This document shows positions 1-64,000 of a stretch of 64,000 nt of DNA, piece by piece (position 1 is the first letter of the stretch; each line of letters begins with the position of its first letter). The stretch covers positions 620,001-684,000 of the forward strand of contig NZ_CP095491.1 of the NCBI RefSeq assembly GCF_023028105.1, given 5' to 3'. The DNA comes from Halosolutus gelatinilyticus (GTDB lineage: Archaea > Halobacteriota > Halobacteria > Halobacteriales > Natrialbaceae). The position numbers were made by a program, and so were the translations under genes. The notes under the pieces were generated by a model that was given only the letters and a program-made list of their open reading frames with translations, had not been told where the DNA came from and did not search any database.

Positions 1-389
1 TAGCTCGGGTCCGATCGATCCGACAAGGATACATCGAGGAGTCCGCCCGATTCCGGGATCGTCACCGACAGGTGGCTCAGGAGCGACGTCAGCTCGATCT
101 GTTCCGTTTCCTGATCCCAGCTGATCACGCCGGTGTCGCGGAGCAACGGCAGGTGGATGTGACTCAGGGACAGAAACGCGTTCTCCTGTTGCTCGCTCGT
201 GACGTCCTCGACGGGGACGTCCAGGTCAATCGCGGCGAGTTCGACGGCCAATCGGTGGATCGACACGGAATCGCGGCGGGCGATCAAAAACTGAAGCACG
301 TTTCGCCGCTGCGAACTAGCCAAGAGAGTGTAAATCGTGTCGACGAATTCGGGGGTCTCTACCTGCTCGAGCCGGAGTTGTTCGACCAT
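1..389 (-). CDS. DUF7344-type HTH protein, at window edge
   Basis: About 129 residues are readable, from ATG at 387-389 to the window edge, where the last codon begins TA and may itself be the stop. The N-terminal part (VEQLRLEQVETPEFVDTIYTLL) leads into a segment, ASSQRRNVLQFLIARRDSVS, typical of haloarchaeal winged-helix DUF7344 proteins. A following LPLLRDTGVISWDQ stretch resembles the recognition/wing part. Proteins of this class are small DNA-binding regulators with no known ligand. The next gene downstream in this orientation lies outside the window. The 100 nt between it and the HTH_10 gene hold an AT-rich patch (440-490). Family assignment is by pattern only. Confidence 0.75.
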   Translation of the reverse strand, partial: MVEQLRLEQVETPEFVDTIYTLLASSQRRNVLQFLIARRDSVSIHRLAVELAAIDLDVPVEDVTSEQQENAFLSLSHIHLPLLRDTGVISWDQETEQIELTSLLSHLSVTIPESGGLLDVSLSDRSDPS

Positions 390-489
390 ACGCGATCGGT
401 GGTCTCAGGACGGGAAAACCTGAACTCCGGGCTACTCATGGCCTTTATCTCAGTAATAATGGTTTCTCTGAGTATCGGTATTACGTGCT

Positions 490-1140
490 TCATGACTCCG
501 GTTGACGTAAAGCCGTTTCGAGGACTTTGTCCGCGCCTCGGCGCACCCGCTCGGAGAGCGCCTGCACCGACACGCCGAGCTCGTCGGCGAGCTCCTCGTA
601 CTCGACCTCGCGGGGAACTTTGAAGTAGCCCCGTTCGACGGCGAGCGAGAGCGCCTCGTACTGCGCCTCCGTAAGCCCGTAATCGGGGCCGTTCGGGTCG
701 GTCTCGGCGAGGGACGAGACGCGGTTGAGCTGGTACGTGACGTCCTGATCGATGCAGTAGCGGTTGAACCGCGCGAGGCCGGTGTGATCCTCGAATCGGA
801 TCCGGAACAGCCACTCGTCGTCGCTGTGGGCCTCGAGGATCGTCGCGTCCGTGTCGACGATGCCGGTGATCAGCTGCTCGGCCGGATCTTCCCACTCGAT
901 CTTGTACAGCGCGCGATCGTCGTACTCGTCGAGGACGGCGATCGATTTCACGTTCTGGCTCTCGCTCATCGCGGCCTCGAACTCGTCCAGGTCGGACCCG
1001 TACCCCCAGATGTACGGCATGATTCGCTTCTCCGCCGGCACGACGCGTTCGAGTTCGACCGACAGACCGGGGTGTTCGGCGATGATCTGGCCGAGGAGAA
1101 ACTCGTCGGCTCGAATCGAAATTTCGGCGATGACGGCCAT
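490..1140 (-). CDS. Bat-type HTH_10 transcriptional regulator
   Basis: 216 residues. Residues 1-150 look like the bacterio-opsin-activator associated domain that precedes the HTH in haloarchaeal regulators. Residues 156-211 are a clear HTH_10 domain: LTEAQYEALSLAVERGYF, then a second helix pair around ELADELGVSVQALSERVRRG. No PAS or GAF sensor is attached, so the input signal is unknown. The ATG at 1138-1140 is the natural start because the N-terminal beta strand (AVIAEISIRADEFLLGQII) begins right there. It probably acts as a sequence-specific activator or repressor. Its target cannot be told from context. Confidence 0.88.
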   Translation of the reverse strand: MAVIAEISIRADEFLLGQIIAEHPGLSVELERVVPAEKRIMPYIWGYGSDLDEFEAAMSESQNVKSIAVLDEYDDRALYKIEWEDPAEQLITGIVDTDATILEAHSDDEWLFRIRFEDHTGLARFNRYCIDQDVTYQLNRVSSLAETDPNGPDYGLTEAQYEALSLAVERGYFKVPREVEYEELADELGVSVQALSERVRRGADKVLETALRQPES

Positions 1141-1581
1141 GGAACGAGTATGGGATCCACGGTATTAGTTCCTGACCGGCCGCGTTCGGCGACGATCGCA
1201 GCCCGGGAGCCGGGGTCGGACGGGTTTATCGGACTCCGGATCGAAGCCCGGGCGGGCGCTCCGAAGGACCGTGTCGATCCTCGCGAGACCGATCGCACCC
1301 TCGCCGAGGTGACCTCCGAGTCGTCCGCGACGACGACGGTTGCGGACGACCGCGTCCGCGGTACGGATACCGTCACAACCGCCGAATCGTCGCCGAGACG
1401 GTACTTAGCGGGTCGGGACACGTAGGGCGAAGCACTATCCCGCTTCTCGCCGCAGAACGTGCCAGCGCGACTCGCACCGCGCGGTCTGCGGTCGTCCCGC
1501 GTCCGTCACCCGTCCGTTCCGGCGGGGCCGCCGACGCGATCGGCCACTAGACCGGCGAGCGGCGAGTTGCGACGATCGAGA
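1141..1581. other. 440-nt intergenic stretch
   Basis: No convincing gene. Open frames on both strands have the arginine-rich composition of antisense or out-of-frame reading. A TATA-like GGGTTTATCGG sits near 1227-1237 but has no plausible start 25-30 nt downstream on the plus strand. A CTAG site occurs at about 1545, 35 nt before the following gene. Confidence 0.6.
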
Positions 1582-2106
1582 ATGTACCGACGAACCGTCG
1601 TCGTCGCGCTCGCGAGCACTACGGTCGCGGTCCTCGCCGGTTCCACCGCCGACGAGAGCGGGGAGCGGATCGGCGAGACGCCCGCGACTGGTGGCGGAGA
1701 CCGATCCAACGGAGACGGGCGAACGGGCGAGCGCGCCGATCGAACCGCCGAGTCCGCCGGCCCGGGCGCCGAGGGAGCGGACGTCGCGTTCGAACTCGCA
1801 CCTTACGAAATTTCCGAGTGCGGACTCGCGTGTCGCGAGGCGACGACGACCGTCACGAACGTCGGGTCCGACGACGCGACCGACGTCCGCGTGCTCGTCA
1901 CGCTCTTCGCCGACGGCAAGCCGATCTGGGAGACCGACGAAGCCGTCGGGCGGCTCCCGGCGGGCGCCAGCGTCACCCGCACGAAACGGGTCGAGGTCGG
2001 CGTCGGGGAGGCCATGGCGATCGAAGACGGCGGCAACGTCACCGCCGAAACGATCATCGACTCGGACCAGCGAACGGCGCGGATCGTCCGGGAGACGGAG
2101 CTGTGA
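1582..2106 (+). CDS. secreted protein with CARDB-like domain
   Basis: 174 residues from ATG 1582. The frame is open 41 codons further upstream, but this ATG starts a signal-like segment, MYRRTVVVALASTTVAVLAGS, with a basic tip and a hydrophobic core. Residues 22-65 are a low-complexity Ser/Gly/Glu/Arg linker. Residues 68-174 read as one beta-sandwich domain (FELAPYEISECGLACREATT, then VTNVGSDDATDVRVLV), a pattern seen in many haloarchaeal extracellular proteins of the CARDB type. Two cysteines in ECGLAC may form a disulphide outside the cell. Function unknown; it probably faces the cell surface. Confidence 0.78.
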   Translation: MYRRTVVVALASTTVAVLAGSTADESGERIGETPATGGGDRSNGDGRTGERADRTAESAGPGAEGADVAFELAPYEISECGLACREATTTVTNVGSDDATDVRVLVTLFADGKPIWETDEAVGRLPAGASVTRTKRVEVGVGEAMAIEDGGNVTAETIIDSDQRTARIVRETEL

Positions 2107-2181
2107 GCGCTGGCCCCGCGAGCCGTCGGGCACGCGATCGCCGGCCCGCGGCTTTTGCCCGGCGTGGTGATACTGTCGACC

Positions 2182-2565
2182 ATGAGCGAGGAACCCGACG
2201 TCGATCGCGCGCAGGATCGGGCCGAGCGGCGCAAGTCGCGGCGAGCGGAACACAGCGAATCGATCCTCCGGGACGTCGAGAGTCACCTCGGAGAACTCGA
2301 GTATCCGGTCACGAGCGAGGAGCTCGCCTCGGAGTACGGCAACGAGACGATTGACATGCCGAACGAGACGGAGTCGCTGGGCAGCGTCTTCGACCGGCTG
2401 GCCGGCGAGGAGTTCGAATCCCCCGAGGAGGTCCGTGAGGCAGTGTACGGGGAGTTGAGCGGCCAAGCGGGCGGCCGCGAGGAGGCGAACCCCGAGCGCG
2501 ACCTCGATCGACTGGACGAGGAAAAGCAGGGATCGATCAGCGACAGCGGAAACGACCAGTTCTAA
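2182..2565 (+). CDS. DUF5789 family protein
   Basis: 127 residues from ATG 2182; nine upstream in-frame codons look non-coding. The middle section, residues 33-90, carries the DUF5789 signature: LGELEYPVTSEELASEYG, a short acidic loop with IDMPNETESL, then FESPEEVREAVYGEL. This is a haloarchaeal family of small soluble proteins with a helical fold and no assigned function. The N-terminus is a charged Arg/Glu helix and the C-terminus an acidic tail. It ends 91 nt before the aIF-2 beta gene, which has its own promoter, so the two are probably not one transcript. Confidence 0.85.
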   Translation: MSEEPDVDRAQDRAERRKSRRAEHSESILRDVESHLGELEYPVTSEELASEYGNETIDMPNETESLGSVFDRLAGEEFESPEEVREAVYGELSGQAGGREEANPERDLDRLDEEKQGSISDSGNDQF

Positions 2566-2625
2566 GGGACCGGTCGTCCGGGACTCGACCGGCGCTCGCG
2601 GATCCGAGAACGACGATAGCAGAAC

Positions 2626-2634
2626 GGATTTACG
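2626..2634 (+). promoter_or_regulatory. TATA box of the aIF-2 beta gene
   Basis: GGATTTACG centred 27 nt before ATG 2657, the spacing of a leaderless archaeal promoter. Confidence 0.55.
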
Positions 2635-2656
2635 TCGCGGGCCACTCCGTTCGAAC

Positions 2657-3268
2657 ATGGATTACGAGTCGAGTCTCGACCGAGCGATGGACGAAGTCCC
2701 CGACATCGGGGGCGACGAGGAGCGGTTACAGATTCCCGACCCGCAGGCGCAGAAAGACGGCGCCTTCACCAGGTTTACGAACCTCGGTGACGTCGCCGAC
2801 ACCCTCTCGCGGGAGGACGAACACCTCCACCGGTTCATCCAGCGCGAACTGGGGACCAGCGGCAAACTGGAGGACGGCCGCGGCCGGTACAACGGGACGT
2901 TCTCCCAGCAGGACTTCGACGCGGCGATCGACGCCTACGTCGACGAGTACGTCCTCTGTTCGGAGTGCGGCCTGCCGGACACCCGCCTCGTCCGCGAGGA
3001 CCGCACGCCGATGCTGCGCTGTGACGCCTGCGGTGCGTTCCGACCGGTCACCAAGCGCTCGACGAGCAGCCAGCAGCAACAGCAACAGGAGGCGGTCGAG
3101 GAAGGCAAGACCTACACCGTCGAGATCACCGGCACCGGCCGCAAGGGCGACGGCGTCGCCGAGAAGGGCGAGTACACGATCTTCGTCCCCGGCGCCGAAG
3201 AGGGCGACGTGGTCGAGATTTACATCAAAAACATCTCCGGCAACCTCGCGTTCGCTCGACTCGCCTGA
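2657..3268 (+). CDS. translation initiation factor aIF-2 subunit beta with TRAM domain
   Basis: 203 residues. Residues 1-95 match the aIF2-beta core (helix 1 for gamma-subunit contact, then the alpha/beta domain with LGTSGKLEDGRGRYNG). Residues 96-132 are the zinc ribbon with Cys101, Cys104, Cys122 and Cys125. A glutamine run (residues 139-144) links to a TRAM domain at 150-203 (GKTYTVEITGTGRKGDGVAE). Bacterial and most archaeal homologues end after the zinc ribbon; the TRAM extension is a known haloarchaeal variant that could add RNA binding. With the alpha and gamma subunits, which are not here, it forms the ternary complex that brings Met-tRNAi to the ribosome. Confidence 0.97.
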   Translation: MDYESSLDRAMDEVPDIGGDEERLQIPDPQAQKDGAFTRFTNLGDVADTLSREDEHLHRFIQRELGTSGKLEDGRGRYNGTFSQQDFDAAIDAYVDEYVLCSECGLPDTRLVREDRTPMLRCDACGAFRPVTKRSTSSQQQQQQEAVEEGKTYTVEITGTGRKGDGVAEKGEYTIFVPGAEEGDVVEIYIKNISGNLAFARLA

Positions 3269-3373
3269 TCGACGTCGGTTCTTCGACTCGCGAGCGCACG
3301 GCCGATACCGTCGTAGCGGCGGCCGTACCCGAGCGACTCCGTCGCCTGTCGGACCCGGTCCGCTCGGACCGCG

Positions 3374-3382
3374 AAATTAAAG
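3374..3382 (+). promoter_or_regulatory. TATA box of the cobalamin operon
   Basis: AAATTAAAG lies 27 nt before the GTG at 3407. Such a short or absent leader leaves no room for a cobalamin riboswitch. Confidence 0.55.
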
Positions 3383-3406
3383 TCAGATTGCGGTAGTCAC
3401 ACGGAC

Positions 3407-4045
3407 GTGGGAGTATCGTTCGATCTCTTCGGAACGCTCGTGATCGCCGATCGGCCGACCGATCCGGCCGCGACGATCGCGACGGAACTCGACGCCCGCG
3501 GCGTCGCCGTGCCCGACGACTGGCACGACGCCTACGGCGAATCGCACATCGACGCCCCGACGGGAGCGGAGGTTCCGCTCCCGGCGCACGTCTCGCGCGC
3601 GCTCGCGAGCCGCGACGTCGACCACGATCACGGCGTCGCGAGACGGGCCGTCGTCGCCGCGTTCGATCCCGCCGTCGAAACGAGACCGGGCGCGCGCCGG
3701 GCGGTCGACGCCGCCCGGGAGCGAGGTCCGATCGCGATCTGTTCGAACTGCAGCGCCCCGGAACTGGTCGGTCGGACGCTCGTCAGATCCGCGTTCGATC
3801 GCGACGACTTCGACGCCATCGTCACGAGCGTCGGCTGTGGCTGGCGCAAACCCGCGCCCGAAATCTTCGAGGTGACGGCATCCCGGCTCGGCGTCGAGCC
3901 CGACGCGCTCGTCCACGTCGGCGACGATCCGACGACCGACGGCGGCGTCGAAGCCGTCGGCGGAACGGCGCTGCTGCTCGAGACGGGCGCGATCGACGCG
4001 ATCCCGGACCGACTGGCGGCGCTGGAGTCCGGAGACGGGCCATGA
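3407..4045 (+). CDS. HAD family phosphatase, first gene of cobalamin operon
   Basis: 212 residues, GTG start. All four HAD motifs are present: FDLFGTL (nucleophile Asp6; the usual second Asp is Phe, as in the 2-haloacid-dehalogenase-like group), ICSNCS for motif II, WRKPAPEIF with the motif III lysine, and HVGDDPTTD for motif IV. It precedes cbiB by 40 nt and the other genes follow with overlaps, so it is probably co-transcribed. The pathway needs a phosphatase for alpha-ribazole phosphate or a related intermediate and no CobC or CobZ homologue is visible here, so this gene is a candidate for that step. That role is inference from position only. Confidence 0.88.
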   Translation: MGVSFDLFGTLVIADRPTDPAATIATELDARGVAVPDDWHDAYGESHIDAPTGAEVPLPAHVSRALASRDVDHDHGVARRAVVAAFDPAVETRPGARRAVDAARERGPIAICSNCSAPELVGRTLVRSAFDRDDFDAIVTSVGCGWRKPAPEIFEVTASRLGVEPDALVHVGDDPTTDGGVEAVGGTALLLETGAIDAIPDRLAALESGDGP

Positions 4046-4085
4046 CCGCGCCGCCCGGTCCGACCGATCGGAGGGGGCTGCGCCC

Positions 4086-5075
4086 GTGACGATCGTGACG
4101 CTCGCCGTCGTCGCCCTCGCGTTCAGCCTGGATCTCCTGCTCGGCGAGCCGCCGAACGTCGCCCACCCGGTCGCGTGGTTCGGTCGGCTCGTCGACGCGC
4201 TCGATCGGGCGTGGCACGACGACGAGCGCGTCCAGCGCGCGATCGGGATCGCGATCGCCCTGATCGCGCCGCTGGTCCCCGCGGGCGCCGCGGGCGGCGT
4301 CGTCCTCGCGGCGGCGATCGCAGATCCGACCGCGGGCGCGGTCGCCGCGGGACTCGTCCTCTACCTGACGAGCAGCCTGCGAGCGCTGCTCGAACTCACC
4401 GAGGAGGTCGTCGTCGCGACCGCGACCGACCTCGAGACGGCCCGAGAGCGAGTTCGCGGCCTCGTCGGCCGGGACGCGTCGGCGCTGTCGGCGGCCGAGA
4501 TCCGCAGCGCGGCGATCGAGAGCGCCGGCGAGAACCTCGCGGACGGGCTGGTCGCGACCCTGCTCCCGTTCGCCGTCCTCGCCCCGATATCGTTGCCGGC
4601 CGCGGCCGCCGCCGCCGCGTGGGTGAAGGGCGTCAACACGCTGGACTCGATGCTCGGCTACCCCTCGAAGCCGATCGGGACCGGAAGCGCCCGCCTCGAC
4701 GACGCGGTCATGTGGCTCCCCGCCCGGGTCGCCGCGGTCGCGATCGCCGTCGCCGCGGCCGACCCCGCGGCGCTCGTTCGCGCGAGCGAGTGGGCGCGAG
4801 CGCCGCCGTCGCCCAACTCCGGGTGGCCGATGGCGACGCTCGCCTGCGCGCTCGCGGTGCGACTGCACAAGCCCGACGTCTACGACCTCAACCCCGATCG
4901 GCCGCTGCCGACGATCGACGACGGCGAACGGGCCGTCGCGCTCGTGGGGGTGGCGGCCATCGCGGCGGTCGCGATCGGCGTCGCTCTCGCGATCGGCGTC
5001 GCCCTCGCGATCGACGGCCGGTCACCCGCGTGGATCCAGTCCGCCGCTCGGCCGGAGGTGGCGCGGCGACCGTGA
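4086..5075 (+). CDS. cbiB: adenosylcobinamide-phosphate synthase CbiB
   Basis: 329 residues, GTG start. It is a multi-pass membrane protein starting with a hydrophobic helix and LLLGEPPNVAHPVAWFGRLV, a hallmark of CbiB/CobD(bacterial). Further family motifs are SAGENLADGLVATLL (residues 141-155) and VNTLDSMLGYPSKPIG near 185-200. It attaches aminopropanol phosphate (made by the CobD decarboxylase encoded below) to adenosylcobyric acid, or re-attaches it during salvage. Its stop overlaps the cobS start by 4 nt. The C-terminal tail has a repeated Ala-Ile-Gly-Val-Ala-Leu hydrophobic stretch that is probably a last membrane helix. Confidence 0.95.
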   Translation: MTIVTLAVVALAFSLDLLLGEPPNVAHPVAWFGRLVDALDRAWHDDERVQRAIGIAIALIAPLVPAGAAGGVVLAAAIADPTAGAVAAGLVLYLTSSLRALLELTEEVVVATATDLETARERVRGLVGRDASALSAAEIRSAAIESAGENLADGLVATLLPFAVLAPISLPAAAAAAAWVKGVNTLDSMLGYPSKPIGTGSARLDDAVMWLPARVAAVAIAVAAADPAALVRASEWARAPPSPNSGWPMATLACALAVRLHKPDVYDLNPDRPLPTIDDGERAVALVGVAAIAAVAIGVALAIGVALAIDGRSPAWIQSAARPEVARRP

Positions 5076-5833
5076 TTCGACGCTGGCTCGGCGCCGTACG
5101 CGGGGCGACCGGCTTCCTGACGCGACTCCCCGTTCCCTACCGCGAGGGCGACTGGGAAGCGTTCCGCGAGACTCCAGTCGCGTTTCCGATCGTCGGGTTC
5201 GTCGCGGGTGCGATCGCCGCGGTCCCGTTCCTGGCCGCGGAGACGCTGTCCGCGGCGACCGTCGCGCTGGGATACGTCCTCGCGGTCTACGCCGTGACGG
5301 GGATCCACCACCTCGACGGCGTCGCGGACCTCGGCGACGCGCTCGTCGTCCACGGGGACGTCGATCGGCGCCGCGAGGTGCTGAAGGACACGACGACCGG
5401 CGTCGGCGCGCTGCTCGCCGTCTCGCTGACGATCGTCGCGCTCGCGCTCGCGGGGCTCGGCCTCGCCGGCCTCCCCGTCCGCGCGGCGGTCGGGACCGCG
5501 CTCGCGGCCGAGGTGGGGACGAAACTCGGGACGGCCGCGCTGGCCTGTTTCGGGACCGCGGGCTACGAGGGGATGGGGCGACAGTTTACCGCGGCCGTTT
5601 CCTCCGGATCGTTCGTCGCGCCCGCGATCGTCGCCCTGCCGGCGATTGCGCTCACGTGGCCGCATCCGGCGGCCGCGATCGCGCTGGGCGGCGCCGTCGC
5701 GGGGATCGGCGCGCCCTGGACGTGGGCGAACCGAAATCTCGGGGGGATCAGCGGTGACATCTTCGGCGCGGCCAACGAGATCGGGCGCGTCGCGGGCGCG
5801 CACGCGGGGGTGATCGCGTGGACGCTGTTGTGA
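5072..5833 (+). CDS. cobS: adenosylcobinamide-GDP ribazoletransferase CobS
   Basis: 253 residues from the GTG at 5072, which overlaps the cbiB stop as GTGA. The frame is open far upstream but that part is antisense-like and arginine-rich. Early residues RGATGFLTRLPVPYREGDWE and FPIVGFVAGAIAAVP are typical of CobS. The catalytic, metal-binding loop reads HHLDGVADLGDALV (about residues 72-85). Six or seven hydrophobic segments place it in the membrane, where it joins adenosylcobinamide-GDP to alpha-ribazole (phosphate), the last assembly step. A 16-nt overlap with cobY implies translational coupling. Confidence 0.96.
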   Translation: MIRRWLGAVRGATGFLTRLPVPYREGDWEAFRETPVAFPIVGFVAGAIAAVPFLAAETLSAATVALGYVLAVYAVTGIHHLDGVADLGDALVVHGDVDRRREVLKDTTTGVGALLAVSLTIVALALAGLGLAGLPVRAAVGTALAAEVGTKLGTAALACFGTAGYEGMGRQFTAAVSSGSFVAPAIVALPAIALTWPHPAAAIALGGAVAGIGAPWTWANRNLGGISGDIFGAANEIGRVAGAHAGVIAWTLL

Positions 5834-6468
5834 TGTGCGGCGGCGCGGGTACGCGCCTCGAAAGCTCCCACGAGAAGCCGCTGCACCCGATCGACGGCGT
5901 CCCCATGATCGATCGGGTCCTGGCGGCGCTCGCGGAGAGCCGCGCGGAAACCGTGTACGCCGCCGTCTCGCCGAACGCGCCGGAGACGCGGGCCCGTGTC
6001 GATAGCGGGGCCGCGGTCCCGGCTCCCGTCCCGACGATCGAGACGCCCGGCGACGGGTACGTCGACGACCTCCTGACGGTCCTCGATCGGCCGGCGATCG
6101 AGCCGCCGGTCCTCACCGTCGCGGCGGACCTGCCGCTGCTCGCGGCACCGGTGATCGATCGCGCGCTCGACCGCCACGGAGACGGGCGCGACGGGGGCGC
6201 ATACGCGCCGTCTCTGACCGTCTCCGTCCCTGTCGCGCTCAAGCGTCGACTCGGCGTCAGCGTCGATTCTCGCCTGGAACCCGAAACCCACCTCGTGCCG
6301 ACCGGGGTCAACGTCGTCGGCAGTACTGATCGAACCATGACGCACGCCTCTTACGACCCACGGCTCGCAGTGAACGTGAACCGACGAACGGACGCCGCCG
6401 TCGCGGCCGCCCTCGCTCGCGGCGACGCGATCGACCCGGCTCGCGGAGGTGACGATCGGTGCGCGTGA
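5818..6468 (+). CDS. cobY: adenosylcobinamide-phosphate guanylyltransferase CobY
   Basis: 216 residues, GTG start inside the cobS end. The N-terminal nucleotide-binding motif is MCGGAGTRLESSHEKPLHPI (residues 6-25), typical of archaeal nucleotidyltransferases. LTVAADLPLL (near residue 100) carries the metal-binding aspartate. CobY is the archaeal non-orthologous replacement of bacterial CobU: it transfers GMP from GTP to adenosylcobinamide phosphate but has no kinase activity. That fits with CbiB producing the phosphorylated form directly. The cobT-like start overlaps it by 10 nt. Confidence 0.95.
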   Translation: MDAVVMCGGAGTRLESSHEKPLHPIDGVPMIDRVLAALAESRAETVYAAVSPNAPETRARVDSGAAVPAPVPTIETPGDGYVDDLLTVLDRPAIEPPVLTVAADLPLLAAPVIDRALDRHGDGRDGGAYAPSLTVSVPVALKRRLGVSVDSRLEPETHLVPTGVNVVGSTDRTMTHASYDPRLAVNVNRRTDAAVAAALARGDAIDPARGGDDRCA

Positions 6469-7487
6469 TCCTCCCCGCGGGAACGACCGAGACGGCGCTG
6501 ATCGACGGCATCAGTGCCGCCGGCGCCGCCCCGGAACTGATGGAACACACGCCCTCGGCGGACGTCGAGATCCTCGTCTACGGGGAGCCGACGGCCGCGC
6601 CCGTCACCCCCGTGAGTCCGAACGGCTGCCCGACACCGGCGGCGATCACGCGCGCCGTCCGCGAGGCGGTCGGCTTCGACGTCACCGTTATCGACGCGGG
6701 CCTGGCGAAGCCGACGGCCGCGCCGACGGTCGACCTCGGCGTCGCGCCTGGGGCCGACGTTCGCGAGGAGACGGCCGTTACCGACGCGGCCGTGGTTTAC
6801 GATCGAGCGCGCGGCTACGGATCGCGCCTCCCGGACGACGAGGTCGTGGTCGGCGAGACGGTTCCCGGCGGAACCACGACCGCGCTCGGCGTTCTCACCG
6901 CGCTCGGCGAACCGGCGGGCGTCTCGTCGTCGCTGCCCGAGAACCCGATCGAACGCAAGCGGCGGGTCGTCGACGAGGCGCTCGCGGCGAGCGACCTCGA
7001 GCCGGGCGCGTGCGACGGAGCGCCGATCGGCGCGATCGAAGCGGTCGGCGATCCCGTCCAGCCGACCGCGATGGGGATCGCGGCCGGCGCGCTCGAGTCC
7101 GGCGCCGACGTGACCCTCGCCGGCGGCACCCAGATGGTTGCCGTCGCCGCCCTGCTGCGCCACGCCGGGATCGACGCGCCGCTGTCGATCGCGACCACGT
7201 CCTTCGTCGCGGACGAGCGGGGCGACGACCTCGCGGCGGCCTGCGATCGGCTCGACTGCGACCTCGTCGTGACCGACCCCGGCTTCGACGGTCGCGATCA
7301 CGTCGCGATGCGGCGCTACGGCGCGGGCGAAGCCAAGGAAGGGGTCGCGATGGGCGGCGCGCTCTCGCTCGTTCCCGAGGGTGGGATGGGCGCGGTCAGG
7401 GACCGCGTCGAGACCGTGTGCGCGCGACTCGGAATCGACTCCGAGGGAGCGGCGGACGCGAACCCGGAGGCCGATCGTGGATCCTGA
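6459..7487 (+). CDS. CobT-like nicotinate-nucleotide phosphoribosyltransferase (UPF0284)
   Basis: 342 residues, GTG start. It belongs to the archaeal UPF0284 group related to bacterial CobT, with a glycine-rich phosphate loop VPGGTTTALGVLTALG near residue 143. Other conserved stretches are VTLAGGTQMVAVAALLRHAG and YGAGEAKEGVAMGGALSL, toward the C-terminus. In cobalamin assembly CobT activates the lower base by transferring phosphoribose from nicotinate mononucleotide, giving alpha-ribazole phosphate for CobS. The enzymatic role is inferred from homology and position; the base used is not known. The last 11 nt overlap cobD. Confidence 0.9.
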   Translation: MRVILPAGTTETALIDGISAAGAAPELMEHTPSADVEILVYGEPTAAPVTPVSPNGCPTPAAITRAVREAVGFDVTVIDAGLAKPTAAPTVDLGVAPGADVREETAVTDAAVVYDRARGYGSRLPDDEVVVGETVPGGTTTALGVLTALGEPAGVSSSLPENPIERKRRVVDEALAASDLEPGACDGAPIGAIEAVGDPVQPTAMGIAAGALESGADVTLAGGTQMVAVAALLRHAGIDAPLSIATTSFVADERGDDLAAACDRLDCDLVVTDPGFDGRDHVAMRRYGAGEAKEGVAMGGALSLVPEGGMGAVRDRVETVCARLGIDSEGAADANPEADRGS

Positions 7488-8520
7488 CGCGATCCGGGCC
7501 GTCGAGCGCGTTCCCCACGGCGGCGAGCCCGATCGGGACCTGCTCGACTTCTCGGCGAACACGAACCCCGAGACGCCCGACGGCGTCGGGGACGTCTACG
7601 CGGCGGCGCTCGACGCCTCCCGGCGCTACCCCGACGACGACTACGCGGCGTTCCGCGAGGCCGCGGCCGCGTTCGTCGGCTGCGATCCCGATCGGGTGAT
7701 CCCGACTCCCGGCGGTCTGGCGGCGATCAGGCTGGCCCTGGAGAGCGTCCTCGGGCCCGGCGATCGAGCGCTCGTGCCGTACCCGAGTTTCGGCGAGTAC
7801 GCCCGCGAAGTCCGCCTCCAGGGAGCGACGCCGCTGTTCGTCCACCACGAGGACGCGCTGGCGACGGGGCGCGACGTCCTCGACGACTGCGCGGCGGCGA
7901 TCGTCTGCACGCCGAACAACCCCACCGGCGAGGCGGCCGACCCCGACGCGCTGGCGGCCTTCGCCGATCGCTGCGGGGAGTCGGAAACGGCGCTGCTGGT
8001 CGACGAGGCGTTTCTCGGGTTCACCGACCTGCCGTCGGCGGCCCGTCTCGACGCGCCGAACGTGATCGTCGCCCGATCGCTCACCAAGCTGTTCGGCTTG
8101 CCGGGGCTCCGCGCGGGATTCGCCGTCACGTCGGGCGATCGCCGTGACGCGCTCGAGACCGGCCGTCGGGCGTGGTCGCTGGGAACCCCCGCGGCCCGCG
8201 TCGGCGCGTACTGTCTCCGGCAGGGGGCGTTCGTCCGGGAGACCCGCGAGCGGGTCGCAAGCGAGCGCAGTCGGCTGCGAGCGGCGCTCGAACGAGCGTT
8301 CGACGTTCGCCCGTCGGACGCGCCGTACCTCCTGTGCGACGTCGGCGATCGCGACGTCTCGACCGCGATCGCGTGGGCGCGCGACGCGGGGGTCGCGATC
8401 CGCGACGCGACGACGTTCCGGGGGCTCGACTCGCACGTCCGCGTCGCGGTCAAGGACGGCGACGCGAACGATCGACTGCTCGCCGCGCTCGGCCTCGACG
8501 ACCATGCCCGAGGAGGCTGA
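7477..8520 (+). CDS. cobD: threonine-phosphate decarboxylase CobD
   Basis: 347 residues from GTG 7477, which begins VDPDAIRAVERVPHGGEPDR; a longer frame exists but its first 32 codons are a shadow of the preceding gene. It is a class I/II fold PLP enzyme with substrate and cofactor motifs DFSANTNPE, IVCTPNNPTGE and RSLTKLFGLPGLRAGF, where Lys204 should carry PLP. It decarboxylates L-threonine-O-3-phosphate to aminopropanol phosphate, the substrate of CbiB. Histidinol-phosphate aminotransferase is the main alternative by sequence, but the neighbours settle it. The next gene overlaps it by 17 nt. Confidence 0.93.
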   Translation: MDPDAIRAVERVPHGGEPDRDLLDFSANTNPETPDGVGDVYAAALDASRRYPDDDYAAFREAAAAFVGCDPDRVIPTPGGLAAIRLALESVLGPGDRALVPYPSFGEYAREVRLQGATPLFVHHEDALATGRDVLDDCAAAIVCTPNNPTGEAADPDALAAFADRCGESETALLVDEAFLGFTDLPSAARLDAPNVIVARSLTKLFGLPGLRAGFAVTSGDRRDALETGRRAWSLGTPAARVGAYCLRQGAFVRETRERVASERSRLRAALERAFDVRPSDAPYLLCDVGDRDVSTAIAWARDAGVAIRDATTFRGLDSHVRVAVKDGDANDRLLAALGLDDHARGG

Positions 8521-9301
8521 CGGCGACCGGGTGCCGGCGGTAACCGAGGACGCGTACGAGGCGTGTTGTCGCGCCGGCGTCCTCCGGGTTCGTCGCCCCG
8601 GAACGGAGTGGCTGTCGACCGGGTGGAGCGGCGGCCGCATCGCCGCCGACGCCGCGTACAACGTCTCGGTTCCGGACGGCTGGGGCGAAACGGATCTCGG
8701 TGTTTACGCGGCCGATCGGCTCTCGGGCGCCGGATTCGACGACGCGGACGGCGGGCCCGCGTTGTTCACCGGCGTCGACGTCGCCGACGCCCGCGGCGCG
8801 CGCTGCGGTCCCGTCACGGCCTACGCGACGGCCGGACTCTCGAACCCGGCGGCGCTGCCGATCGAGCCGTCGGACGGGACGGCCCTCGACCGCGCTATCG
8901 AGGCGGACGAAACCGATCCGACGGTGGGGACCGTCAACGTCCTCGTCGGCGCGACCCGGTCGCTGGCCGACGGCGCGCTCGCCAACGTGATCGCGGTGGC
9001 CGCGGAGGCGAAGGCGGCGACGCTGCTCGCTGAGACCGGGTTTCCCGGGACGACGACGGACGCGATCGTCGTCGGTCACGATCCGACGGGGGAGCGCGCC
9101 GCGTTCTCGGGAAGCGCCACCGAAGTCGGCGCGGCGACCCGCGCCTGCGTCCGCGACGCCGTCCGAACGTCGCTGCGAGCGCACTACGCCGGAGCCGACG
9201 CGGACCCGCCGGCATCGGTCGCGAACGCGGGCTACGGCGTCACGACCGACGTCCGGACCGAGGTGTTCCGACCCCCGATCGAGGAGGCGGGCGATCGGTA
9301 A
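8504..9301 (+). CDS. cbiZ: adenosylcobinamide amidohydrolase CbiZ
   Basis: 265 residues from ATG 8504 inside the cobD end. CbiZ hallmarks are visible: LSTGWSGGRIAADAAYNVSV near residues 38-60, TAYATAGLSNP, and GTVNVLVGATRSLADGALAN. It removes the aminopropanol arm of scavenged (pseudo)cobinamides to give adenosylcobyric acid, which CbiB can rebuild with the proper linker. Its presence shows that the operon serves corrinoid salvage as well as late assembly. Corrin ring synthesis genes are not in this window. This is the last gene of the run; an 84-nt gap follows. Confidence 0.95.
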   Translation: MPEEADGDRVPAVTEDAYEACCRAGVLRVRRPGTEWLSTGWSGGRIAADAAYNVSVPDGWGETDLGVYAADRLSGAGFDDADGGPALFTGVDVADARGARCGPVTAYATAGLSNPAALPIEPSDGTALDRAIEADETDPTVGTVNVLVGATRSLADGALANVIAVAAEAKAATLLAETGFPGTTTDAIVVGHDPTGERAAFSGSATEVGAATRACVRDAVRTSLRAHYAGADADPPASVANAGYGVTTDVRTEVFRPPIEEAGDR

Positions 9302-9385
9302 GCCGGTCGCGACCCTGCGGCGAGGAGCGCCTCGCGACCTGGGCGACCACCGTAGCTAACCTCCTGCGAGCCCTAGGGCCACGGG

Positions 9386-9796
9386 ATGGCCGAGGACGAT
9401 CCGACGGCGATCCGTTCGCTCGCAGTATCCCCTGACGACGCCGTAAACGCGTACGTATACGGCCGGGAGAACCCCGGCGACGCCGTTCTTCGAGTGACGC
9501 CCCCGTTTCACGGCCGGATGCGGGCTCGGATTCACGTCTATCGCGTCGACGACGCCGAACTGACCGGCGCGGTTCACGTCTCCCCCGAAGCCGTCATCGC
9601 GGACGACGTCGTGGCGGCGTACCCTCGGTTCGAGGAGACGCTCGAAGCCGAGGACGAGGACGCCGAACGCATCCGAGAGCGGTACGCGCAGGCGATCGAG
9701 GCGTGGCGGGCCCGCGCCCGCGAATCGATCGTCGACGTCGTGACGATCCAAGCCGACGGTGCCACCCACCAGGTCGAGGTCAAGCCGCTCGGCTAG
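9386..9796 (+). CDS. conserved haloarchaeal protein, unknown
   Basis: 136 residues, ATG start. Even, acidic, non-membrane composition with an N-terminal beta-rich half (VNAYVYGRENPGDAVLRVTPPFHGRMRARIHVYRV) and a helical middle rich in Glu/Arg (residues 80-112). The C-terminal strand is VVTIQADGATHQVEVKPLG. It resembles a small haloarchaeal DUF family but I cannot name it with confidence. It stands alone after the cobalamin operon with no shared promoter visible. Confidence 0.72.
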   Translation: MAEDDPTAIRSLAVSPDDAVNAYVYGRENPGDAVLRVTPPFHGRMRARIHVYRVDDAELTGAVHVSPEAVIADDVVAAYPRFEETLEAEDEDAERIRERYAQAIEAWRARARESIVDVVTIQADGATHQVEVKPLG

Positions 9797-9915
9797 ATCG
9801 TCACGGCAGATCGGGGACGGACGCTGAGAGGTCGGCGCCAGACCGGGTCAGTCCAGTACTTTCACTTTCACTCCGGACGGATCGGTTTGACGTACTGTCG
9901 CTCCGAGTGAACGGT

Positions 9916-10119
9916 ATGGCACTGATCGTGGACGGAACCGGCGAGCGCCGATCGACGGACGAACGAGTGACGGCGGACAGCGGACGCCAACAGCGGCGGA
10001 TCGACGTCACTGACCTGCACGCGGCGGGCATCGAGTCGTTCGTCCGATCGAACGTCGATACCGATCGAGTATCGCTCGAACAGCGCGGTGCGCGGACGTA
10101 TCTCGTCCTGGAGGAGTAG
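9916..10119 (+). CDS. small hypothetical protein
   Basis: 67 residues from ATG 9916; a GTG nine bases earlier is possible. Begins MALIVDGTGERRSTDERV and ends in two strands, DTDRVSLEQRGARTYLVLEE, which read like a real small beta-rich domain. An opposite-strand frame over the same bases has a less protein-like composition. No family recognised and no strong TATA box before it. It converges with dhaM, 97 nt away. Confidence 0.5.
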   Translation: MALIVDGTGERRSTDERVTADSGRQQRRIDVTDLHAAGIESFVRSNVDTDRVSLEQRGARTYLVLEE

Positions 10120-10216
10120 CAGCAACTGGCGTGACCGGACCGTACGGACGCGAACCGATGCCGCGACGCCGATTCCCGCCGCGTTCGTCGCGAACCCGAT
10201 CCCCGAAGTGGCGACG

Positions 10217-10639
10217 CTACACCTTCGAGATGTCGCCGGCGTCCTCGGCGGCCTCGCGAACCGACTCGACGGTCGCGTTCGCCGAGGTCGCCGCGACGGC
10301 GGCGTTGAGCGCTCCCTCCAGCACCGGCGCGTCGGCGATGACCGCGTCGACGTCCGTTTCCTCGATCGCGAGTTCGGCGTTCATGACGGCGCTGCCGAGA
10401 TCGACGAGGACGACGACGCCGTCGCGGTCGGCAGCCCCGTCCTCAGCGTCGCCGGCGCCGTCACCGCTGGCGAGCCGTTCGATCGCCTCGCGAATCGGCT
10501 CCGAGGTCGTGCCGATGCGGCCGTCCTCGGTGCCGCCGACGGCTTCGATACTGGCGTCGGCACCCATTTCCTGGGCGATCTCACGGATACCTTCGGCAGC
10601 CCGTTGGCTGTGCGAGACGATAACGATCCCGACCATCAT
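10217..10639 (-). CDS. dhaM: PTS-dependent dihydroxyacetone kinase, phosphotransferase subunit DhaM
   Basis: 140 residues, containing only the EIIA-Man-like domain. His10 in GIVIVSHSQRAAEG is the expected phosphorylated histidine. A Gly/Asp/Ala-rich loop (residues 62-73) is a local acidic insertion before DGVVVLVDLGSAVMNAELAI. It hands phosphate to the ADP bound in DhaL. E. coli DhaM carries fused HPr and EI-like domains; this one does not, so separate EI and HPr are needed, and none is encoded in this window. Start and stop overlap dhaL by 4 nt. Confidence 0.95.
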   Translation of the reverse strand: MMVGIVIVSHSQRAAEGIREIAQEMGADASIEAVGGTEDGRIGTTSEPIREAIERLASGDGAGDAEDGAADRDGVVVLVDLGSAVMNAELAIEETDVDAVIADAPVLEGALNAAVAATSANATVESVREAAEDAGDISKV

Positions 10640-11388
10640 TCGTCCCCGTCCGCACGGGCGTCTTCGATGTCGCCCTCCGGGTCGTCTACCGCCCCGGGAT
10701 CGACGTTCGCTTCGGCGTCGATCTCGACCGTCGCATCGGCGTACTCCGTCGCTACGTCGAGCAGTTCCTCGAGCAGGTACAGCGTGCTCGTCGCTCCCGG
10801 GTCCTGGTGACCGACCGATCGCCAGCCGAGGTAGGAGGCGCGGCCCTTTCGCGCGCGAAGCGGCGTCGTGAACTCGACGCCGCGGCGGGCGGCGTCGACG
10901 GCCTTGCCGAGCGCCTCGACCGGCTCACAGTCGTCGACTTCGATCGACTTCTTGTAGGTGTGGACGGCAGGGGTGAGCGCGTCGAGCATCGTCTTGTCGC
11001 CCACCGAGGCTTTGCCCCGCTCTTCGACCGTCTCGAGGTAGCGTTCGGCGAACGCAACCGTCGACTCGGCGGTGATCCCGTCTTCGAGTTCCTGGCTCGC
11101 CTTCATCAGCGACCCGCCGTAGAGCGGCCCGGAGGCGCCGCCGACCGCGGAGACGAGCGCGGTTCCGGTCGTCTTGACGAGCGTCGCGGGGCCGCCGTCG
11201 GTCTCCTCGACGCGCTCGAGCGCGGTCTGGAAGCCTCGATCCATGTTGGCGCCGTGGTCCGCGTCGCCGATCGCGGAGTCGAGATCGGTCAGGTGCGTCT
11301 TCTCGTCGGCGAGTCGATTCGCGATCGTCGCGACCGCCTCGCGGACGGCCTCGGACTGGGTCTCAAGGTCCTGCCTGTCGTCGCTCAT
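10636..11388 (-). CDS. dhaL: dihydroxyacetone kinase subunit DhaL
   Basis: 250 residues. LTDLDSAIGDADHGANMDRG at 33-52 supplies Asp37, Asp42 and Asp44, which hold the two Mg ions and the permanent ADP. SAVGGASGPLYGGSLMKAS follows, then a lid-like helical region. The final 40 residues are an acidic extension after ARKGRASYLGWRSVGHQDPG, longer than in bacterial DhaL. It sits 3 nt after dhaK and overlaps dhaM, consistent with one transcript. It accepts phosphate from DhaM and passes it to the DhaK-bound dihydroxyacetone. Confidence 0.96.
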   Translation of the reverse strand: MSDDRQDLETQSEAVREAVATIANRLADEKTHLTDLDSAIGDADHGANMDRGFQTALERVEETDGGPATLVKTTGTALVSAVGGASGPLYGGSLMKASQELEDGITAESTVAFAERYLETVEERGKASVGDKTMLDALTPAVHTYKKSIEVDDCEPVEALGKAVDAARRGVEFTTPLRARKGRASYLGWRSVGHQDPGATSTLYLLEELLDVATEYADATVEIDAEANVDPGAVDDPEGDIEDARADGDE

Positions 11389-11391
11389 CTA

Positions 11392-12390
11392 TCAGTCGAC
11401 CACCGTTAGGCCGGGCGTCTCCGCCGGGTACGCGAGGAGTTCCTTGAGTTCGTCGTCGAGTTCGAGCACCGTGATCGAACAGCCCATCATGTCGAGCGAC
11501 GTCATGTAATCGCCGACCCGAGCGTCCCACGTCTCGAGGCCGCGATCGTCGAGAATCTCCTGAAGGCGGCGGTTGACGACGTACAGTTCCATCAGCGGGG
11601 TGCCGCCCATGCCGTTGACCATGGTCGCGACCTCCGTCCCCGCGTCGAGGTCGAGGTCCTCGAGGACGGCCTCGGTGAGGTGGTCGGTGATCTCGTCCGC
11701 GGACATGTGCTCGGTGCGCTGGGTCCCCGGCTCGCCGTGGATGCCGATCCCGAGTTCGATCTCGTCGTCGCCGAGGTCGAACGTCGGCTCTCCTTTGTCG
11801 GGGGTGACACAGGACGTCAGCGCCATTCCCATCGTGCCGACGTTCTCGTTCGCCTTCTCGGCGACGCGTTTTACCTCCGCCAGGTCGCCGCCCCGGTGGG
11901 CCATCGCGCCGGCGATCTTGTGGACGAAGACCGTCCCGGCGACGCCGCGACGGCCGGAGGTGTACAGCGAGTCCTCGACCGCGACGTCGTCGTTGGTGAC
12001 GACGTACTCGACCTCGGTGTCGGCCTCCATCTCGGCCATCTCCATGGCCGTCTCGAAGTTCATCACGTCTCCCTCGTAGTTCTTGACGACGCAGAAGACG
12101 CCCTCGCCGCCGTCGCAGGCCTGGACCATCTCGCTCAACTGGTCGGCGGTGGGCGACGTGAACACCGCTCCGGCGGCCGCGCCGTCGAGCATTCCGTCGC
12201 CGATGTAGCCGGCGTGGGTCGGCTCGTGGCCGCTGCCGCCGCCCGAGACGATGCCGACTTTCCCCTCGACCGGCGCGTCGCTCCGTACGACGACCTCAGT
12301 GCCGTCGAGTCGTCGCAGATCGTGAGCCGTGAGCATCCCCTCTAGCATCTCGTCGACGACGTTCTCGGGATCGTTAATGAGCTTCTTCAT
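11392..12390 (-). CDS. dhaK: dihydroxyacetone kinase subunit DhaK
   Basis: 332 residues from ATG at 12388-12390; 17 in-frame upstream codons are not conserved-looking, whereas MKKLINDPENVVDEMLEGML is the usual N-terminus. GIVSGGGSGHEPTHAGYIGDGM (residues 47-67) and IGIHGEPG with His218, the residue that binds substrate as a hemiaminal, are intact. Together with DhaL and DhaM it converts dihydroxyacetone to its phosphate, linking glycerol-derived carbon to glycolysis; haloarchaea meet dihydroxyacetone from Salinibacter and Dunaliella. A weak TATA-like GTTATCTT is seen on the minus strand near 12422-12429. Confidence 0.97.
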   Translation of the reverse strand: MKKLINDPENVVDEMLEGMLTAHDLRRLDGTEVVVRSDAPVEGKVGIVSGGGSGHEPTHAGYIGDGMLDGAAAGAVFTSPTADQLSEMVQACDGGEGVFCVVKNYEGDVMNFETAMEMAEMEADTEVEYVVTNDDVAVEDSLYTSGRRGVAGTVFVHKIAGAMAHRGGDLAEVKRVAEKANENVGTMGMALTSCVTPDKGEPTFDLGDDEIELGIGIHGEPGTQRTEHMSADEITDHLTEAVLEDLDLDAGTEVATMVNGMGGTPLMELYVVNRRLQEILDDRGLETWDARVGDYMTSLDMMGCSITVLELDDELKELLAYPAETPGLTVVD

Positions 12391-12479
12391 GTTCCCAACT
12401 GAGGTGTGGTCACATAGCAAGATAACGTTTGCTCGTAACAACGGCGACCGAGAGGAGCGGTGCAGGCCCGACGATCGGC

Positions 12480-13020
12480 TCAGACCGGGAGCGGTATCCA
12501 GCCTGACGACGGGAAGACGCCGACCAGGGCGAGGAGGGCGATGAGGAACGTCGTCATCACGATGCTAGTCGCGGGTGGGTCCCAGTGGGTGTCGCCGTGC
12601 ATGTAGAAGATCCGCTGGGACAGCTCGCCGAGCAGGCCGCCGAGGATGCCGAAGACGGCGCCCAGGGCGATCGCTTCGAGCAACAGAAGTTCGGCCTGGG
12701 CGGTGCTCGGGGTCGCGTCGGCTAGCGTGAGTCCAGCGTAGGCCATCGGTGCCGTGGCCGCCGGGAGCATGACGTGGTGCGTGACAGGAACCGGCACCTG
12801 AAAGATGGCGTAATCTTCGGTGATGCTCAGGTTCAGGAAGATCAGACTGGCGGCGCTGATCCCGAACGCAAGGAAGGCTGCCGGTCGCCCAGAACGTGAG
12901 TCCGCCGAGGACCCCGAAGGCGATCCGGTGTGCGAGCGCCGAGACCGGTGATAGTCTCGATCCGACGGACGAGCAACGCGATCGACTCGCCGATCCGATC
13001 GAACCCGCTCGGCGTCGATC
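12480..13020 (-). pseudogene. frameshifted membrane protein gene, unrecognised family
   Basis: The 3' half is intact: from about 12880 down to 12480 it encodes four hydrophobic helices (AAFLAFGISAASLIFLNLSI, then APMAYAGLTLAD, LLLEAIALGAVFGILGGLLG, SIVMTTFLIALLALVGVFPS) with the polar loop FYMHGDTHWDPPA. Upstream the good-looking sequence moves between frames: ALAHRIAFGVLGGLTFWATG is in another frame at about 12878-12945, and a third piece, FDRIGESIALLVRRIETITG, lies near 12945-13010. No single frame with a start covers all three. I read this as a gene broken by at least two small indels. Sequencing error is the alternative. Confidence 0.6.
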
Positions 13021-13039
13021 CCGAAAATGGGGGGTTCGC

Positions 13040-13163
13040 CGATCGGTTCCTCCAACGTTTTCACGACGCCGTTGTGGGACTCGAGAGCGCGCTCGCGTAC
13101 CTGGGCCAGAAAATCCTACAGATGGCGATGTTCGATCGGTTCGACCTCGACGGGTCGGCGTAG
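13040..13163 (+). pseudogene. possible C-terminal gene fragment
   Basis: A plus-strand stretch ending at the stop 13161-13163 reads DRFLQRFHDAVVGLESALAY and goes on to QKILQMAMFDRFDLDGSA. It has balanced helix-like composition unlike the arginine-rich shadow frames nearby. No start or N-terminal domain is present. It may be the tail of a lost gene, next to the broken membrane protein gene. Low certainty. Confidence 0.25.
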
Positions 13164-13260
13164 GCGAATACCCGGTGCCGGTACCTCGATCGCACCCATC
13201 GGTGAGCTCGCGCTGCGCCGTCGAAACCGTCGGCGCCGGCCCTGCCTGTTCCGCGCCAAC

Positions 13261-13268
13261 CTATTTTT
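13261..13268 (+). promoter_or_regulatory. TATA box of the amphi-Trp gene
   Basis: CTATTTTT centred 27 nt before ATG 13292, following ACC, which resembles a leaderless promoter. Confidence 0.5.
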
Positions 13269-13291
13269 GCCTTCTCGGTGCCAGGTTCCCC

Positions 13292-13543
13292 ATGGCCGAT
13301 ACCACCAGCACCACGGACGAGGTCACCCGCGACGAAGCGGCGGATCTCCTGCAAGAGGTCGCGCGCGAACTCCGCGGCGAGGGACCGGCGGACGTTCACG
13401 TCGGAAACAAGACGCTGCGCCTGTTGCCCGCGTCGATCGTCGAGTACGGCATCGAGGTCGAGGAACGATCGCCGATGCTCGGCGGCGATCGCGAGGAGAT
13501 CACGCTCTCACTCGGCTGGGAGGTCGAGAACGCCGAGGATTGA
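13292..13543 (+). CDS. amphi-Trp domain-containing protein
   Basis: 83 residues from ATG 13292. Nearly the whole protein is one amphi-Trp domain: an N-terminal helix (TRDEAADLLQEVARELRGEG), then strands VHVGNKTLRLLPA, IEVEERSPM and the closing EEITLSLGWEVE with the characteristic tryptophan. The family is small, common in haloarchaea and without a known function; it is often proposed to bind a ligand or partner protein. A promoter directly upstream suggests it is transcribed by itself. The FAH gene follows after 57 nt. Confidence 0.9.
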   Translation: MADTTSTTDEVTRDEAADLLQEVARELRGEGPADVHVGNKTLRLLPASIVEYGIEVEERSPMLGGDREEITLSLGWEVENAED

Positions 13544-13600
13544 ATCTCAATTCGGTCCGACACCGGTAGGACTAATCCGTCGGCATCCCCAGTGCCGGCC

Positions 13601-14320
13601 ATGCGACTGGCGAGAATCGCGACTGACGACGGCCCGGTCGTCGGTCGGTACGAAGACGGCGTCGTTCACGCCGACGATGGAACGTACGAGATCGACGAGA
13701 GCCGTCTTCTGCCGCCCTGCGAACCCTCGGCGCTGTACTGCGTCGGCCGGAACTACGCGGCGACACTCGACCAGATGGCGTACGAGCGACCGGAGGAACC
13801 CGACTTCTTCATCAAGCCGCCGGCCTCGTTGCTCGGCCACGGCGACCCGATCCCCTACCCGAACTTTACCGACGAACTGACCTACGCCGGCGAACTCGCG
13901 GCCGTCATCGACGAACCTTGTCACGACGTCCCCGAAGACGAGGTTACCGACGTCGTCCGCGGCTACACGATCATGAACGACGTGGACGCGCTCGACCAGC
14001 AGGGTCGCACCGCACGAAAGGCCTTCGACGGCTCCGGTCCGCTCGGCCCCTGGATCGAAACCGACGTCGATCCGACGGCGATCGAGATGCGAACCGACGT
14101 CGCCGGCGAGCGGCGACAGGAAGCGAACACCGAACTGATGCTGTTCGATCCGTACGAAATCGTCTCGTACCTCTCGAAGCGGTTCACGTTCCGATCGGGC
14201 GACGTCGTCGCGTTCGGCAGTCCGGCGAACCCCGGCCTGATCGAACACGGCGACGCCGTCGAGATCACGTACGAGGGGCTCGGAACCCTGCGGAACACCG
14301 TGGTCGAGTCGATCGAATAG
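13601..14320 (+). CDS. fumarylacetoacetate hydrolase family protein
   Basis: 239 residues from ATG 13601 (a GTG at 13592 would add three residues). The FAH fold is clear: ALYCVGRNYAATLDQMAYER near residue 45, PDFFIKPPASLLGHGDPI, ELTYAGELAAVI with metal-binding glutamates, and IMNDVDALD. Members hydrolyse C-C bonds in acylpyruvates or hydratase-type substrates of aromatic or sugar-acid breakdown; acylpyruvase or 2-keto-3-deoxy dehydratase activity is possible. The substrate cannot be told here because neighbours are unrelated. AGGACTAATCC at 13568-13578 may be the promoter element. Confidence 0.9.
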   Translation: MRLARIATDDGPVVGRYEDGVVHADDGTYEIDESRLLPPCEPSALYCVGRNYAATLDQMAYERPEEPDFFIKPPASLLGHGDPIPYPNFTDELTYAGELAAVIDEPCHDVPEDEVTDVVRGYTIMNDVDALDQQGRTARKAFDGSGPLGPWIETDVDPTAIEMRTDVAGERRQEANTELMLFDPYEIVSYLSKRFTFRSGDVVAFGSPANPGLIEHGDAVEITYEGLGTLRNTVVESIE

Positions 14321-14536
14321 GGGCGATCGGTGCCCGAATCGCCGAGAACCGTGAACGCCGCCCGAGCCGTCAACCTATTCAATCCGGGACAGCGCTAGCC
14401 CCTTCGTGGTGTCCGCGTCCGAAAACGGCATCTTGAGCGGCGGATCGTCTACTATCGATTCCCAAGTCCCGATATCCGATCTCACAGGCGATTCCGTGGA
14501 ATACTACTCCGAGACCTGGCCGTTCGCTACCGGTCC

Positions 14537-14836
14537 TTATTCCCCGTCGTTCGAACCCGACGGCGGTGATTCGAGTTCCTCGACACGGCGTTCGAGTTCG
14601 TCGATCCGGTACAGTATCGTCGCGAGGATCATGACGGAAAACCACCCGAGGACGATCCCCAGTGGTCCCGCGAGCAGGTATCCGACCCCAAATCCGATCA
14701 TACTCGGAAGTAACACGGACGAAATCCCGTTCACCGTCCCTTCGAATCTCGGCGATCGTGTAAAAATACTGCGGTAAATCGAGGCAATATTTCGCCGATT
14801 GTCCGACTCGAACCGATCAGTAACGGTATTTATCAC
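14537..14836 (-). CDS. small two-helix membrane protein
   Basis: 99 residues if the GTG at 14834-14836 is used. Hydrophobic pair: SSVLLPSMIGFGVGYLLAGP and LGIVLGWFSVMILATILY, followed by a charged coiled tail, RIDELERRVEELESPPSG. The open frame continues upstream to 15025 but there it is antisense to a better gene, so the start must lie near or inside the 21-nt gap between them. The GTG overlaps the TATA box of the divergent gene, which makes it doubtful; an internal start at SMIGFGV is possible. No family recognised. Confidence 0.6.
   Translation of the reverse strand: MINTVTDRFESDNRRNIASIYRSIFTRSPRFEGTVNGISSVLLPSMIGFGVGYLLAGPLGIVLGWFSVMILATILYRIDELERRVEELESPPSGSNDGE
14827..14834 (+). promoter_or_regulatory. 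TATA box of the 14858 gene
   Basis: The element GTATTTATC is centred 27 nt before ATG 14858. It also overlaps the likely start of the minus-strand membrane protein gene. Confidence 0.5.
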
Positions 14837-14857
14837 CGGTGAAACACGATAGCGTAG

Positions 14858-15211
14858 ATGAACAAACGGGAGTTCAGCGTTCACGGATCGTCGGTGACCG
14901 AACTGCCGGGCGCGCTCTACGAGGAGTTGCGACGGGAGCGAAAGGGTGCCGTGGAGTGGTACGACGGCGACGGATTCGACGTGATCGCCGTCGAACGCTA
15001 CTACCTCCGGAACAACTCGGATCAACAGGCGACGGTGATCTTCGACGCCGAGGAGGAAGGGACGTTACGGATCACGATTCTTGCCGGTGGCGGCGGCGCC
15101 GGGCTCTTGCAGATCAATCTCGGATCGCATCGAACGCAAACGAAGGAGCTGGAAGATCGAATCGTCGAACTCTGCCGATCGGACGAGTTGCAACTGGAGG
15201 TGACGGACTGA
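14858..15211 (+). CDS. hypothetical protein, glycine-loop alpha/beta
   Basis: 117 residues. No signal peptide or membrane segment. N-terminal helix ALYEELRRERKGAVEWYDGD, central strands DVIAVERYYLRNNSDQQATV, then an unusual loop, ILAGGGGAGLLQINLGSH, ending in a helix, TKELEDRIVELC. The Gly-rich loop suggests a tight turn or ligand site but matches no P-loop. It reads like a single compact domain of unknown function. Preceded by a leaderless-type promoter and diverging from a small membrane protein gene. Confidence 0.72.
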   Translation: MNKREFSVHGSSVTELPGALYEELRRERKGAVEWYDGDGFDVIAVERYYLRNNSDQQATVIFDAEEEGTLRITILAGGGGAGLLQINLGSHRTQTKELEDRIVELCRSDELQLEVTD

Positions 15212-15283
15212 CCCGATCGATTCGACCCCGTGTCGCACCCTGGGGGCGCGGTTCGGTAAAATCACGGTTTGAGCTTCCCGAAT

Positions 15284-15291
15284 AGTTATTC
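15284..15291 (+). promoter_or_regulatory. TATA box of the lipoprotein gene
   Basis: AGTTATTC centred 28 nt before ATG 15316. Confidence 0.45.
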
Positions 15292-15315
15292 GTGCGGGTT
15301 CGGAATCGTCCGCCA

Positions 15316-15876
15316 ATGAATCGCCGAACCCTCCTCGCTGGCGCCGGAGTGGCCCTCACCATCCCGTTCGCGGCGTGTCTCGACGGCGTCGCCGCCGGAG
15401 AGTCCGACGACGGCGGCGACGCGGCCGACGTCGACATCCCCGACTCCCCGTCGGAGTATCCGGTCAACTCCGGGGGTCTGGACGAGTTCAGCCCGACAGC
15501 GACGTACGAAGAAGTAGCGATCGGAAGTCGTAGGGGGGTAGCCGACGAGTACAGACCCCACGACGTGGCCGTGTGGAACGCGGCGGCTGAGCCCGAAATC
15601 GACCTCCGAATTATCGACTCGGCGGCGGAATCGGTGGTTCACCGCGAAACGTACGCGATACCGGACGACACTGCGCTCGTCGTCTCGCTTCTGCAGCCGT
15701 CGGCATACCTCGTCGAGGTGCGCGTTCCGGCCGCCGAGACCCGGCACACGTTGCGAGTGCCGTGTCACTTCTTCGATTGTAACAGTTCCGTCACGCGGAT
15801 CGGAGCGCTCGATGACGAAGAAATCCGGTCGTCGGTGTTATCGACGACGGCTGAGTGTTCGTCCGCCGAGTGTTAA
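15316..15876 (+). CDS. secreted lipoprotein, unknown function
   Basis: 186 residues from ATG 15316. The signal peptide MNRRTLLAGAGVALTIPFAAC ends in a lipobox, with Cys21 as the lipid-modified residue, and the NRRTLL start hints at a Tat-type signal (two arginines). The mature protein is acidic and beta-rich (VAVWNAAAEPEIDLRIIDS, HTLRVPCHFFDC) and has several cysteines near the C-terminus, including CSSAEC at the very end. It probably sits on the outer face of the membrane. No family recognised. Confidence 0.8.
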   Translation: MNRRTLLAGAGVALTIPFAACLDGVAAGESDDGGDAADVDIPDSPSEYPVNSGGLDEFSPTATYEEVAIGSRRGVADEYRPHDVAVWNAAAEPEIDLRIIDSAAESVVHRETYAIPDDTALVVSLLQPSAYLVEVRVPAAETRHTLRVPCHFFDCNSSVTRIGALDDEEIRSSVLSTTAECSSAEC

Positions 15877-16075
15877 CTCCCTCGCGGACCCCGCCCCGGT
15901 GCGTCGACGGACCGATTCGTTTCGACCGTCCATCCCGTTCGCCTCGAAGACTGGACGGCGATCGAAACGCGGCATTTCGGAGCCATCGGGCTCGATCGAC
16001 GGCTCGGTCGAATCGTCAGGATGCGAATCGAGACGGGAAGAAAGGCACTTCCGATCGCGGCTCCTCGACTCGATC

Positions 16076-16588
16076 GTGAGCGCCGACGCCCCGCGCCGCG
16101 TGGAAGTCTATCCCGATCGGGAGGTCGTCGTCGAGTTCGATCCCGACCTGACCTTCGAGTGCGTCGACGACTGCACCTGGTGTTGCCACCACGGCGTGTT
16201 GCTCTACGATCGGGACTTACTCGAACTCGCCCAGCGGGCGAACCTCGCGGAGACGACGACCGACTTTCGCGGCGAGAAGTTCGTCACCCGCGAGCCGAAA
16301 GAGCGCGGGGAGCACGTCGCCGAGGACGGCCACGCTTGCGCCTTCCTGCGGGAGGACGGTCTCTGTAGCCTGCACCTCGAAGCGGACTGGAAGCCGACGC
16401 GGTGTTCGGTCTTTCCGCTCGGGGTCTGGCTCGAAGGCGGCGACCTCCACGTGGACATCCGCGACTCGGCGCACGATCACTGTGAGGGGCTGAACGTCAG
16501 CGATCGATCGGTTATCGACCACCTCGACGCCTTCCTGCCGGAACTGCTGTGGGAACTCGAAAATCCGGATTCCGATCGTGAACTCTAA
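16076..16588 (+). CDS. YkgJ family cysteine-cluster protein
   Basis: 170 residues from GTG 16076. The frame is open back to 15812 but those 88 codons are Arg/Ser-rich and overlap the lipoprotein gene. CVDDCTWCCHHGVLLYDRDL (Cys29, 33, 36, 37) with later HACAFLREDGLCSLH and TRCSVFPLG is the YkgJ (CxCxxCC) pattern, thought to bind zinc or an Fe-S cluster. Such proteins are small and cytoplasmic; a role in metal or protein modification has been suggested, but no reaction is established. It stands alone between the lipoprotein and aIF-1A genes. Confidence 0.85.
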   Translation: MSADAPRRVEVYPDREVVVEFDPDLTFECVDDCTWCCHHGVLLYDRDLLELAQRANLAETTTDFRGEKFVTREPKERGEHVAEDGHACAFLREDGLCSLHLEADWKPTRCSVFPLGVWLEGGDLHVDIRDSAHDHCEGLNVSDRSVIDHLDAFLPELLWELENPDSDREL

Positions 16589-16656
16589 CCGCGAATCGAC
16601 AATCGCGTATCGACGACTGTCGAGGCGCAGTGAACGAATTTTCAGGAGCGCGGCGT

Positions 16657-16666
16657 GTGGTACCAC
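16657..16666. repeat. 10-bp perfect palindrome upstream of aIF-1A promoter
   Basis: GTGGTACCAC, with flanking GGC and GCC, lies 12 nt upstream of the TATA box of the aIF-1A gene, in the place where activators or TFB-site modulators act. It may be an operator or a chance palindrome. Confidence 0.35.
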
Positions 16667-16678
16667 GCCCCTCCAATG

Positions 16679-16686
16679 ATTTAAAC
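16679..16686 (+). promoter_or_regulatory. TATA box of the aIF-1A gene
   Basis: ATTTAAAC centred 27 nt before the GTG 16709. The spacing supports that GTG as start. Confidence 0.6.
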
Positions 16687-16708
16687 GTCCCCCGCTCGTA
16701 GTACCCTT

Positions 16709-16993
16709 GTGACAGAAGAAACAGGGCGACGTAACCTTCGGATGCCCAACAACGACGAAGTATTCGCCGTCGTTACGGAACACCTCGGCGGCAACCACGT
16801 GCAGCTTCGGTGCGAAGACGGCAAGGAACGCCTCGGTCGCATTCCCGGTCGGATGAAGTACCGAACCTGGATCGAACAGGACGACATCGTCGTCGCCGAA
16901 CCCTGGGACTGGCAGGACGAGAAGGCCACGATCGAGTGGCGATACACCAGCCAGGACGCCGACCAACTCCGCCGCGAAGGCCACATCGACTGA
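16709..16993 (+). CDS. translation initiation factor aIF-1A
   Basis: 94 residues, GTG start supported by promoter spacing. Single OB-fold: residues 10-80 ([60 protein letters not shown]). aIF-1A binds the ribosomal A site and helps correct start selection, the counterpart of bacterial IF1. The length is as expected for archaea. It is transcribed alone. Confidence 0.96.
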
Positions 16994-17296
16994 TACTCTC
17001 GGCCCGTCCACGACGCCGCTTCTCCCGAGTAGAAACGCGTTTCCGATCGGAGCCGCTCCGACGATCGGCGAGCGACGCCGCTGGAAGGGAGCACAGAAAC
17101 GGAGTCGGGCTCTGATAGCAACGTTCCAACTGTTCTAGCAAGTAGTTGTATGCAGGCCGCGAGCGATCCACCCGTTCACGTCCGACGGGGACTCAGACAG
17201 GAGATCGAACGACTCCGCGAGGAGATCTCGAGGGTCGAACGGCGTCTCGAGGCGATCGAGGCCGACGGGAAGCAGGAAATCTCCGGCGGAGGACGG
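16994..17296. other. 303-nt gap with a coiled-coil-like open frame
   Basis: From ATG 17150 a plus-strand frame encodes about 49 residues with a good heptad-like charged helix (LRQEIERLREEISRVERRLE) before it enters sequence antisense to the DJ-1 gene. It has no stop before that gene and no clear promoter. It may be the front end of a truncated gene. I do not call a gene here. Confidence 0.4.
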
Positions 17297-17860
17297 TTAC
17301 TCCGCGGCCGCGAACTCCTCGACGATCGCGTCGCAGAACGCGTCGAGGTCGTCCGGATTCCGACTGGTGACGAGCCCGGCGTCGACGACAACCTCCTCGT
17401 CGACCCACTCCCCGCCGGCGTTGCGAACGTCGGTCTGCAGGCTGGGGTACGACGTCAGGGTTCGACCCTCGACGACGTCCGCCTCGATCAGCGTCCACAG
17501 GCCGTGGCAGATGACGCCGACGGGCCTACCCTCCGAGCGGTGCTCGCGCAAGAGGGCGACCGCGTCCTCGTCGGTCCGGAGCGTGTCCGCGCCGACCGTT
17601 CCGCCGGGGACGATCAGCGCGTCGTACTCGTCCGCGGAGACCTCGTCGAACGTGCGATCGATCTCGTAGGACTCGCTCCACTCGAGGTCGTTGTTGACGG
17701 TCTGCCCCTCGTCGCGCTCGCTTCCGAGAACGTCGACGCTCGCGCCGGCGTCGGAAACGGCCCGTTTCGATTCGGTGAACTCTACCTCTTCGGTGCCTTC
17801 CGGGGCGAGGAAGATCCCCACTCTCGTCCCGTCGAGTGGCTGTCGATCGGATTCGCTCAT
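17297..17860 (-). CDS. DJ-1/PfpI family protein (class I glutamine-amidotransferase-like)
   Basis: 187 residues from ATG 17858-17860, which begins MSESDRQPLDGTRVGIFLAPEG; 17 upstream codons are dropped. The nucleophile elbow is GVICHGLWTLIEAD with Cys118, and the upstream YDALIVPGGTVGADTLR is typical. The N-terminal residues EGTEEVEFTESKRAVSDAG supply the conserved Glu near the cysteine. Members act as proteases/chaperones, deglycases or glyoxalase III; which applies here is unknown. A likely role is stress protection in the cytoplasm. Confidence 0.92.
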   Translation of the reverse strand: MSESDRQPLDGTRVGIFLAPEGTEEVEFTESKRAVSDAGASVDVLGSERDEGQTVNNDLEWSESYEIDRTFDEVSADEYDALIVPGGTVGADTLRTDEDAVALLREHRSEGRPVGVICHGLWTLIEADVVEGRTLTSYPSLQTDVRNAGGEWVDEEVVVDAGLVTSRNPDDLDAFCDAIVEEFAAAE

Positions 17861-17978
17861 CACGCGAGACGTGGGACGGAGCGGAGGTAACGGTTGGACT
17901 TTCCTTTGCAACGGGAACCGCGGCGCCCGGAGGGACGCGACGTTCGATCGAGACCGTGGCTCCTGTGGCGGCTGGCTA

Positions 17979-18689
17979 TCACCGGGTCGCGCGTTTCCAC
18001 TCCTCCAGGCCGAGCACCTCGCCGTCGACGGCGTCCCGATCGGCGTCGGTCGCCGCCCAAACGAACATGCCCGCGATTTCCGCGGGATCGCGGCCCGAAT
18101 CGCCGGCGAGATCGGTCGCGACCTGCCCGGGGTCCAGACAGCCGATCGCGTAATCGGTGTCGGCCGCGAACCCTCGGACGATCGCCTCGGCGGCGGCCTT
18201 CGAGATCGCGTACGACCCGTAGCCCGGGCTCCCCGAGCGGGCGACCGCGCCCGTCGGAACGAGCACGCGCGCCCCCTCGTTCAGGTGGGGCAGGGCCTCG
18301 TGGATCGTCGCGAAGACGCCGCGCGCGTTCGTCCGCCAGTGGTCGTCGAACGCCGCGTACGACTCTCGGTCGGTGGGCGTCCGTCCGGGCGTCCCGTGGT
18401 AGACGCCCGCGGCGGGGACGACCACGTCGAGGCCGCCGCGATCGCCGGTTCGCGAGGCCGTCTCGACGAGGCGTTCGACGTCGAACTCGTCGCGGACGTC
18501 GGTCCGGAGGCCTGCGACGGTCCCGCTTCCGTTAGCGCTGCTCGCTTCGAGATCTGAAACGGTCTCCTCGATCGCGTCGCCGTCCCGCGAGCCGACGACG
18601 ACCGTCGCGCCCTCGCCCGCGAACGCGTCCGCGACCGCCCGTCCGATGCCGCGCGTCCCGCCGGTTACGACGACTGTCCGCTGATCCAT
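17979..18689 (-). CDS. SDR family oxidoreductase
   Basis: 236 residues. Classical short-chain dehydrogenase: nucleotide motif VVVTGGTRGIGRAVADAFAG at 6-25, basic or polar VVVGSRDG after the second strand suggesting NADP(H), PAAGVYHG in the NNAG position, and the catalytic YGSYAISKAAAEAIV (Tyr and Lys four apart) after LVPTGAVARSG. The length fits the family. Substrate unknown. It lies 118 nt behind the DJ-1 gene in the same direction, with separate transcription possible. Confidence 0.93.
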   Translation of the reverse strand: MDQRTVVVTGGTRGIGRAVADAFAGEGATVVVGSRDGDAIEETVSDLEASSANGSGTVAGLRTDVRDEFDVERLVETASRTGDRGGLDVVVPAAGVYHGTPGRTPTDRESYAAFDDHWRTNARGVFATIHEALPHLNEGARVLVPTGAVARSGSPGYGSYAISKAAAEAIVRGFAADTDYAIGCLDPGQVATDLAGDSGRDPAEIAGMFVWAATDADRDAVDGEVLGLEEWKRATR

Positions 18690-18740
18690 ACGCCCCTTAT
18701 TGCAGGGTGGGAACCAGAAACCTCGGGAACCGGCGGACCG

Positions 18741-20606
18741 CTACCGACGCCCGAACAGCCGTCGGAACAGGCTGCGCTTGCTCGGGCGTTCGGCGAGCAG
18801 GACGGAACAGTCGACGTCGGTGATGACGTCCAGGTGCAGCGAGCCGGTGACGAGTCGCGAGAGCAACCCGCGCTCGCTCGCGCCGATCAGCATCAGCGTG
18901 TGGTCGCCCGCCGCGCGACAGATCGCTCCTTCGACGTCGCCCGAGTCGTCGACGATGAGGTCGGCGTTCTCCAGGTCGTGATCGGCGGCCCAGTCGGCGA
19001 GGAAGCGTTTGCCGGCCGCGCGCTCGTCGGGCCCGTCGACGACGTGCAGGAGCGAGACGTCCGAGCCGTGCATCGTGCGAAGGGTCCGGGCGACTTCGGC
19101 GCTCAGATCGGAATCCGGCCCCCCGGCGGTCGGCAGGAGAATCCGCGAGGCGTCCATGCCGCGATCCTTGAACACCAGGAAGTCACAGGGGAGTTGACTG
19201 GTGAGTTCGTTGATCGGGCGTTCGGCGCGAGCGGCCCCCCACAGGTGATTCGCGTCCCAGCCGATGACGACGAGGTCGGCGTGTTGCCGCTCGGCGGTCG
19301 TGAAGATGTCCTCGAACGATCGGTGGGAGACCACCGTCGAGGTCTCGGTCTCGACGTCGTAGTCGGCGATCGATTCCGCGACGTCCTCCAGCAGGTTCTC
19401 GGACTCCGCGACGATTCGACCGCGCTGCCCGGGGCCGGCGGCCGACGGCCGATCGGGAACCTGCACGATGTGGACGACGTGGATCACCGCGTCTTCGCGT
19501 TCGCTCGCGAGCGTCGCCGCCAACTGCACGAGCCGCGACTCGGTTCGCGGGTTGGCGATCGGAACCAGCACCCGGTAGGCGCCTTCTTCGGCCGCGGCCG
19601 CGGTTCGCTCGGCGGTATCGACCAGCGGGACGTAAGAGCGACCGACGAACCCCCCGAACAGCCACTCGCTGATCGAGAGTTTCCGTTCGACCCCGCCGAA
19701 GCGCGCGGCTTCGAGTCGCTCCTCGCTCGTCTGGTAGTAGTTGACGACCGTTACGAGGATGACTCCCCCGAGCGTGTTCCCGAGCAGTACGGGGAGGACG
19801 AACTCGGTCATCCCGACGAACGGGTTCAGGTTGTCACCGAGGACGAGATAGACCATCTCGGTGAACGAGACGACGACGTGAAAGAGGTTCCCGACCGGGA
19901 TCGCGAGGAACGCGAGGTAGACGACGAGGAGCCGGGAGACCGTATCCCGAGAGGCGAAGGTGACCCAGACGACGCCGGCGACGATCAGGCCGGCGAACGC
20001 GCCCTTAAAGAACAGGTCCCACCACGGCGTCTCGATGCCGTGCCGGGCGATCGACAGCGCCGCCTCCTCGGCCGATTGGTCAAACACGCCGCCCCAGGTG
20101 AGCGCGATCGCGCCGAGGGCGCCGCCGGTGAAGTTCCCCGCGAGCACGATGACCCAGTGACGGAGCAGCGCGGGAAGGCTGACCAGCCGCTCGATCGTCA
20201 GGGCGACCGGCGGGAGCGTGTTCTCGGTGTACAGCTGGTAGCCGCCGATGATGATGTAGATGAACCCGAGCGGATACAGCAGGTAACTCAAGATCGGATG
20301 GCCGTCGGTCGACCCGTACAGCGACGCGTACAGCAGGAACGTGATCGTAATCGCGAAGCCGGCGGCGAGGCCGCTGAAGAATAGCTCCCGGTTTCCCGAG
20401 GTCACCTCCTCGTCCGCGTCCGCGATGATTCGCTGAAAGACTTCGTCGGAGGAGAACCGATCGGGGACGACAGATCCGACCGCGGGCGCGCCGTGGCGCG
20501 ATCGCTCGACCGCCTCACGGACCGCCTCGGCCTGGTCGGGCGGTCCGTCGGACTCCCGCTCGGCGGCGTCCGCGCCGACGCGTTCGGGCTGCTCCTGATC
20601 GCTCAT
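18741..20606 (-). CDS. formate/nitrite-type channel fused to two universal-stress domains
   Basis: 621 residues from ATG 20604-20606. Residues 1-60 are a soluble acidic lead; about 60-300 hold six membrane helices of the FNT family (FSGLAAGFAITITFLLYASL, GYQLYTENTLPPVALTIERL, HWVIVLAGNFTGGALGAIAL, EFVLPVLLGNTLGGVILVTV). After a linker (SISEWLFGGFV) come two tandem UspA folds: about 345-480 (YRVLVPIANPRTESRLVQLA) and 485-605 (ASRILLPTAGGPDSDLSAEV, ending HTLMLIGASERGLLSRLVTG). FNT channels pass small monovalent acids such as formate, nitrite, acetate or lactate; the Usp part may gate the channel by nucleotide or stress. The fusion is known in haloarchaea, substrate unknown. It diverges from crtD. 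Confidence 0.9.
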   Translation of the reverse strand: MSDQEQPERVGADAAERESDGPPDQAEAVREAVERSRHGAPAVGSVVPDRFSSDEVFQRIIADADEEVTSGNRELFFSGLAAGFAITITFLLYASLYGSTDGHPILSYLLYPLGFIYIIIGGYQLYTENTLPPVALTIERLVSLPALLRHWVIVLAGNFTGGALGAIALTWGGVFDQSAEEAALSIARHGIETPWWDLFFKGAFAGLIVAGVVWVTFASRDTVSRLLVVYLAFLAIPVGNLFHVVVSFTEMVYLVLGDNLNPFVGMTEFVLPVLLGNTLGGVILVTVVNYYQTSEERLEAARFGGVERKLSISEWLFGGFVGRSYVPLVDTAERTAAAAEEGAYRVLVPIANPRTESRLVQLAATLASEREDAVIHVVHIVQVPDRPSAAGPGQRGRIVAESENLLEDVAESIADYDVETETSTVVSHRSFEDIFTTAERQHADLVVIGWDANHLWGAARAERPINELTSQLPCDFLVFKDRGMDASRILLPTAGGPDSDLSAEVARTLRTMHGSDVSLLHVVDGPDERAAGKRFLADWAADHDLENADLIVDDSGDVEGAICRAAGDHTLMLIGASERGLLSRLVTGSLHLDVITDVDCSVLLAERPSKRSLFRRLFGRR

Positions 20607-20743
20607 TGTCGGGACCGAAACGCGGAACGGACTAAGCGTTTGGCTTTGAGGGCGATGCGACCTGGAGGGGCGGAGCCGCTCGGTCTCGGCCCTACACCGG
20701 GCGACCGATCGAGCGATCGGCGGCCGCTGCACCCCGGAACCCT

Positions 20744-20755
20744 ACGTAAGTACGT
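20744..20755. repeat. inverted repeat in the crtD upstream region
   Basis: ACGTA-AG-TACGT, perfect 5-bp arms around 2 nt, 38 nt before the crtD start and in the 186-nt divergent gap with the FNT-Usp gene. A possible operator for crtD. TTTTTCAA at 20762-20769 could serve as a weak TATA box for a transcript that begins near ATG 20793. Confidence 0.35.
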
Positions 20756-20792
20756 CACATGTTTTTCAATGGTCCGCCACGTTGGTTCGGGT

Positions 20793-22361
20793 ATGCAATC
20801 GCTGGCCGGAGCGTCGGTCGTGGTGATCGGCGCCGGGGTCGGCGGGCTCTCGACGGCCTGTTACCTCGCCGACGCGGGTGCCGACGTGCGGGTGATCGAG
20901 AAGAACGAACAGCTGGGCGGCCGCGCGAGTCGGCTCGAACGGGACGGGTTCCGCTTCGATATGGGCCCGTCGTGGTACCTGATGCCCGACGTCTTCGAGC
21001 GGTTCTTCGCCGAGTTCGATCGGACGCCGACCGAGTACTACGGCCTCACGCACCTCGATCCGCACTACCGGATCTTCTTCAAAGATAGCGCGGGACGGAG
21101 TTCTGCGAACGAGACGGCAGGGCCGCGAGACGGCCCGCGAACACACGGGGACAGGGTCGATATCACGCCCGACCTCGATCGGACGAAAGAACTCTTCGAG
21201 CAGTACGAAGCGGGCGCGGGCGAGGCCCTTGAGCGGTATCTCGCGAAGTCGCGGGAGAACTACGAGGTCGGGATGCAGCACTTCGTCTACGAGGACCGGA
21301 CCCGACTGCGGGACTACCTCGATCCGGACGTGGCGAGGCAGGCCCGCGGTCTCTCGTTGCTCGGGTCGATGCAGGGACACGTGGAGAATTACTTCGACCA
21401 CCCCAAGTTGCAGCAGATAATGCAGTATACGCTGGTCTTCCTCGGGGGCTCCCCGACGAACACGCCGGCGCTGTACAACCTGATGAGCCACGTCGACTTC
21501 AACCTCGGCGTCTGGTACCCCGAGAACGGACTGGCCGGCGTCATCGACGGCATCGCCGATCTCGGCCGCGAACTCGGCGTCGAGTACAATACGGATCGGC
21601 CGGCGACCGCGATCAAGGGCCGCCAGGGGGCGTTTCTCGTCGAGACGACGGACGGCCCGCTCCGGTCGGATCTCGTGGTCAGCAACGCCGACTACGCCCA
21701 CACGGAACAGGAGCTGCTGCCGCCCGAACGCCGCGGCTACGACGCCGACTACTGGGAGTCCCGAACGTACGCCCCCTCCGCGTTCCTGCTCTACTTCGGC
21801 GTCGAGGGCGACGTCGAGAATCTGGCACACCACACGCTCGTCCTCCCGACCGACTGGGAGGAGCACTTCGATCAGATCTTCGAAGATCCGCAGTGGCCCG
21901 ACGACCCGGCCTACTACCTCTGTGTCCCCTCCGAAACCGACGATTCGGTGGCGCCCGAGGGCCACAGCAACCTGTTCGTTCTGGTTCCGATCGCGCCCGG
22001 CCTCGAGGACACGCCCGAGCAGCGCCGCGAGTACCGGGAACAGATCCTCAAGGATATCGCCGAACACACCGGCACCGATCTGCGCGATCGGATCGTCGTC
22101 GAGGAGACGTTCTGCATCGAGGACTTCGCCGATCGGTACAACAGCTTCCGGGGGACCGCACTCGGCATGGCGCACACGCTCCGGCAGACCTCCCTCTTCC
22201 GGCCACCCCACCGATCGAAGGCGGTCGACGGACTCTACTTCACGGGGTCGTACACGACACCCGGAATCGGTGTGCCGATGTGTCTCATCAGCGGCGAGTT
22301 GACCGCCGAGAAGGTCCTCGAGGACTACGGGAAACCCGAACCGGCGATCGGTCGCCGGTGA
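20793..22361 (+). CDS. crtD: carotenoid 3,4-desaturase CrtD (phytoene desaturase family)
   Basis: 522 residues from ATG 20793, the start that gives the usual MQSLAGASVVVIGAGVGGLS; an ATG at 20769 would add eight residues. FAD site GAGVGGLSTACYLADAGADV near 13-32; C-terminal FTGSYTTPGIGVPMCLISG closes the flavin fold. A linker of about 20 residues rich in Ser, Gly, Arg and Thr (about 99-118) interrupts FFKD and GDRVDI, which are normally close together. Followed by lyeJ and cruF, the set that makes bacterioruberin: CrtD introduces the 3,4 double bonds into C45/C50 intermediates in the membrane. Plain phytoene desaturase is the alternative by sequence. Confidence 0.9.
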   Translation: MQSLAGASVVVIGAGVGGLSTACYLADAGADVRVIEKNEQLGGRASRLERDGFRFDMGPSWYLMPDVFERFFAEFDRTPTEYYGLTHLDPHYRIFFKDSAGRSSANETAGPRDGPRTHGDRVDITPDLDRTKELFEQYEAGAGEALERYLAKSRENYEVGMQHFVYEDRTRLRDYLDPDVARQARGLSLLGSMQGHVENYFDHPKLQQIMQYTLVFLGGSPTNTPALYNLMSHVDFNLGVWYPENGLAGVIDGIADLGRELGVEYNTDRPATAIKGRQGAFLVETTDGPLRSDLVVSNADYAHTEQELLPPERRGYDADYWESRTYAPSAFLLYFGVEGDVENLAHHTLVLPTDWEEHFDQIFEDPQWPDDPAYYLCVPSETDDSVAPEGHSNLFVLVPIAPGLEDTPEQRREYREQILKDIAEHTGTDLRDRIVVEETFCIEDFADRYNSFRGTALGMAHTLRQTSLFRPPHRSKAVDGLYFTGSYTTPGIGVPMCLISGELTAEKVLEDYGKPEPAIGRR

Positions 22362-22370
22362 GCGATCGCC

Positions 22371-23315
22371 ATGACCGAGAACTCGGAGTCGCGCTCCGAC
22401 GGGCGTTCGGACCCCGGACCGGGATCGGAGTCGGGGACAGGGCCGGAAGCGCGGCCCGCGAGCAGGGGCGAATCGCGCCCGATCCAACGGCTCTCATACC
22501 TCCTGGCCCTCTCGCGGCCTCGATTCTGGCTCTACCTGGCTGGACCCGTCCTCGTCGGCGTCGCGTACGCCGCCGACAGCGTCGGCGACCTGTTCGCGCC
22601 GGCGGCGATCCTCCTGTTCGCGTACTTCCTCCTCCCGGCGAACGTCTTCCTCTACGGGATCAACGACGTCTTCGACCGCGAGATCGACGCGGCAAACCCC
22701 AAGAAGGAGGAGCGAGAGGCCCGGTACCGGGGACAGCGATCGGTTCCCGTCGCCGTCGCAATCTGCGCACTGCTGCCGCTGCTGGTCCTTCCCGCCATCC
22801 CGGCGCCGGCGTGGCCCTGGCTCGCGGCGTTTCTCGTCCTCGGCGCCGCCTACAGCGCCCCGCCGGTCCGATTCAAGACGAGGCCGCCGCTCGATTCGGT
22901 CTCGAACGGGCTGTACATCACGCCCGGCGCGGCGGCCTTCGCAGCCGTGGCGGGCGCACAGCCGCCGCCGCTCGCGATCGCGGGCGGCTGGCTGTGGGCG
23001 ATGGGGATGCACACGTTCTCGGCGATCCCCGACATCGACCCCGATCGAGAGACGGGAATCCGGACGACCGCGACGGTGCTCGGCGAGCGACGGACATACG
23101 CCTACTGCGGCGCGTGCTGGCTCGCCAGCGCCGCCGCCTTCGGCGCGCTCGATTACCGGCTGGGCGCGCTCATGCTCGTCTACCCCGTTCTCGTGGCGGC
23201 GATCGCGGCGGCGAACGTGGCCGTCGATCGGGCCTACTGGTGGTTCCCGGCGATCAACGCGGTCGTCGGCGCGGCGCTGACGATGGGCGGCCTCTGGAGG
23301 CTGGTCTATGGATAA
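22371..23315 (+). CDS. lyeJ: lycopene elongase/1,2-hydratase (UbiA prenyltransferase)
   Basis: 314 residues, ATG nine nt after crtD stops. N-terminal 35 residues are a disordered Ser/Gly/Arg/Glu lead; the rest is a UbiA-fold membrane enzyme with about eight helices. Two Asp-rich prenyl-diphosphate sites are intact: LYGINDVFDREIDAANPKKE at about 99-118 and FSAIPDIDPDRETGIRTTAT at about 218-237. In haloarchaea this enzyme adds C5 units from dimethylallyl diphosphate to each end of lycopene and hydrates the ends, leading to C50 carotenoids. Role assigned from position between crtD and cruF; other UbiA activities would be possible elsewhere. Confidence 0.93.
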   Translation: MTENSESRSDGRSDPGPGSESGTGPEARPASRGESRPIQRLSYLLALSRPRFWLYLAGPVLVGVAYAADSVGDLFAPAAILLFAYFLLPANVFLYGINDVFDREIDAANPKKEEREARYRGQRSVPVAVAICALLPLLVLPAIPAPAWPWLAAFLVLGAAYSAPPVRFKTRPPLDSVSNGLYITPGAAAFAAVAGAQPPPLAIAGGWLWAMGMHTFSAIPDIDPDRETGIRTTATVLGERRTYAYCGACWLASAAAFGALDYRLGALMLVYPVLVAAIAAANVAVDRAYWWFPAINAVVGAALTMGGLWRLVYG

Positions 23316-24183
23316 CCTACCGACCGTACGATCCCGCGAGTGGTCGCGAACCGCCGTTCAGCGGGACCTGGAGGCGCTCGTCCGCGAGAATCGGTTCACG
23401 ATCGCCGTGGTGTTCCCGATCGTCGGTGCGGTATCGCTGGTGGCGAGCGCCGAGAGCCTGCTGCCGGCGCCGCTCGCCTACAACCCGCTGGTGATCCTGT
23501 TCGGGACGCTGGTCATGCGCTCGCCGCTGATCGTCGGCCTGTTGCCGCGAATCGATCGGCGGGTCCTGGGCTGGCTCGCCGCGCTGACGGTCTACACGTA
23601 CGCGATCGAGGTCGTCGGCGTGCGGACGGGCTGGCCCTACGGCGCGTTCGAGTACGGGATCCAGCTGGGTCCGATGCTGTTCGGCGAGGTGCCGCTGGCG
23701 CTGCCGCTGTTTTTCGTTCCGCTGGCGGTGAACGCCTACCTGCTCACGCTGCTCGTGCTGCGAGAGCGGGCGGCCAACCCCGCGGTTCGCCTCGCGAGCG
23801 CGATCGTCGCCGTCGTCGGGATCGACCTCGTCCTCGATCCCGCGGCCGTCGCGATCGGCTTCTGGGCGTACGTCCCGCCAGGCGGGTACTACGGCGTTCC
23901 CCTCTCGAACTATTTCGGCTGGCTGCTCTCGGGAACGGTCGCCGTCGTCCTCATCGACCTCACGTTCGATCGGACGGCGCTGGTCGAACGCGTTCGAAGC
24001 TGCGAGTTCGTCCTCGACGACCTGGTGAGCTTCGTCCTGCTGTGGGGGACGATCAACGTCCTGTACGGGAACTGGCTCGCCGCTGGCGTCGCCGGCCTGC
24101 TCTGTCTCGCCCTGTTCAGCACGGATCGGTACGATCGCGATCTGCTCTCGGCGGCGCTTCCGGGAACCGGGCGGCGGAACTGA
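23308..24183 (+). CDS. cruF: C50 carotenoid hydratase CruF (bisanhydrobacterioruberin hydratase)
   Basis: 291 residues, ATG inside the end of lyeJ (8-nt overlap, translational coupling). Seven or more hydrophobic segments, including NPLVILFGTLVMRSPLIVGL, VYTYAIEVVGVRTGWPYGAF and GFWAYVPPGGYYGVPLSNYF. The conserved Glu in IEVVGVRTG and Asp in LVLDPAAVAIGFWAYV are typical of the CruF/DUF422 fold. It hydrates the C2'',3'' bonds of bisanhydrobacterioruberin to give bacterioruberin, the red membrane pigment. Last gene of the plus-strand carotenoid operon; crtB converges 200 nt away. Confidence 0.92.
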   Translation: MDNLPTVRSREWSRTAVQRDLEALVRENRFTIAVVFPIVGAVSLVASAESLLPAPLAYNPLVILFGTLVMRSPLIVGLLPRIDRRVLGWLAALTVYTYAIEVVGVRTGWPYGAFEYGIQLGPMLFGEVPLALPLFFVPLAVNAYLLTLLVLRERAANPAVRLASAIVAVVGIDLVLDPAAVAIGFWAYVPPGGYYGVPLSNYFGWLLSGTVAVVLIDLTFDRTALVERVRSCEFVLDDLVSFVLLWGTINVLYGNWLAAGVAGLLCLALFSTDRYDRDLLSAALPGTGRRN

Positions 24184-24383
24184 GTCGTCCCTCGGCTATT
24201 CGGCCACGGCGATTGAAGCGAGCAGCCGCTGTGGTTCGTACTTCGCGTCATCAGTGACTGTCGCTCAGAGTCGAGGAACCGATGTCCACGATATCGCGGG
24301 GGGCCATAGCCGCAGGGGTCACAGCACCGAGGGTCGACCGGAGGTGAGGCAGATCGAACCGGCGGCCGATCGCGACGCCTGCG

Positions 24384-25337
24384 CTACCGGGTCGGCACGC
24401 GCTCGCCCGGACTGGGGCTGTGGCGGTCCAGATCGTCGGCCGTCGGAACGGCGGAGACGCGTCGGAACACCGCCTCGGGGTCGCGGTTCCAGTGCCAGCG
24501 CCAGCGGGTTTTCACGAGACATCGGAGTTTCCGCGTCGTCGACAGCGACGGCTCCGAGGAGAGCACGTCGTAGTCGCGGTCGCGGATAAGCGAGTGGTGT
24601 TCGGCGTAGAGGACGGCCGCGAGCAGAACCGGAAGCTGACAGTCTTCGGGTAGGTACCGGATTCCCGCGACGCCCTCCCGGTAGAGGTCCTCGGTCCGAC
24701 CGAGTTCGTCGGCCATCGCCGCTGCGAACGACTCCGAGTACTCGAGGCGCTCGATCTGGTCGTCCGGGACGCCGTGGGCGCGCAACGTCTCTCGGGGGAG
24801 GTAGATCCGATCGCGATCGACGACGTCCTCGCGGACGTCCCGCAGGAAGTTCGTCATCTGGAAGGCTTCGCCGAGTTTAACGGCGTGGGGGAGCGCCGCC
24901 TCCTTCGCCGCCGGTTCCATGATCGCGGTCATCATCACGCCGACGGCCGCGGCCGAGCCGCGCATGTACGACTCGAGTTCGTCGTAGGTTTCGTACCGGT
25001 GCGTGTCGATGTCGGCCGCCATCGCGTCGACGAACGCGTCGACCTCCGCGTCGGCGATGCCGTACCGCTCTCGGAGTTCCTGGAACGCGTCGAGGACGGG
25101 GTCGTTCGGCTCGGCCTCTCCGAATGCCTCGGCGCGGAGGCGCTCGAGCTCTGCCCGCTGCTCCGCAGGCGAGCGCCCGGCGGGGTCGTCGACTATTTCG
25201 TCCGCGATGCGAAAAAACGCGTAGAGGACGTGGGTCGCGTTGCGGACCCGCTCCGGAAGGAACCGGGTCGCGAGGTAGAAGGTCCTCCCGGTCCGTTTCT
25301 GGATCGCCTTGCCTGCGTCGATGTGTTCCTGTTCCAT
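24384..25337 (-). CDS. crtB: phytoene synthase CrtB
   Basis: 317 residues from ATG 25335-25337 (MEQEHIDAGKAIQKRTGRTF); the frame is open far upstream but only as a shadow of the next gene. Both Asp-rich motifs are seen: FFRIADEIVDDPAG at 42-55 and MTNFLRDVREDVVDRDRIYL near 165-184. It condenses two geranylgeranyl diphosphates to phytoene, the first committed step of carotenoid synthesis. Squalene synthase is excluded by the neighbours. It is transcribed toward the crtD operon from its own promoter, which carries a Bat-UAS-like element. Confidence 0.96.
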   Translation of the reverse strand: MEQEHIDAGKAIQKRTGRTFYLATRFLPERVRNATHVLYAFFRIADEIVDDPAGRSPAEQRAELERLRAEAFGEAEPNDPVLDAFQELRERYGIADAEVDAFVDAMAADIDTHRYETYDELESYMRGSAAAVGVMMTAIMEPAAKEAALPHAVKLGEAFQMTNFLRDVREDVVDRDRIYLPRETLRAHGVPDDQIERLEYSESFAAAMADELGRTEDLYREGVAGIRYLPEDCQLPVLLAAVLYAEHHSLIRDRDYDVLSSEPSLSTTRKLRCLVKTRWRWHWNRDPEAVFRRVSAVPTADDLDRHSPSPGERVPTR

Positions 25338-25386
25338 TCTCGACCTCACCACCGTCGACGGCGGGATGTCGGTGCTACGACAATTG

Positions 25387-25395
25387 TATATAAAA
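25387..25395 (-). promoter_or_regulatory. TATA box of crtB
   Basis: On the minus strand TTTTATATA, one of the strongest TATA boxes in the window. A start of transcription about 26 nt downstream (near 25365) would give a leader of some 28 nt before the ATG. Confidence 0.7.
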
Positions 25396-25403
25396 GGCCT
25401 CCC

Positions 25404-25418
25404 CCTCACTAGTGTGGG
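25404..25418 (-). promoter_or_regulatory. bop-type UAS-like element (Bat site candidate) at crtB
   Basis: The minus strand reads CCCACACTAGTGAGG, 8 nt upstream of the TATA box. The Halobacterium bop-regulon activator site is recalled as ACC(C)NACTAGTTNGG; 10 of 13 specified bases agree here, including all of ACTAGT and the final GG. The core CACTAGTG is also a perfect palindrome. CTAG is generally rare in haloarchaeal DNA, which makes chance less likely. Bat is known to activate crtB1 in Halobacterium. Binding here is inference. Confidence 0.5.
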
Positions 25419-25471
25419 TAACTCTCTCGCCGTCGAACGAGTTCCGCCGCCCGCAGTCGATCGCGGCCCCG

Positions 25472-26707
25472 CTACGCGAGCAGTTCGTCGCGCAGCATCG
25501 GGATGAACGTTCCAATGTCGGTGACAAGCCCGATCGCCTGCGCGCTCCCCCGGTCGAGCAACTGGGTGACGGTGGCGGGGTTGATGTCGACGCAGACGGT
25601 CTTCGTCGTCGACGGCAGACAGTTGCCGACGGCGACCGAGTGCAACAGCGTCGAGAGCATGAGCACGAGGTCCGCCTCGTGGGCTTGTTCGCGGATCGCG
25701 TTCTGGGCCTCGATCGCGTCGGTGATCGTGTCTGGAAGCGGGCCGTCGTCGCGGATCGAGCCCGCGAGGACGTACGGAACGTCGTTTCGGACGCACTCGT
25801 ACATCACCCCCTCGTCGACGATGCCCGCCTCGACGGCCTCCGCGATGCCGCCGACGCGGACGATCTCGCTGATCGTGTAAATGTGGTGTTTGTGCCCCTT
25901 CCGCGGGTGTTCGAGCGACTCGGTGTCGACGCCGAGCGACGTGCCGTACAGGTCCCGCTCCAGGTCGTGGACGGCGAACCCGTTGCCGGCGGACAGCGCG
26001 TCGACGTAGCCCGCGCCGACGAGCTCCGCGAGGGCGTCGCGACCGCCGGAGTGGACGATCGCCGGGCCGCAGACGACGAGCACGGTCCCCTCGCCCTTCC
26101 GAACCTCGCGCATCTCGTCGGCAATCTCCTCGATCAGCGAGGCCGACGGGCGTTCGCTCGAAACGCCGCCCTGCATGAAGCCGAACGACCCGCTGCCGTT
26201 GCGCGGTCGTTCCGGCGGTTCGACGCGAATGCCCGTTTCGCCGGTGACGACGAGATCGCCCTCCTCGACGGCGTTGAGGACTTTCGTGAAGACGCGGGGA
26301 TCGTCCCCGCCCTCGCCGCTCGGTTCGACCACCAGGGCGCAGTCCATCTCGATGTCCTCGACTTCGACCCACCGGCCCTCGACGCGGACGTAGGTCGGGT
26401 GGTTCGTCGTCGAGTAGAAATCGACGGGCACGACCTGGTCCTCCGGGGCGGCCTCGAGCGTGGCGTCGCGGGGATCGGCCACGGTCGCCCCCTGCTGGTT
26501 GAGTTCGTGGACGATCGTCCGCAGGGTTTCCTCGGTGTCGGCCAGCACCCGCATCCGACAGTACGTCTCCGCGTGTTTGTGGCGGCCGACCTCGAACTCC
26601 TCGACCTCGAACTCGCCGCCCATGTCCATCACGATCCCGAAACACTCGCCCATCGTCCCCGAATCGATGATGTGGCCCTCGAGTTCGACGGTGCGCGAAA
26701 CTGTCAT
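25472..26707 (-). CDS. TIGR00300 family protein (LOR/SDH; ornithine cyclodeaminase-like)
   Basis: 411 residues from ATG 26705-26707; MTVSRTVELEGHIIDSGTMG is the usual start. Residues 1-100 match the LOR/SDH N-terminal domain, and the remainder a Rossmann-like domain with VVCGPAIVHSGGRDALAEL, LLSTLLHSVAVGNCLP and the end LVTDIGTFIPMLRDELL. Archaeal members are annotated as ornithine cyclodeaminases making proline, and homologous domains occur in cyanobacterial ArgZ/AgrE with arginine-guanidine hydrolysis in a separate domain. Which activity applies is not settled by sequence. A long untranslated leader is likely, since the nearest TATA-like site lies about 120 nt upstream. Confidence 0.9.
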   Translation of the reverse strand: MTVSRTVELEGHIIDSGTMGECFGIVMDMGGEFEVEEFEVGRHKHAETYCRMRVLADTEETLRTIVHELNQQGATVADPRDATLEAAPEDQVVPVDFYSTTNHPTYVRVEGRWVEVEDIEMDCALVVEPSGEGGDDPRVFTKVLNAVEEGDLVVTGETGIRVEPPERPRNGSGSFGFMQGGVSSERPSASLIEEIADEMREVRKGEGTVLVVCGPAIVHSGGRDALAELVGAGYVDALSAGNGFAVHDLERDLYGTSLGVDTESLEHPRKGHKHHIYTISEIVRVGGIAEAVEAGIVDEGVMYECVRNDVPYVLAGSIRDDGPLPDTITDAIEAQNAIREQAHEADLVLMLSTLLHSVAVGNCLPSTTKTVCVDINPATVTQLLDRGSAQAIGLVTDIGTFIPMLRDELLA

Positions 26708-26887
26708 CGGCGGTGGTTGGCGACCGACGACCGTGAATGTGTGCGTTCTCCGCCGGCGAAGCGCGTCGTCTCCCCGATCGCTGCGGGTCCGCCCTCGGTC
26801 GGTCGACACGAACCGATCGCCGATGAAAATGATAATTCACGTAACACTTTTTACGGCGTTCGTAGACAACCACCACGGAGATCACCT

Positions 26888-27451
26888 GTGTCGGGACACC
26901 AATCCAGTTCGAAGACGGCGGAGTTGTGGATCCGGTCGTTCGCGCCTGCGTCCGCGGGACCGACTCGCGAACGCGCACTCGAGCGGCTCGACTCCCTCGA
27001 GTCGGCCCCGTCGATCGACGCGGTAACGGTCGACGGCTGGGGGCCGGAGTTCGAACGGACCGAGCACGTCCGACGGATTCCCCAGCTGCGCAAGATCGAG
27101 GACCGGGTTCGGACGTTCGAATCGTGGGCGGCCCGAACCGGCCGCAGTCTGCAGCCGTTTTTCCGACGGCGCCGCGTCGAATCCGCGATCACGGGCGAGC
27201 GACGCGACGTTCGCCGGCTCCCGACGATCGCGCTCGCGGAGTTCGTCGACGACGAACTCGTCCACGTCGCGCCCTGTCGCGATGGCGAGCGAACGATCGA
27301 CGTCTTCGACCGTCTCGACGCCCTCGAACGCGGCGAGGCGGTGGATCCGGTTGTCACGTACGAGGAGAAGCGACACCGCGAGGAAGCGATCTCCGACCGG
27401 ACGCGGCCGTCGACCGACGGCCCCCGACCGCCGTCGCCCGGGTCGAACTGA
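26888..27451 (+). CDS. haloarchaeal HTH-domain protein
   Basis: 187 residues from GTG 26888, 30-40 nt after the AT-rich CACTTTTTACG. The section AELWIRSFAPASAGPTRERA, a variable VDGWGPEFER segment and TFESWAARTGRSLQPFFRRR belong to a family of haloarchaeal proteins labelled HTH-domain proteins. The C-terminal half (LPTIALAEFVDDELVHVAPC) looks like a small beta domain, followed by an Arg/Pro-rich tail. No DNA-binding residues can be pinned down by eye. Likely a regulator or adaptor; target unknown. Confidence 0.78.
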   Translation: MSGHQSSSKTAELWIRSFAPASAGPTRERALERLDSLESAPSIDAVTVDGWGPEFERTEHVRRIPQLRKIEDRVRTFESWAARTGRSLQPFFRRRRVESAITGERRDVRRLPTIALAEFVDDELVHVAPCRDGERTIDVFDRLDALERGEAVDPVVTYEEKRHREEAISDRTRPSTDGPRPPSPGSN

Positions 27452-27620
27452 TCCGTTCCGATGTCACGCGCAACCCTGTCACGCCCGATCGCGGCCCGAT
27501 CGGCGGTCGAGTACCGATGAGCGACGCGTAACCGCGATCGGGCGATCCGCGGCCGACGAGTGACCGCACCGGCCGCCCGCTGCGCCGGTCGGCCGCTGCA
27601 CCGACTGCGTCGAGGACGAA

Positions 27621-27628
27621 CTTATATG
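27621..27628 (+). promoter_or_regulatory. TATA box of the 27653 gene
   Basis: CTTATATG centred 28 nt before ATG 27653. It supports that internal ATG over an upstream one at 27626. Confidence 0.55.
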
Positions 27629-27652
27629 CGACTCAATAGCATAAGACCGGAT

Positions 27653-27814
27653 ATGGCAGGCGAATCAGCCACGATCGGGTGCTCGCGCTGTCGAAACTGC
27701 GGTTTCGAAGCGCCGGGAGGGGCGGACGAGTGGCAGCGGATCGACGTGCCGAAACTGGGTCGGATGACCCAGTGTCCCAACTGCGAGAGCACCGACGTGA
27801 TCACGCAACGGTAG
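27653..27814 (+). CDS. 53-residue zinc-finger-like protein
   Basis: Tiny protein with Cys10, Cys13 and Cys16 in CSRCRNCGFEAPGG and Cys41, Cys44 in CPNCESTDVI. Two CxxC pairs at this distance suit one zinc ribbon, with an extra cysteine. The TATA box fixes the start. Proteins like this are abundant in haloarchaea; most have no assigned function, some act as RNA- or protein-binding accessory factors. It stands alone. Confidence 0.8.
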   Translation: MAGESATIGCSRCRNCGFEAPGGADEWQRIDVPKLGRMTQCPNCESTDVITQR

Positions 27815-27953
27815 TCGCGTGCGCCGGTACCGGTCGACTCCTCCGCCAGCATCGGCAGCGATCGTCGGCGAGAGCGGCGGCGATCGCGCCGCGACGGCGA
27901 TCGACGCGGTTGCAGGCAGCACCCTTTTCGACGCCAGCGCCACACCACCGGAC

Positions 27954-28175
27954 ATGTCCAACGACCGACCGACGGCCGACGAACTGCGCCAGGGACTCAC
28001 CGTCGAGATCGTTCAGGGCGACCAGGACGTCGAATCGACGGATCGAGAGCCGATCATCGGCGAGATCGGGACGATCTACGGGGACGAGCCCGAGGGACCG
28101 CAAGTCGAACTGAAAAGCGGCGTGGTCGGCCACGTCCAGTCGATCGTCCACGACGAGTCGTCGACGCGGGGGTGA
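27954..28175 (+). CDS. YwbE family protein (DUF2196)
   Basis: 73 residues from ATG 27954. The pattern RQGLTVEIVQGDQDVESTDR then IGEIGTIYGDEPEGPQVELK and the end GVVGHVQSIVHDE is that of the YwbE/DUF2196 family, a small beta-barrel-like protein. Bacillus YwbE has no established role. The short acidic N-terminus (NDRPTADEL) is a haloarchaeal adaptation. The following BrkB gene starts 95 nt on. Confidence 0.87.
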   Translation: MSNDRPTADELRQGLTVEIVQGDQDVESTDREPIIGEIGTIYGDEPEGPQVELKSGVVGHVQSIVHDESSTRG

Positions 28176-28270
28176 GTGCGAGTCGACCGGCACGCTCCAC
28201 TTCGGCGGCGTGGTAAATCGAGTACTACTGCCGGCCGAAGCGATTTCCGCCGAGCCGTCGTCACCCCGAT

Positions 28271-29125
28271 ATGGCCGACCCCGGGTTGGTCACGCTCGTC
28301 CGAGACGTCACGGCGGTCGCCCGCGAACGCCAGATCAGCGTCACGTCCGCGGGCCTCGCCTACCACGCGTTCAACACGCTCGTTCCGATCGTCATCCTGC
28401 TGCTCGTCGGCGCCGCGCTCGTCGACGCGTTCGACCCTCTCGTCCGAGCGATCGAGTCGGCGACGGGATTCGAGGGCGCGGCGACGGACGACGGGCTAGA
28501 GGGGATGACTGGCGACGGGAGCGCCGCCTTGATTCGGGCGGCCGTCCTGGCACTCCTCATCTTGCTGTGGAGCGCGATTCGTCTGTTTCAGGCGGTCAAC
28601 AGCGCCTTCACCGACGTCTACGGCGCCAGAGAGGAGCAATCCTACGTTACCAACGCCGTGACGGTCACGATCGTGACCGTTCTCAACGCCGCGCTCGTCG
28701 CGACGACGCTCGCGGTCGGCGTCGCGCTGGTCGGCATCGTCGGCGTGAGCCTCTCGGTCCTCAGCAGCGGCGTGCCGGCCGCCGCGGCCAGCAGCCTGCT
28801 CCTCGCGGCGCTCCTGTGCGGACTGTTCCTCCCGATGTACTACCTCTTTCCCCAGTCCGACGTCTCGATCCGGGAGGTGCTCCCCGGGACGGCGTTCGCC
28901 GCGCTCTCGTGGACCGCGCTGGCGATCGGGTTCCGAATCTACGTCGCGACCTCCGAGAGCGTCGCGCTGTTCGGGATCGCCGGCGCGATCCTACTGATCC
29001 TCACGTGGGTCTACCTCGGCGGCCTTTGCCTGCTGCTGGGCGCCGTCCTGAACGCCGTCCTCGCCGACCGGGTCGAACCCGAAGCGCAGTGGGTTCCGAT
29101 GCGAACGGTGCTGGCGGACGACTGA
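28271..29125 (+). CDS. YihY/BrkB family membrane protein
   Basis: 284 residues. N-terminal RERQISVTSAGLAYHAFNTL, then membrane helix LVPIVILLLVGAALVDAFDP, and the family pattern of six helices: AVLALLILLWSAIRLFQAVN, VTVTIVTVLNAALVATTLAV, SLLLAALLCGLFLPMYYLFP, LPGTAFAALSWTALAIGFRI and GIAGAILLILTWVYLGGLCL. The phrase FQAVNSAFTDVYGARE is typical of the group. YihY proteins were once mislabelled RNase BN; transport of an unknown substrate is the usual idea. No neighbour gives a hint. Confidence 0.92.
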   Translation: MADPGLVTLVRDVTAVARERQISVTSAGLAYHAFNTLVPIVILLLVGAALVDAFDPLVRAIESATGFEGAATDDGLEGMTGDGSAALIRAAVLALLILLWSAIRLFQAVNSAFTDVYGAREEQSYVTNAVTVTIVTVLNAALVATTLAVGVALVGIVGVSLSVLSSGVPAAAASSLLLAALLCGLFLPMYYLFPQSDVSIREVLPGTAFAALSWTALAIGFRIYVATSESVALFGIAGAILLILTWVYLGGLCLLLGAVLNAVLADRVEPEAQWVPMRTVLADD

Positions 29126-29154
29126 CGCGAGGTCGTCGGCGATCGCCGGAACCG

Positions 29155-29817
29155 TCAGCGCTCCGCCCCGGCGGTTCGAACCGCGTCGTAGACCGTCCGC
29201 GCCCGCGTCTCGCCGATCCCGTCGATCGCCGTCAGGTCCTCGGGGGTCGCCTCGAGCAGGGCCTCGATCGTCGGGTACGCCTCGTACAGCGCCGCGGCGA
29301 GTTCGGGGCCGATTCCGTCGATGCAGCCGTACATCCGCTTCGTCGTCGGTTCCCGCTTGCTCGGAACCGCGCCGACGGGAAGGCGGCGTGCCGACGGCTC
29401 CTCAACGTGTTTTCGAGCCAGGCGGATCGCGTAGTCGACCAGGCGCGCGCGATCGGTACAGGGGATCACCGGAATCGAGAGCCGCGCCGTGATCGAGGCC
29501 ATCGAACCGCGGATCGCCGCCGGATCGACCCCCGTGTTCAGTGCCTCGAGGTCGTCGAAGTCCCCTTCGACGAGGACGTAGGCGTGGTCGTAGGCCTCGC
29601 CGAGTCGGGCGGCCTGATCGTAGAGGTCGGGGCCGGACCGGGCCATCACTCCGTTGACGAAGTCCCGAAGCGTCTTGCGCTCGATCCCGACGGCGTCGAC
29701 GGCGAGGTCGCCGGCCGAGAGCCGATCGACGGCGACCCCCGACACGTCGGGATGCGCCCGAACGGCCGCGGCGACGCCGGCGGGTTCCCGATCGTCGACC
29801 GTGACGGCGACGCGCAT
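29155..29817 (-). CDS. ERCC4-domain structure-specific nuclease with HhH tail
   Basis: 220 residues. ERCC4/XPF nuclease core: VTVDDREPAGV at 6-16 and GIERKTLRDFVNGVMARSGP with Glu46, Arg47, Lys48 and Asp52 as the catalytic GDX(n)ERKxxxD set. The C-terminal 60 residues form tandem helix-hairpin-helix motifs (YGCIDGIGPELAAALYEAYP and LTAIDGIGETRARTVYDAVR) for DNA binding. This corresponds to the nuclease half of Hef, or a Mus81-like minimal enzyme, acting on branched DNA at forks. There is no helicase domain. The start is ATG 29815-29817. Confidence 0.93.
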   Translation of the reverse strand: MRVAVTVDDREPAGVAAAVRAHPDVSGVAVDRLSAGDLAVDAVGIERKTLRDFVNGVMARSGPDLYDQAARLGEAYDHAYVLVEGDFDDLEALNTGVDPAAIRGSMASITARLSIPVIPCTDRARLVDYAIRLARKHVEEPSARRLPVGAVPSKREPTTKRMYGCIDGIGPELAAALYEAYPTIEALLEATPEDLTAIDGIGETRARTVYDAVRTAGAER

Positions 29818-29918
29818 ACGGGGTCCTACAGCGTCGAACGGGGAACGGCTGTCGGTATTCGATTGCGGGCGGGCGCAAACCGATGCATTCTATCCGGATC
29901 ATTCTGTAGGTACGTCGA

Positions 29919-32816
29919 ATGGTTTCCGCACGGACCCGCGACGGGACCCGGCTCCTCGTCGTCGGACTCGGAAGGGACGGCGAGCGCGCTTTCGAAGCCG
30001 ACGCCGCGGACGCGATCGACGCCGTCCCGACGGCGGCCGCGGCGATCGAGACGGTCGACAGGCGATCGATCGACTGCCTCGTGACCGCACACGAATTGCC
30101 GGACGGAACCGGACTGGAGGTGCTCGACTCGGTCCGCGAGCGCGATCCGGACCTCCCTGTTGTGCTCTCGCCAGCCGACGGGAGCGAGTCGCTCGCGAGC
30201 GACGCGGTCGCCGCGAACGTCACCGAGTACGTCCCCCGCGACGAGGGGCTCGAAGCGCTCGCGGCCGCCGTCGATCGGGCGCTGGATCGCGGTCGCGATC
30301 GCCGGCGGCGGAGGGCACGGGCCCGCCAGCTCGAGGCGATCTTCGCGGACCCGGAGACGTACTCGTGGGTGCTCGAGCCCGACGGGCGGGTTCGCCGGGC
30401 CAGCGAGAGCGCGCTCGAGGCGATCGACGCCACCGACGACGACGTTCAGGGGCGACGGTTCTGGGCCGTGCCGTGGTGGGACGGTCCCGAGAGCAGAGAC
30501 GGGCGATCGGCGATCCGGAGCGCGGTCGAGTGCGCGGCCGACGGGACGGTCGCTCACCGGGAACTGACCCACGCCGGATCCGGCGAAGAAGAAGACCCGC
30601 GTGCCTTCGAAGTGACGATCCGTCCGGTTCGAGACGGATCGGGCGCGATCGTGTCGCTGCTGGCGCAGGCCACCGACGTCACCGAACGGGTCCGCCTCGA
30701 GGCGGAACTCCGCGAATCCGAGGAACTCCACCGGGTGACGCTGAACAACATGACCGACACCGTCCTCATCACGAACGACGAGGGCGAGTTCACCTACGTC
30801 TGTCCGAACGTCCACTTCATCTTCGGCTACACCGACGACGAGATCCGCGAGATGGGGACGATCGACGAGTTGCTCGCGTCGGACCTGTTCGATCGCGAGC
30901 GCCTCGCCGCGGCGGGCGTGCTCACCAACATCGAGTGCACGGCGACCGACAAGGCGGGCCGGGAGCACACGCTCCTGGTCAACGTCCGCGAGGTCTCGAT
31001 CCAGGGCGGGACGCTCCTCTACAGCTGTCGCGATATCACGAAGCGAAAGCGCCGCGAGGAGGCGCTGACCGCGTTGCACCGGACCGCTCGCGAACTGCTC
31101 TACGCCGAGACCGACCGTGAGATCGCCGATCGGATCGTCGAGGATACCACGGACGTGCTCGACGTCCCGGCCAGCGCCGCGTTCCTCTTCGACACCGACG
31201 AGAACGTGTTGCGGCCGGCCGCCGCCTCGACGGCGATGGACCGGTTGCACGGCCCGCTGTCGTCCAGACGGGCCAACGCGGAGACGATCGCCGGCCGGGT
31301 CTTCGTCGAGGGAGGACACCGGTTCTTCGGCGACGTTCGCGACGCGCCGGCGCTGTCGGATCCGACGACGGACGTGCGAAGCGCTGGGTTCGTCCCGCTC
31401 GGCGATCACGGGGTCTTCGTCGCCGGCTCGCCCGAGATCGACGCCTTCGACGAGGTGACGCGAGAGGTGACGGACCTGCTCGCGGCGACGGCGGAGGCGG
31501 CGCTCGACCGGGTCGCCCGCGAGCGGACGCTGCGCGAACGCGATCGGGAACTCAAGCGACAGAACCGCCAGCTGAGCCGCCTGGACCGGATGAACGAGAT
31601 CATCCGCGAGATCGACCAGGCGCTGGTCGGCGCCGAAACCCGCGAGGAGATCGAGACGGCCGTCTGCGAGCGGCTCACGTCGGCCGATCGGTTCTCGTTC
31701 GCCTGGATCGGCGCGCTCGATACCGCGGCCGATCGCCTCGAGTCGAGCGCCCACAGCGGAACGGAACGGGGACAGGACTACCTCGACGCCGTCTCGCTCG
31801 CGCTCGCGGACGGTGACGCGGCCGGCGGCGAGCCGTCGGTCGCGACCGCGATCGACCGCGAGGTCACGGTCGTCTCGAACGTGGTCGATCGACTCCACGA
31901 GGAGCCGTGGCGCGAGGCGGCGCTCGCGCGGGATTACCAGTCGATCGTGAGCGTCCCCCTCGCGTACGACGAGTTTACCTACGGCGTCCTGACGGTCTAC
32001 GCCGATCGGCCCGACGCGTTCGACGAGACGATGTGCGCCGTCCTCGCGGAACTCGGCGAGACGATCGCCTCCGCGATCGCGGCGTGCGAGCGCAAACACG
32101 CCCTCCTGACCGACTCCCGGACGCGCCTCGAGTTCGACGTGGCTGACGACGGGTTCGTCTTTGCCCGACTCGCGCGCGAGGTCGATGCCAGGCTCTCGTT
32201 CGACGGCGGCGTCCGGCAGCGAGAGGACGGCGCGTCCGTATTCGTAACCGTCGACGGGACGCCTCCGTCGATCGTCGCGTCCGCCGCCGCGGAACTCGTC
32301 GCCGTCGAGGACGTACGGGTGATCACCGTCAACGGCGACGACGAATCGGCCGACGGCGGCGCCCTCCTCCTCGACCTCTCCCGGCCGTTTCTCGCGCTCC
32401 GGCTCGCGGATCACGGCGCCGTGTTGCGCAGCGTCGAGGCGACGCCGGACCGGACGCGCATCGTCGTCGACGTCCCCAGCACCGTCGACGAACGCAGCAG
32501 CGCGAACGTCGTGTCCAACGCCTTTTCGCGGGTCGAGTTGCGGTCGAAACGCAGCGTCGATCGAGCGTCCGCACACGACCTCCGATCGACGCTGCTCGAT
32601 CGGGTGACCGACCGACAGCTCGAGGTCGTCCAGGTGGCCTATTACGGCGGATACTTCGAATCGCCGCGGGCGAAGTCCGGCGAGGACGTCGCGGAGACGC
32701 TCGGCATCTCGCCGGCCGCGTTCTACCGTCACACCCGGACTGTTCAGCGGAAGCTCTTCGACGTCCTCTTCGAGGAGCTCGGACTTCCGGCAAACCTCTC
32801 GAAACCGGTTGAATAG
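29919..32816 (+). CDS. Bat-like sensor-regulator: degenerate receiver, PAS, PAS, GAF, GAF, HTH_10
   Basis: 965 residues. Residues 10-120 look like a receiver domain, but the phosphorylated Asp position is Ala57 (CLVTAHELPDGTGLEVLD). PAS folds follow at about 135-245 and 250-375 (LNNMTDTVLITNDEGEFTYV, FGYTDDEIREM), then a GAF at about 385-510, a coiled linker (RTLRERDRELKRQNRQLSRL) and a second GAF at about 545-700. About 720-890 is the bacterio-opsin-activator associated domain, and the last 75 residues are HTH_10 (DRQLEVVQVAYYGGYFESPR, TLGISPAAFYRHTRTVQRKL). It probably senses redox, light or a small ligand and acts directly on promoters. Halobacterium Bat has a similar PAS-GAF-HTH order; whether this is the Bat orthologue is unclear. 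Confidence 0.9.
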   Translation: MVSARTRDGTRLLVVGLGRDGERAFEADAADAIDAVPTAAAAIETVDRRSIDCLVTAHELPDGTGLEVLDSVRERDPDLPVVLSPADGSESLASDAVAANVTEYVPRDEGLEALAAAVDRALDRGRDRRRRRARARQLEAIFADPETYSWVLEPDGRVRRASESALEAIDATDDDVQGRRFWAVPWWDGPESRDGRSAIRSAVECAADGTVAHRELTHAGSGEEEDPRAFEVTIRPVRDGSGAIVSLLAQATDVTERVRLEAELRESEELHRVTLNNMTDTVLITNDEGEFTYVCPNVHFIFGYTDDEIREMGTIDELLASDLFDRERLAAAGVLTNIECTATDKAGREHTLLVNVREVSIQGGTLLYSCRDITKRKRREEALTALHRTARELLYAETDREIADRIVEDTTDVLDVPASAAFLFDTDENVLRPAAASTAMDRLHGPLSSRRANAETIAGRVFVEGGHRFFGDVRDAPALSDPTTDVRSAGFVPLGDHGVFVAGSPEIDAFDEVTREVTDLLAATAEAALDRVARERTLRERDRELKRQNRQLSRLDRMNEIIREIDQALVGAETREEIETAVCERLTSADRFSFAWIGALDTAADRLESSAHSGTERGQDYLDAVSLALADGDAAGGEPSVATAIDREVTVVSNVVDRLHEEPWREAALARDYQSIVSVPLAYDEFTYGVLTVYADRPDAFDETMCAVLAELGETIASAIAACERKHALLTDSRTRLEFDVADDGFVFARLAREVDARLSFDGGVRQREDGASVFVTVDGTPPSIVASAAAELVAVEDVRVITVNGDDESADGGALLLDLSRPFLALRLADHGAVLRSVEATPDRTRIVVDVPSTVDERSSANVVSNAFSRVELRSKRSVDRASAHDLRSTLLDRVTDRQLEVVQVAYYGGYFESPRAKSGEDVAETLGISPAAFYRHTRTVQRKLFDVLFEELGLPANLSKPVE

Positions 32817-32930
32817 TGAACCCCCTGGTTAGAGTGACGTTCAGTATCCAATAATCACACTCATCCTAATATCCCTTATAGAATACTAACGCGACGACCG
32901 CCGCAATGCGACACCTATCGTCGCACAACC

Positions 32931-33071
32931 ATGAAAGACGTCAAATTCGATCCCGAAGAGGACTCGACCTACGAGTGTTTCGATTGTGGAACGACCGTCA
33001 GAGCGTCGGCGCCGGGCACGTGTCCGGACTGCGGCTCTGACATGCGTAATCGACGGACGCCGATCGAGTAA
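32931..33071 (+). CDS. rubrerythrin-like zinc-ribbon protein, 46 residues
   Basis: Starts at ATG 32931 ([20 protein letters not shown]) and ends with TAA at 33069-33071, two bases before the glutamate dehydrogenase ATG. Cys16/Cys19 and Cys31/Cys34 make a rubredoxin-like zinc or iron site. It matches the haloarchaeal rubrerythrin-like-domain small proteins; the ferritin-like half of rubrerythrin is absent. Tight spacing suggests one transcript with gdh. AT-rich CCTTATAGAATAC near 32874-32886 may be the shared promoter, with a leader of about 25 nt. Confidence 0.85.
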
Positions 33072-33073
33072 CG

Positions 33074-34372
33074 ATGGCGTCGCACCACCGTTCGACATCG
33101 ACTTCCGAGCCGCGGTGCTCCGACGGCGAACCGGAGCCGGCGCTCGAAACCGCTCGTCGACAGCTCGATCGGGCCGCCCAGCGGCTCGACATCGACGAGA
33201 CCATCCTCGAACGGCTCAAGCGTCCGAAGAAGGTCCACGAGGTAACCGTCCCGCTCGAGCGCGACGACGGATCGGTCGACGTCTTCACCGGATACCGCGC
33301 CCAGCACGACAGTGTTCGCGGGCCGTACAAGGGCGGACTCCGGTACCACCCCGACGTGACCCGCGACGAGTGCGTCGGACTGGCAATGTGGATGACCTGG
33401 AAGTGCGCCGTCATGGACCTCCCCTTCGGCGGCGCGAAAGGCGGGATCATCGTCGACCCCAAGTCACTGAGCGACGACGAGCGCGAGCGGCTCACGCGTC
33501 GGTTCACCCAGGAGATCCGCGAGGTGATCGGGCCGAACGCGGACATTCCGGCGCCCGACATGGGGACCGACCCGGAGACGATGGCGTGGTTGATGGACGC
33601 CTACAGCATGCAGGAGGGCGAAACCACCCCCGGCGTCGTCACCGGCAAGCCGCCCTCGGTCGGCGGCAGTTACGGTCGCGAGGAAGCCCCCGGCCGCAGC
33701 GTCGCGATCGTCACCCGCGAGACCCTGGACTACTACGACCACCCGATCGAGGAGACGACCGTCGCCGTCCAGGGCTTCGGCAGCGTCGGCGCGAACGCTG
33801 CTCGACTCCTGGACGAGTGGGGCGCGTCCGTCGTCGCCGTCAGCGACGTCAACGGCGCGGTGTACGATCCCGACGGCATCGACGTGGCCGCGATCCCCTC
33901 CCACGACGAGGAGCCCGAGGCCGTCACCGGCGTGACGCGGGGAACCCGTCTCTCGAACGACGACCTGCTCGAACTCGACGTCGACGTGCTCGTCCCGGCG
34001 GCCGTCGGAAACGTCATCACCGAGGAGAACGCCGACGCGGTTCGGGCGGACGTCGTCGTCGAGGGGGCTAACGGCCCGACTACGTTCGGCGGCGACGCGA
34101 TCCTCGCCAAGCGCGGCGTGCCGGTGATCCCCGACATCCTCGCGAACGCGGGTGGGGTCACGGTCAGTTACTTCGAGTGGCTCCAGGACATCAACCGCCG
34201 CAAGTGGAGCCTCGAACGGGTTCAGGAGGAACTCGAGACCGAGATGGTGGCGGCCTGGAACGGCGTGCGAGAAGAAGTCGAACGTCGCGACGTGCCCTGG
34301 CGGGACGCCGCGTACGCTGTCGCCCTCTCGCGGATCACGGAGGCCCACGAGATGCGCGGCCTCTGGCCCTAA
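33074..34372 (+). CDS. gdhB: Glu/Leu/Phe/Val dehydrogenase (glutamate dehydrogenase)
   Basis: 432 residues from ATG 33074. Substrate part: [20 protein letters not shown], with the catalytic lysine in [20 protein letters not shown], and then [20 protein letters not shown]. Rossmann domain: [20 protein letters not shown] and [20 protein letters not shown]. The N-terminal 25 residues are an extra acidic lead. It interconverts glutamate and 2-oxoglutarate plus ammonium; NAD or NADP preference is not clear from the motif. The gene symbol follows common haloarchaeal naming and is tentative. Confidence 0.95.
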
Positions 34373-34444
34373 CGCGGCCTCGCGGCGTCAGATCCGGGGC
34401 CGCATCGAAGTCTTGCGACCCCGACCCGCGGCTCCGTCCGATCG

Positions 34445-35068
34445 CTACTCCTCGAGGTACTCGATCGCTTCCTCGTCGGTGACTTGCCCGAAATCTCGGT
34501 AGAACTGCCCGACGGCCTGGAAGTTCCGGGGCGCCTCGAGCGCGATCACGTCGTCGGCCTCGCGCTCGAGGTCGTCGACCGATCGGGGCGAGCCGACGGG
34601 CACCGCGAGCGCAACGGACGCGGCGTTCGCGTCCCGGACCTGTCGCAGGCAGGCCCTCGCGGTCGCGCCCGTCGCCACGCCGTCGTCGACGACGACCACG
34701 TGCTTCCCCTCGAGGGCCGGCAATCCGGGGCGATCGCGGTAGCGATCGGCCTTCGCCTTCGCGTTCTCGGCCTCCTCCCGACGAACGCTCTCGAGGTACT
34801 CCTCGTCGACGCCCAGCCGATCGATGAGGTCGTCGTTGTACCAGACGCTGCCCGAACTCGCGACCGCGCCGATCGCCAGCTCCGGGTTCCCCGGGGCGCC
34901 CAGCTTTCGCGCGACGACCACGTCCAGATCGGCGTCGAGCGCGTCCGCGACCGGTCTGGCGACGGGCAACGCCCCGCGCGGAATGCCGAGGACGATATCG
35001 GCGTCGAGACCGCGGCGATCGAGCTCCGCTGCGAGCCGTTCGCCGGCGTCGGTTCGATCGTGGAACAT
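34445..35068 (-). CDS. phosphoribosyltransferase family protein
   Basis: 207 residues from ATG 35066-35068. The PRPP loop is VVVVDDGVATGATARACLRQ near 117-136. N-terminal DADIVLGIPRGALPVARPVA and VVVARKLGAPGNPELAIGAV are typical of the broad PRT family often annotated only as phosphoribosyltransferase. These may salvage nucleobases or act as regulators; substrate unknown. A minus-strand TATA-like CATAGTAG at 35091-35098 lies 27 nt before the start. Confidence 0.9.
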   Translation of the reverse strand: MFHDRTDAGERLAAELDRRGLDADIVLGIPRGALPVARPVADALDADLDVVVARKLGAPGNPELAIGAVASSGSVWYNDDLIDRLGVDEEYLESVRREEAENAKAKADRYRDRPGLPALEGKHVVVVDDGVATGATARACLRQVRDANAASVALAVPVGSPRSVDDLEREADDVIALEAPRNFQAVGQFYRDFGQVTDEEAIEYLEE

Positions 35069-35090
35069 GGGTCCCGGTACGACGCCCACC

Positions 35091-35098
35091 TACTATGA
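35091..35098 (-). promoter_or_regulatory. TATA-like box of the phosphoribosyltransferase gene
   Basis: Centred 27 nt before the start at 35068, reading CATAGTAG on the minus strand. Confidence 0.4.
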
Positions 35099-35322
35099 CT
35101 TGACCTGGCACACGTCGGGCTAGGGGGCGGTCGCTGTCGCGGAAAAACCTCTGATTCTCGTGGTATTGTCAACCGGTTTCGTGCGGTGAATTCGAACGAA
35201 AAAACGGATCAGCTCACGTCGGCCATCGAGTCTCGCTATCGCAGGGTGGCCGGTCCGAACCGTAGTGGATACCGGCTTTCGCGTGCCGAACGGCTACCCG
35301 TCGAGCGATCTCGAAGGAAGAT

Positions 35323-36096
35323 ATGGCACGCCTCCAACGGACGCTCTCGAACGTCTCCGAGGGCGGCAACGACAACGGCCGCGTCGGCATCGTCGCCGGC
35401 GCGATCGAGTACCCGAACCAGCCCGCGCTCGTCGGGCGAGCGGCGCTTCGAACGGGATCGGATCACGTGCGGGCGTTCGTCGCCGACCCGATCTACGCGA
35501 TCGTCGCGGGCCACGAGCCGAACCTGCTGGTCGATCGCTACGCGGGCGACCGGTTCGAGAGGAGCGCCGTCGAGGGCACCCGCGAACTGAGCGACTGGGC
35601 CGACGCGCTCGTGATCGGACCCGGCCTCGTCGACGCGGATCCCGACGCCATGACAGAGGCGATCGACACCGTCGACGTCCCGACGGTCGTCGACGCGCTC
35701 GCGGTCGAACCCGGGCTGGACGCCGACCTCTCGAACGCAGTGCTCACGCCGAGCGACACCGAAGTGGATCCGATTCGGGAGTCGTACGGATCGCTCTCGG
35801 AGTTCTCGAAAGAAACGAGTGCGGTCGTCGCGCTGACCGGCGACGTGGACGAGATCGTCGCCGACGGCGAGCAGATCGAAAACGAGACGGGCACGTCGGC
35901 GCTCACCGTCGCGGGGACCGGCGACACGATGGTCGGCATCGTCGCCTCGCTGCTCGGCCAGGGGATGGCTCGCCGGGAGGCCGCCGAACTCGGCGCCTGG
36001 ATCCTCGGCAAGACCGGCGAACTCGCCACGGCCGAGTACGGCCCCGGCGTGCTCGCGACCGACGTGATCGATCGAATTCCGGACACCATGCGGTAG
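35323..36096 (+). CDS. NAD(P)H-hydrate dehydratase-like (YjeF C-terminal domain)
   Basis: 257 residues. Ribokinase-like fold of the ADP-dependent NnrD group: GRVGIVAGAIEYPNQPALVG near the N-terminus, ALVIGPGLVDADPDA, LTPSDTEVD and the nucleotide motif LTVAGTGDTMVGIVASLLGQ at about 190-209. It should repair hydrated NAD(P)H. The epimerase half (NnrE/YjeF N-terminal domain) is not fused here, whereas many archaeal homologues are bifunctional. The haloarchaeal version is shorter than bacterial NnrD and the usual K(S)GD lysine region is not obvious, so the exact reaction needs caution. Confidence 0.85.
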   Translation: MARLQRTLSNVSEGGNDNGRVGIVAGAIEYPNQPALVGRAALRTGSDHVRAFVADPIYAIVAGHEPNLLVDRYAGDRFERSAVEGTRELSDWADALVIGPGLVDADPDAMTEAIDTVDVPTVVDALAVEPGLDADLSNAVLTPSDTEVDPIRESYGSLSEFSKETSAVVALTGDVDEIVADGEQIENETGTSALTVAGTGDTMVGIVASLLGQGMARREAAELGAWILGKTGELATAEYGPGVLATDVIDRIPDTMR

Positions 36097-36188
36097 CGCC
36101 GGGCGGGTGATCGCGTCGCACCGGGCGACGTCGACCGCGTCGCGGAAGGACGATCGCGCGCGCCGCGAAACGCCGCCGGGACCCGGGG

Positions 36189-36196
36189 TTTATCAC
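36189..36196 (+). promoter_or_regulatory. TATA box of the aminotransferase gene
   Basis: TTTATCAC centred 27 nt before ATG 36219. Confidence 0.55.
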
Positions 36197-36218
36197 CCAG
36201 CGAGTTCCCGATCAGTCT

Positions 36219-37325
36219 ATGAGCGCATCACCCGCGGACAAACTGCGCATGACGCCGGGGCCGACCGAGGTTCCCGAGGCGGTCCGGCGGCGGATGGCCG
36301 AACCGACGCCGAATCCCGACGTCGAACCCGAGTTCTTCGCGTTCTACCGGGAGCTGACGGACAAACTCGAGGCGATTTTCCGATCGGGAACCGAGGGAGA
36401 GTGGGGCCGCGACGTCGTCGTCCTCGGCGGCGAGGGCATCCTCGGCCTCGAGGCCGCCGTCGCCTCGCTGGTCGAGCCCGGCGATCGGGTGCTGTGTCTC
36501 TCGAACGGGCTGTACGGCGACGGATTCGCCGACTTCGTCGAAGCGTACGGCGGCGAGGCCGTCGTCTGCGACGTCCCCTGGGATCAGACGCTCGATCGGG
36601 AGACCGTCGAGGAACGGCTCGACGGGGCGGCCGAGGAGTTCGACGTCGCGACGATGGTCCACTGCGAGACGCCGACGGGGACACTGAACGACCTCGATCC
36701 GATCCTCGACGCGCTCGACGAGCGCGGAATCGTCACCGTCGTCGACGCCGTCTCTTCGCTCGGCGGGACGCCCGTCCCGACCGGGAAGATCGACGTCTGT
36801 CTCGGCGCGAGCCAGAAGTGTTTCAGCGCGCCGCCGGGGCTGACGACCTGCGCGATCAGCGACCGGGCCTGGGATCGCATCGAATCGGTCGAGAACCGGA
36901 CCTACTACGCCGACCTCGAACCGTGGCGAACGGCGGCCGAGGACGAGTGGTTCCCGTACACCCACCTCACCGCGAACCTGTACGGCCTCGACGCCGCCGC
37001 CGATCTCCTCCTCGACGAGGGGGTCGAAGCCGCCTTCGATCGGCACGAGGCGGCCGCGACGCGGTGTCGCGAGCGGGCCGCCGACCTCGGCCTGGAGACG
37101 TACCCGACCGCCGACGCCGACGTCTCGCCGACCGTGACCGCGCTGTGGGTCGAGGGCCGGGCCGGCGAGTTGCAGCGAGCGATGCGCGAGGATCGCGGCA
37201 TCGTCCTCGCGACCGGCCTCGGCGACCTCGAGGACGATATCCTCCGGATCGGACACATGGGCCACAACGCTCGGCTCGACCGAGTCGATCGGACGATGGA
37301 CGCGCTGGCGGCCGTTCTCGACTGA
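36219..37325 (+). CDS. class V aminotransferase (alanine-glyoxylate/serine-pyruvate type)
   Basis: 368 residues. N-terminus KLRMTPGPTEVPEAVRRRMA is typical of the alanine:glyoxylate group. PLP site: DVCLGASQKCFSAPPGLTTC with the Schiff-base lysine about residue 193, preceded by IVTVVDAVSSLGGTPV with the Asp that binds the pyridine nitrogen. The C-terminal RIGHMGHNARLDRVDRTMDA is likewise conserved. Possible reactions: alanine-glyoxylate, serine-glyoxylate or phosphoserine-like transamination. Neighbours do not decide. It is transcribed alone. Confidence 0.93.
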   Translation: MSASPADKLRMTPGPTEVPEAVRRRMAEPTPNPDVEPEFFAFYRELTDKLEAIFRSGTEGEWGRDVVVLGGEGILGLEAAVASLVEPGDRVLCLSNGLYGDGFADFVEAYGGEAVVCDVPWDQTLDRETVEERLDGAAEEFDVATMVHCETPTGTLNDLDPILDALDERGIVTVVDAVSSLGGTPVPTGKIDVCLGASQKCFSAPPGLTTCAISDRAWDRIESVENRTYYADLEPWRTAAEDEWFPYTHLTANLYGLDAAADLLLDEGVEAAFDRHEAAATRCRERAADLGLETYPTADADVSPTVTALWVEGRAGELQRAMREDRGIVLATGLGDLEDDILRIGHMGHNARLDRVDRTMDALAAVLD

Positions 37326-37461
37326 TCCGGACGCCGCCGTCGTTGCTGGCGGCGCCGCTTTCGTCGCTTCTCGGCGCCGTTTTCGAAGACGGACGGTCGT
37401 CCGCGACGGCCCGGAACCTGCAGGTGGAACCGTTTCCCCCGCAACGCTGTAACCACCACGT

Positions 37462-37740
37462 ATGTCCGAGCCCGATCGCGAGCCGACGGAAAAGCCCACC
37501 AACACCAAACGGGAGGCCAAGGAGGAAGACCAGTGGATCATCCGAAACTGGATCGGGGTCGCCGTCGTTTCGATACTCGGGCTGTGGCTGCTCGTGATCG
37601 GGGCGATGCAGGCGACCGGCCTCGTGGACGTGTTCGGACCGATCGCGGACACCCAGACCGGGCAGTGGGCCGCGTTCGGCGTTCTCGTTCTCGTCTGGGT
37701 CGCGCTGGCCGGCTGGAGCTGGAAGGCGATCGCCGGCTGA
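37462..37740 (+). CDS. small two-helix membrane protein
   Basis: 92 residues. A 30-residue charged cytoplasmic lead (SEPDREPTEKPTNTKREAKE) then helices VAVVSILGLWLLVIGAMQAT and WAAFGVLVLVWVALAGWSWK. It lies upstream of the CstA gene in the same direction, 288 nt apart, and may be an accessory membrane protein, but nothing ties them functionally. No family recognised. Confidence 0.75.
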   Translation: MSEPDREPTEKPTNTKREAKEEDQWIIRNWIGVAVVSILGLWLLVIGAMQATGLVDVFGPIADTQTGQWAAFGVLVLVWVALAGWSWKAIAG

Positions 37741-38028
37741 ACGACTCCCGGTATCCGGGTCGGTGCCGCCGTCCGTTTCGAACTGACTCCGCAACCAGGT
37801 CGCGGGCGCTGCGTCTTCGACCGGCGACCGCTCCGTGCGCGATCGGACCGCTCGATCGGCCCCATCATCGTCCGGTCGGGGAGTTCCCTTTGATGTACAG
37901 TATCCGACGCGGATAATTCTTATATTCGTGAAGCGAGAGCGTTGCCTCCAAAATATACGAAGTACAAATCCGTGAAAAATAATTAACTATTAAGGTTCTC
38001 GCACACAGTTGGTTCGAGTAGATCTAGC
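37741..38028 (+). promoter_or_regulatory. AT-rich promoter region before cstA
   Basis: About 110 nt (37905-38000) is strikingly AT-rich for this genome, including TTCTTATATTCG and AATTAACTATTAAGG. The latter, at about 37980-37994, would place a transcription start near 38014, a short leader before ATG 38029. Candidate control region of the transporter gene. Confidence 0.5.
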
Positions 38029-39879
38029 ATGACACAGGTGATATGGATCGTGGCGGCGGTGCTCGTAACGTTCACCGCGGGGTACGTGGGGTACTCGCGG
38101 TACCTCGCCCAGTTCGTCGATCTCGATCCGGATCGGGAGACGCCGGCGCACAAGTACGAGGACGGGCAGGAGTACGTCCCGTCCAAGAAACCGGTGCTGT
38201 TGGGGCATCACTATTCGAGTATCGCGGGCGGAGCACCGATCGTCGGCCCGATCACGGCCGGCGCCATCTGGGGATGGGTTCCCGCCTTGCTGTGGATCGC
38301 GATCGGGAACCCGCTGATGGGAGCGGTCCACGACTTCATCTCGTTGTCGGGCAGCCTGCGCCACGAGGGGAAGTCGATCGGGTACATGATCGGCGAGTAC
38401 GTCGGCGAGCAGGGGAAGAACATGCTGCTGTGGTTCGCGTTCCTGACGATCGTGCTGGTCGTCGCGGTGTTCGCGCTCGTCGTCGCGATCGTGTTCCACG
38501 CCTTCCCGCAGGTGGCGACGGCGTCGTTCATCTACATTCTGCTGGCGCTGGCGTTCGGGGTGTACCTGTACCAGTTCAACGGGCCGTTCATCCTGGGAAC
38601 GGTGGTGTTCGTCGTGGGCGTGTTCGCCGCCGTCCGGGTTGGCATCGAGTACCCGGTCGCCCTGTTCGCCGGCGACTACCCGTCCGGAACGATCGTCCTG
38701 CTCGGCGGCGCCGGCGACTGGGTCCCGGGTGCGGCCCAGCTCGAAGGGCTCGGCGGCGGAAATACCGCGGCGTGGATCCCCGTCGTCCTGGTGTACGCCG
38801 CGATCGCGAGCGCGCTGCCGGTGTGGGTCCTGTTGCAGCCGCGCGACTACCTCTCGTCATTCCTGCTGTACGCCGGCGTCGGCGGGGCGGTCCTCGCGAT
38901 CATCGTCGGAACGTTTTTCGAAACCTCCTCGCAGCCGCTCGTCATCGACGAGAGCCTCGGCGCCTTCGAGGGGTTCTGGGGCGTCGGGGCGGCCGATTAC
39001 GCGCCGTTGTTCCCGCTGCTTTTCATCACGATCGCGTGCGGGACGATCAGCGGGTTCCACTCGCTGGTCTCCTCGGGGACGACCGCCAAGCAGCTCAACA
39101 ACGAGAGCGACGCCCGTCTGATCGGCTACGGCGGCATGCTCGGCGAAGGGCTGCTCGCCGCGGTCGCGCTCTCGACGCTCGCGGTGTGGGGCGCCCCCGA
39201 CGTGGCCGGCGGTATCGGCGCCGCGTTGCCGAACTTCGCCTCGGGCGGCGGCGTCATCCTCACCAGTTTCGGCATCCCGCAGACGGTCGGCGCCGTGTTC
39301 ATGGCGCTGGTCCTCTGTAGCTTCCTGCTGACCTCGACCGACACGGCCGTCCGCCTCGGCCGCTACATGATGGAGGAGATCGTCGGCACGCCCGCCGGGC
39401 GGACCGACACGGGGCTGAACGCCGATATCGGCTCGATCGCCCGCGGTCGCTACACGAACCCGATCGTGCAGGCCGTACCGGCGTACCTGCTGGTCGTCTC
39501 CGGCCAGTGGGTCGTCCTCTGGCAGCTGTTCGGCGGCGCGAACCAGCTGCTCGCCGCGCTCGCGCTGCTGACCGCGACCGTCTGGCTGGCCAACTGGGAC
39601 GACAGCAAGCAGCTCATCTCGACCGGCGTCCCGATGGCGCTGATGGTGACGATCACCGTGCTCGGGCTGTCGTGGCTGGTGTTCTACGAGAACCTCTACG
39701 TCAACCTGCTGAACGGCGGCGCGGAGACGACCGAAGCGATCATCTCCGCGATCGTACAGATGATCATCGGGCTCGTCCTGATCGGGCTGGCACTCGCGCT
39801 CGTCAGACTGGGCTACAACAACATCCGCGAAGTCCGTCGCGGACCCGAAACGCCCGCGGCCGAGCCGGGCGACGACTGA
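38029..39879 (+). CDS. carbon starvation CstA family transporter
   Basis: 616 residues with some 16 hydrophobic segments. CstA hallmarks are present: TPAHKYEDGQEYVPSKKPVL near residues 38-57, LGHHYSSIAGGAPIVGPITA, GNPLMGAVHDFISLSGSLRH and GTISGFHSLVSSGTTAKQLN. E. coli relatives import peptides (CstA) or pyruvate (BtsT). In haloarchaea the substrate is not known; uptake of organic acids or peptides in nutrient-poor conditions is likely. The gene is single, with an AT-rich promoter and an oligo-T stop signal behind it. Confidence 0.94.
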   Translation: MTQVIWIVAAVLVTFTAGYVGYSRYLAQFVDLDPDRETPAHKYEDGQEYVPSKKPVLLGHHYSSIAGGAPIVGPITAGAIWGWVPALLWIAIGNPLMGAVHDFISLSGSLRHEGKSIGYMIGEYVGEQGKNMLLWFAFLTIVLVVAVFALVVAIVFHAFPQVATASFIYILLALAFGVYLYQFNGPFILGTVVFVVGVFAAVRVGIEYPVALFAGDYPSGTIVLLGGAGDWVPGAAQLEGLGGGNTAAWIPVVLVYAAIASALPVWVLLQPRDYLSSFLLYAGVGGAVLAIIVGTFFETSSQPLVIDESLGAFEGFWGVGAADYAPLFPLLFITIACGTISGFHSLVSSGTTAKQLNNESDARLIGYGGMLGEGLLAAVALSTLAVWGAPDVAGGIGAALPNFASGGGVILTSFGIPQTVGAVFMALVLCSFLLTSTDTAVRLGRYMMEEIVGTPAGRTDTGLNADIGSIARGRYTNPIVQAVPAYLLVVSGQWVVLWQLFGGANQLLAALALLTATVWLANWDDSKQLISTGVPMALMVTITVLGLSWLVFYENLYVNLLNGGAETTEAIISAIVQMIIGLVLIGLALALVRLGYNNIREVRRGPETPAAEPGDD

Positions 39880-39895
39880 CGCGGTCCGTCCGAAT

Positions 39896-39910
39896 CGATT
39901 TTCCGTTTTT
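39896..39910 (+). terminator. oligo-T terminator after cstA
   Basis: GATTTTCCGTTTTT begins 17 nt after the stop. Archaeal RNA polymerase stops at such T runs without a hairpin. Confidence 0.5.
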
Positions 39911-39996
39911 CGTGGCGATAGCGACCGTCTCACACCCCTCGGTGACGACTTTCGACACCGAAACCGCGCCGTCCGAGCCGCAGAACGGGTCGATCG

Positions 39997-40611
39997 TTAT
40001 CGCCAGAACCGCTTCGCGAACCGCGAGAGGACGCCCTCCTCGGATTTGCTTACGTCGTCCCAGAGGGTGAAGGCCTCGACGACGTCCGCGACTTCGCTGG
40101 CGACGTGGTCCTCGGCGTCGGGAACGACGATCACGAGGTTCACGTCGTAGTGGCCGTAGTAGCCGAACTTCAGCAGCGTCCGATCGCGGAATCCGGAGAC
40201 GTACTCGCGGACGTCGTCGGGGAGCTCGTCGGCGACGAGCACGAAGCTGACGTCCGTACCGAAGTGCTCCTCGTCGGCGACGATCCGCTCGTCGGCGACC
40301 TCGTGACCCAGGGCGACGAGGCGATCGAGTTCCGCGACGGTCGGCCGCGGCTCCCGGCGGGCGAAGAGATACTCCTCGGCCTCGTGGTCGGCGTAGGAGA
40401 GCGCCGGATGGAAGAACTGTTTCTGGGTGGTCACGCGCATCTCGCCGTAGAGGTCCCACCGCTCCCCGTCGAGCCGATAGTCCTTCTCGAGGTCGTAGCT
40501 GTACATCAGCCGGTCGGAGACCCGATCGAGGTACTCGTCCTCCCAGTCGGGGACCGCCTCGCGGATCTCGGCGGGCAGGTCCTCGGGTTTCGGCGCTTCG
40601 CGTCCGCTCAT
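39997..40611 (-). CDS. conserved haloarchaeal protein, unknown
   Basis: 204 residues, overlapping the cupin gene by 4 nt (ATGA). It is soluble, with long N-terminal helices (PEDLPAEIREAVPDWEDEYL, LMYSYDLEKDYRLDG) and an alpha/beta C-terminal part (HFGTDVSFVLVADELPDDVR, HYDVNLVIVVPDAEDHVASE). The end, FAKRFWR, is basic. The frame continues upstream but is Arg-rich there. I do not recognise the family; coupling to a cupin suggests a shared task, perhaps on a small metabolite. Confidence 0.78.
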   Translation of the reverse strand: MSGREAPKPEDLPAEIREAVPDWEDEYLDRVSDRLMYSYDLEKDYRLDGERWDLYGEMRVTTQKQFFHPALSYADHEAEEYLFARREPRPTVAELDRLVALGHEVADERIVADEEHFGTDVSFVLVADELPDDVREYVSGFRDRTLLKFGYYGHYDVNLVIVVPDAEDHVASEVADVVEAFTLWDDVSKSEEGVLSRFAKRFWR

Positions 40612-40985
40612 TCCTCCGGCTCGTAGACGTGGGCGTCGTCGGCGGCGGGCGGGGCACCGATCGCCAACACCGTCACCGCCTCGCCGGCGTCTTCGGGGTT
40701 GTACGCGCGTTGGGGGTGCTCGGGGTCGACGACGAACAGGCGCTCGGCGGGCACCTCGTATGTTTCGGCCGGCGTCTCGACGGCCAGCGTCCCGGAGAGG
40801 ACGTAGAACGCCTCCTGCTGGGTATCGTGGTAGTGGTAGGCGAGCGGGAGGTCCTCGCCCGGTTCGGCCCGGAACCGGTTGATCGCCATGCTCTCGAGAC
40901 CCGCGGCGCCGGCGAGTTTTCGACACTCGCTGGGCCGATCCGGCGCCGGTTCGATCTCGTCCGGATCGATGAGTCGGTATCCCAT
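40608..40985 (-). CDS. cupin domain protein
   Basis: 125 residues. Cupin motif 1 is YHYHDTQQEAFYVLSGTLAV near 48-67 with two histidines and a glutamate as metal ligands; motif 2 is LFVVDPEHPQRAYNPEDA with one histidine. A small single-domain cupin, probably binding Fe, Mn or Zn. Translationally coupled to the downstream unknown gene. Candidate functions range from isomerase to dioxygenase; none is indicated. Confidence 0.9.
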   Translation of the reverse strand: MGYRLIDPDEIEPAPDRPSECRKLAGAAGLESMAINRFRAEPGEDLPLAYHYHDTQQEAFYVLSGTLAVETPAETYEVPAERLFVVDPEHPQRAYNPEDAGEAVTVLAIGAPPAADDAHVYEPEE

Positions 40986-41294
40986 ATCACCCGATAACCG
41001 GCCGGGACGGCAAATAGGCGTCGGTGGGCGAAGCCGTCGGACTTCACCCGCCGGTCGTCCTCCTCGCAGGACGTGCGAGCACGGGCGATCGACGGGAGTC
41101 TCGACCGACGCGCGATCCCGGATCGTGACGCATCCGAGAGTGGTGCGAGTTACGTGCGGCTCCGTTCAGGAGCAGCGATCGCGCAGGATTGTGTCGCCTC
41201 GGGTTCGATCCGCGACGGCCGATCCGAGCGGCGACGAACGTCGAGGCGACACGTTTTAGCCGCTGGTGGCCGAAGTGTCGTGCGAACGACTCTC
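40986..41294. other. 309-nt intergenic stretch
   Basis: No gene seen; open frames are Arg/Ser-rich. It contains ACACGTTTTAGCC near 41248-41260, a possible promoter element for the small gene that follows. Confidence 0.5.
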
Positions 41295-41513
41295 ATGGGT
41301 GGGAAGAACACCGAATCCTGCGGCCGCTGTTCGATGTCGTCGGTCGTCGACGTCGCGCGGTCCGACGACGAACCCGACGATCGCGCCGCCGTCGAACGGG
41401 TCGCGATCGAGGTCGACGACGAGACGCTCCGACGGCTGTCGCCGAGTGCCTGGGCCGGTCGAGCGACGGCGCGGCTCGACGCGCTGGTGAACCGGTTCGT
41501 CTACGGCCGGTAG
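41295..41513 (+). CDS. small hypothetical protein with one CxxC
   Basis: 72 residues from ATG 41295: MGGKNTESCGRCSMSSVVDV, acidic middle DDEPDDRAAVERVAIEVDDE, and a helical end, ARLDALVNRFVYGR. A single CxxC near the N-terminus might bind zinc as a dimer. Composition fits a genuine haloarchaeal protein but I cannot name a family. Confidence 0.6.
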   Translation: MGGKNTESCGRCSMSSVVDVARSDDEPDDRAAVERVAIEVDDETLRRLSPSAWAGRATARLDALVNRFVYGR

Positions 41514-41599
41514 GCGCCGGCTATCGGGGGTTCGGACCGCCGGTTCGGGGAGGCCGCGTCTCCCGTGATCGGCCGGACCGCGACTCGACGCCCCGTCGA

Positions 41600-41842
41600 T
41601 CAGGTCATGGTCACGGCGTAGGTCACCGTAAACAGGAGTACCGCCGCCGTGGCGACGTTTATCCATCCGAACTCGACGACGCCCAGAAAGGACAGGCCCC
41701 AGACGATCGTCCAGCCGAACAGCGTCGACAGGACGGCGTTCATCGCGAGGATGACGCGAGGATCACCCGTCGAGGAGGAGACGCCCGCTTCGAATCCGCC
41801 GGTCTCCGGATCCTGCTCGCTCGGACGGTCACCCTCGCTCAT
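41600..41842 (-). CDS. small two-helix membrane protein
   Basis: 80 residues from ATG 41840-41842. An acidic cytoplasmic lead of about 30 residues, then AVLSTLFGWTIVWGLSFLGV and INVATAAVLLFTVTYAVTMT. It diverges from another small membrane protein gene 59 nt away, and both could use the AT-rich CACTTAGCTCTTT at 41866-41878. No family recognised. Confidence 0.72.
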   Translation of the reverse strand: MSEGDRPSEQDPETGGFEAGVSSSTGDPRVILAMNAVLSTLFGWTIVWGLSFLGVVEFGWINVATAAVLLFTVTYAVTMT

Positions 41843-41901
41843 GGCGGACACACTGTCCGTGCAACACTTAGCTCTTTGCCGCTCGCCGCGATACGATCTT
41901 T

Positions 41902-42219
41902 ATGCGGCCTCGTAACCGCCACGGATCCCCCGTCGACCCCGTTCCCTTCGTCGTCGTCTCCGGACTGACGGTCATGCTGCTGCTCTCGTTCGGACCGCTG
42001 TACGCGCAGGCGCTGGGCGCCCCTCTCGACGTCTCGATCGGCGCGTCTCTCGGCCTCTCCCTTCTCGCCGCCGTCGTCGCCTACTACCGACAGGTGTGGA
42101 CCGCGCGCTCGGAGCTCGCGGTCGTCCCGGCGGGCGTGCGCGCCGAACGGCTGTTCCACCTCATGCTCGTCCTCGCGGCGATCAGCGTCGGCCTCGCGGT
42201 CCCGCTGTTGGTGCGGTAG
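41902..42219 (+). CDS. small membrane protein, three helices
   Basis: 105 residues. Helices at PFVVVSGLTVMLLLSFGPLY, SIGASLGLSLLAAVVAYYRQ and LFHLMLVLAAISVGLAVPLL, with a short basic N-terminus (MRPRNRHGS). Function unknown. It is the plus-strand partner of the divergent small membrane protein gene. Confidence 0.75.
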   Translation: MRPRNRHGSPVDPVPFVVVSGLTVMLLLSFGPLYAQALGAPLDVSIGASLGLSLLAAVVAYYRQVWTARSELAVVPAGVRAERLFHLMLVLAAISVGLAVPLLVR

Positions 42220-42297
42220 CGATCGGCTCGCGTCGCGGCATCCCCGCCGGTGACATCCCCGACGATCGATCGTCCCCTCGCGCCCGATCGCTCGAAC

Positions 42298-43578
42298 TCA
42301 CGGCCCGCGAACGACCGTCTCGTCGCCCTGCTCGTCGGGGAACGGTCCGTCGCTCGAGCCGGCGTCTCCGTCGCCGGACCACTCCTCGTCCGTCACGAGC
42401 GCCTCTCGGAGGCGCTCTCGGAGCGCCGATTCGTCGTACTCCGTCCCGATGAAGACGAGTTCGGTCAGCCGATCGCCGTGCTCGTCGTTCCACTCGAGGT
42501 TCGGCCGGTTCGACCGGTACATGTCGCGTTCGATCTCGGGCAGGCTCGCGATCCACGGCCCCTTCGCGGCGGCTCTGATGGACGGCCCGGCCTGCGCGAT
42601 CGCGACGCGCATTTCGTTACCCGCGAGCCACGCGGTTCCCTTGGCGCGGACGATTTCGGACGGGAGATCGCGGAGAAACGACGCGAACCGATCGGGGTGG
42701 AACGGCCGCCGGCGGCGGAAGACGAACGAGGTGACGCCGTAGACTTCGTCGGGATGGCGGTGGTCGTGCTCGTCGTGATCGTGGTCGTCGTGGTCATGGC
42801 GATCGCGGTGGCCGTGATCGCCGTCTCCGCGCCCGCCCGTATCGGCGTGACCGTGGCCGTTATCCTCCTCCAGCGCGCGTTTCCACCCCGGCAGGTCGGC
42901 GAGTCGGTCGGCGTCGAACCGATCGCGGCCGAGCAGTCGATCGGGGTCGATCGCCGAGAACTCCGTCCGGACGGTCTCGGCGTCGGGCTGGAGCGCCCGG
43001 ACAAGTTCTTCGGCCTCCGCGAGTTGGGCTTCGCTGCACAGGTCCGCCTTGTTGAGCAGGACGACGTTCGACACCTCGACCTGTTCGACGAGCAGGTCGG
43101 AGAGGGGCCGATCGGCCTCGTCGCCGCGCCGTTCCGGGATCTCCTCGCCGGCGAAGGACTCCAGGAACGCGGGCGTGTCGAGGACGGTCACGAGCGTGTC
43201 GACATCGTACCGGGCGGCGACGCGGGATTTCGTCGTGAACAGCCGCGCGACGGGCGCGGGCTCGGAGATGCCCGAGGACTCGACGACGAGGTGGTCGAAC
43301 GCCCGATCGCGAGCCAGCCTGACCACGGCCGTTTCGAGGTCGTCCTGCAGTTCACAGCAGATGCAGCCGTTCGAGAGCTCCGCGACGCCGTCGTCGAGTT
43401 CCAGTTCGGAGCCCTCGGCGACGAGTTCCGCGTCGACGTTCACCTCGCCCATGTCGTTGACGAGGACGGCGAGGGTTCGATCGCCGGCGTTCGAGAGCAG
43501 GTGGTTGAGCAGCGTCGTCTTGCCGGCGCCCAGGCTTCCGGAGAGGATGGTCACCGGGATGGTCCCGTCGGCGTTCAT
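42298..43578 (-). CDS. CobW/COG0523 GTPase with histidine-rich linker
   Basis: 426 residues from ATG 43576-43578. G1 loop GSLGAGKTTLLNHLL (14-28), metal-relay motif GCICC with Cys72, Cys74 and Cys75, G4 NKAD at 176-179. Residues 241-275 contain eleven histidines among Asp and Gly, a metal sponge between the GTPase and the CobW_C domain (TSFVFRRRRPFHPDRFASFL). COG0523 proteins deliver zinc or cobalt to client enzymes; the His-rich loop favours zinc or nickel. No corrin genes adjoin, so a zinc chaperone is likelier than cobalamin work. The C-terminal 40 residues are an acidic tail. Confidence 0.93.
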   Translation of the reverse strand: MNADGTIPVTILSGSLGAGKTTLLNHLLSNAGDRTLAVLVNDMGEVNVDAELVAEGSELELDDGVAELSNGCICCELQDDLETAVVRLARDRAFDHLVVESSGISEPAPVARLFTTKSRVAARYDVDTLVTVLDTPAFLESFAGEEIPERRGDEADRPLSDLLVEQVEVSNVVLLNKADLCSEAQLAEAEELVRALQPDAETVRTEFSAIDPDRLLGRDRFDADRLADLPGWKRALEEDNGHGHADTGGRGDGDHGHRDRHDHDDHDHDEHDHRHPDEVYGVTSFVFRRRRPFHPDRFASFLRDLPSEIVRAKGTAWLAGNEMRVAIAQAGPSIRAAAKGPWIASLPEIERDMYRSNRPNLEWNDEHGDRLTELVFIGTEYDESALRERLREALVTDEEWSGDGDAGSSDGPFPDEQGDETVVRGP

Positions 43579-43669
43579 GTGCGATACTGGAATCGAGTGC
43601 CCTTGAAAGCGACCCTCGACGGGGAACGGCGACGGGGCGAGCCGGTCGTCGCATCGGTCCCCTCGACAG

Positions 43670-43677
43670 CTTTTACC
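43670..43677 (+). promoter_or_regulatory. TATA-like box of the 43700 operon
   Basis: CTTTTACC centred 26 nt before ATG 43700, in the 121-nt divergent gap with the CobW gene. Confidence 0.45.
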
Positions 43678-43699
43678 CGTTTGAACCGAACATACGGCC

Positions 43700-43996
43700 A
43701 TGGAACTGGCCGATCGGATCGAGGCGTTCCGCCGAACGCTTTCGGAGTGGCTCAGGGGGCTCTATCACGGCATGATCTCGCATCCGGCCTACGAGAAGAT
43801 CGAAAAGGAAGCCGAGGACGCCGAGGACGCGTTCCTGCTCGCGTGTTTCCCGGACGCGTTCGGAATCCCCTCGCCCGTGTCGTACTACACGGCCGAACTG
43901 CTGCCGTACCTCGAAGACGAGTTCGAGGCCTGGGAGCGGCGACTGTGGGATCGCGGCACCTACCTCGAACGAAAGGGTCAGCAGTACCACTTCTGA
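43700..43996 (+). CDS. small helical protein coupled to ArsA/Get3
   Basis: 98 residues, ending one base before the Get3-like gene begins. Predominantly helical and rich in Glu and aromatics: LSEWLRGLYHGMISHPAYEK, EKEAEDAEDAFLLACFPDAF, YYTAELLPYLEDEFEAWERR. No membrane segment and no motif I recognise. Its tight linkage to the ATPase suggests a subunit, cofactor or client-binding partner. This is inference from gene order alone. Confidence 0.82.
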   Translation: MELADRIEAFRRTLSEWLRGLYHGMISHPAYEKIEKEAEDAEDAFLLACFPDAFGIPSPVSYYTAELLPYLEDEFEAWERRLWDRGTYLERKGQQYHF

Positions 43997-43997
43997 C

Positions 43998-44972
43998 ATG
44001 GAACCCTTCGTCTTCTTCGGCGGCAAGGGCGGCGTCGGCAAGACCACCGTCTCGTGTGCCTACGGACTCCGCTGCGCCCGCGACGGTCACCGGACGCTCG
44101 TCGTCTCGACCGACCCCGCCCACTCCGTCACCGACGTGTTCGATCAACCGTTCGACGACACCCCCGAGCCGGTCGCGGGAATCGATCGGCTCGACGCGAT
44201 GCAACTCGATCCCGAGGACGAGGTCACGCGCCACTTAGACGAAATCCGCCAGGACCTCTCCGAACAGGTTTCGGCGGCGATGGTCAACGAGATCAACCGC
44301 CAGCTCGAGATGGCCCACGGTACGCCTGGCGCCTACGAGTCGGCCCTGTTCGATCGGTTCGTCGACGTGATGCGCAACTCGGAGTCGTACGATCGGGTCG
44401 TCTTCGACACCGCGCCCTCCGGAAGCACGCTGCGCCTGCTCGGCCTCCCCGACCTGCTCGAAAGCTGGATCGACCGCCTGATGTACAAGCGCCGGACCAG
44501 CATCGACCTCTTCGAGAAGGCCGCGATCGGAAACAACGAACCCCGGCGCGTCATGGAGGGCGACCCCGTCCTCGCGCGTCTCGAAGAGCGCAAGGAGTTC
44601 TTCGACTTCGCCGGCAAGGCGCTCCAGGACGACGCCGCCTTCTTCATCGTCCTGAACCCCGACGAACTCTCGCTGAACGAGACCGAGCGGTCGATCGCCG
44701 ACCTCCGGGAGAAGGAGTTCGCCGTCCGCGGCCTCGTCGCCAACAAACTCACCCCCTCGCCTGATCCCGACGAGAACGGCCGCGGCGCGCGCTACCTCCG
44801 TGACCGGGTCGAGACCGAACGGGCGCATCTCGAAACCATCCGCGAGGAGTTCGACCCGCCGCTGGTGGCCGAGATCGGCTGGCGGGTCGCTGAGGTCAAG
44901 GGCGATCTCCTGTCGGACGTCGCCGACGAACTCGACATCGAGACGAGCGTCGAAGCCCCAACGCACGTCTGA
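43998..44972 (+). CDS. ArsA/Get3 family ATPase
   Basis: 324 residues. Deviant Walker A FFGGKGGVGKTTVSCAYG at 6-23, switch I STDPAHSVTDVF, A-loop-like FDTAPSGSTLRLLGLPDLLE and the NKL base motif in RGLVANKLTP. A single copy, like eukaryotic Get3 (TRC40), which targets tail-anchored proteins; bacterial-type arsenite pumps use a double ArsA with ArsB and ArsD, absent here. In Get3 the A-loop reads DTAPTGHTLR; here Ser replaces His. The archaeal role is probably membrane-protein targeting or chaperoning. Co-transcribed with the small helical protein. Confidence 0.93.
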   Translation: MEPFVFFGGKGGVGKTTVSCAYGLRCARDGHRTLVVSTDPAHSVTDVFDQPFDDTPEPVAGIDRLDAMQLDPEDEVTRHLDEIRQDLSEQVSAAMVNEINRQLEMAHGTPGAYESALFDRFVDVMRNSESYDRVVFDTAPSGSTLRLLGLPDLLESWIDRLMYKRRTSIDLFEKAAIGNNEPRRVMEGDPVLARLEERKEFFDFAGKALQDDAAFFIVLNPDELSLNETERSIADLREKEFAVRGLVANKLTPSPDPDENGRGARYLRDRVETERAHLETIREEFDPPLVAEIGWRVAEVKGDLLSDVADELDIETSVEAPTHV

Positions 44973-45147
44973 TCGTCCGAAGGCGATCGCTGTACGGATT
45001 TCGATCGGTCGGGGACCCCGCCGGGCCGGTTCGAACGTCCATAGTCGGCGTCCGGTTCCGACGTGCGTTCTCTATGAGATATGTACGCAGGGGCCACTGT
45101 ACGCCCGAAGAGAAACCAGTTTAGGCCGTGCCTCCCCAGAGCGAGCA

Positions 45148-46341
45148 ATGAGTTACCGAATCGGACTGGTCGGAAAACCATCAGTCGGTAAATCCAGTTT
45201 TTTCAATGCTGCCACCATGAACGACGTGCCCGAGGGTGCCTACCCGTTCACGACGATCGATCCGAGCGTCGGCGAGGCCTACGTCCGCGTCGAGTGCGCC
45301 GCGCCGGAGTTCGACGAGGAGTGCACGCCAAACGTCGGCTTTTGCGATCACGGGATGCGGTTCGTCCCGACGAAACTCGTCGACGTGGCGGGGCTGATTC
45401 CGGGCGCCCACGAGGGAGCGGGGCTGGGCAACCAGTTTCTCACCGATCTGAACGAGACCGACGTGCTCGTCCACGTCGTCGACTTCTCCGGTAAGACGGA
45501 CGCCGAGGGCGAACCGACCGAGGGTCACGACCCGCGGGAGGACATCGCCTTCTTGGAGGAGGAACTCGACCAGTGGTACCTCGACATCTTAGAGAAGGGT
45601 ATCGAACGCTACGAGTCGGGCTACACCACCGAAGACGACGCGATCGAAGCGGAACTCGCGGAGCAGATGAGCGCGTTCAAGACGAACGAGGACGAGATCA
45701 AGCTGCTCATCCGGCGGGTCGGCATCGGCTTCGACCCCGAGGCGTGGGAGGACGACGACAAACTCGAACTCGCCCGCGAGATCCGCACGGAGACCAAGCC
45801 GATGGTGATCGCGGCGAACAAACTGGACACGCCCGAGGGGCAGGCCAATTACGAGGAGATCGCGAACGATCCCGACTACGACCACCTGACGATCGTCCCC
45901 TGCAGCGCGCACGCCGAGAAGGCGCTCAAGTCGGCGGACAAGGCCGGCGCCGTGGAGTACCGGCCGGGGGACGACGATTTCGAAATCACGGGCGACGTCT
46001 CGGACGACCAGGAGCAAGGGCTCGAGCAGATCCGCGACTTCCTCGGCGAGTACGGCGCGACGGGCGTCCAGGCGGCCCTCGAAACCGCCCTGTTCGACGT
46101 CCTCGGCGTCACGCCGGTGTTCCCCGGCGGCGCGAACGGCCTCGGCAACGAGCGCGGCGAGGTCCTCCCCGACTGTTACCTGATCCCGCCGAACGCGACC
46201 GCCGAGGACTTCGCCTACAGCCTCCACTCCGACATCGGCGACGGCTTCCTGCACGCGATCGACTGCCGGACCAACCGCCAACTCGGGAAGGACTACGAGG
46301 TCGAGCCGCGGGACGTGATCGAAGTCATCACGACAAACTGA
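45148..46341 (+). CDS. ychF: redox-regulated ATPase YchF (OLA1-like)
   Basis: 397 residues from ATG 45148 (MSYRIGLVGKPSVGKSSFFN). G1 GKPSVGKSS, G3-region DVAGLIPGAHEGAGLGNQFL, base motif NKLDTPEGQANYEE and the C-terminal TGS domain (LPDCYLIPPNATAEDFAYSL to the end). The family prefers ATP over GTP and associates with ribosomes and stress responses. The archaeal form has an insertion of charged residues (about 125-175) that is normal in this branch. Transcribed alone, 175 nt after the Get3 gene. Confidence 0.96.
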   Translation: MSYRIGLVGKPSVGKSSFFNAATMNDVPEGAYPFTTIDPSVGEAYVRVECAAPEFDEECTPNVGFCDHGMRFVPTKLVDVAGLIPGAHEGAGLGNQFLTDLNETDVLVHVVDFSGKTDAEGEPTEGHDPREDIAFLEEELDQWYLDILEKGIERYESGYTTEDDAIEAELAEQMSAFKTNEDEIKLLIRRVGIGFDPEAWEDDDKLELAREIRTETKPMVIAANKLDTPEGQANYEEIANDPDYDHLTIVPCSAHAEKALKSADKAGAVEYRPGDDDFEITGDVSDDQEQGLEQIRDFLGEYGATGVQAALETALFDVLGVTPVFPGGANGLGNERGEVLPDCYLIPPNATAEDFAYSLHSDIGDGFLHAIDCRTNRQLGKDYEVEPRDVIEVITTN

Positions 46342-46415
46342 CCGCCGCCGGACCGTCGATCCGGTCAGCCGGTTTCGATCGCCGACCGGTCGGGGTTTCG
46401 AGACGCAGCGGCGGA

Positions 46416-46700
46416 TCAGATGACGTCGTCCGGATCGTGAACGTCGGCCATTCGGCTCGCCTCAGCGGCGTACTGCTCGCGCAGGTCGGGATCGTCGACG
46501 GTTCCTAGATTTCCGGGATCGGCATCGATCGCGGCGGTCGTGTCGCGGACGTCGGTGAACGATGTGAGCGCCCGTTCCTTGCGGAAGTACCGCTCGCCAT
46601 CCGGGGTGGCATACGTGAGGATGATCAGGTTCTGCTCGTCATCGGAGTAGGTCCGCTCGACGAGCCAGACGCGAACGCGATCGGTCGAGGAGTTCGACAT
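46416..46700 (-). CDS. hypothetical haloarchaeal protein
   Basis: 94 residues from ATG 46698-46700. Beta-rich first half (RVRVWLVERTYSDDEQNLII, LTYATPDGERYFRKERALTS) and helical, acidic second half (DLREQYAAEASRMADVHDPD). It is convergent with YchF and divergent from the spermidine-synthase-like gene. A small soluble family restricted to haloarchaea seems likely; role unknown. Confidence 0.72.
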   Translation of the reverse strand: MSNSSTDRVRVWLVERTYSDDEQNLIILTYATPDGERYFRKERALTSFTDVRDTTAAIDADPGNLGTVDDPDLREQYAAEASRMADVHDPDDVI

Positions 46701-46801
46701 CGATCGACTGTCCAACGTCCGAACGGATGAATGTGCGTTCGATCCCTCGCCTGCCGAAGCCGATAGGTACTCACCGGTGGATCGACTCAGTGCCGATACG
46801 A

Positions 46802-48457
46802 ATGGGCGTGCGATCGTTTTCGACCGATCGGCTCACGAAACCCGAACTCGCCGTCTTCGTCTCGGGCGTCGTCAGTATGGGGCTGGAGATCCTCGCGGTG
46901 CGGATCGTCGCGCCGCAGTTTGGGAGCCACATCTACACGGTCGGCGGCATCCTGACGGTCTTCCTCGCGGGGTTGAGTCTCGGCTACTGGCAGGGCGGCG
47001 ACCGGGCGCGGTACGCGACGAACCGCCAGATGAGTCGGCTTCTGCTCGCGACGGCCGCCTACGTCGCGGTCGTCGTCTACGCGAGCGACATCTTGCTCAC
47101 CGCCACGTCGACGTTGCCGCTGCCGGCGCGGTACGCCTCGCTGCCGTCGGTGATCGTTCTGTTCGGCCCGCCGACGTACCTGCTCGGATTCATCAGTCCG
47201 TACGCCGCGGAGCTGTCGGCGGCGGAGAGCACCGGGAAAGCGTCCGGTCGCGTCTACGCGCTCGGCACGATCGGCAGCATCCTGGGCTCCGCGCTGACCA
47301 CGTTCGTCCTCGTCCCCGCGCTGACCATCTCGGTCATCGGTGCCCTCTTCGGATTCACCCTGGTCGGAACGGCGCTCGCGCTGACGCTTCCCGACGTGTC
47401 CGCGAGACCGGCGATCGCGAGCGCGATCGTCGCCGCGTTGCTCGTCGGCGCCGTCGTGGGCAGCCCCGTCGACTTCGACCACCGCGGTGACGTCGTCTAC
47501 GAGACCCAGACGCCCTACCAGCAACTCGAGGTCATCGACAACGGCGACGAGCGGGTCATGTACCTCGACGGCGCGCGTCACAGCGCGATCGATCTCGACG
47601 ATCCCGACCGCCACGTCTTCACCTACACGAAGTACTTCCACCTGCCGATGCTCGCGACCGACGATCACGAGGACGTCGATCGGGTCCTGTTCATCGGCGG
47701 AGGCGGCTACACCGGGCCGCAGGACTACGCCGAGCGCTACGACGCGACGGTCGACGTCGTCGAGATCGACCCCGAGGTGACGGACGCGGCCAGGACGTAC
47801 TTCGGACTCGATCGCGGGGAGGTCAACGTCCACACCGAAGACGGCCGGCAGTTCCTCCAGCGAACCGACGAGACCTACGACGTGATCGTCCTCGACGCCT
47901 ACAAGAAGGAGCAGGTCCCGTTCCACCTGACGACGGTCGAGTTCATGGAACTCCTCTCCGATCGGCTGAGCGAGGACGGCGTCGTCCACGCGAACGTCAT
48001 CTCGTCCCCGAACGGCCCGGCCGCCGAATTCTACCGCGCCCAGTACAAGACGATGAACGAGGTCTTCCCCGACGTGTACGCCTTCCGCACGTCCGACTCG
48101 ACCGAGATCCAGAACATCCAACTGGTGGCGACGAACGACGAGACCGACCTCTCGCAGGCCGAGTTCGAAGCCCGGAACGAAGAGCGCAACCTGGGGGTCG
48201 ACCTCTCGGCCGCGATCGACAACAAGCTCTCGGAGCCGAACACGGCCGACGCGCCCCTGCTGACGGACGATCGGGGGGAGGTGGATAGCTTACTCGATCC
48301 GATGCTGGGACAGCGGTATGTCATCGAGGAAACGCCGGAGAACGCCTCCCGGTCCGACTCGGAGCCTCCGACCGCCGAATCGACTCGCGCCCCGGGACGG
48401 GCGGCCGCGATCGGGGAGCCCGCGAACCCGGGCGAACTGCGACCGGCCGCGTCGTAG
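46802..48457 (+). CDS. membrane-anchored spermidine-synthase-like protein
   Basis: 551 residues from ATG 46802. Residues 10-215 hold about seven membrane helices (AVFVSGVVSMGLEILAVRIV, GGILTVFLAGLSLGYWQGGD, LTISVIGALFGFTLVGTALA). Residues 235-480 are a spermidine-synthase-like SAM fold: VVYETQTPYQQLEVIDNGDE, MYLDGARHSAID, VLFIGGGGYTGPQDYAERYD and DVVEIDPEVTDAARTYFGLD. In true aminopropyl transferases the loop before strand 5 reads DxxDP; here it is VLDAYKKEQVPFHLTTVEFM, so substrate and reaction are uncertain. The last 60 residues are a disordered Pro/Ser/Glu tail. Such fused proteins are common in haloarchaea. Confidence 0.88.
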   Translation: MGVRSFSTDRLTKPELAVFVSGVVSMGLEILAVRIVAPQFGSHIYTVGGILTVFLAGLSLGYWQGGDRARYATNRQMSRLLLATAAYVAVVVYASDILLTATSTLPLPARYASLPSVIVLFGPPTYLLGFISPYAAELSAAESTGKASGRVYALGTIGSILGSALTTFVLVPALTISVIGALFGFTLVGTALALTLPDVSARPAIASAIVAALLVGAVVGSPVDFDHRGDVVYETQTPYQQLEVIDNGDERVMYLDGARHSAIDLDDPDRHVFTYTKYFHLPMLATDDHEDVDRVLFIGGGGYTGPQDYAERYDATVDVVEIDPEVTDAARTYFGLDRGEVNVHTEDGRQFLQRTDETYDVIVLDAYKKEQVPFHLTTVEFMELLSDRLSEDGVVHANVISSPNGPAAEFYRAQYKTMNEVFPDVYAFRTSDSTEIQNIQLVATNDETDLSQAEFEARNEERNLGVDLSAAIDNKLSEPNTADAPLLTDDRGEVDSLLDPMLGQRYVIEETPENASRSDSEPPTAESTRAPGRAAAIGEPANPGELRPAAS

Positions 48458-48529
48458 ATCGCGTGAAGCCGTCGTACACCGGTCCGCACGCGCCGGCGGT
48501 GTCGGCGTGCGAATCAGGACCGCTGAAAG

Positions 48530-48537
48530 ACTTATCA
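48530..48537 (+). promoter_or_regulatory. TATA box of the 48561 gene
   Basis: ACTTATCA centred 27 nt before ATG 48561. Confidence 0.5.
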
Positions 48538-48560
48538 CCTGATACGGCGAATACGTAGCA

Positions 48561-48737
48561 ATGCACAGTAGGATAGCGAACGACGATACCCGAGATTCGA
48601 TGGGATACGGCGTTGCGATCGGACTCTCCGTCGGGATTGCGATCGGCGTCTTGATGGACAACCTGGCGATAGGCATTGCCGTCGGCTTGGCCCTCGGACC
48701 CGCTTTCGGAGTCGGATGGGACAAAATAGGAAGATAG
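48561..48737 (+). CDS. 58-residue glycine-zipper-like membrane protein
   Basis: Starts MHSRIANDDTRDSMGYGVAI with a short hydrophilic lead, then a nearly uninterrupted hydrophobic span with Gly every few residues (GLSVGIAIGVLMDNLAIGIA, VGLALGPAFGVG), ending in WDKIGR. Two tightly packed helices with a turn at MDN are likely. The Gly spacing resembles glycine-zipper or small-conductance oligomers. Too short for routine gene finding; the promoter spacing supports it. Function unknown. Confidence 0.68.
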   Translation: MHSRIANDDTRDSMGYGVAIGLSVGIAIGVLMDNLAIGIAVGLALGPAFGVGWDKIGR

Positions 48738-48952
48738 GGAGACAGACCGTCGAAAACGGCCCCGAACTCGTGGTTCCGAACAAATACGATCGGTAGAAAA
48801 GCGGATCTATCGGACGGCCGGATCAAGCCGATCGACCGTCGCGCGGCGCGCCGGCGATACCGCGTCGACGCCGATCGTTCCCGCGGCCGGGTGACGGCTT
48901 CCCCATCGGGTCGCGCGCGGCCGCCTCGACGATGGAACCGATCCGCACGGCC

Positions 48953-49564
48953 TCAGACGCCGCTTCCGGTCGGCGCGTCCGGCAACTCGTGTTTTTCGAC
49001 CTCGATGCCGAGTTCCTCGAGCGCGGCCTCGAGGTGGCGCTCTTCGGCGAACTCGACGCCGTCCTCCTCGCGGAGCCGCTGGGCCGTCGCCAGCACCTCG
49101 CCGCGGCGATCGTCCGGGATCGAGAACTTGTCCGTCGAGAGCTCGATCGTCAGCCCGTTGTGGTCGCGCGTGTACAGCGAGTGGAAGATGCCGCGATCGA
49201 ACTCGTTGTAGCCGCGTCCCGCCTCCTCGAGCGCTTCTTTCGTCTCGACGAACCGCTCCGGATCGACCGAGAACGAGAGGTGATGCACCGAGCCGATCTC
49301 GTGTCGGAGCGGACGCGGGTTCGACTGCCGATCGTCCGTCACGAAGAACGTGATGATCCGGCCGTCACCCGTGTCGAAAAAGAGGTGCGTCGAGTTCGGA
49401 TCGTCGAGGTTCGGCTGTCTGAGCACCAGCGGCATGCCGAGCAGGTCGCGGTAGAACGCGATCGTGTCCGCCTCATTGCTCCCGATCAGAGTGATGTGAT
49501 CGGTTCCGGAGAGTCGGATCGGGCTCTCCGGCGGTTCCGCGGTGATCTCGGGTTCGTCTGTCAT
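48953..49564 (-). CDS. VOC (glyoxalase/bleomycin resistance) family protein
   Basis: 203 residues from ATG 49562-49564. Paired beta-alpha-beta modules: IRLSGTDHITLIGSNEADTI near residues 16-35 and IGSVHHLSFSVDPERFVETK near 88-107; FHSLYTRDHNGLTIELSTDK carries the second metal glutamate. His at SGTDH, His in VHHL and Glu in IELST could form the metal site. Enzyme class (dioxygenase, glyoxalase or resistance) undetermined. A minus-strand GTTTACGTC at 49585-49593 lies 27 nt upstream of the start. Confidence 0.9.
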   Translation of the reverse strand: MTDEPEITAEPPESPIRLSGTDHITLIGSNEADTIAFYRDLLGMPLVLRQPNLDDPNSTHLFFDTGDGRIITFFVTDDRQSNPRPLRHEIGSVHHLSFSVDPERFVETKEALEEAGRGYNEFDRGIFHSLYTRDHNGLTIELSTDKFSIPDDRRGEVLATAQRLREEDGVEFAEERHLEAALEELGIEVEKHELPDAPTGSGV

Positions 49565-50275
49565 GACCTCGAGTAGGAAGTCGAGACGTAAACCGCTACT
49601 CCCCGTAGCGCCCCCTCTCGGCGGCGCGCTCGCGGTCCCAGTCGTCTTGCGTCCGGCCGCTCGGAGATCATATCTGATATGGAATATTTTCTCAAATATA
49701 CCAGAATTAATTTGCTTTTACCCCGCTCCGTTCGGGTACCGAGTCGAGAGAGGATGAGCCATCGGTCAGCGGAACGCTACTGCGGCATAATGCCGGAAAC
49801 CCCCCGTATCCAGTGCACTATACGCGAATTATTTCGAAACCGATTGAGGTCGGATTCGGATCCGAGCCGATCCGGACGTCGTCTCGACGGAAATCTCGGA
49901 AGCGCGAAAAGCAGCCGTTTAAATCGCAATACGCCGGTTACGGTTCGGATTTCGATCGCGAACCCTGGATCCGTCTCTCACGCCTGAAACTGATTCGCCA
50001 ATCGAACCCGCGGAGATTTACCATATAAATTATATACATCCAAATAAGATGAATTCTGTGCCGAACGGGTTGCGGTGCTTACGAGTGCGGACCCGATCGA
50101 TGGGGAGGATACCGACGGATCGACCGAACGGGGACGACGCGGACACCGCCCCAGATCTCGCCGGCCGAAGTCGTCGACGGTCACTCGAGATCGCGAACGT
50201 TGTTGTCGTCCGGTCGCACCCGTATTACAACCGTATAGTTGTAAATCATTCTCGTTACAGAAGTGTGGGTGTAAA
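49565..50275. other. 710-nt gene-free stretch with AT-rich parts
   Basis: Includes AT-rich runs at 49670-49720 and 50015-50050 that stand out from the GC-rich surroundings, and short frames of 60-100 codons with no family signature. Near 50220-50280 the motif GTGTAAATCA and the related TTGTAAATCA occur 38 nt apart. I call no gene here. It is the left edge of a decayed block. Confidence 0.6.
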
Positions 50276-50862
50276 TCACTCGAGTTCCGGAAACTCGATC
50301 CCCTCGATGGTGATCACCTCGGCCTCGATATCCTCGAAGACGGCACCCCAGCCGCCGATCGTGTGGCCGCCGTCGTCGCCCTCGACGACGAGCGTGGCGT
50401 AGCCGGACAGCTCCGTGATGGCGGATCCCGCGGGACGGCCGTTCCGCCGGCAGCGTTGATGTACTCGAGCGTCCCCCGCACCGCCGTGGACTCGCCCGTG
50501 GCCGGGCGCTGGCCCAGCACGCGAACCCGAATCGTCGCGCCGTCGTGCCAGAGCGGCGCGACGTCGAGGATGAACGCTTCGATGCTGATGTAGGTCGGAT
50601 CCCGATCGGGATCGACGTAGAGTTGCTCGCAGGGCAACCACATGAGCGTCAGGTAGAACCAGTGTAACACCAGGGTGAGGATGTCGTCGTTGATGACGAT
50701 CCCGTACGGTTCGCCGTGGTGGACGGCCGGCGCGAAGAACGCGCGCCGACGGTCGACGATCGCGAGAAACGGCCCCGGGAGCCCCCGCCAGCGAACTTGC
50801 AGAACGCCGGTCTCGGCGGGGTCTATCCCTCGTCCGTTGCCGCACAGCGTGACCCACGTCAT
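50276..50862 (-). pseudogene. frameshifted gene, unrecognised
   Basis: From ATG 50860-50862 one frame reads MTWVTLCGNGRGIDPAETGV, IDPDRDPTYISIEAFIL-type sequence, and VRGTLEYINAAGGTAV, up to about 50440. Then the sensible sequence continues in the next frame as GSAITELSGYATLVVEGDDG and VFEDIEAEVITIEGIEFPEL to the stop at 50276. A one-base change near 50425-50445 would join them into about 195 residues. I do not recognise the protein; Trp- and Leu-rich HWFYLTLMWLPCEQLYVDPD hints at a buried helix. Its neighbours are also damaged, so decay is likelier than a sequencing slip. Confidence 0.6.
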
Positions 50863-50865
50863 GAC

Positions 50866-51087
50866 GCCGCGATCGTCGGGCTGGAGTCGATCACCTCGGG
50901 ATCGATCGTCTTCGACGACGACATCGATTCCCTCACACGATTCTCGCGCGGCGATCGGGTCCGGATCGACTTCGACGTCGACGACCTCTACCTGTTCGAT
51001 CCCGACACGCAGGACGCGATCGAGACGAAAGCGTCCCAGGCGCCCGACCACTTGGACCTGCAACGGGCGGATCCGACCGAGGCCTGA
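50866..51087 (+). pseudogene. sugar ABC transporter ATPase remnant with internal deletion
   Basis: The plus strand reads AAIVGLESITSGSIVFDDDI, the segment that follows Walker A in sugar ABC ATPases, and then runs directly into RFSRGDRVRIDFDVDDLYLF and DPDTQDAIETK, the end of the C-terminal TOBE region, stopping at 51087. Walker A, signature, Walker B and about 250 residues between are missing. This is what an in-frame internal deletion would leave. It lies next to a ThuA-domain gene, a partner of disaccharide uptake genes elsewhere. Confidence 0.6.
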
Positions 51088-51175
51088 TGAACGGACTCCG
51101 GGCTCGGCGGTGTCCCGCTCGCGCCCTCAATCGGGCCGACCGCGGGAGGTGGCCGTCGCCGTCCGAGGATGGCTC

Positions 51176-51823
51176 TCACCCGGTGACCCACGAGACGGCG
51201 TTCCGGAGGAGCCGACGGGTCCCGTCGTGTCGCAACGACTCGTCGGTGTGGCCCAGCGAAACGTAACACACCCGGCCGTCACCGTTCAAGCGGACCCACG
51301 CGACCGGGTACGATCGAAGGTCGGGGTGGTCCATCTCCGCGAGCACCGTCACCTCCTCGTCGACGGCGACTCGATACGGCTCGTCGAAGACCTCGAAATC
51401 GTCGACCCCCGCCGTGACTGGGTGCTCGGTGACGATCTCGACCCCGAACGTCGTTTGCTCAGGATGGCCCACGAACCGGCCGCCGAGCAGCGCCTCGAGT
51501 TCGGCGATCGGCTCCGATCGCGTGTCGATGAGGTCGTCCGGGTCCGACGGGGCCGTGCTGTGCAGATCCGCTGCGCAGTGAACGCCGAGGTACCCGCCCC
51601 CGCGGCGGACGAACGCGAGCAGTCCCTCGAGTTGCTCCGCGGTGAGGTCGCTGTCTGTCAGATAGTCGATCAACAGGTCGTAGTCGGAGAGATCCGACAG
51701 GTCGTCGCGATCGGTGGTGACGGTGACGTCGGCGGCGTCGCCGATCGCGGCGACGAGTTCCGGGCCCTTATCGTCGATCGAGTGAAACGGAAACGTCGTC
51801 TCTCCGATCAGAAGCGCATTCAT
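51176..51823 (-). CDS. ThuA domain protein (class I GATase-like fold)
   Basis: 215 residues. Starts MNALLIGETTFPFHSIDDKG, has DYDLLIDYLTDSDLTAEQLE and LLAFVRRGGGYLGVHCAADL (about 90-109) where ThuA proteins keep a flavodoxin/GATase-like core, and ends GRVCYVSLGHTDESLRHDGT. ThuA is linked to trehalose and related disaccharide catabolism (3-keto-disaccharide formation in rhizobia). Here it is next to the ABC ATPase remnant, and no intact sugar genes remain nearby. The ORF itself is undamaged. Confidence 0.88.
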   Translation of the reverse strand: MNALLIGETTFPFHSIDDKGPELVAAIGDAADVTVTTDRDDLSDLSDYDLLIDYLTDSDLTAEQLEGLLAFVRRGGGYLGVHCAADLHSTAPSDPDDLIDTRSEPIAELEALLGGRFVGHPEQTTFGVEIVTEHPVTAGVDDFEVFDEPYRVAVDEEVTVLAEMDHPDLRSYPVAWVRLNGDGRVCYVSLGHTDESLRHDGTRRLLRNAVSWVTG

Positions 51824-52450
51824 CGGTGTGAATCAGCTACTCGTCACGCCACCTAACTCTTCGGGTCGGCGTCGGTCGGCCGATCCGGCACACTGGTGAC
51901 GGCGTACCCTGACGTTCTATTGCATCGTTCTCCCGTACCGCGTTTCCAGCTTCGATCCAGCCACCCACGGCGTCTCGCTTCGATCGACGCGATCAGGTCG
52001 TTGCGAGTCGGCCGTCGCCGGTGGATCGTCGGTTCCGTTCACGCGGCGATCGAACCGATTTCGCTGGTTCAGCTGACGAGCATACGAAATGGCAGATTTA
52101 GATATTATATTCTATTTAGTCATGTGATCAGTCATATAGTTTCGGATCTTCAGATTCCCGATGAGCGACGGTAAAACGGTAAAATTATATTCACGTTCCA
52201 TACCGAACTCCATAAATTAAAGGTAGAGTTAGTCAATATAGTGTATAGCGTCCCTGCTGCACAGTCATTGGCGATAGCGTCTGACCTTCTTCGGAAGAAT
52301 TCGAAATCAGGTACTTTGGCCCAGTGATCAGCAGTTCGATCGATCTACACGGATCGACTATTGACGGTGCGATCGCCGGGCCGCGGGAACGGCGGTGTCG
52401 AACGGCGGCCTGAATCGGGCGTCGATACGAGGCGCTCGAACGACCGACGT
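51824..52450. other. 626-nt gene-free, AT-rich stretch
   Basis: Sequence from 52080 to 52260 is very AT-rich (ATATTATATTCTATTTAG, AAAATTATATTCACG, CATAAATTAAAGG, CAATATAGTGTATAG). No frame longer than about 90 codons and no known motif. It is the right edge of the decayed block and might be foreign DNA or a control region. Confidence 0.6.
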
Positions 52451-52873
52451 TCAGGACGACTCGCCGCCCGCCACGACCACCGGTCGATCGGTGTTGAGGA
52501 CGACAGACTGGGTGACGCTGCCGAAGACCGCCTTCCCCACCGGCGATCGCTTTCGGCCGCCGAGGACGATCGCGTCGACGTCGAGGTCCTCGGCGCGGTC
52601 GAGGATGTCCGCGGCCGTGTCGCCGCTGTCCTCGCGGACCGTGGTATCGACGTCGTTCTCCTCGAGATACTCCGTGGCGCGTCGGACGGAGCCGATCCGC
52701 GACGCGGATTTGAACTGTTCGAACTCCCTGGGGAGGTCCCCTCCCTCGTCCGTGAAGACGAACAGCACGTGGACCTCGACCGATTCGCTCGCGTCGGGTA
52801 GCGACGTAACGTAGCGCGCCTGCGAGAGCGCACGCTCCTCGCTGGTGTCGACGGGCATCAGAACGCGGTACAT
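52451..52873 (-). CDS. universal stress protein (UspA)
   Basis: 140 residues from ATG 52871-52873. MYRVLMPVDTSEERALSQAR opens the fold, and VDAIVLGGRKRSPVGKAVFG with SVTQSVVLNTDRPVVVAGGE is the G-2x-G-9x-G(S/T) nucleotide-binding pattern near the C-terminus. It probably binds ATP and responds to stress. Start confirmed by a TATA box 27 nt upstream. Confidence 0.95.
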   Translation of the reverse strand: MYRVLMPVDTSEERALSQARYVTSLPDASESVEVHVLFVFTDEGGDLPREFEQFKSASRIGSVRRATEYLEENDVDTTVREDSGDTAADILDRAEDLDVDAIVLGGRKRSPVGKAVFGSVTQSVVLNTDRPVVVAGGESS

Positions 52874-52895
52874 ACGCCATCGTTCGCCGTGTTGA

Positions 52896-52904
52896 CGTAT
52901 AAAG
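52896..52904 (-). promoter_or_regulatory. TATA box of the UspA gene
   Basis: Minus strand CTTTATACG, centred 27 nt before the start at 52873. Confidence 0.6.
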
Positions 52905-53017
52905 TTACTAGCGCGTTCCCGGTTGTCAGAGCCGATCGACGTCGACGCGCTCGCCGATCGAAATCCAGTTCTCGCCCGGGGCGTGCGGCCGATCACTCGC
53001 GTACCGGCCGGCCGCGA

Positions 53018-54760
53018 TCACTCGCTCGTCGCGCCTTCGCGATCGCGCAGCGATCGGCGCCGGATCTTGCCGGTCGTCGTGGTCGGGAGTTCGTCGACGA
53101 ACGCGATCTCGCGGGGGTACTCGTACTCGGCGAGTCGGTCGCGGACCAGTTCGCGGATCTCCCCGCGGAGCGCTTCCGGGTCGTACTCGTCGGTCACGGG
53201 CTTGACGAACGCCTTGATCGCCTCGCCACGGGTCTCGTCGGGGACGCCGACGACGCCGGCCTGTTCGATCGCCTCGTGGTTGAGGATGGCTTCCTCGACT
53301 TCCATCGGGCCGACGCGGTAGCCGCTGGTGAGGATCACGTCGTCGGTCCGGGAGACGAACCACAGGTAGCCGTCCGCGTCGCGCTCGATCAAGTCCCCCG
53401 TCAGAAACCACTTTCCGGAAGAGCAGAGCTCTTCCGACTCCCCGATCGCTTCGCTCTCGGGGACGTCTTCGGTCCGCTTCGCCGCTGTCTTCTCCGGGAG
53501 TCCCCAGTACTCGTCGAAGAAGACCCGCCGATCGCCCGTCTTCACGGCGAGTTCGCCTACCTCACCGTCGGGCAGTTCCTCGCGCGTGTCGGGGTCGAGG
53601 ATCGCCACCTCGTACCCGGGGAACGGCCTGCCCATGCTGCCGGGTCGCGTGTCGAACCAGGCGTCGGAGTTGCCGACGACCAGGTTGAGTTCGGTCTGGC
53701 CGTAGAAGTCGTTGATCGAGACGTCCGTAAACGTCTCTTCGACCCAGTCGACCACCTCAGAGGTGAGCGGTTCGCCCGCCGACGCGAACGTCTCGATCGC
53801 CAGGTCGTACTCGCGTTCCGGATCGTCGATCGACGTCAGCAACCGGAGCGCGGTGGGCGGCATGAAGGTGTGGGTGACGCCGTGTCGTTCCAGGAGCTCG
53901 AACGCCGCCTCGGGGTCAAAGCCGTCCCTCGGCCAGCCGACGATCGTACAGCCGTGGTGCCACGCGGCGAACAGGGTCCCGCCGAGGGCGGCGCCCCACG
54001 CCCAGTCCGCGGGCGTCCAGAGGGTCGCCTCGCCCTCGGCGAGGCCCTGGTCGAAGTAGTTGTACGCCGCTGCCGCCCGTCCGAGCCAGAGCGCGTGGCT
54101 GTGCAGGACGCCCTTCGGCGGCCCCGTCGACCCGCTGGTGTACATGATCGCCGTCGGCGTCTCGGGGGTCGCGTCGTAGGCGTCGATCCCGGGCTCGTAC
54201 GACGCGAGGAGGGCGTCGAAAGCGTGTGTAGCCGTATCGCCCTCGGCGGCGCCGTCGGCGCCGTCGACCGCCTCCTCGTCGCCGAGTTCGATCACGTGCT
54301 CCAGATTCGGACAGTCGTCCCGAATCTCTGCGATCGCCTCGCGAACGTCCGGATCGACGACCACCGCTTTCGCCCCGCTGTCCTCCAGGCGGTACTGCAG
54401 GGCGTCGCGACCGAACAGCACCGTCAACGGCACCGAGACGGCCCCGAGCTTCCAGTTCGCGAGGTGCGCGATCGGATTCTCGGGCTTTTGCGGGACGACG
54501 ACGCCCACGCGATCGCCCGCCTGGATTCCGAGGGCGGCGAGTGCGGCCGCGATGCGGTCCGATCGATCGTCCAGTTGGTCGAAGGTGTAGGTCTCAACGC
54601 GGCCGCTCTCGGGCCGCTCGTACCGGAGCGCCACCCGGCTCGTGTCGTCGTGTTTCCGGAGGAAGTCGACGGCGGGGTTGAACGACTCCGGGAGCTCCCA
54701 CGAAAACTCCTCGCGAGCCCGATCGTAATCCTCGAACGTCGGCATGACCGTCCAGCTCAT
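53018..54760 (-). CDS. AMP-forming acyl-CoA synthetase
   Basis: 580 residues from ATG 54758-54760 (MSWTVMPTFEDYDRAREEFS); an ATG six codons later is possible. ANL-family motifs: TAIMYTSGSTGPPKGVLHSH (P-loop), DFYGQTELNLVVGNSD, WFLTGDLIERDADGYLWFVS and the catalytic lysine in TTTTGKIRRRSLRDRE at the end. Closest by pattern to acetyl/propionyl or medium-chain acyl-CoA synthetases. It activates a carboxylic acid with ATP and CoA for beta-oxidation or biosynthesis. Substrate length not predictable. Transcribed alone. Confidence 0.93.
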   Translation of the reverse strand: MSWTVMPTFEDYDRAREEFSWELPESFNPAVDFLRKHDDTSRVALRYERPESGRVETYTFDQLDDRSDRIAAALAALGIQAGDRVGVVVPQKPENPIAHLANWKLGAVSVPLTVLFGRDALQYRLEDSGAKAVVVDPDVREAIAEIRDDCPNLEHVIELGDEEAVDGADGAAEGDTATHAFDALLASYEPGIDAYDATPETPTAIMYTSGSTGPPKGVLHSHALWLGRAAAAYNYFDQGLAEGEATLWTPADWAWGAALGGTLFAAWHHGCTIVGWPRDGFDPEAAFELLERHGVTHTFMPPTALRLLTSIDDPEREYDLAIETFASAGEPLTSEVVDWVEETFTDVSINDFYGQTELNLVVGNSDAWFDTRPGSMGRPFPGYEVAILDPDTREELPDGEVGELAVKTGDRRVFFDEYWGLPEKTAAKRTEDVPESEAIGESEELCSSGKWFLTGDLIERDADGYLWFVSRTDDVILTSGYRVGPMEVEEAILNHEAIEQAGVVGVPDETRGEAIKAFVKPVTDEYDPEALRGEIRELVRDRLAEYEYPREIAFVDELPTTTTGKIRRRSLRDREGATSE

Positions 54761-54934
54761 GTGCGGGGATTCCGAGGCCAGCGCATAGCGTGTTTCGACA
54801 CGTCGGTCCGCCGATGATCGGGTATGTGGACGAGCCCTACGCGCGTCGAACCGATCGGCGCACCGGGAGACGTCCGTTCTTCCCGACTTCGTCTCGACCG
54901 TAATCCTTTCGACCGGAGCTGCAGAGTAAGTAGC

Positions 54935-55648
54935 ATGGCCTCCGAGGACGAGCCGGTGGCGAAAGCCGCCTACGACGAACTGGCGGATACGTACGCGGAC
55001 GAGGTTCGGACGAACCCGTACAACGCCGACCTGGAGTTCCCGGCGACGTCCTCGCTCGTGCCGGACGTGGACGGAAAGCGGGTCCTCGATGCGGGTTGTG
55101 GAACCGGCGCGTACACAGAGTGGCTCCTCGATCGGGGCGCCGACGTCGTGGGGGTCGACGTGAGCGAAGCGATGCTCGCACACGCTCGAGAGCGAGTCGG
55201 CGACCGCGCGACGTTCCATCGAGCTGACCTCGCAGCGCCGCTCGAGTTCGCCGAGACCGACGCGTTCGACGGGGTCGTCAGCGCGCTCGCGCTCGGATAC
55301 GTAGAAGAGTGGCGCGAATCATTTTCGGAGTTCGCCCGGATCCTCGAGCCCGGCGGGTTCTTCGTGTTCTCGACCGGCCATCCGTTCGATCAGTTTCCGT
55401 TCGGCGGGGACGACGGCCGCGCGAACTACTTCGACGTCGAACTGGCAGAGAAGAACTGGGAGGTCGACGTCCCGTACTATCGCCGTCCCGTCTCGGCGGT
55501 CGTCAATCCGCTCCTGGAATCGGGTTTTCGACTGGAGAGACTCCTCGAACCCCGGCCGACGGAACGATTCGAAGAGACGTGGCCGGAGCGATACGAGAAG
55601 GAGTCTCGGTATCCGGTGTTCCTCTGCGTGCGGTCGAGACTATCGTGA
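54935..55648 (+). CDS. class I SAM-dependent methyltransferase
   Basis: 237 residues from ATG 54935, with TAATCCTTT about 33 nt upstream as possible promoter. Motif I VLDAGCGTGAYTEWLLDRG near residue 50, motif post-I VVGVDVSEAMLAHARERV, and motif III RILEPGGFFVFSTGHPFDQF. The N-terminal AKAAYDELADTYADEVRTNP matches the type-11 group. Substrate unknown; the C-terminal half contains several aromatic residues (VPYYRRPV) that could line the acceptor site. Confidence 0.92.
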   Translation: MASEDEPVAKAAYDELADTYADEVRTNPYNADLEFPATSSLVPDVDGKRVLDAGCGTGAYTEWLLDRGADVVGVDVSEAMLAHARERVGDRATFHRADLAAPLEFAETDAFDGVVSALALGYVEEWRESFSEFARILEPGGFFVFSTGHPFDQFPFGGDDGRANYFDVELAEKNWEVDVPYYRRPVSAVVNPLLESGFRLERLLEPRPTERFEETWPERYEKESRYPVFLCVRSRLS

Positions 55649-55758
55649 TCGGCCGGCCACACCGTTGGAGAAGGACCGGCCGAAACGATCGCCGCAGGGA
55701 CGGATCGGGTCCCGTCGATCGCGCGAACCGCTCGGATCGGACTCGGCTACCCGTCGGT

Positions 55759-55766
55759 ACTATAGT
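55759..55766 (+). promoter_or_regulatory. TATA-like box of the E1-alpha gene
   Basis: ACTATAGT centred 27-28 nt before ATG 55790; supports ATG over a GTG six bases earlier. Confidence 0.45.
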
Positions 55767-55789
55767 GGCTGCGTCCCACGCAGGTGATA

Positions 55790-56911
55790 ATGTCAGGAGA
55801 CGTGCTCGCGCGGGACGTGCTCGATCGAGCGCCCGACGATCGAGTGCAGGTGCTCGACCCGAACGGGAAGGTCGTCGACCCGGCTCTCGAACCCGATCTC
55901 GACCCGGAGACGCTGCGATCGATGTATCGCGACATGCGGTTTTGTCGGCGGTTCGACGAGCGGATGATCAGCCTCCAGCGACAGGGGCGGCTGGGGACGT
56001 ACGCGTCGCTGGCCGGGCAGGAGGGATCGCAGATCGGGTCGACGTACGCCCTGGCCGACGACGACGCGCTCTCTTACCAGTACCGCGAGCACGGCGCGCT
56101 CGTCGCCCGCGGCCTCCCGTGGGAGTATATTACCTACTGGATGGGCCACGAGGACGGGAACGCGGCGCTTTCGGAGATCGACGTCTTCCCGCTCAACATC
56201 TCGATCGGGGGGCACCTCCCGCACGCCGTCGGCTGGTCGTGGGCGGCGAAGCTACGGGGCGACGAGCGGGTCACCGTCGTCCACTTCGGCGACGGGTCGA
56301 CCTCCGAGGGGGATTTCCACGAGGCGATGAACTTCGCGGGCGTGTACGACACGCCGACGATCTTTTTCTGTAACAACAACCAGTGGGCCATCTCCGTGCC
56401 CCGAGAGCGACAGACCGCGAGCGCGACGATCGCCCAGAAGGCCGACGCCTACGGCTTCGAGGGCGTCCAAGTCGACGGGATGGACCCGCTGGCGACCTAC
56501 GTCGTGACCGAGGCCGCGCGGGAGAAGGCCCTCGGCGGGGGCGATCGGCGTCCGACGCTCGTGGAAGCGGTCCAGTACCGCTTCGGCGCCCACACGACGG
56601 CCGACGATCCGGCCGTTTACCGCGACGAAGCGGACATCGAGCGCTGGCGCGAGCGCGACCCGATCGATCGGTTCGAGGCCTACCTCCGCGATCGGGGCGC
56701 CCTCGGCGACGGTCGGATCGCCGCGATCGAGGACGAGATCGAAGAGACCGTCGCGGCGCTCGTCGATCGAGCCGAGGACGTCCAGGCCGACCCCCGCGAG
56801 ATGTTCGAGTACGCGTACGCGGAGCCGACGCCGCGACTCGAAGAACAGCGAGACTACCTCGACGCGCTGCGGGATCGACACGGCGACGACGAGTTGCTCG
56901 ACTACGAGTGA
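55790..56911 (+). CDS. 2-oxoacid/pyruvate dehydrogenase E1 alpha subunit, orphan
   Basis: 373 residues from ATG 55790. RFCRRFDERMISLQRQGRLG, the substrate-end AGQEGSQIGSTYALADDDAL, and the TPP motif VVHFGDGSTSEGDFHEAMNF running to FFCNNNQWAISV mark E1 alpha. In a full complex it pairs with E1 beta, E2 and E3; none of these genes is adjacent. It may complement a complex encoded elsewhere (branched-chain or acetoin type) or act with an unlinked beta. Haloarchaea keep several oxoacid dehydrogenase-like gene sets whose substrates are not all known. Confidence 0.92.
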   Translation: MSGDVLARDVLDRAPDDRVQVLDPNGKVVDPALEPDLDPETLRSMYRDMRFCRRFDERMISLQRQGRLGTYASLAGQEGSQIGSTYALADDDALSYQYREHGALVARGLPWEYITYWMGHEDGNAALSEIDVFPLNISIGGHLPHAVGWSWAAKLRGDERVTVVHFGDGSTSEGDFHEAMNFAGVYDTPTIFFCNNNQWAISVPRERQTASATIAQKADAYGFEGVQVDGMDPLATYVVTEAAREKALGGGDRRPTLVEAVQYRFGAHTTADDPAVYRDEADIERWRERDPIDRFEAYLRDRGALGDGRIAAIEDEIEETVAALVDRAEDVQADPREMFEYAYAEPTPRLEEQRDYLDALRDRHGDDELLDYE

Positions 56912-57016
56912 GTCCACCTCGGGCGTGGTCCCGTCCAACGCCGACTTATCCCCGTCCAATCCCGGCTTGGCTCCGCCTAACTATCGCTTACAGTGACGAT
57001 CCCGACACGGAAAGGA

Positions 57017-57022
57017 CTATAG
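57017..57022 (+). promoter_or_regulatory. TATA-like box of the 57046 gene
   Basis: CTATAG centred 27 nt before ATG 57046. Confidence 0.4.
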
Positions 57023-57045
57023 TACCGGTCTCCAGATGCCGGCGC

Positions 57046-57543
57046 ATGCAACTCGAACAGCGGTCCCGGGAATCCCTCTGGGACGGCACCGTTCCGAGCG
57101 CGATCGACGCTCGCGTCCTCGGGCTCGTCGTCGTGATCGCGGCCCTCGCGGCGTCGGTGAACGTTCCGTACGGCGGCGTCATCGTCGCCGTCGCCGCGTT
57201 CGCCTTGCTCACGGCTGGCGGCGTCGTCGGCCACCTGCTCGGCGAACGAAAACTCCGGCGGATCACCGACGGCCTCGTCGATCGCTGGCTCGGCGCCGGC
57301 GCGCAGATCACCGACGTCACCCGCTCGTCCGAGGGGATGCGAACGGAGTGGACCGTCCACACCCCCGAGGGCGAGATCACCATCGGCGGCGTCGCGCTGG
57401 TCCCGATCGCCCGCCTCTCGGTCGAGTGGCAGGGCGTCGGCGACGCGATGGATGCGAGCGACGCCGATGACGACCTCGATCGGCTCGCCGAGAGCCTCTT
57501 CGAGGAAATCTTCGCGATCGGCGACGGGCCGACGCGATCCTGA
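57046..57543 (+). CDS. membrane-anchored hypothetical protein
   Basis: 165 residues from ATG 57046. Two adjacent helices, ARVLGLVVVIAALAASVNVP and GVIVAVAAFALLTAGGVVGH, anchor a cytoplasmic part (ERKLRRITDGLVDRWLGAGA, MRTEWTVHTPEGEITIGGVA, then VEWQGVGDAMDASD). The C-terminal tail is acidic and helical (LDRLAESLFEEIFAIGDG). No family recognised. It stands between the orphan E1-alpha and the gamma-carbonic-anhydrase-like genes. Confidence 0.78.
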   Translation: MQLEQRSRESLWDGTVPSAIDARVLGLVVVIAALAASVNVPYGGVIVAVAAFALLTAGGVVGHLLGERKLRRITDGLVDRWLGAGAQITDVTRSSEGMRTEWTVHTPEGEITIGGVALVPIARLSVEWQGVGDAMDASDADDDLDRLAESLFEEIFAIGDGPTRS

Positions 57544-57601
57544 GACGCGGTTTTCTGGCTGCGTCCGGCGTGATTCCGACGCCGGTAGCCGGAATTCGAA
57601 G

Positions 57602-58120
57602 TCACTCGAACAGGTTTGCGTGCCGCTGTGCGAGGTTCGTGTACTCGCCCGAGGAGGACTCTTCGAAGACGGCGTCGGCATCGATCCCGGTCTCGTCGAG
57701 CGGCGTGATCCGCGCGGGAACGCCGCGGACGAACGACTCCGGCGGGATATCGTAGTCGTCGGGGATCACCGTCCCCGCTGCGACGATGCTCCCGCGGCCG
57801 ATAGTCGCGTCGGTATTGACTGTCGTGTTGAACCCGACAAGCGCGCGCCGTTCGACGGTGGCCTCGTTGAGGACGGCTCCGTGGCCCACCATGACCTCCT
57901 CGTCGACCGTCGAGGCGTGGATCGTCGCGTTGTCGCCGACGTGGGCCTGTCGACCGATCCGAACGGGGCCGATGTCGCCCCGCAGGACGACTCCCGGCCA
58001 GACGCTCGCGTCCGCCTCGACCGTCACGTCCCCGACGAGCGTCGCCTCGCGGCTCACGTGAGCCTCCTCGTCGATCGTCGGGCCAGTCCCCTCGAACTCG
58101 TAGGTTCGACTGTCAACCAT
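57602..58120 (-). CDS. gamma-carbonic-anhydrase-like hexapeptide protein lacking one zinc His
   Basis: 172 residues from ATG 58118-58120 (a GTG at 58133-58135 would add five). Left-handed beta-helix repeats run from SREATLVGDVTVEADASVWP to IGRGSIVAAGTVIPD. LRGDIGPVRIGRQAHVGDNA is the family signature. His68 (in NATIH) and His80 (VGHG) correspond to two zinc ligands, but the third position, five after His80, is Asn85 (GAVLNEATV) where catalytic enzymes have His. It may bind metal differently, or work as a structural or binding protein (CaiE/PaaY-like). The carbonic anhydrase label should not be taken as proven. Confidence 0.9.
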   Translation of the reverse strand: MVDSRTYEFEGTGPTIDEEAHVSREATLVGDVTVEADASVWPGVVLRGDIGPVRIGRQAHVGDNATIHASTVDEEVMVGHGAVLNEATVERRALVGFNTTVNTDATIGRGSIVAAGTVIPDDYDIPPESFVRGVPARITPLDETGIDADAVFEESSSGEYTNLAQRHANLFE

Positions 58121-58246
58121 GTGGACGCGAACCACGACCGATCTGATAAGCGTTCGTCGCTCGCTCGGTGACCGTCACCGCCGTTGAAATCCGCGTCGAG
58201 ATCGAATCGCCGATCCCGGACCGAGCCGCGCACGACCCGGCAACAC

Positions 58247-58254
58247 GCGTATAC
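58247..58254 (+). promoter_or_regulatory. TATA-like box of the phosphoesterase gene
   Basis: GCGTATAC centred 26 nt before ATG 58277. Confidence 0.4.
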
Positions 58255-58276
58255 CGCCGCCCCTCCAACCGCGATT

Positions 58277-58915
58277 ATGCTCGTTCTCGGCGACGCCCAC
58301 GCCTCCGATCCCGATCGCCGCGAGACGCTGCGCTCGTACTACCGGGCGCTCGACCCCGATCGCGTCCTCCAGGTCGGCGACCTCGAGTGTTACGACCTCC
58401 CCGCGCCCACGTGGTTCGTCGCGGGCAACAACGAGGACTTCGACGTGATCGAGGCGCTGCGAGCGGGCGACGACCCCCCGGAGACGCGAAACGTCCACCT
58501 GCTCGCGAGCACGGCGGCGACCGTCGGCGGCCTCCGGGTCGCCGGCCTCTCGGGCAACTTCGCGCCGACGAAGTACGACCTGCCGCGGACGGAACTGTCG
58601 GGCGATCGGCGCCGCCACTTCACTCGCAAGGACGTCGATCGCGCGGCCGACCTGTCCGACGTCGACGTCTTCCTCGCACACGAGGCGCCGACGGGCCTCC
58701 TCTCCTACGGATACGATCCCGGCTGTCAGCACGTGAACGACCTCCTCGAAGCCGTCTCCCCCGACCTCTGTCTGGTCGGCCACCACCACAAACACCGCGA
58801 GGAGACGATCGCCGACACGCGCGTCGTGAGCCTCGATCCGGCCTGGGAACGGTACTACACGCTCGATCCGGGAACGCTCGAGCTGACGGGACACGATCAG
58901 GAGGCGATCGAGTGA
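58277..58915 (+). CDS. metallophosphoesterase
   Basis: 212 residues from ATG 58277. Calcineurin-like motifs: LGDAHASD (Asp6, His8), LQVGDLECYD, VAGNNEDFDV, VFLAHEAPTGL and LVGHHHKHRE. Two metal ions are expected. The single-domain, 210-residue form resembles YfcE/MJ0936-type phosphodiesterases. Substrate unknown (nucleotide, cyclic nucleotide or lipid head group). Confidence 0.92.
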   Translation: MLVLGDAHASDPDRRETLRSYYRALDPDRVLQVGDLECYDLPAPTWFVAGNNEDFDVIEALRAGDDPPETRNVHLLASTAATVGGLRVAGLSGNFAPTKYDLPRTELSGDRRRHFTRKDVDRAADLSDVDVFLAHEAPTGLLSYGYDPGCQHVNDLLEAVSPDLCLVGHHHKHREETIADTRVVSLDPAWERYYTLDPGTLELTGHDQEAIE

Positions 58916-58992
58916 AGGTGCGCGTTCGATCGCCGACCCGGGTGTGCGCCCCGCACGAGGCTCCGTCCACGTGACGCGCGGAACCGGCGGCC

Positions 58993-59649
58993 TCACCCCC
59001 GGTTCCGGAGATGCGTCGCGAACCAGTCCGCGGCGTGGTCGGCGACGGCTTCGAGTTCGCCTTCGCCTTGGAAGAGGTGTCCGGCGCCCTCGATCACGCG
59101 GAGATCCTTCTCGCACGAGAGGGCGTCGTACACCTCCCGATTGAGTTCGAGCACGGAGTCGTCTTCTCCGCCGACGATGAACAGCGTCGCCGCCGTCACG
59201 TCGCCGATCGCGTCCTCGGCCATGTCGACCCGGCCGCCGCGCGACACGACCGCGTCGACGTCGGTCTCCGATCGGGCCGCACCGCGAAGCGCCGCCGCGG
59301 CGCCCGTACTCGCGCCGAAGTAGCCGATCGGAAGGTCCGCGCTGAGGTCGTTTCGATCCCGCGCCCACGCCGTCGCCGCGACGAGACGATCCGTCAACAG
59401 GGGGATGTCGAACCGGTTCTCCCGGTGTCGGTCCTCGTCTTCGGTGAGCAGATCGAACAGCAGGGTCCCGAGGCCGCGCTTTCGGAGCGTCTCCGCGACG
59501 AAGTTGTTCCGCGGGCTGTGCCGACTGCTGCCGCTGCCGTGGGCGAAGACGACCAGCCCGCCGGCGTCGGCAGGCACGACGAGTTCGCCCTCGAGCGTCA
59601 CGTCGTCGACGGCGATCTCGGTCACGGTCTGGGTTTCGTCGATCGCCAT
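58993..59649 (-). CDS. dienelactone-hydrolase-like alpha/beta hydrolase
   Basis: 218 residues from ATG 59647-59649. Oxyanion side VVFAHGSGSSRHSPRNNFVA near 34-53; nucleophile elbow GYFGASTGAAAAL with Ser114; acid in FIVGGEDDSVLELN, about Asp164; and His191 in EGAGHLFQGEG. Similar proteins are fused or next to phosphoribosyltransferase domains in bacteria; here it is single. Probably a carboxylesterase or lipase-like enzyme with a small ester substrate. The next alpha/beta hydrolase gene lies 90 nt upstream in the same direction. Confidence 0.9.
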   Translation of the reverse strand: MAIDETQTVTEIAVDDVTLEGELVVPADAGGLVVFAHGSGSSRHSPRNNFVAETLRKRGLGTLLFDLLTEDEDRHRENRFDIPLLTDRLVAATAWARDRNDLSADLPIGYFGASTGAAAALRGAARSETDVDAVVSRGGRVDMAEDAIGDVTAATLFIVGGEDDSVLELNREVYDALSCEKDLRVIEGAGHLFQGEGELEAVADHAADWFATHLRNRG

Positions 59650-59738
59650 ACGCGAGCCTCCGCCGTCGATGCAGTTGACGATTGGGGGTGACGAAGACCG
59701 AGCGTACCGCGGTGCGAAGGGGGTCGTACCGACGCCGG

Positions 59739-60536
59739 TCACTGCTTCTGTGGAACGCGACGACGGACGAACCGCCGGACGCGATCCGTGTACGTCTCCG
59801 GCCGGTGGAGGTTGCAGATATGCCCGACGTCCGCCAGCACTTCGACGCGACCGTCCCGGGCGGCCGCCGCGTGCTCCCGCTCGCCCCGGCGCATGAGCTT
59901 GTCGTTCTCGCCGTTCAGGATCAGCGTCGGCCCGGGATACGTCGAGAGCGCCTCTCGGAAATTCCGCCCGGCGACCTCGGGTCCCGCATCGCCGAACTGC
60001 TTGGGGTAGAATCCGGACTCGATGATCGCTCGCTCGACGTCCGGCGGGAGGTCGCGGTTTCGCACCCACCGCGTCGCGAGGCGTTCGACCGCGCGTTTGC
60101 CGACGTCGGGTTTCGTGAGGAGGCGAGCCGTTGCGCCGGTCGCCCGCGTGAGCAGTTCCATCCCGCGGACCGGGTTCGCGCTGCTGCCGGACAGCACCAG
60201 CCCGTCGACGTCGCTCGGGAAGCGGTGGGCGTACTCCGTGGCGACGTACCCGCCGAGCGAGAGCCCGACGAGCACGGCGCTGCCGTCCGTCTCCGCGTCG
60301 ATCACCCGCTGTACCCGTTCGATCGCCGGCTCCATCCGGAACGTCTCCTCGCCGAAGACGCCGTGGCCGGGGAGGTCGAACGCCACGACATGAAACTCGT
60401 CCGAAAGCGCCCGCTGCTGGGGTAGCCACATCGTCCGCGTGAACATCGCACCGTGGACGAAGACGATCGACTGTGCGTCGGCGGGCCCGGCGACGTCGAC
60501 GCCGATCGGGCCGTCGGCGCTTCGATTCGGTGACAT
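59739..60536 (-). CDS. alpha/beta fold hydrolase
   Basis: 265 residues from ATG 60534-60536, whose TATA-like box (60561-60569) lies 27 nt upstream. Nucleophile elbow AVLVGLSLGGYVATEYAHRF with Ser93; oxyanion part SIVFVHGAMFTRTMWLPQQR; Asp in LILNGENDKLMRRG; His in ADVGHICNLHRPETYTD. Typical of hydrolases acting on small esters, lactones or haloalkanes. It may be in one transcript with the dienelactone-hydrolase-like gene. Substrate unknown. Confidence 0.92.
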   Translation of the reverse strand: MSPNRSADGPIGVDVAGPADAQSIVFVHGAMFTRTMWLPQQRALSDEFHVVAFDLPGHGVFGEETFRMEPAIERVQRVIDAETDGSAVLVGLSLGGYVATEYAHRFPSDVDGLVLSGSSANPVRGMELLTRATGATARLLTKPDVGKRAVERLATRWVRNRDLPPDVERAIIESGFYPKQFGDAGPEVAGRNFREALSTYPGPTLILNGENDKLMRRGEREHAAAARDGRVEVLADVGHICNLHRPETYTDRVRRFVRRRVPQKQ

Positions 60537-60914
60537 CGGTATCGGATCCACGGCGAAGAGGCAATTAATGGTCGGGCCGGCGAGTCCCGCCCGCTGGGTG
60601 GCGGTGCATTTTCGATCCGACAGCCGATCGTCCCGAAAGCGGCGAGAGATGAGTTTTCGACGGCGTGTTCGAGCGGTCTGTCGCGATCGCCGATCGTCGG
60701 GACCCGACTCTAATAAATCCCATGGTGGTATCGGAAATAGGAAGGGGACCGTCTCAGGAGTCACCGCTCGAGGGCGTAGAATCGTAGTTGGTTGTAAATG
60801 TGAACTCGGATCGAGAAAACGTCAGGGGTTCTAGCAAATCGATCGCGTTCGATCGCGTTGACATCGGTGTCGTCCCATCACGAGATTTATGATTGGTACC
60901 AGTCACGTCTACTT
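60537..60914. other. 378-nt intergenic stretch
   Basis: No gene seen. Contains the minus-strand promoter of the alpha/beta hydrolase (60561-60569, CATTAATTG on that strand), an AT-rich CTAATAAATCCC near 60708-60720, and at its end the promoter of the acetyltransferase gene. Confidence 0.55.
60885..60892 (+). promoter_or_regulatory. TATA box of the AAC(3)-like gene
   Basis: ATTTATGA centred 26-27 nt before ATG 60915; this spacing favours that ATG over a TTG at 60858. Confidence 0.55.
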
Positions 60915-61730
60915 ATGAGCGATACCCTTCCCGATGATCGATCGCCGGAGCCGATTACGGTCGAGTCGATGACGAGCGATCTACGCGACCTCGGTATCAG
61001 GTCCGGCCAGACGGTGCTCGTCCACGGATCGCTCTCCGCTCTGGGTTGGGTCTGTGGCGGGGCACCCGCCGTCGTAATCGCGCTCCAGCGCGTCGTCGGC
61101 GAAGACGGTACCATCGTGATGCCGACGCACTCACCCGGAAACATGGACCCGGCCGACATGGGAAATCCGCCGGTTCCCGACTCGTGGTACGAAACCGTCC
61201 GCGAACAGATGCCACCCTACCGGCCGGACGTGACACCGACGCAGGGGATGGGTGCGATCGCCGAGTGCTTTCGCTCCTGTCCGGGCGTCCGTCGGAGCGA
61301 CCACCCTCAACTGTCGTTCGCCGCGTGGGGCGCCGATGCCGATTTTGTCATCGAGGACCACACGTACGACCATTCGCTCGGCGAGGAGTCGCCGCTGGCC
61401 CGGGTCTACGACCTCGACGGCGACGTGCTGTTTCTCGGGACGTCGCACGCGACGAACACCTCGCTCCATCTCGCTGAGTACCGCACTGACGCCGATATCG
61501 CCACGAAGACCAACGGCGGCGCGGTGCTCGTCGACGGAAAGCGCAAGTGGGCTCACTGGAAGGATCTTGATATCGACGACGAAGACTTTCCGGAGTGCGG
61601 TGCGGCGTTCGAGCGCGAACACCTCGACGCTTTCGAGACCGGTCGCATCGGCGTCGCCGACGCGAAACGGCTCGCCCAGAGACCGCTCGTCGATTTCGCG
61701 GTGGAGTGGTTCGATTCGAACCGCCGATAA
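60915..61730 (+). CDS. AAC(3)-family N-acetyltransferase
   Basis: 271 residues from ATG 60915. Family motifs: SLSALGWVCGGAPAVVIALQ, TIVMPTHSPGNMDPADMGNP, RSCPGVRRSDHPQLSFAAWG, and the catalytic-region LFLGTSHATNTSLHLAEYRT. These enzymes use acetyl-CoA to acetylate the 3-amino group of aminoglycosides; YokD and FrbF relatives use other amines. An archaeal ribosome is little affected by most aminoglycosides, so the natural substrate is likely something else. Single gene with its own promoter. Confidence 0.92.
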   Translation: MSDTLPDDRSPEPITVESMTSDLRDLGIRSGQTVLVHGSLSALGWVCGGAPAVVIALQRVVGEDGTIVMPTHSPGNMDPADMGNPPVPDSWYETVREQMPPYRPDVTPTQGMGAIAECFRSCPGVRRSDHPQLSFAAWGADADFVIEDHTYDHSLGEESPLARVYDLDGDVLFLGTSHATNTSLHLAEYRTDADIATKTNGGAVLVDGKRKWAHWKDLDIDDEDFPECGAAFEREHLDAFETGRIGVADAKRLAQRPLVDFAVEWFDSNRR

Positions 61731-61855
61731 CTACGCACCCCCCTCCAGGAAGTGACGCATCTCACCTCGGCGGACTTCCAGCCCCTTCTGGAGTTAGCGT
61801 TCAAGACGGCGATCGCCCGCTCGTCATCGACTCCTGGCGTCTCGGCCAGGCCGGT

Positions 61856-62665
61856 CTACTCGTTATCGCGGTTTCGATCGTCCTCGCTCGCTCCATCTTC
61901 CGTCGTCGGACCCGTCGGCTCCTCGTCGCGGATCGCTTCGGGATCGACCTCCGCGTCCGTGTGTCGCGGGTCCGACTCCGGTTCCACTTCGGCGTCCGAT
62001 CGACTCGCGTCCGCGTCGGGTTCGACTTCGGCGTCGGTCCGCTCGGCTCCCTCCTCGGGTTGCAGTTCGGCCTCGGGCTCCCGGTCCGTCAGTTCGCTCG
62101 GATCGACGTCGGCGCCGCGAGCCGACCGCTCGCGTTCGATCGCGTCCGGTTCCTCGGCGCGGTCCGAATCCCGCGGCGCCTCCGACGCGTCGGTTTCGTC
62201 GAGTCCGCTCGTTCCGCCGGCGGGCTCCGGTTCCGGTTCGTCCCGGATTGCGCTCTCGGTTCCGGCGTCGGAGCCGCGCTCCGTCCCCGTCGTCCGCGAT
62301 CGCTCGTCGCGATCGACCTCCCCGACATCGGTGTTTTGCGAATCGGCCGACTCGTCGCTCACCGCCCCGATCTCGCGTTCGCCTTCGGCACCGCGTTCGT
62401 CTCGAACCGCCGCCCCCTGTGTCGTGGAGTCGTCTTCGAGGAAGACGGCGGCTTCGGTGATCTCGTCGACGTCCGACTCGGACAACTGCATCTGCTCCTC
62501 GCCCGCCGATTCCCATCCGATCGCGGCCTTGATCGAATCCGTGATCCCGGGGTCCGGCTCGACGTACGCCGTCCCCGACTCGACCGCAGTTACCATCCCG
62601 ATCTGTTCGCCGGCCGCGTTCTCGACGGGTTTGCCGATCTCGTCGTCAGTAATCGTCGGGCTCAT
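61856..62665 (-). CDS. PRC-barrel-like protein with long acidic tail
   Basis: 269 residues from ATG 62663-62665. Residues 1-70 form a PRC-barrel-like domain: MSPTITDDEIGKPVENAAGE, QIGMVTAVESGTAYVEPDPG, and TDSIKAAIGWESAGEEQMQL. The other 200 residues are disordered and very rich in Asp, Glu, Ser and Arg, and contain at least three near-repeats of DAEVEP or DAEVDP. The PRC core is found in RNA-processing (RimM-like) and photosynthetic proteins; in haloarchaea it is often a small stand-alone domain. The tail might interact with partners or simply tolerate salt. Function unknown. Confidence 0.85.
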   Translation of the reverse strand: MSPTITDDEIGKPVENAAGEQIGMVTAVESGTAYVEPDPGITDSIKAAIGWESAGEEQMQLSESDVDEITEAAVFLEDDSTTQGAAVRDERGAEGEREIGAVSDESADSQNTDVGEVDRDERSRTTGTERGSDAGTESAIRDEPEPEPAGGTSGLDETDASEAPRDSDRAEEPDAIERERSARGADVDPSELTDREPEAELQPEEGAERTDAEVEPDADASRSDAEVEPESDPRHTDAEVDPEAIRDEEPTGPTTEDGASEDDRNRDNE

Positions 62666-62785
62666 ACGCGTTTCTGAGCCCGTCCGGGGGAAGCGTGTGG
62701 TGCCTGCACACCCTGGCAGGAAGCGATCGAGCGCGTCGAGCGACGGGCGTAGGCTCAAGTGAGTTCGCGTCGCCTCCCCACAGGA

Positions 62786-63349
62786 ATGACCACGGAGCAC
62801 CGATCCCGAGGAGAGTTGTCGGGCGAGCCGGCGCTTCCGCCGGACCGGGAGACCACGCTCGCGGAAGCGGTGGCCGATCGGCTGCCGAACGGCCGCGCGC
62901 TCGACATCGCGACGGGCGACGGGCGCGTCGCGATCGAACTCGCCGATCGCGGCTGGACGGTCGACGCCGTCGACATCTCCCGGGCGAAACTGGATCGCGC
63001 CCGCGAGCGGGCCGCCGGACGATCGGCGAGCGTCGAGTGGATCCTCGCCGACGTCGACGGCTACTGCTTTCCCGAATCCGCCTACGACGTCGTCTCGATC
63101 CGGTTTTTCGACGCGCGCGATCGGCTTCCGGACGTAAAAGGAGCCCTCGCGCCGGGCGGCGCGCTCGTCTACGAACACCACCTCCAGCCGTCCGACGAAC
63201 GCGATCCGCGAAACCCGTATCGGTTCGAATCGAACGAACTGCTGGAGGCCTGTGCGGAACTCTCGGTGCGGTACTACGCGGAAGACCCGGACCGGGCGCG
63301 CGTCTGGCTCGTCGCCAGCAACGAGTCCGCCTCCGAGCGGGAGGGCTAA
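62786..63349 (+). CDS. class I SAM-dependent methyltransferase
   Basis: 187 residues from ATG 62786. Motif I RALDIATGDGRVAIELADRG with GDG in place of the usual GxG, post-I VDAVDISRAKLDRARERAA, and motif III GALAPGGALVYEHHLQPSDE. The shorter C-terminus fits methyltransferase type 11/25. The acceptor is unknown. A second, unrelated methyltransferase converges with it 11 nt away. Confidence 0.9.
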   Translation: MTTEHRSRGELSGEPALPPDRETTLAEAVADRLPNGRALDIATGDGRVAIELADRGWTVDAVDISRAKLDRARERAAGRSASVEWILADVDGYCFPESAYDVVSIRFFDARDRLPDVKGALAPGGALVYEHHLQPSDERDPRNPYRFESNELLEACAELSVRYYAEDPDRARVWLVASNESASEREG

Positions 63350-63360
63350 TCGGCGGAAGT

Positions 63361-64000
63361 TCAGCGATTCGAACCCGTCGACCGAAACACCCGCATCGTC
63401 ACCCGATCGAGGTCGATCGATCGGCGCTCGACGAAGCCGGCGTCGGCGAGCGCCCGATCCCAGTGGCGTTTGTACAGGGTGACGCCGTCGACGGAGGTCA
63501 CGCGGATCCCGTCGCTCGATCGCGCCCGAGCGGACCCGGAATCGGACTCGGACGGCTCGGGATCGGATTTGGAGTCGAACCTCCCTGGGTCGGGTTCGAC
63601 TTCGGCCGTGACGAGCACCTCGCTCGTCACCCGCGCGAGGTCGGCGAACACCCGATCACAGGAGGGGTGCAGGTGCTGGAGCGTCTCGACCGAGTAAACG
63701 ACGTCGAACCGATCGTCCTCGAACGAAGGGACGACGGACTCGATCGCGCCGCGGTGGAACGTGCCCGTCGCGGCGAGGTCCGGATAGGTTCGGCCCATTA
63801 CGTCGAACGCGTCCGCGTTGAGGTCGATCCCGGCGAGGTCCGAGTAGCCGTGTTCGAGGAGGTGCGCGAGGTGGCGACCCGAACTACAGCCGAGTTCGAG
63901 GACGGCCGCGTCTCGATCGACGTGCTCGGCGAGGACCTCCCGAAGTCGATCGCTTCGTTCGTCGGAGCCGTAGTACGCATAGTACTCGGGTGAGTAGGCG
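63361..64000 (-). CDS. class I SAM-dependent methyltransferase, 5' end outside window
   Basis: Partial: at least 212 residues. Frame stays open to the window end, where it reads AYSPEYYAYYGSDERSDRLR, so an ATG at 63796-63798 is internal and not the start. Motif I VLELGCSSGRHLAHLLEHG, post-I LAGIDLNADAFDVMG, then FDVVYSVETLQHLHPSCDRV. A disordered Ser/Glu/Asp loop (RFDSKSDPEPSESDSGSARA) splits the core before GIRVTSVDGVTLYKRHWDRA. Substrate unknown. Confidence 0.9.
   Translation of the reverse strand, partial: AYSPEYYAYYGSDERSDRLREVLAEHVDRDAAVLELGCSSGRHLAHLLEHGYSDLAGIDLNADAFDVMGRTYPDLAATGTFHRGAIESVVPSFEDDRFDVVYSVETLQHLHPSCDRVFADLARVTSEVLVTAEVEPDPGRFDSKSDPEPSESDSGSARARSSDGIRVTSVDGVTLYKRHWDRALADAGFVERRSIDLDRVTMRVFRSTGSNR

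Follow-up and report, generated by a model that had tools for sequence, protein, structure and literature searches.

The two adjacent genes at positions 43,700 to 44,972 of the window (the whole stretch of 64,000 nucleotides of Halosolutus gelatinilyticus DNA that was analysed) probably code for the accessory components of a CstA uptake system; the small protein would link the ATPase to the transporter. A module of this kind was first described in 2010; it is real and strongly conserved. The features of the window on which the description is based are the following.

38029-39879, + strand: CstA transporter gene, 616 aa (PF02554, E 1.2e-128, 430.7 bits)
43671-43675, + strand: promoter-like box TTTTA, 25-29 nt 5' of the ATG of the small gene
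43700-43996, + strand: small gene, CstX-like and cory-CC-star-related, 98 aa (open reading frame, ATG start)
43982-43993, + strand: codons of the QYHF tail of the small gene (from the sequence)
43998-44972, + strand: ArsA/Get3-family ATPase gene of the CstA-linked type, single-domain, without CxxC, 324 aa (open reading frame, ATG start)
44022-44045, + strand: P-loop GKGGVGKT of the ATPase (from the sequence; kept in the alignment of relatives)
44406-44429, + strand: switch-II motif DTAPSGST of the ATPase (from the sequence; DTAPTGHT in the bacterial CstA-linked ATPases)

Reading of the open reading frames places the ATPase gene (43998-44972) 1 nt behind the small gene (43700-43996) on the same strand, as an earlier note on this DNA had described. 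That note had missed the CstA gene at 38029-39879 in the same window, which lies 3.8 kb upstream of the small gene and on the strand of the pair. Because this gap of 3.8 kb contains genes of the opposite strand, CstA, the small gene and the ATPase gene are not one transcript in the window. The distance of the TTTTA box from the ATG would suit a nearly leaderless transcript of the small gene, which the sequence suggests as a putative one; a TTTT is similarly placed 5' of the small gene in 17 of 20 relatives.

The small protein is acidic and aromatic-rich, with 20 D/E and 16 F/W/Y in 98 residues, and none of its 19-residue windows has transmembrane hydrophobicity (highest Kyte-Doolittle mean, 1.11; 0.94-1.34 in five relatives). 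The description of a Glu- and aromatic-rich protein without a membrane helix, made earlier from the sequence, is borne out by these values. The NCBIfam family NF041419 (cory-CC-star protein) matches residues 20-82 with E 5.1e-15 and 55.2 bits, below the 80 bits set as curated cut-off; the scores of three bacterial homologues are 125-135 bits. No Pfam family scored above its cut-off, and PF04328 gave no match to the protein at E <= 0.1, nor to the genome. A match to cytochrome b559 (PF00284) was rejected, with 15 bits against a cut-off of 25. The core D-F...GIPxPxxYYTxELxPY is common to the bacterial and haloarchaeal small proteins. The structure model is mainly helical (helices 3-26, 29-37, 41-49 and 59-85) and of modest confidence (pLDDT 70.8, below 50 for residues 91-98), and the best match in a PDB search with it had E 0.93, so no conclusion on the fold is drawn.

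An arrangement of this kind is on record also for an archaeal case, Nph1, the prefix of which we take to stand for the haloarchaeon Natronomonas pharaonis. Castillo & Saier 2010 (PMC2963123) count 26 instances in which CstA is accompanied by an ArsA homologue, 24 of them also with the small CstX, and place Nph1 beside cstA and cstX; in their proposal CstA is energised by the ArsA homologue, and CstX is the linker. Judged by size and operon position, the small protein of the window is very probably this CstX, and CstX and cory-CC-star are likewise equated here by size and operon position, not by the sequences of the 2010 paper. The earlier note recognised no described partner of this kind; CstX had already been described in PMC2963123. 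The cstA-cstX-arsA operons, as presented there, resemble the pair of the window in their single-domain ArsA homologue of about 330 aa (324 aa in the window), in a small protein of about 90 aa beside the ATPase (98 aa here) with CstA in the cluster, and in the lack of ars genes, judged here on pump genes only. They differ in that CstA adjoins in those operons and lies about 4 kb off in the clade of the window. They may differ also in that CstX carries the descriptive label of a single-TMS protein in the 2010 paper, whereas the hydropathy of the small protein of the window (peak 1.11) argues against such a stretch. With the cory-CC-star family (NF041419) the small protein shares the homologous core (residues 20-82) and the position before an ArsA-family ATPase; it differs in its score (55.2 bits against 80) and in its His-Phe end instead of Cys-Cys. 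The literature search found no paper on cory-CC-star by name, only the 2010 paper (PMC2963123) on CstX with ArsA, and nothing further on the topic for CstA with ArsA.

Inheritance of the three genes is joint. Of the order, 293 genomes were searched: 221 contain the small gene, 222 the ATPase (called at E <= 1e-60) and 224 CstA. The sets are nested: every genome with the small gene has both of the other genes, none has the ATPase without CstA, and presence or absence of the small gene and the ATPase is concordant in 292. The exceptions are G096, a genome 61% complete that has the ATPase and CstA without a match to the small gene, and G010 and G268, which have CstA alone; the CstA locus of G010 was read, and neither the small gene nor the ATPase adjoins it. 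Nine genera contain both genomes with all three genes and genomes with none, which shows that the small gene, the ATPase and CstA come and go together. Fisher p values take no account of relatedness between the genomes and carry no weight in this conclusion.

Gene order is equally steady. The small gene adjoins the ATPase in 135 of 135 genomes among the matches listed (of about 220), with a gap of -1 to 142 nt that is within 20 nt in 105 of these 135. CstA is found within 6 kb of the pair in all 104 genomes among the matches listed (again of about 220). In 85 of them it follows the ATPase directly (<= 500 nt), and in 3 it lies 1.5-1.7 kb downstream. In the other 16 it is upstream, on the same strand, at a distance of 4.2-5.6 kb counted from where the Pfam match stops, short of the end of the CstA gene. 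This third layout is that of the window itself. Starting from CstA, the pair adjoins it in 29 of 30 CstA loci, a biased set made up of the 30 best CstA scores. The earlier note had taken the small protein for a partner of the ATPase and had proposed a gene-neighbourhood survey as a check. The pairing (135/135 listed, 292/293 concordant) holds far beyond one species, and the survey found the linkage in bacteria as well.

The bacterial cases keep the same order of genes. Three plasmid records, of Cytobacillus, Pseudochrobactrum and Paracoccus, have the order CstA, cory-CC-star, ArsA-family ATPase; they were read out of six matched and had been found by weak tblastn matches (E 0.01-0.07). In the best 80 of 525 bacterial loci, all close to the Cytobacillus query and with other phyla thinly sampled, the ATPase gene comes directly after the small gene in 80 of 80. 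CstA belongs to 78 of these loci and stands no more than 600 nt upstream in 74. The two loci without CstA, L125 and L171, stop at contig ends (193 and 735 nt). Titles of what we take to be Bacillus-like genera are carried by 78 of the 80; the loci L155 (Pseudomonas) and L172 (Chryseobacterium) are perhaps mislabelled. A search of 294 genomes of the phylum gave seven outside the order with a cory match, and the trio was present in six of the seven stretches fetched. The seventh, locus L075, has a weak NF041419 match (E 9.8e-4) and no cory, ATPase or CstA, and was treated as a false match. Among viral contigs the Paracoccus query detected a single weak relative (L213, 30% identity, E 5e-7), on a contig without CstA, ATPase or cory at E <= 1e-3, and no relative with the small protein of the window as query. 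Of the control genomes, Haloferax volcanii matches both CstA and cory (NF041419), and Synechococcus elongatus matches NF041419 at E <= 0.1, not at 0.001.

In the proposed uptake system, CstA would be the many-helix transporter, for a substrate that in haloarchaea is putative, and the ATPase would be a Get3-fold protein, probably acting as a homodimer. The small protein would be a helical linker that binds both, and we infer a physical complex in which the ATP state of the ATPase gates, energises or assembles CstA via the small protein, the invariant C-terminal tail being the likeliest docking element. The Get3 fold and the intact P-loop of the ATPase count in favour.

Comparison with Escherichia coli bears on this reading from both sides. 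E. coli CstA imports pyruvate with protons. Both CstA and YbdD are reported to be needed for pyruvate uptake, which falls to 20% on deletion of ybdD (Hwang 2018, PMC5847655). YbdD/YjiX (PF04328), the partner of CstA in E. coli, is like the small protein in being small, in having no hydrophobic stretch and in adjoining CstA, and it ends in RCC, as do the bacterial cory proteins. It differs in its surroundings, as the annotation of E. coli shows no ArsA/Get3-family ATPase next to ybdD or cstA. A common origin of CstX and YbdD was considered and is not shown by profile comparison (hhalign of YbdD against the whole cory set, probability 0.46%; against the CC-bearing set, 16% over 13 C-terminal columns), only the features GxPxxxY and RCC being shared. 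The YbdD family (PF04328) was found in none of 54 genomes, namely 30 genomes of the bacterial loci and 24 haloarchaea, of which 22 have the small gene and the other two are G010 and G268; this is as expected if the small protein takes the place of YbdD and the two are alternative partners. Counting against the module are G010 and G268, which retain CstA without the pair and without YbdD, the score of the small protein below the NF041419 cut-off together with its lack of CC, the separate transcription of CstA and the pair in the window, and the weak support of the tree grouping (73/40, see below).

In the case in which transport runs on the ion gradient, the ATPase could be a chaperone or switch driven by nucleotides, with the task of loading the small protein onto CstA or of inserting or stabilising CstA. 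This is a narrower version of the CstA module, the odds of the two overlap, and we give it a little less than an even chance. Get3-type ATPases are mostly handling factors, the ATPase has the Get3 fold, and the gene linkage expected is identical to that of the module as a whole. Dependence of E. coli CstA on the proton gradient is reported in PMC7730263, and as no such ATPase is annotated beside the E. coli gene, CstA can transport without being coupled to ATP. CstA is present in seven control genomes, and four of these (B. subtilis, Bacteroides ihuae, L. lactis and M. acetivorans) match neither YbdD nor cory. These E. coli data and controls make regulation or assembly a serious rival. Against it, PMC2963123 holds that ArsA, a member of this superfamily, energises a transporter.

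The tail of the small protein and switch II of the ATPase vary in parallel. All 85 haloarchaeal small proteins end in [YF]HF, with His97 and Phe98 invariant in the 63 distinct ones, and a C-terminal Cys-Cys is present in 0 of 85 versus 80 of 80 small proteins of the bacterial loci; the small proteins of the three bacterial plasmids also end in CC. The His of DTAPTGHT is kept in 80 of 80 bacterial ATPases and found in none of 65 haloarchaeal CstA-linked ones, the 85 and 65 haloarchaeal sequences coming from three overlapping sets of loci. The 65 comprise 26 DTSPTGST, 20 DTSPTGGT, 9 DTAPSGST, 4 DTAPTGGT, 3 DTAPTGST and one each of DTAPTGAT, DTSPTGAT and DTAPTGQT. Five genomes of archaea that belong to the phylum and lie outside the order were read, and both the CC tail and the switch-II His are lacking in them: G301 has the tail LEQHTL with DTAPTGQT, G506, G450 and G426 have EFFE[IL] with DMPPTGLT, and G498 has LFDIG with DTPPTGLT. 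As all CxxC-Get3 and ArsA rows of the tree have DTAPTGHT, loss of the His is special to the archaeal CstA-linked ATPases among the rows seen. In ArsA this His is a metalloid ligand. The change from the bacterial CC to an invariant His-Phe in haloarchaea, whose ATPases lose the switch-II His, is unreported in the literature on cory-CC-star, CstX, and CstA with ArsA. A speculative explanation, which we regard as improbable, is that the tail, as a plug-in element, contacts the ATPase close to switch II and passes the ATP state of the enzyme on to CstA, so that a symporter is gated or driven by ATP, tail and switch having changed together. Bacteria would then pair the Cys-Cys tail with DTAPTGHT and haloarchaea the His-Phe tail with a His-less ATPase, and the joint change would perhaps stem from a shared metal or thiol site. 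The association comes from few lineages, about four.

Assignment of the ATPase to the ArsA/Get3 family, as made from the sequence earlier, agrees with the searches (Pfam ArsA_ATPase, 224.5 bits; TIGR00345, 234.7 bits versus a cut-off of 135). The protein has one ATPase domain and one P-loop in 324 aa. Its model (pLDDT 85.0) has as best PDB match the archaeal TRC40 3zq6 (Z 29.1, rmsd 2.7, 273 residues aligned), followed by other Get3 proteins, ArsA (Z about 24) and the mycobacterial Get3-like A/B (6bs3, Z 23.9). Within the matches listed, one stop codon occurs inside the ATPase match of eight genomes (G272, G290, G228, G257, G004, G200, G022 and G204), where either a shorter protein may end or the gene may truly be broken.

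The earlier note had called this Get3-like ATPase single-copy. A second gene of the ArsA/Get3 family is present in the genome at C1:281097-282284; it encodes 396 aa and carries the CxxC motif CEFC. The CxxC motif of canonical archaeal Get3 is a zinc site. It is absent from the ATPase of the window, and after residue 200 it occurs in 0 of 150 ATPases of the window type (65 haloarchaeal, 80 of the bacterial loci and 5 other), as opposed to 12 of 12 rows of the other Get3 type. A relative of the 396-aa protein was found in 39 of 40 haloarchaea, including 28 of the 29 without the pair, at E <= 1e-20, a threshold that keeps the window ATPase out in G000; the sole miss, G003, is one of these 29, and for 12 of the 39 the presence of CxxC was read from the sequence. 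On these counts the CxxC type is a widespread haloarchaeal gene and the ATPase of the window is something else. A tree of 46 rows, which took 8 of 16 further haloarchaeal ATPases, the other eight being incomplete in their loci, groups the CxxC-Get3 rows (n=12) at 100/100 with the window ATPase outside, and the ArsA rows (n=7) at 100/100. The 27 CstA-linked ATPases stand on one side of a weakly supported branch (73/40), and long branches were flagged.

It is against this background that the remaining claim of the earlier note has to be seen, according to which the ATPase could be the Get3 that places tail-anchored proteins in archaea, with the small protein as its candidate loader or client adaptor. 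Fold, P-loop and single domain are common to archaeal and eukaryotic Get3 (TRC40) and the ATPase of the window, 3zq6 is its best structural match at Z 29.1, ahead of ArsA at about 24, and the pairing with the small gene is stable. Following switch II, the hydropathy peak of the haloarchaeal CstA-linked ATPases (0.58) is like that of CxxC-Get3 (0.62), although the same segment is poorer in Met and Phe (1.9 per 27 residues versus 4.3; 0.4 in the bacterial CstA-linked ATPases). As the peaks are alike, this segment is weak evidence on client binding; the motif was located in three of six ArsA halves for the comparison. The window ATPase differs from Get3 further in its altered switch II, in its other neighbours and in having no CxxC, with a separate gene of the CxxC type in 39 of 40 haloarchaea. 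Together with its place apart from the CxxC-Get3 group in the tree and the inheritance of the pair jointly with CstA, this makes a role in tail-anchored-protein targeting very unlikely.

An arsenical pump ATPase with an ArsD-like helper, for which the Pfam match to ArsA_ATPase speaks, is scarcely credible: ArsA belongs to the same superfamily and its role in powering a transporter is like the one proposed here, but it has two ATPase halves and stands in an arsenical pump operon, whereas the ATPase of the window has one domain, no switch-II His, no pump gene near and a place outside the ArsA group of the tree. A search of the genome for ArsB (PF02040) found none, and the one SBF-family (Acr3-type) match, at C1:946854, lies about 263 kb beyond the window, in keeping with the earlier statement that the vicinity has no arsenite pump.

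Studies of tail-anchored proteins should not take the Get3-like ATPase of the window for 'the' Get3 of haloarchaea, as these have a separate CxxC gene. No experimental follow-up of the 2010 proposal that the ATPase helps CstA was found in the literature on CstX and on CstA with ArsA. The proposal can now be tested in the genetic model Haloferax volcanii, which has both CstA and cory matches, and whose cstA is reported in PMC6104027 to be controlled by a ribosome-associated RNA.

Further observations concern three genes of the - strand between CstA and the small gene. A CobW-family GTPase gene with a His-rich stretch (42298-43578) is divergent from the small gene; its nearest model is the ZigA zinc metallochaperone, with 335.7 bits, below the cut-off of 600. 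The stop codon of a cupin-domain gene (PF07883, 40608-40985) overlaps the start of the gene of a 204-aa protein (39997-40611), which faces CstA and has no Pfam or NCBIfam match. Locus L081 of genome G069, which has four CstA matches, contains a CstA copy with a 204-aa neighbour and neither the small gene nor the ATPase in the flank examined. Of 30 haloarchaeal CstA loci, 29 have a relative of the 204-aa protein of the window beside CstA, as does the CstA-only locus L211, and the gene of this protein is possibly a further CstA-linked gene of haloarchaea.
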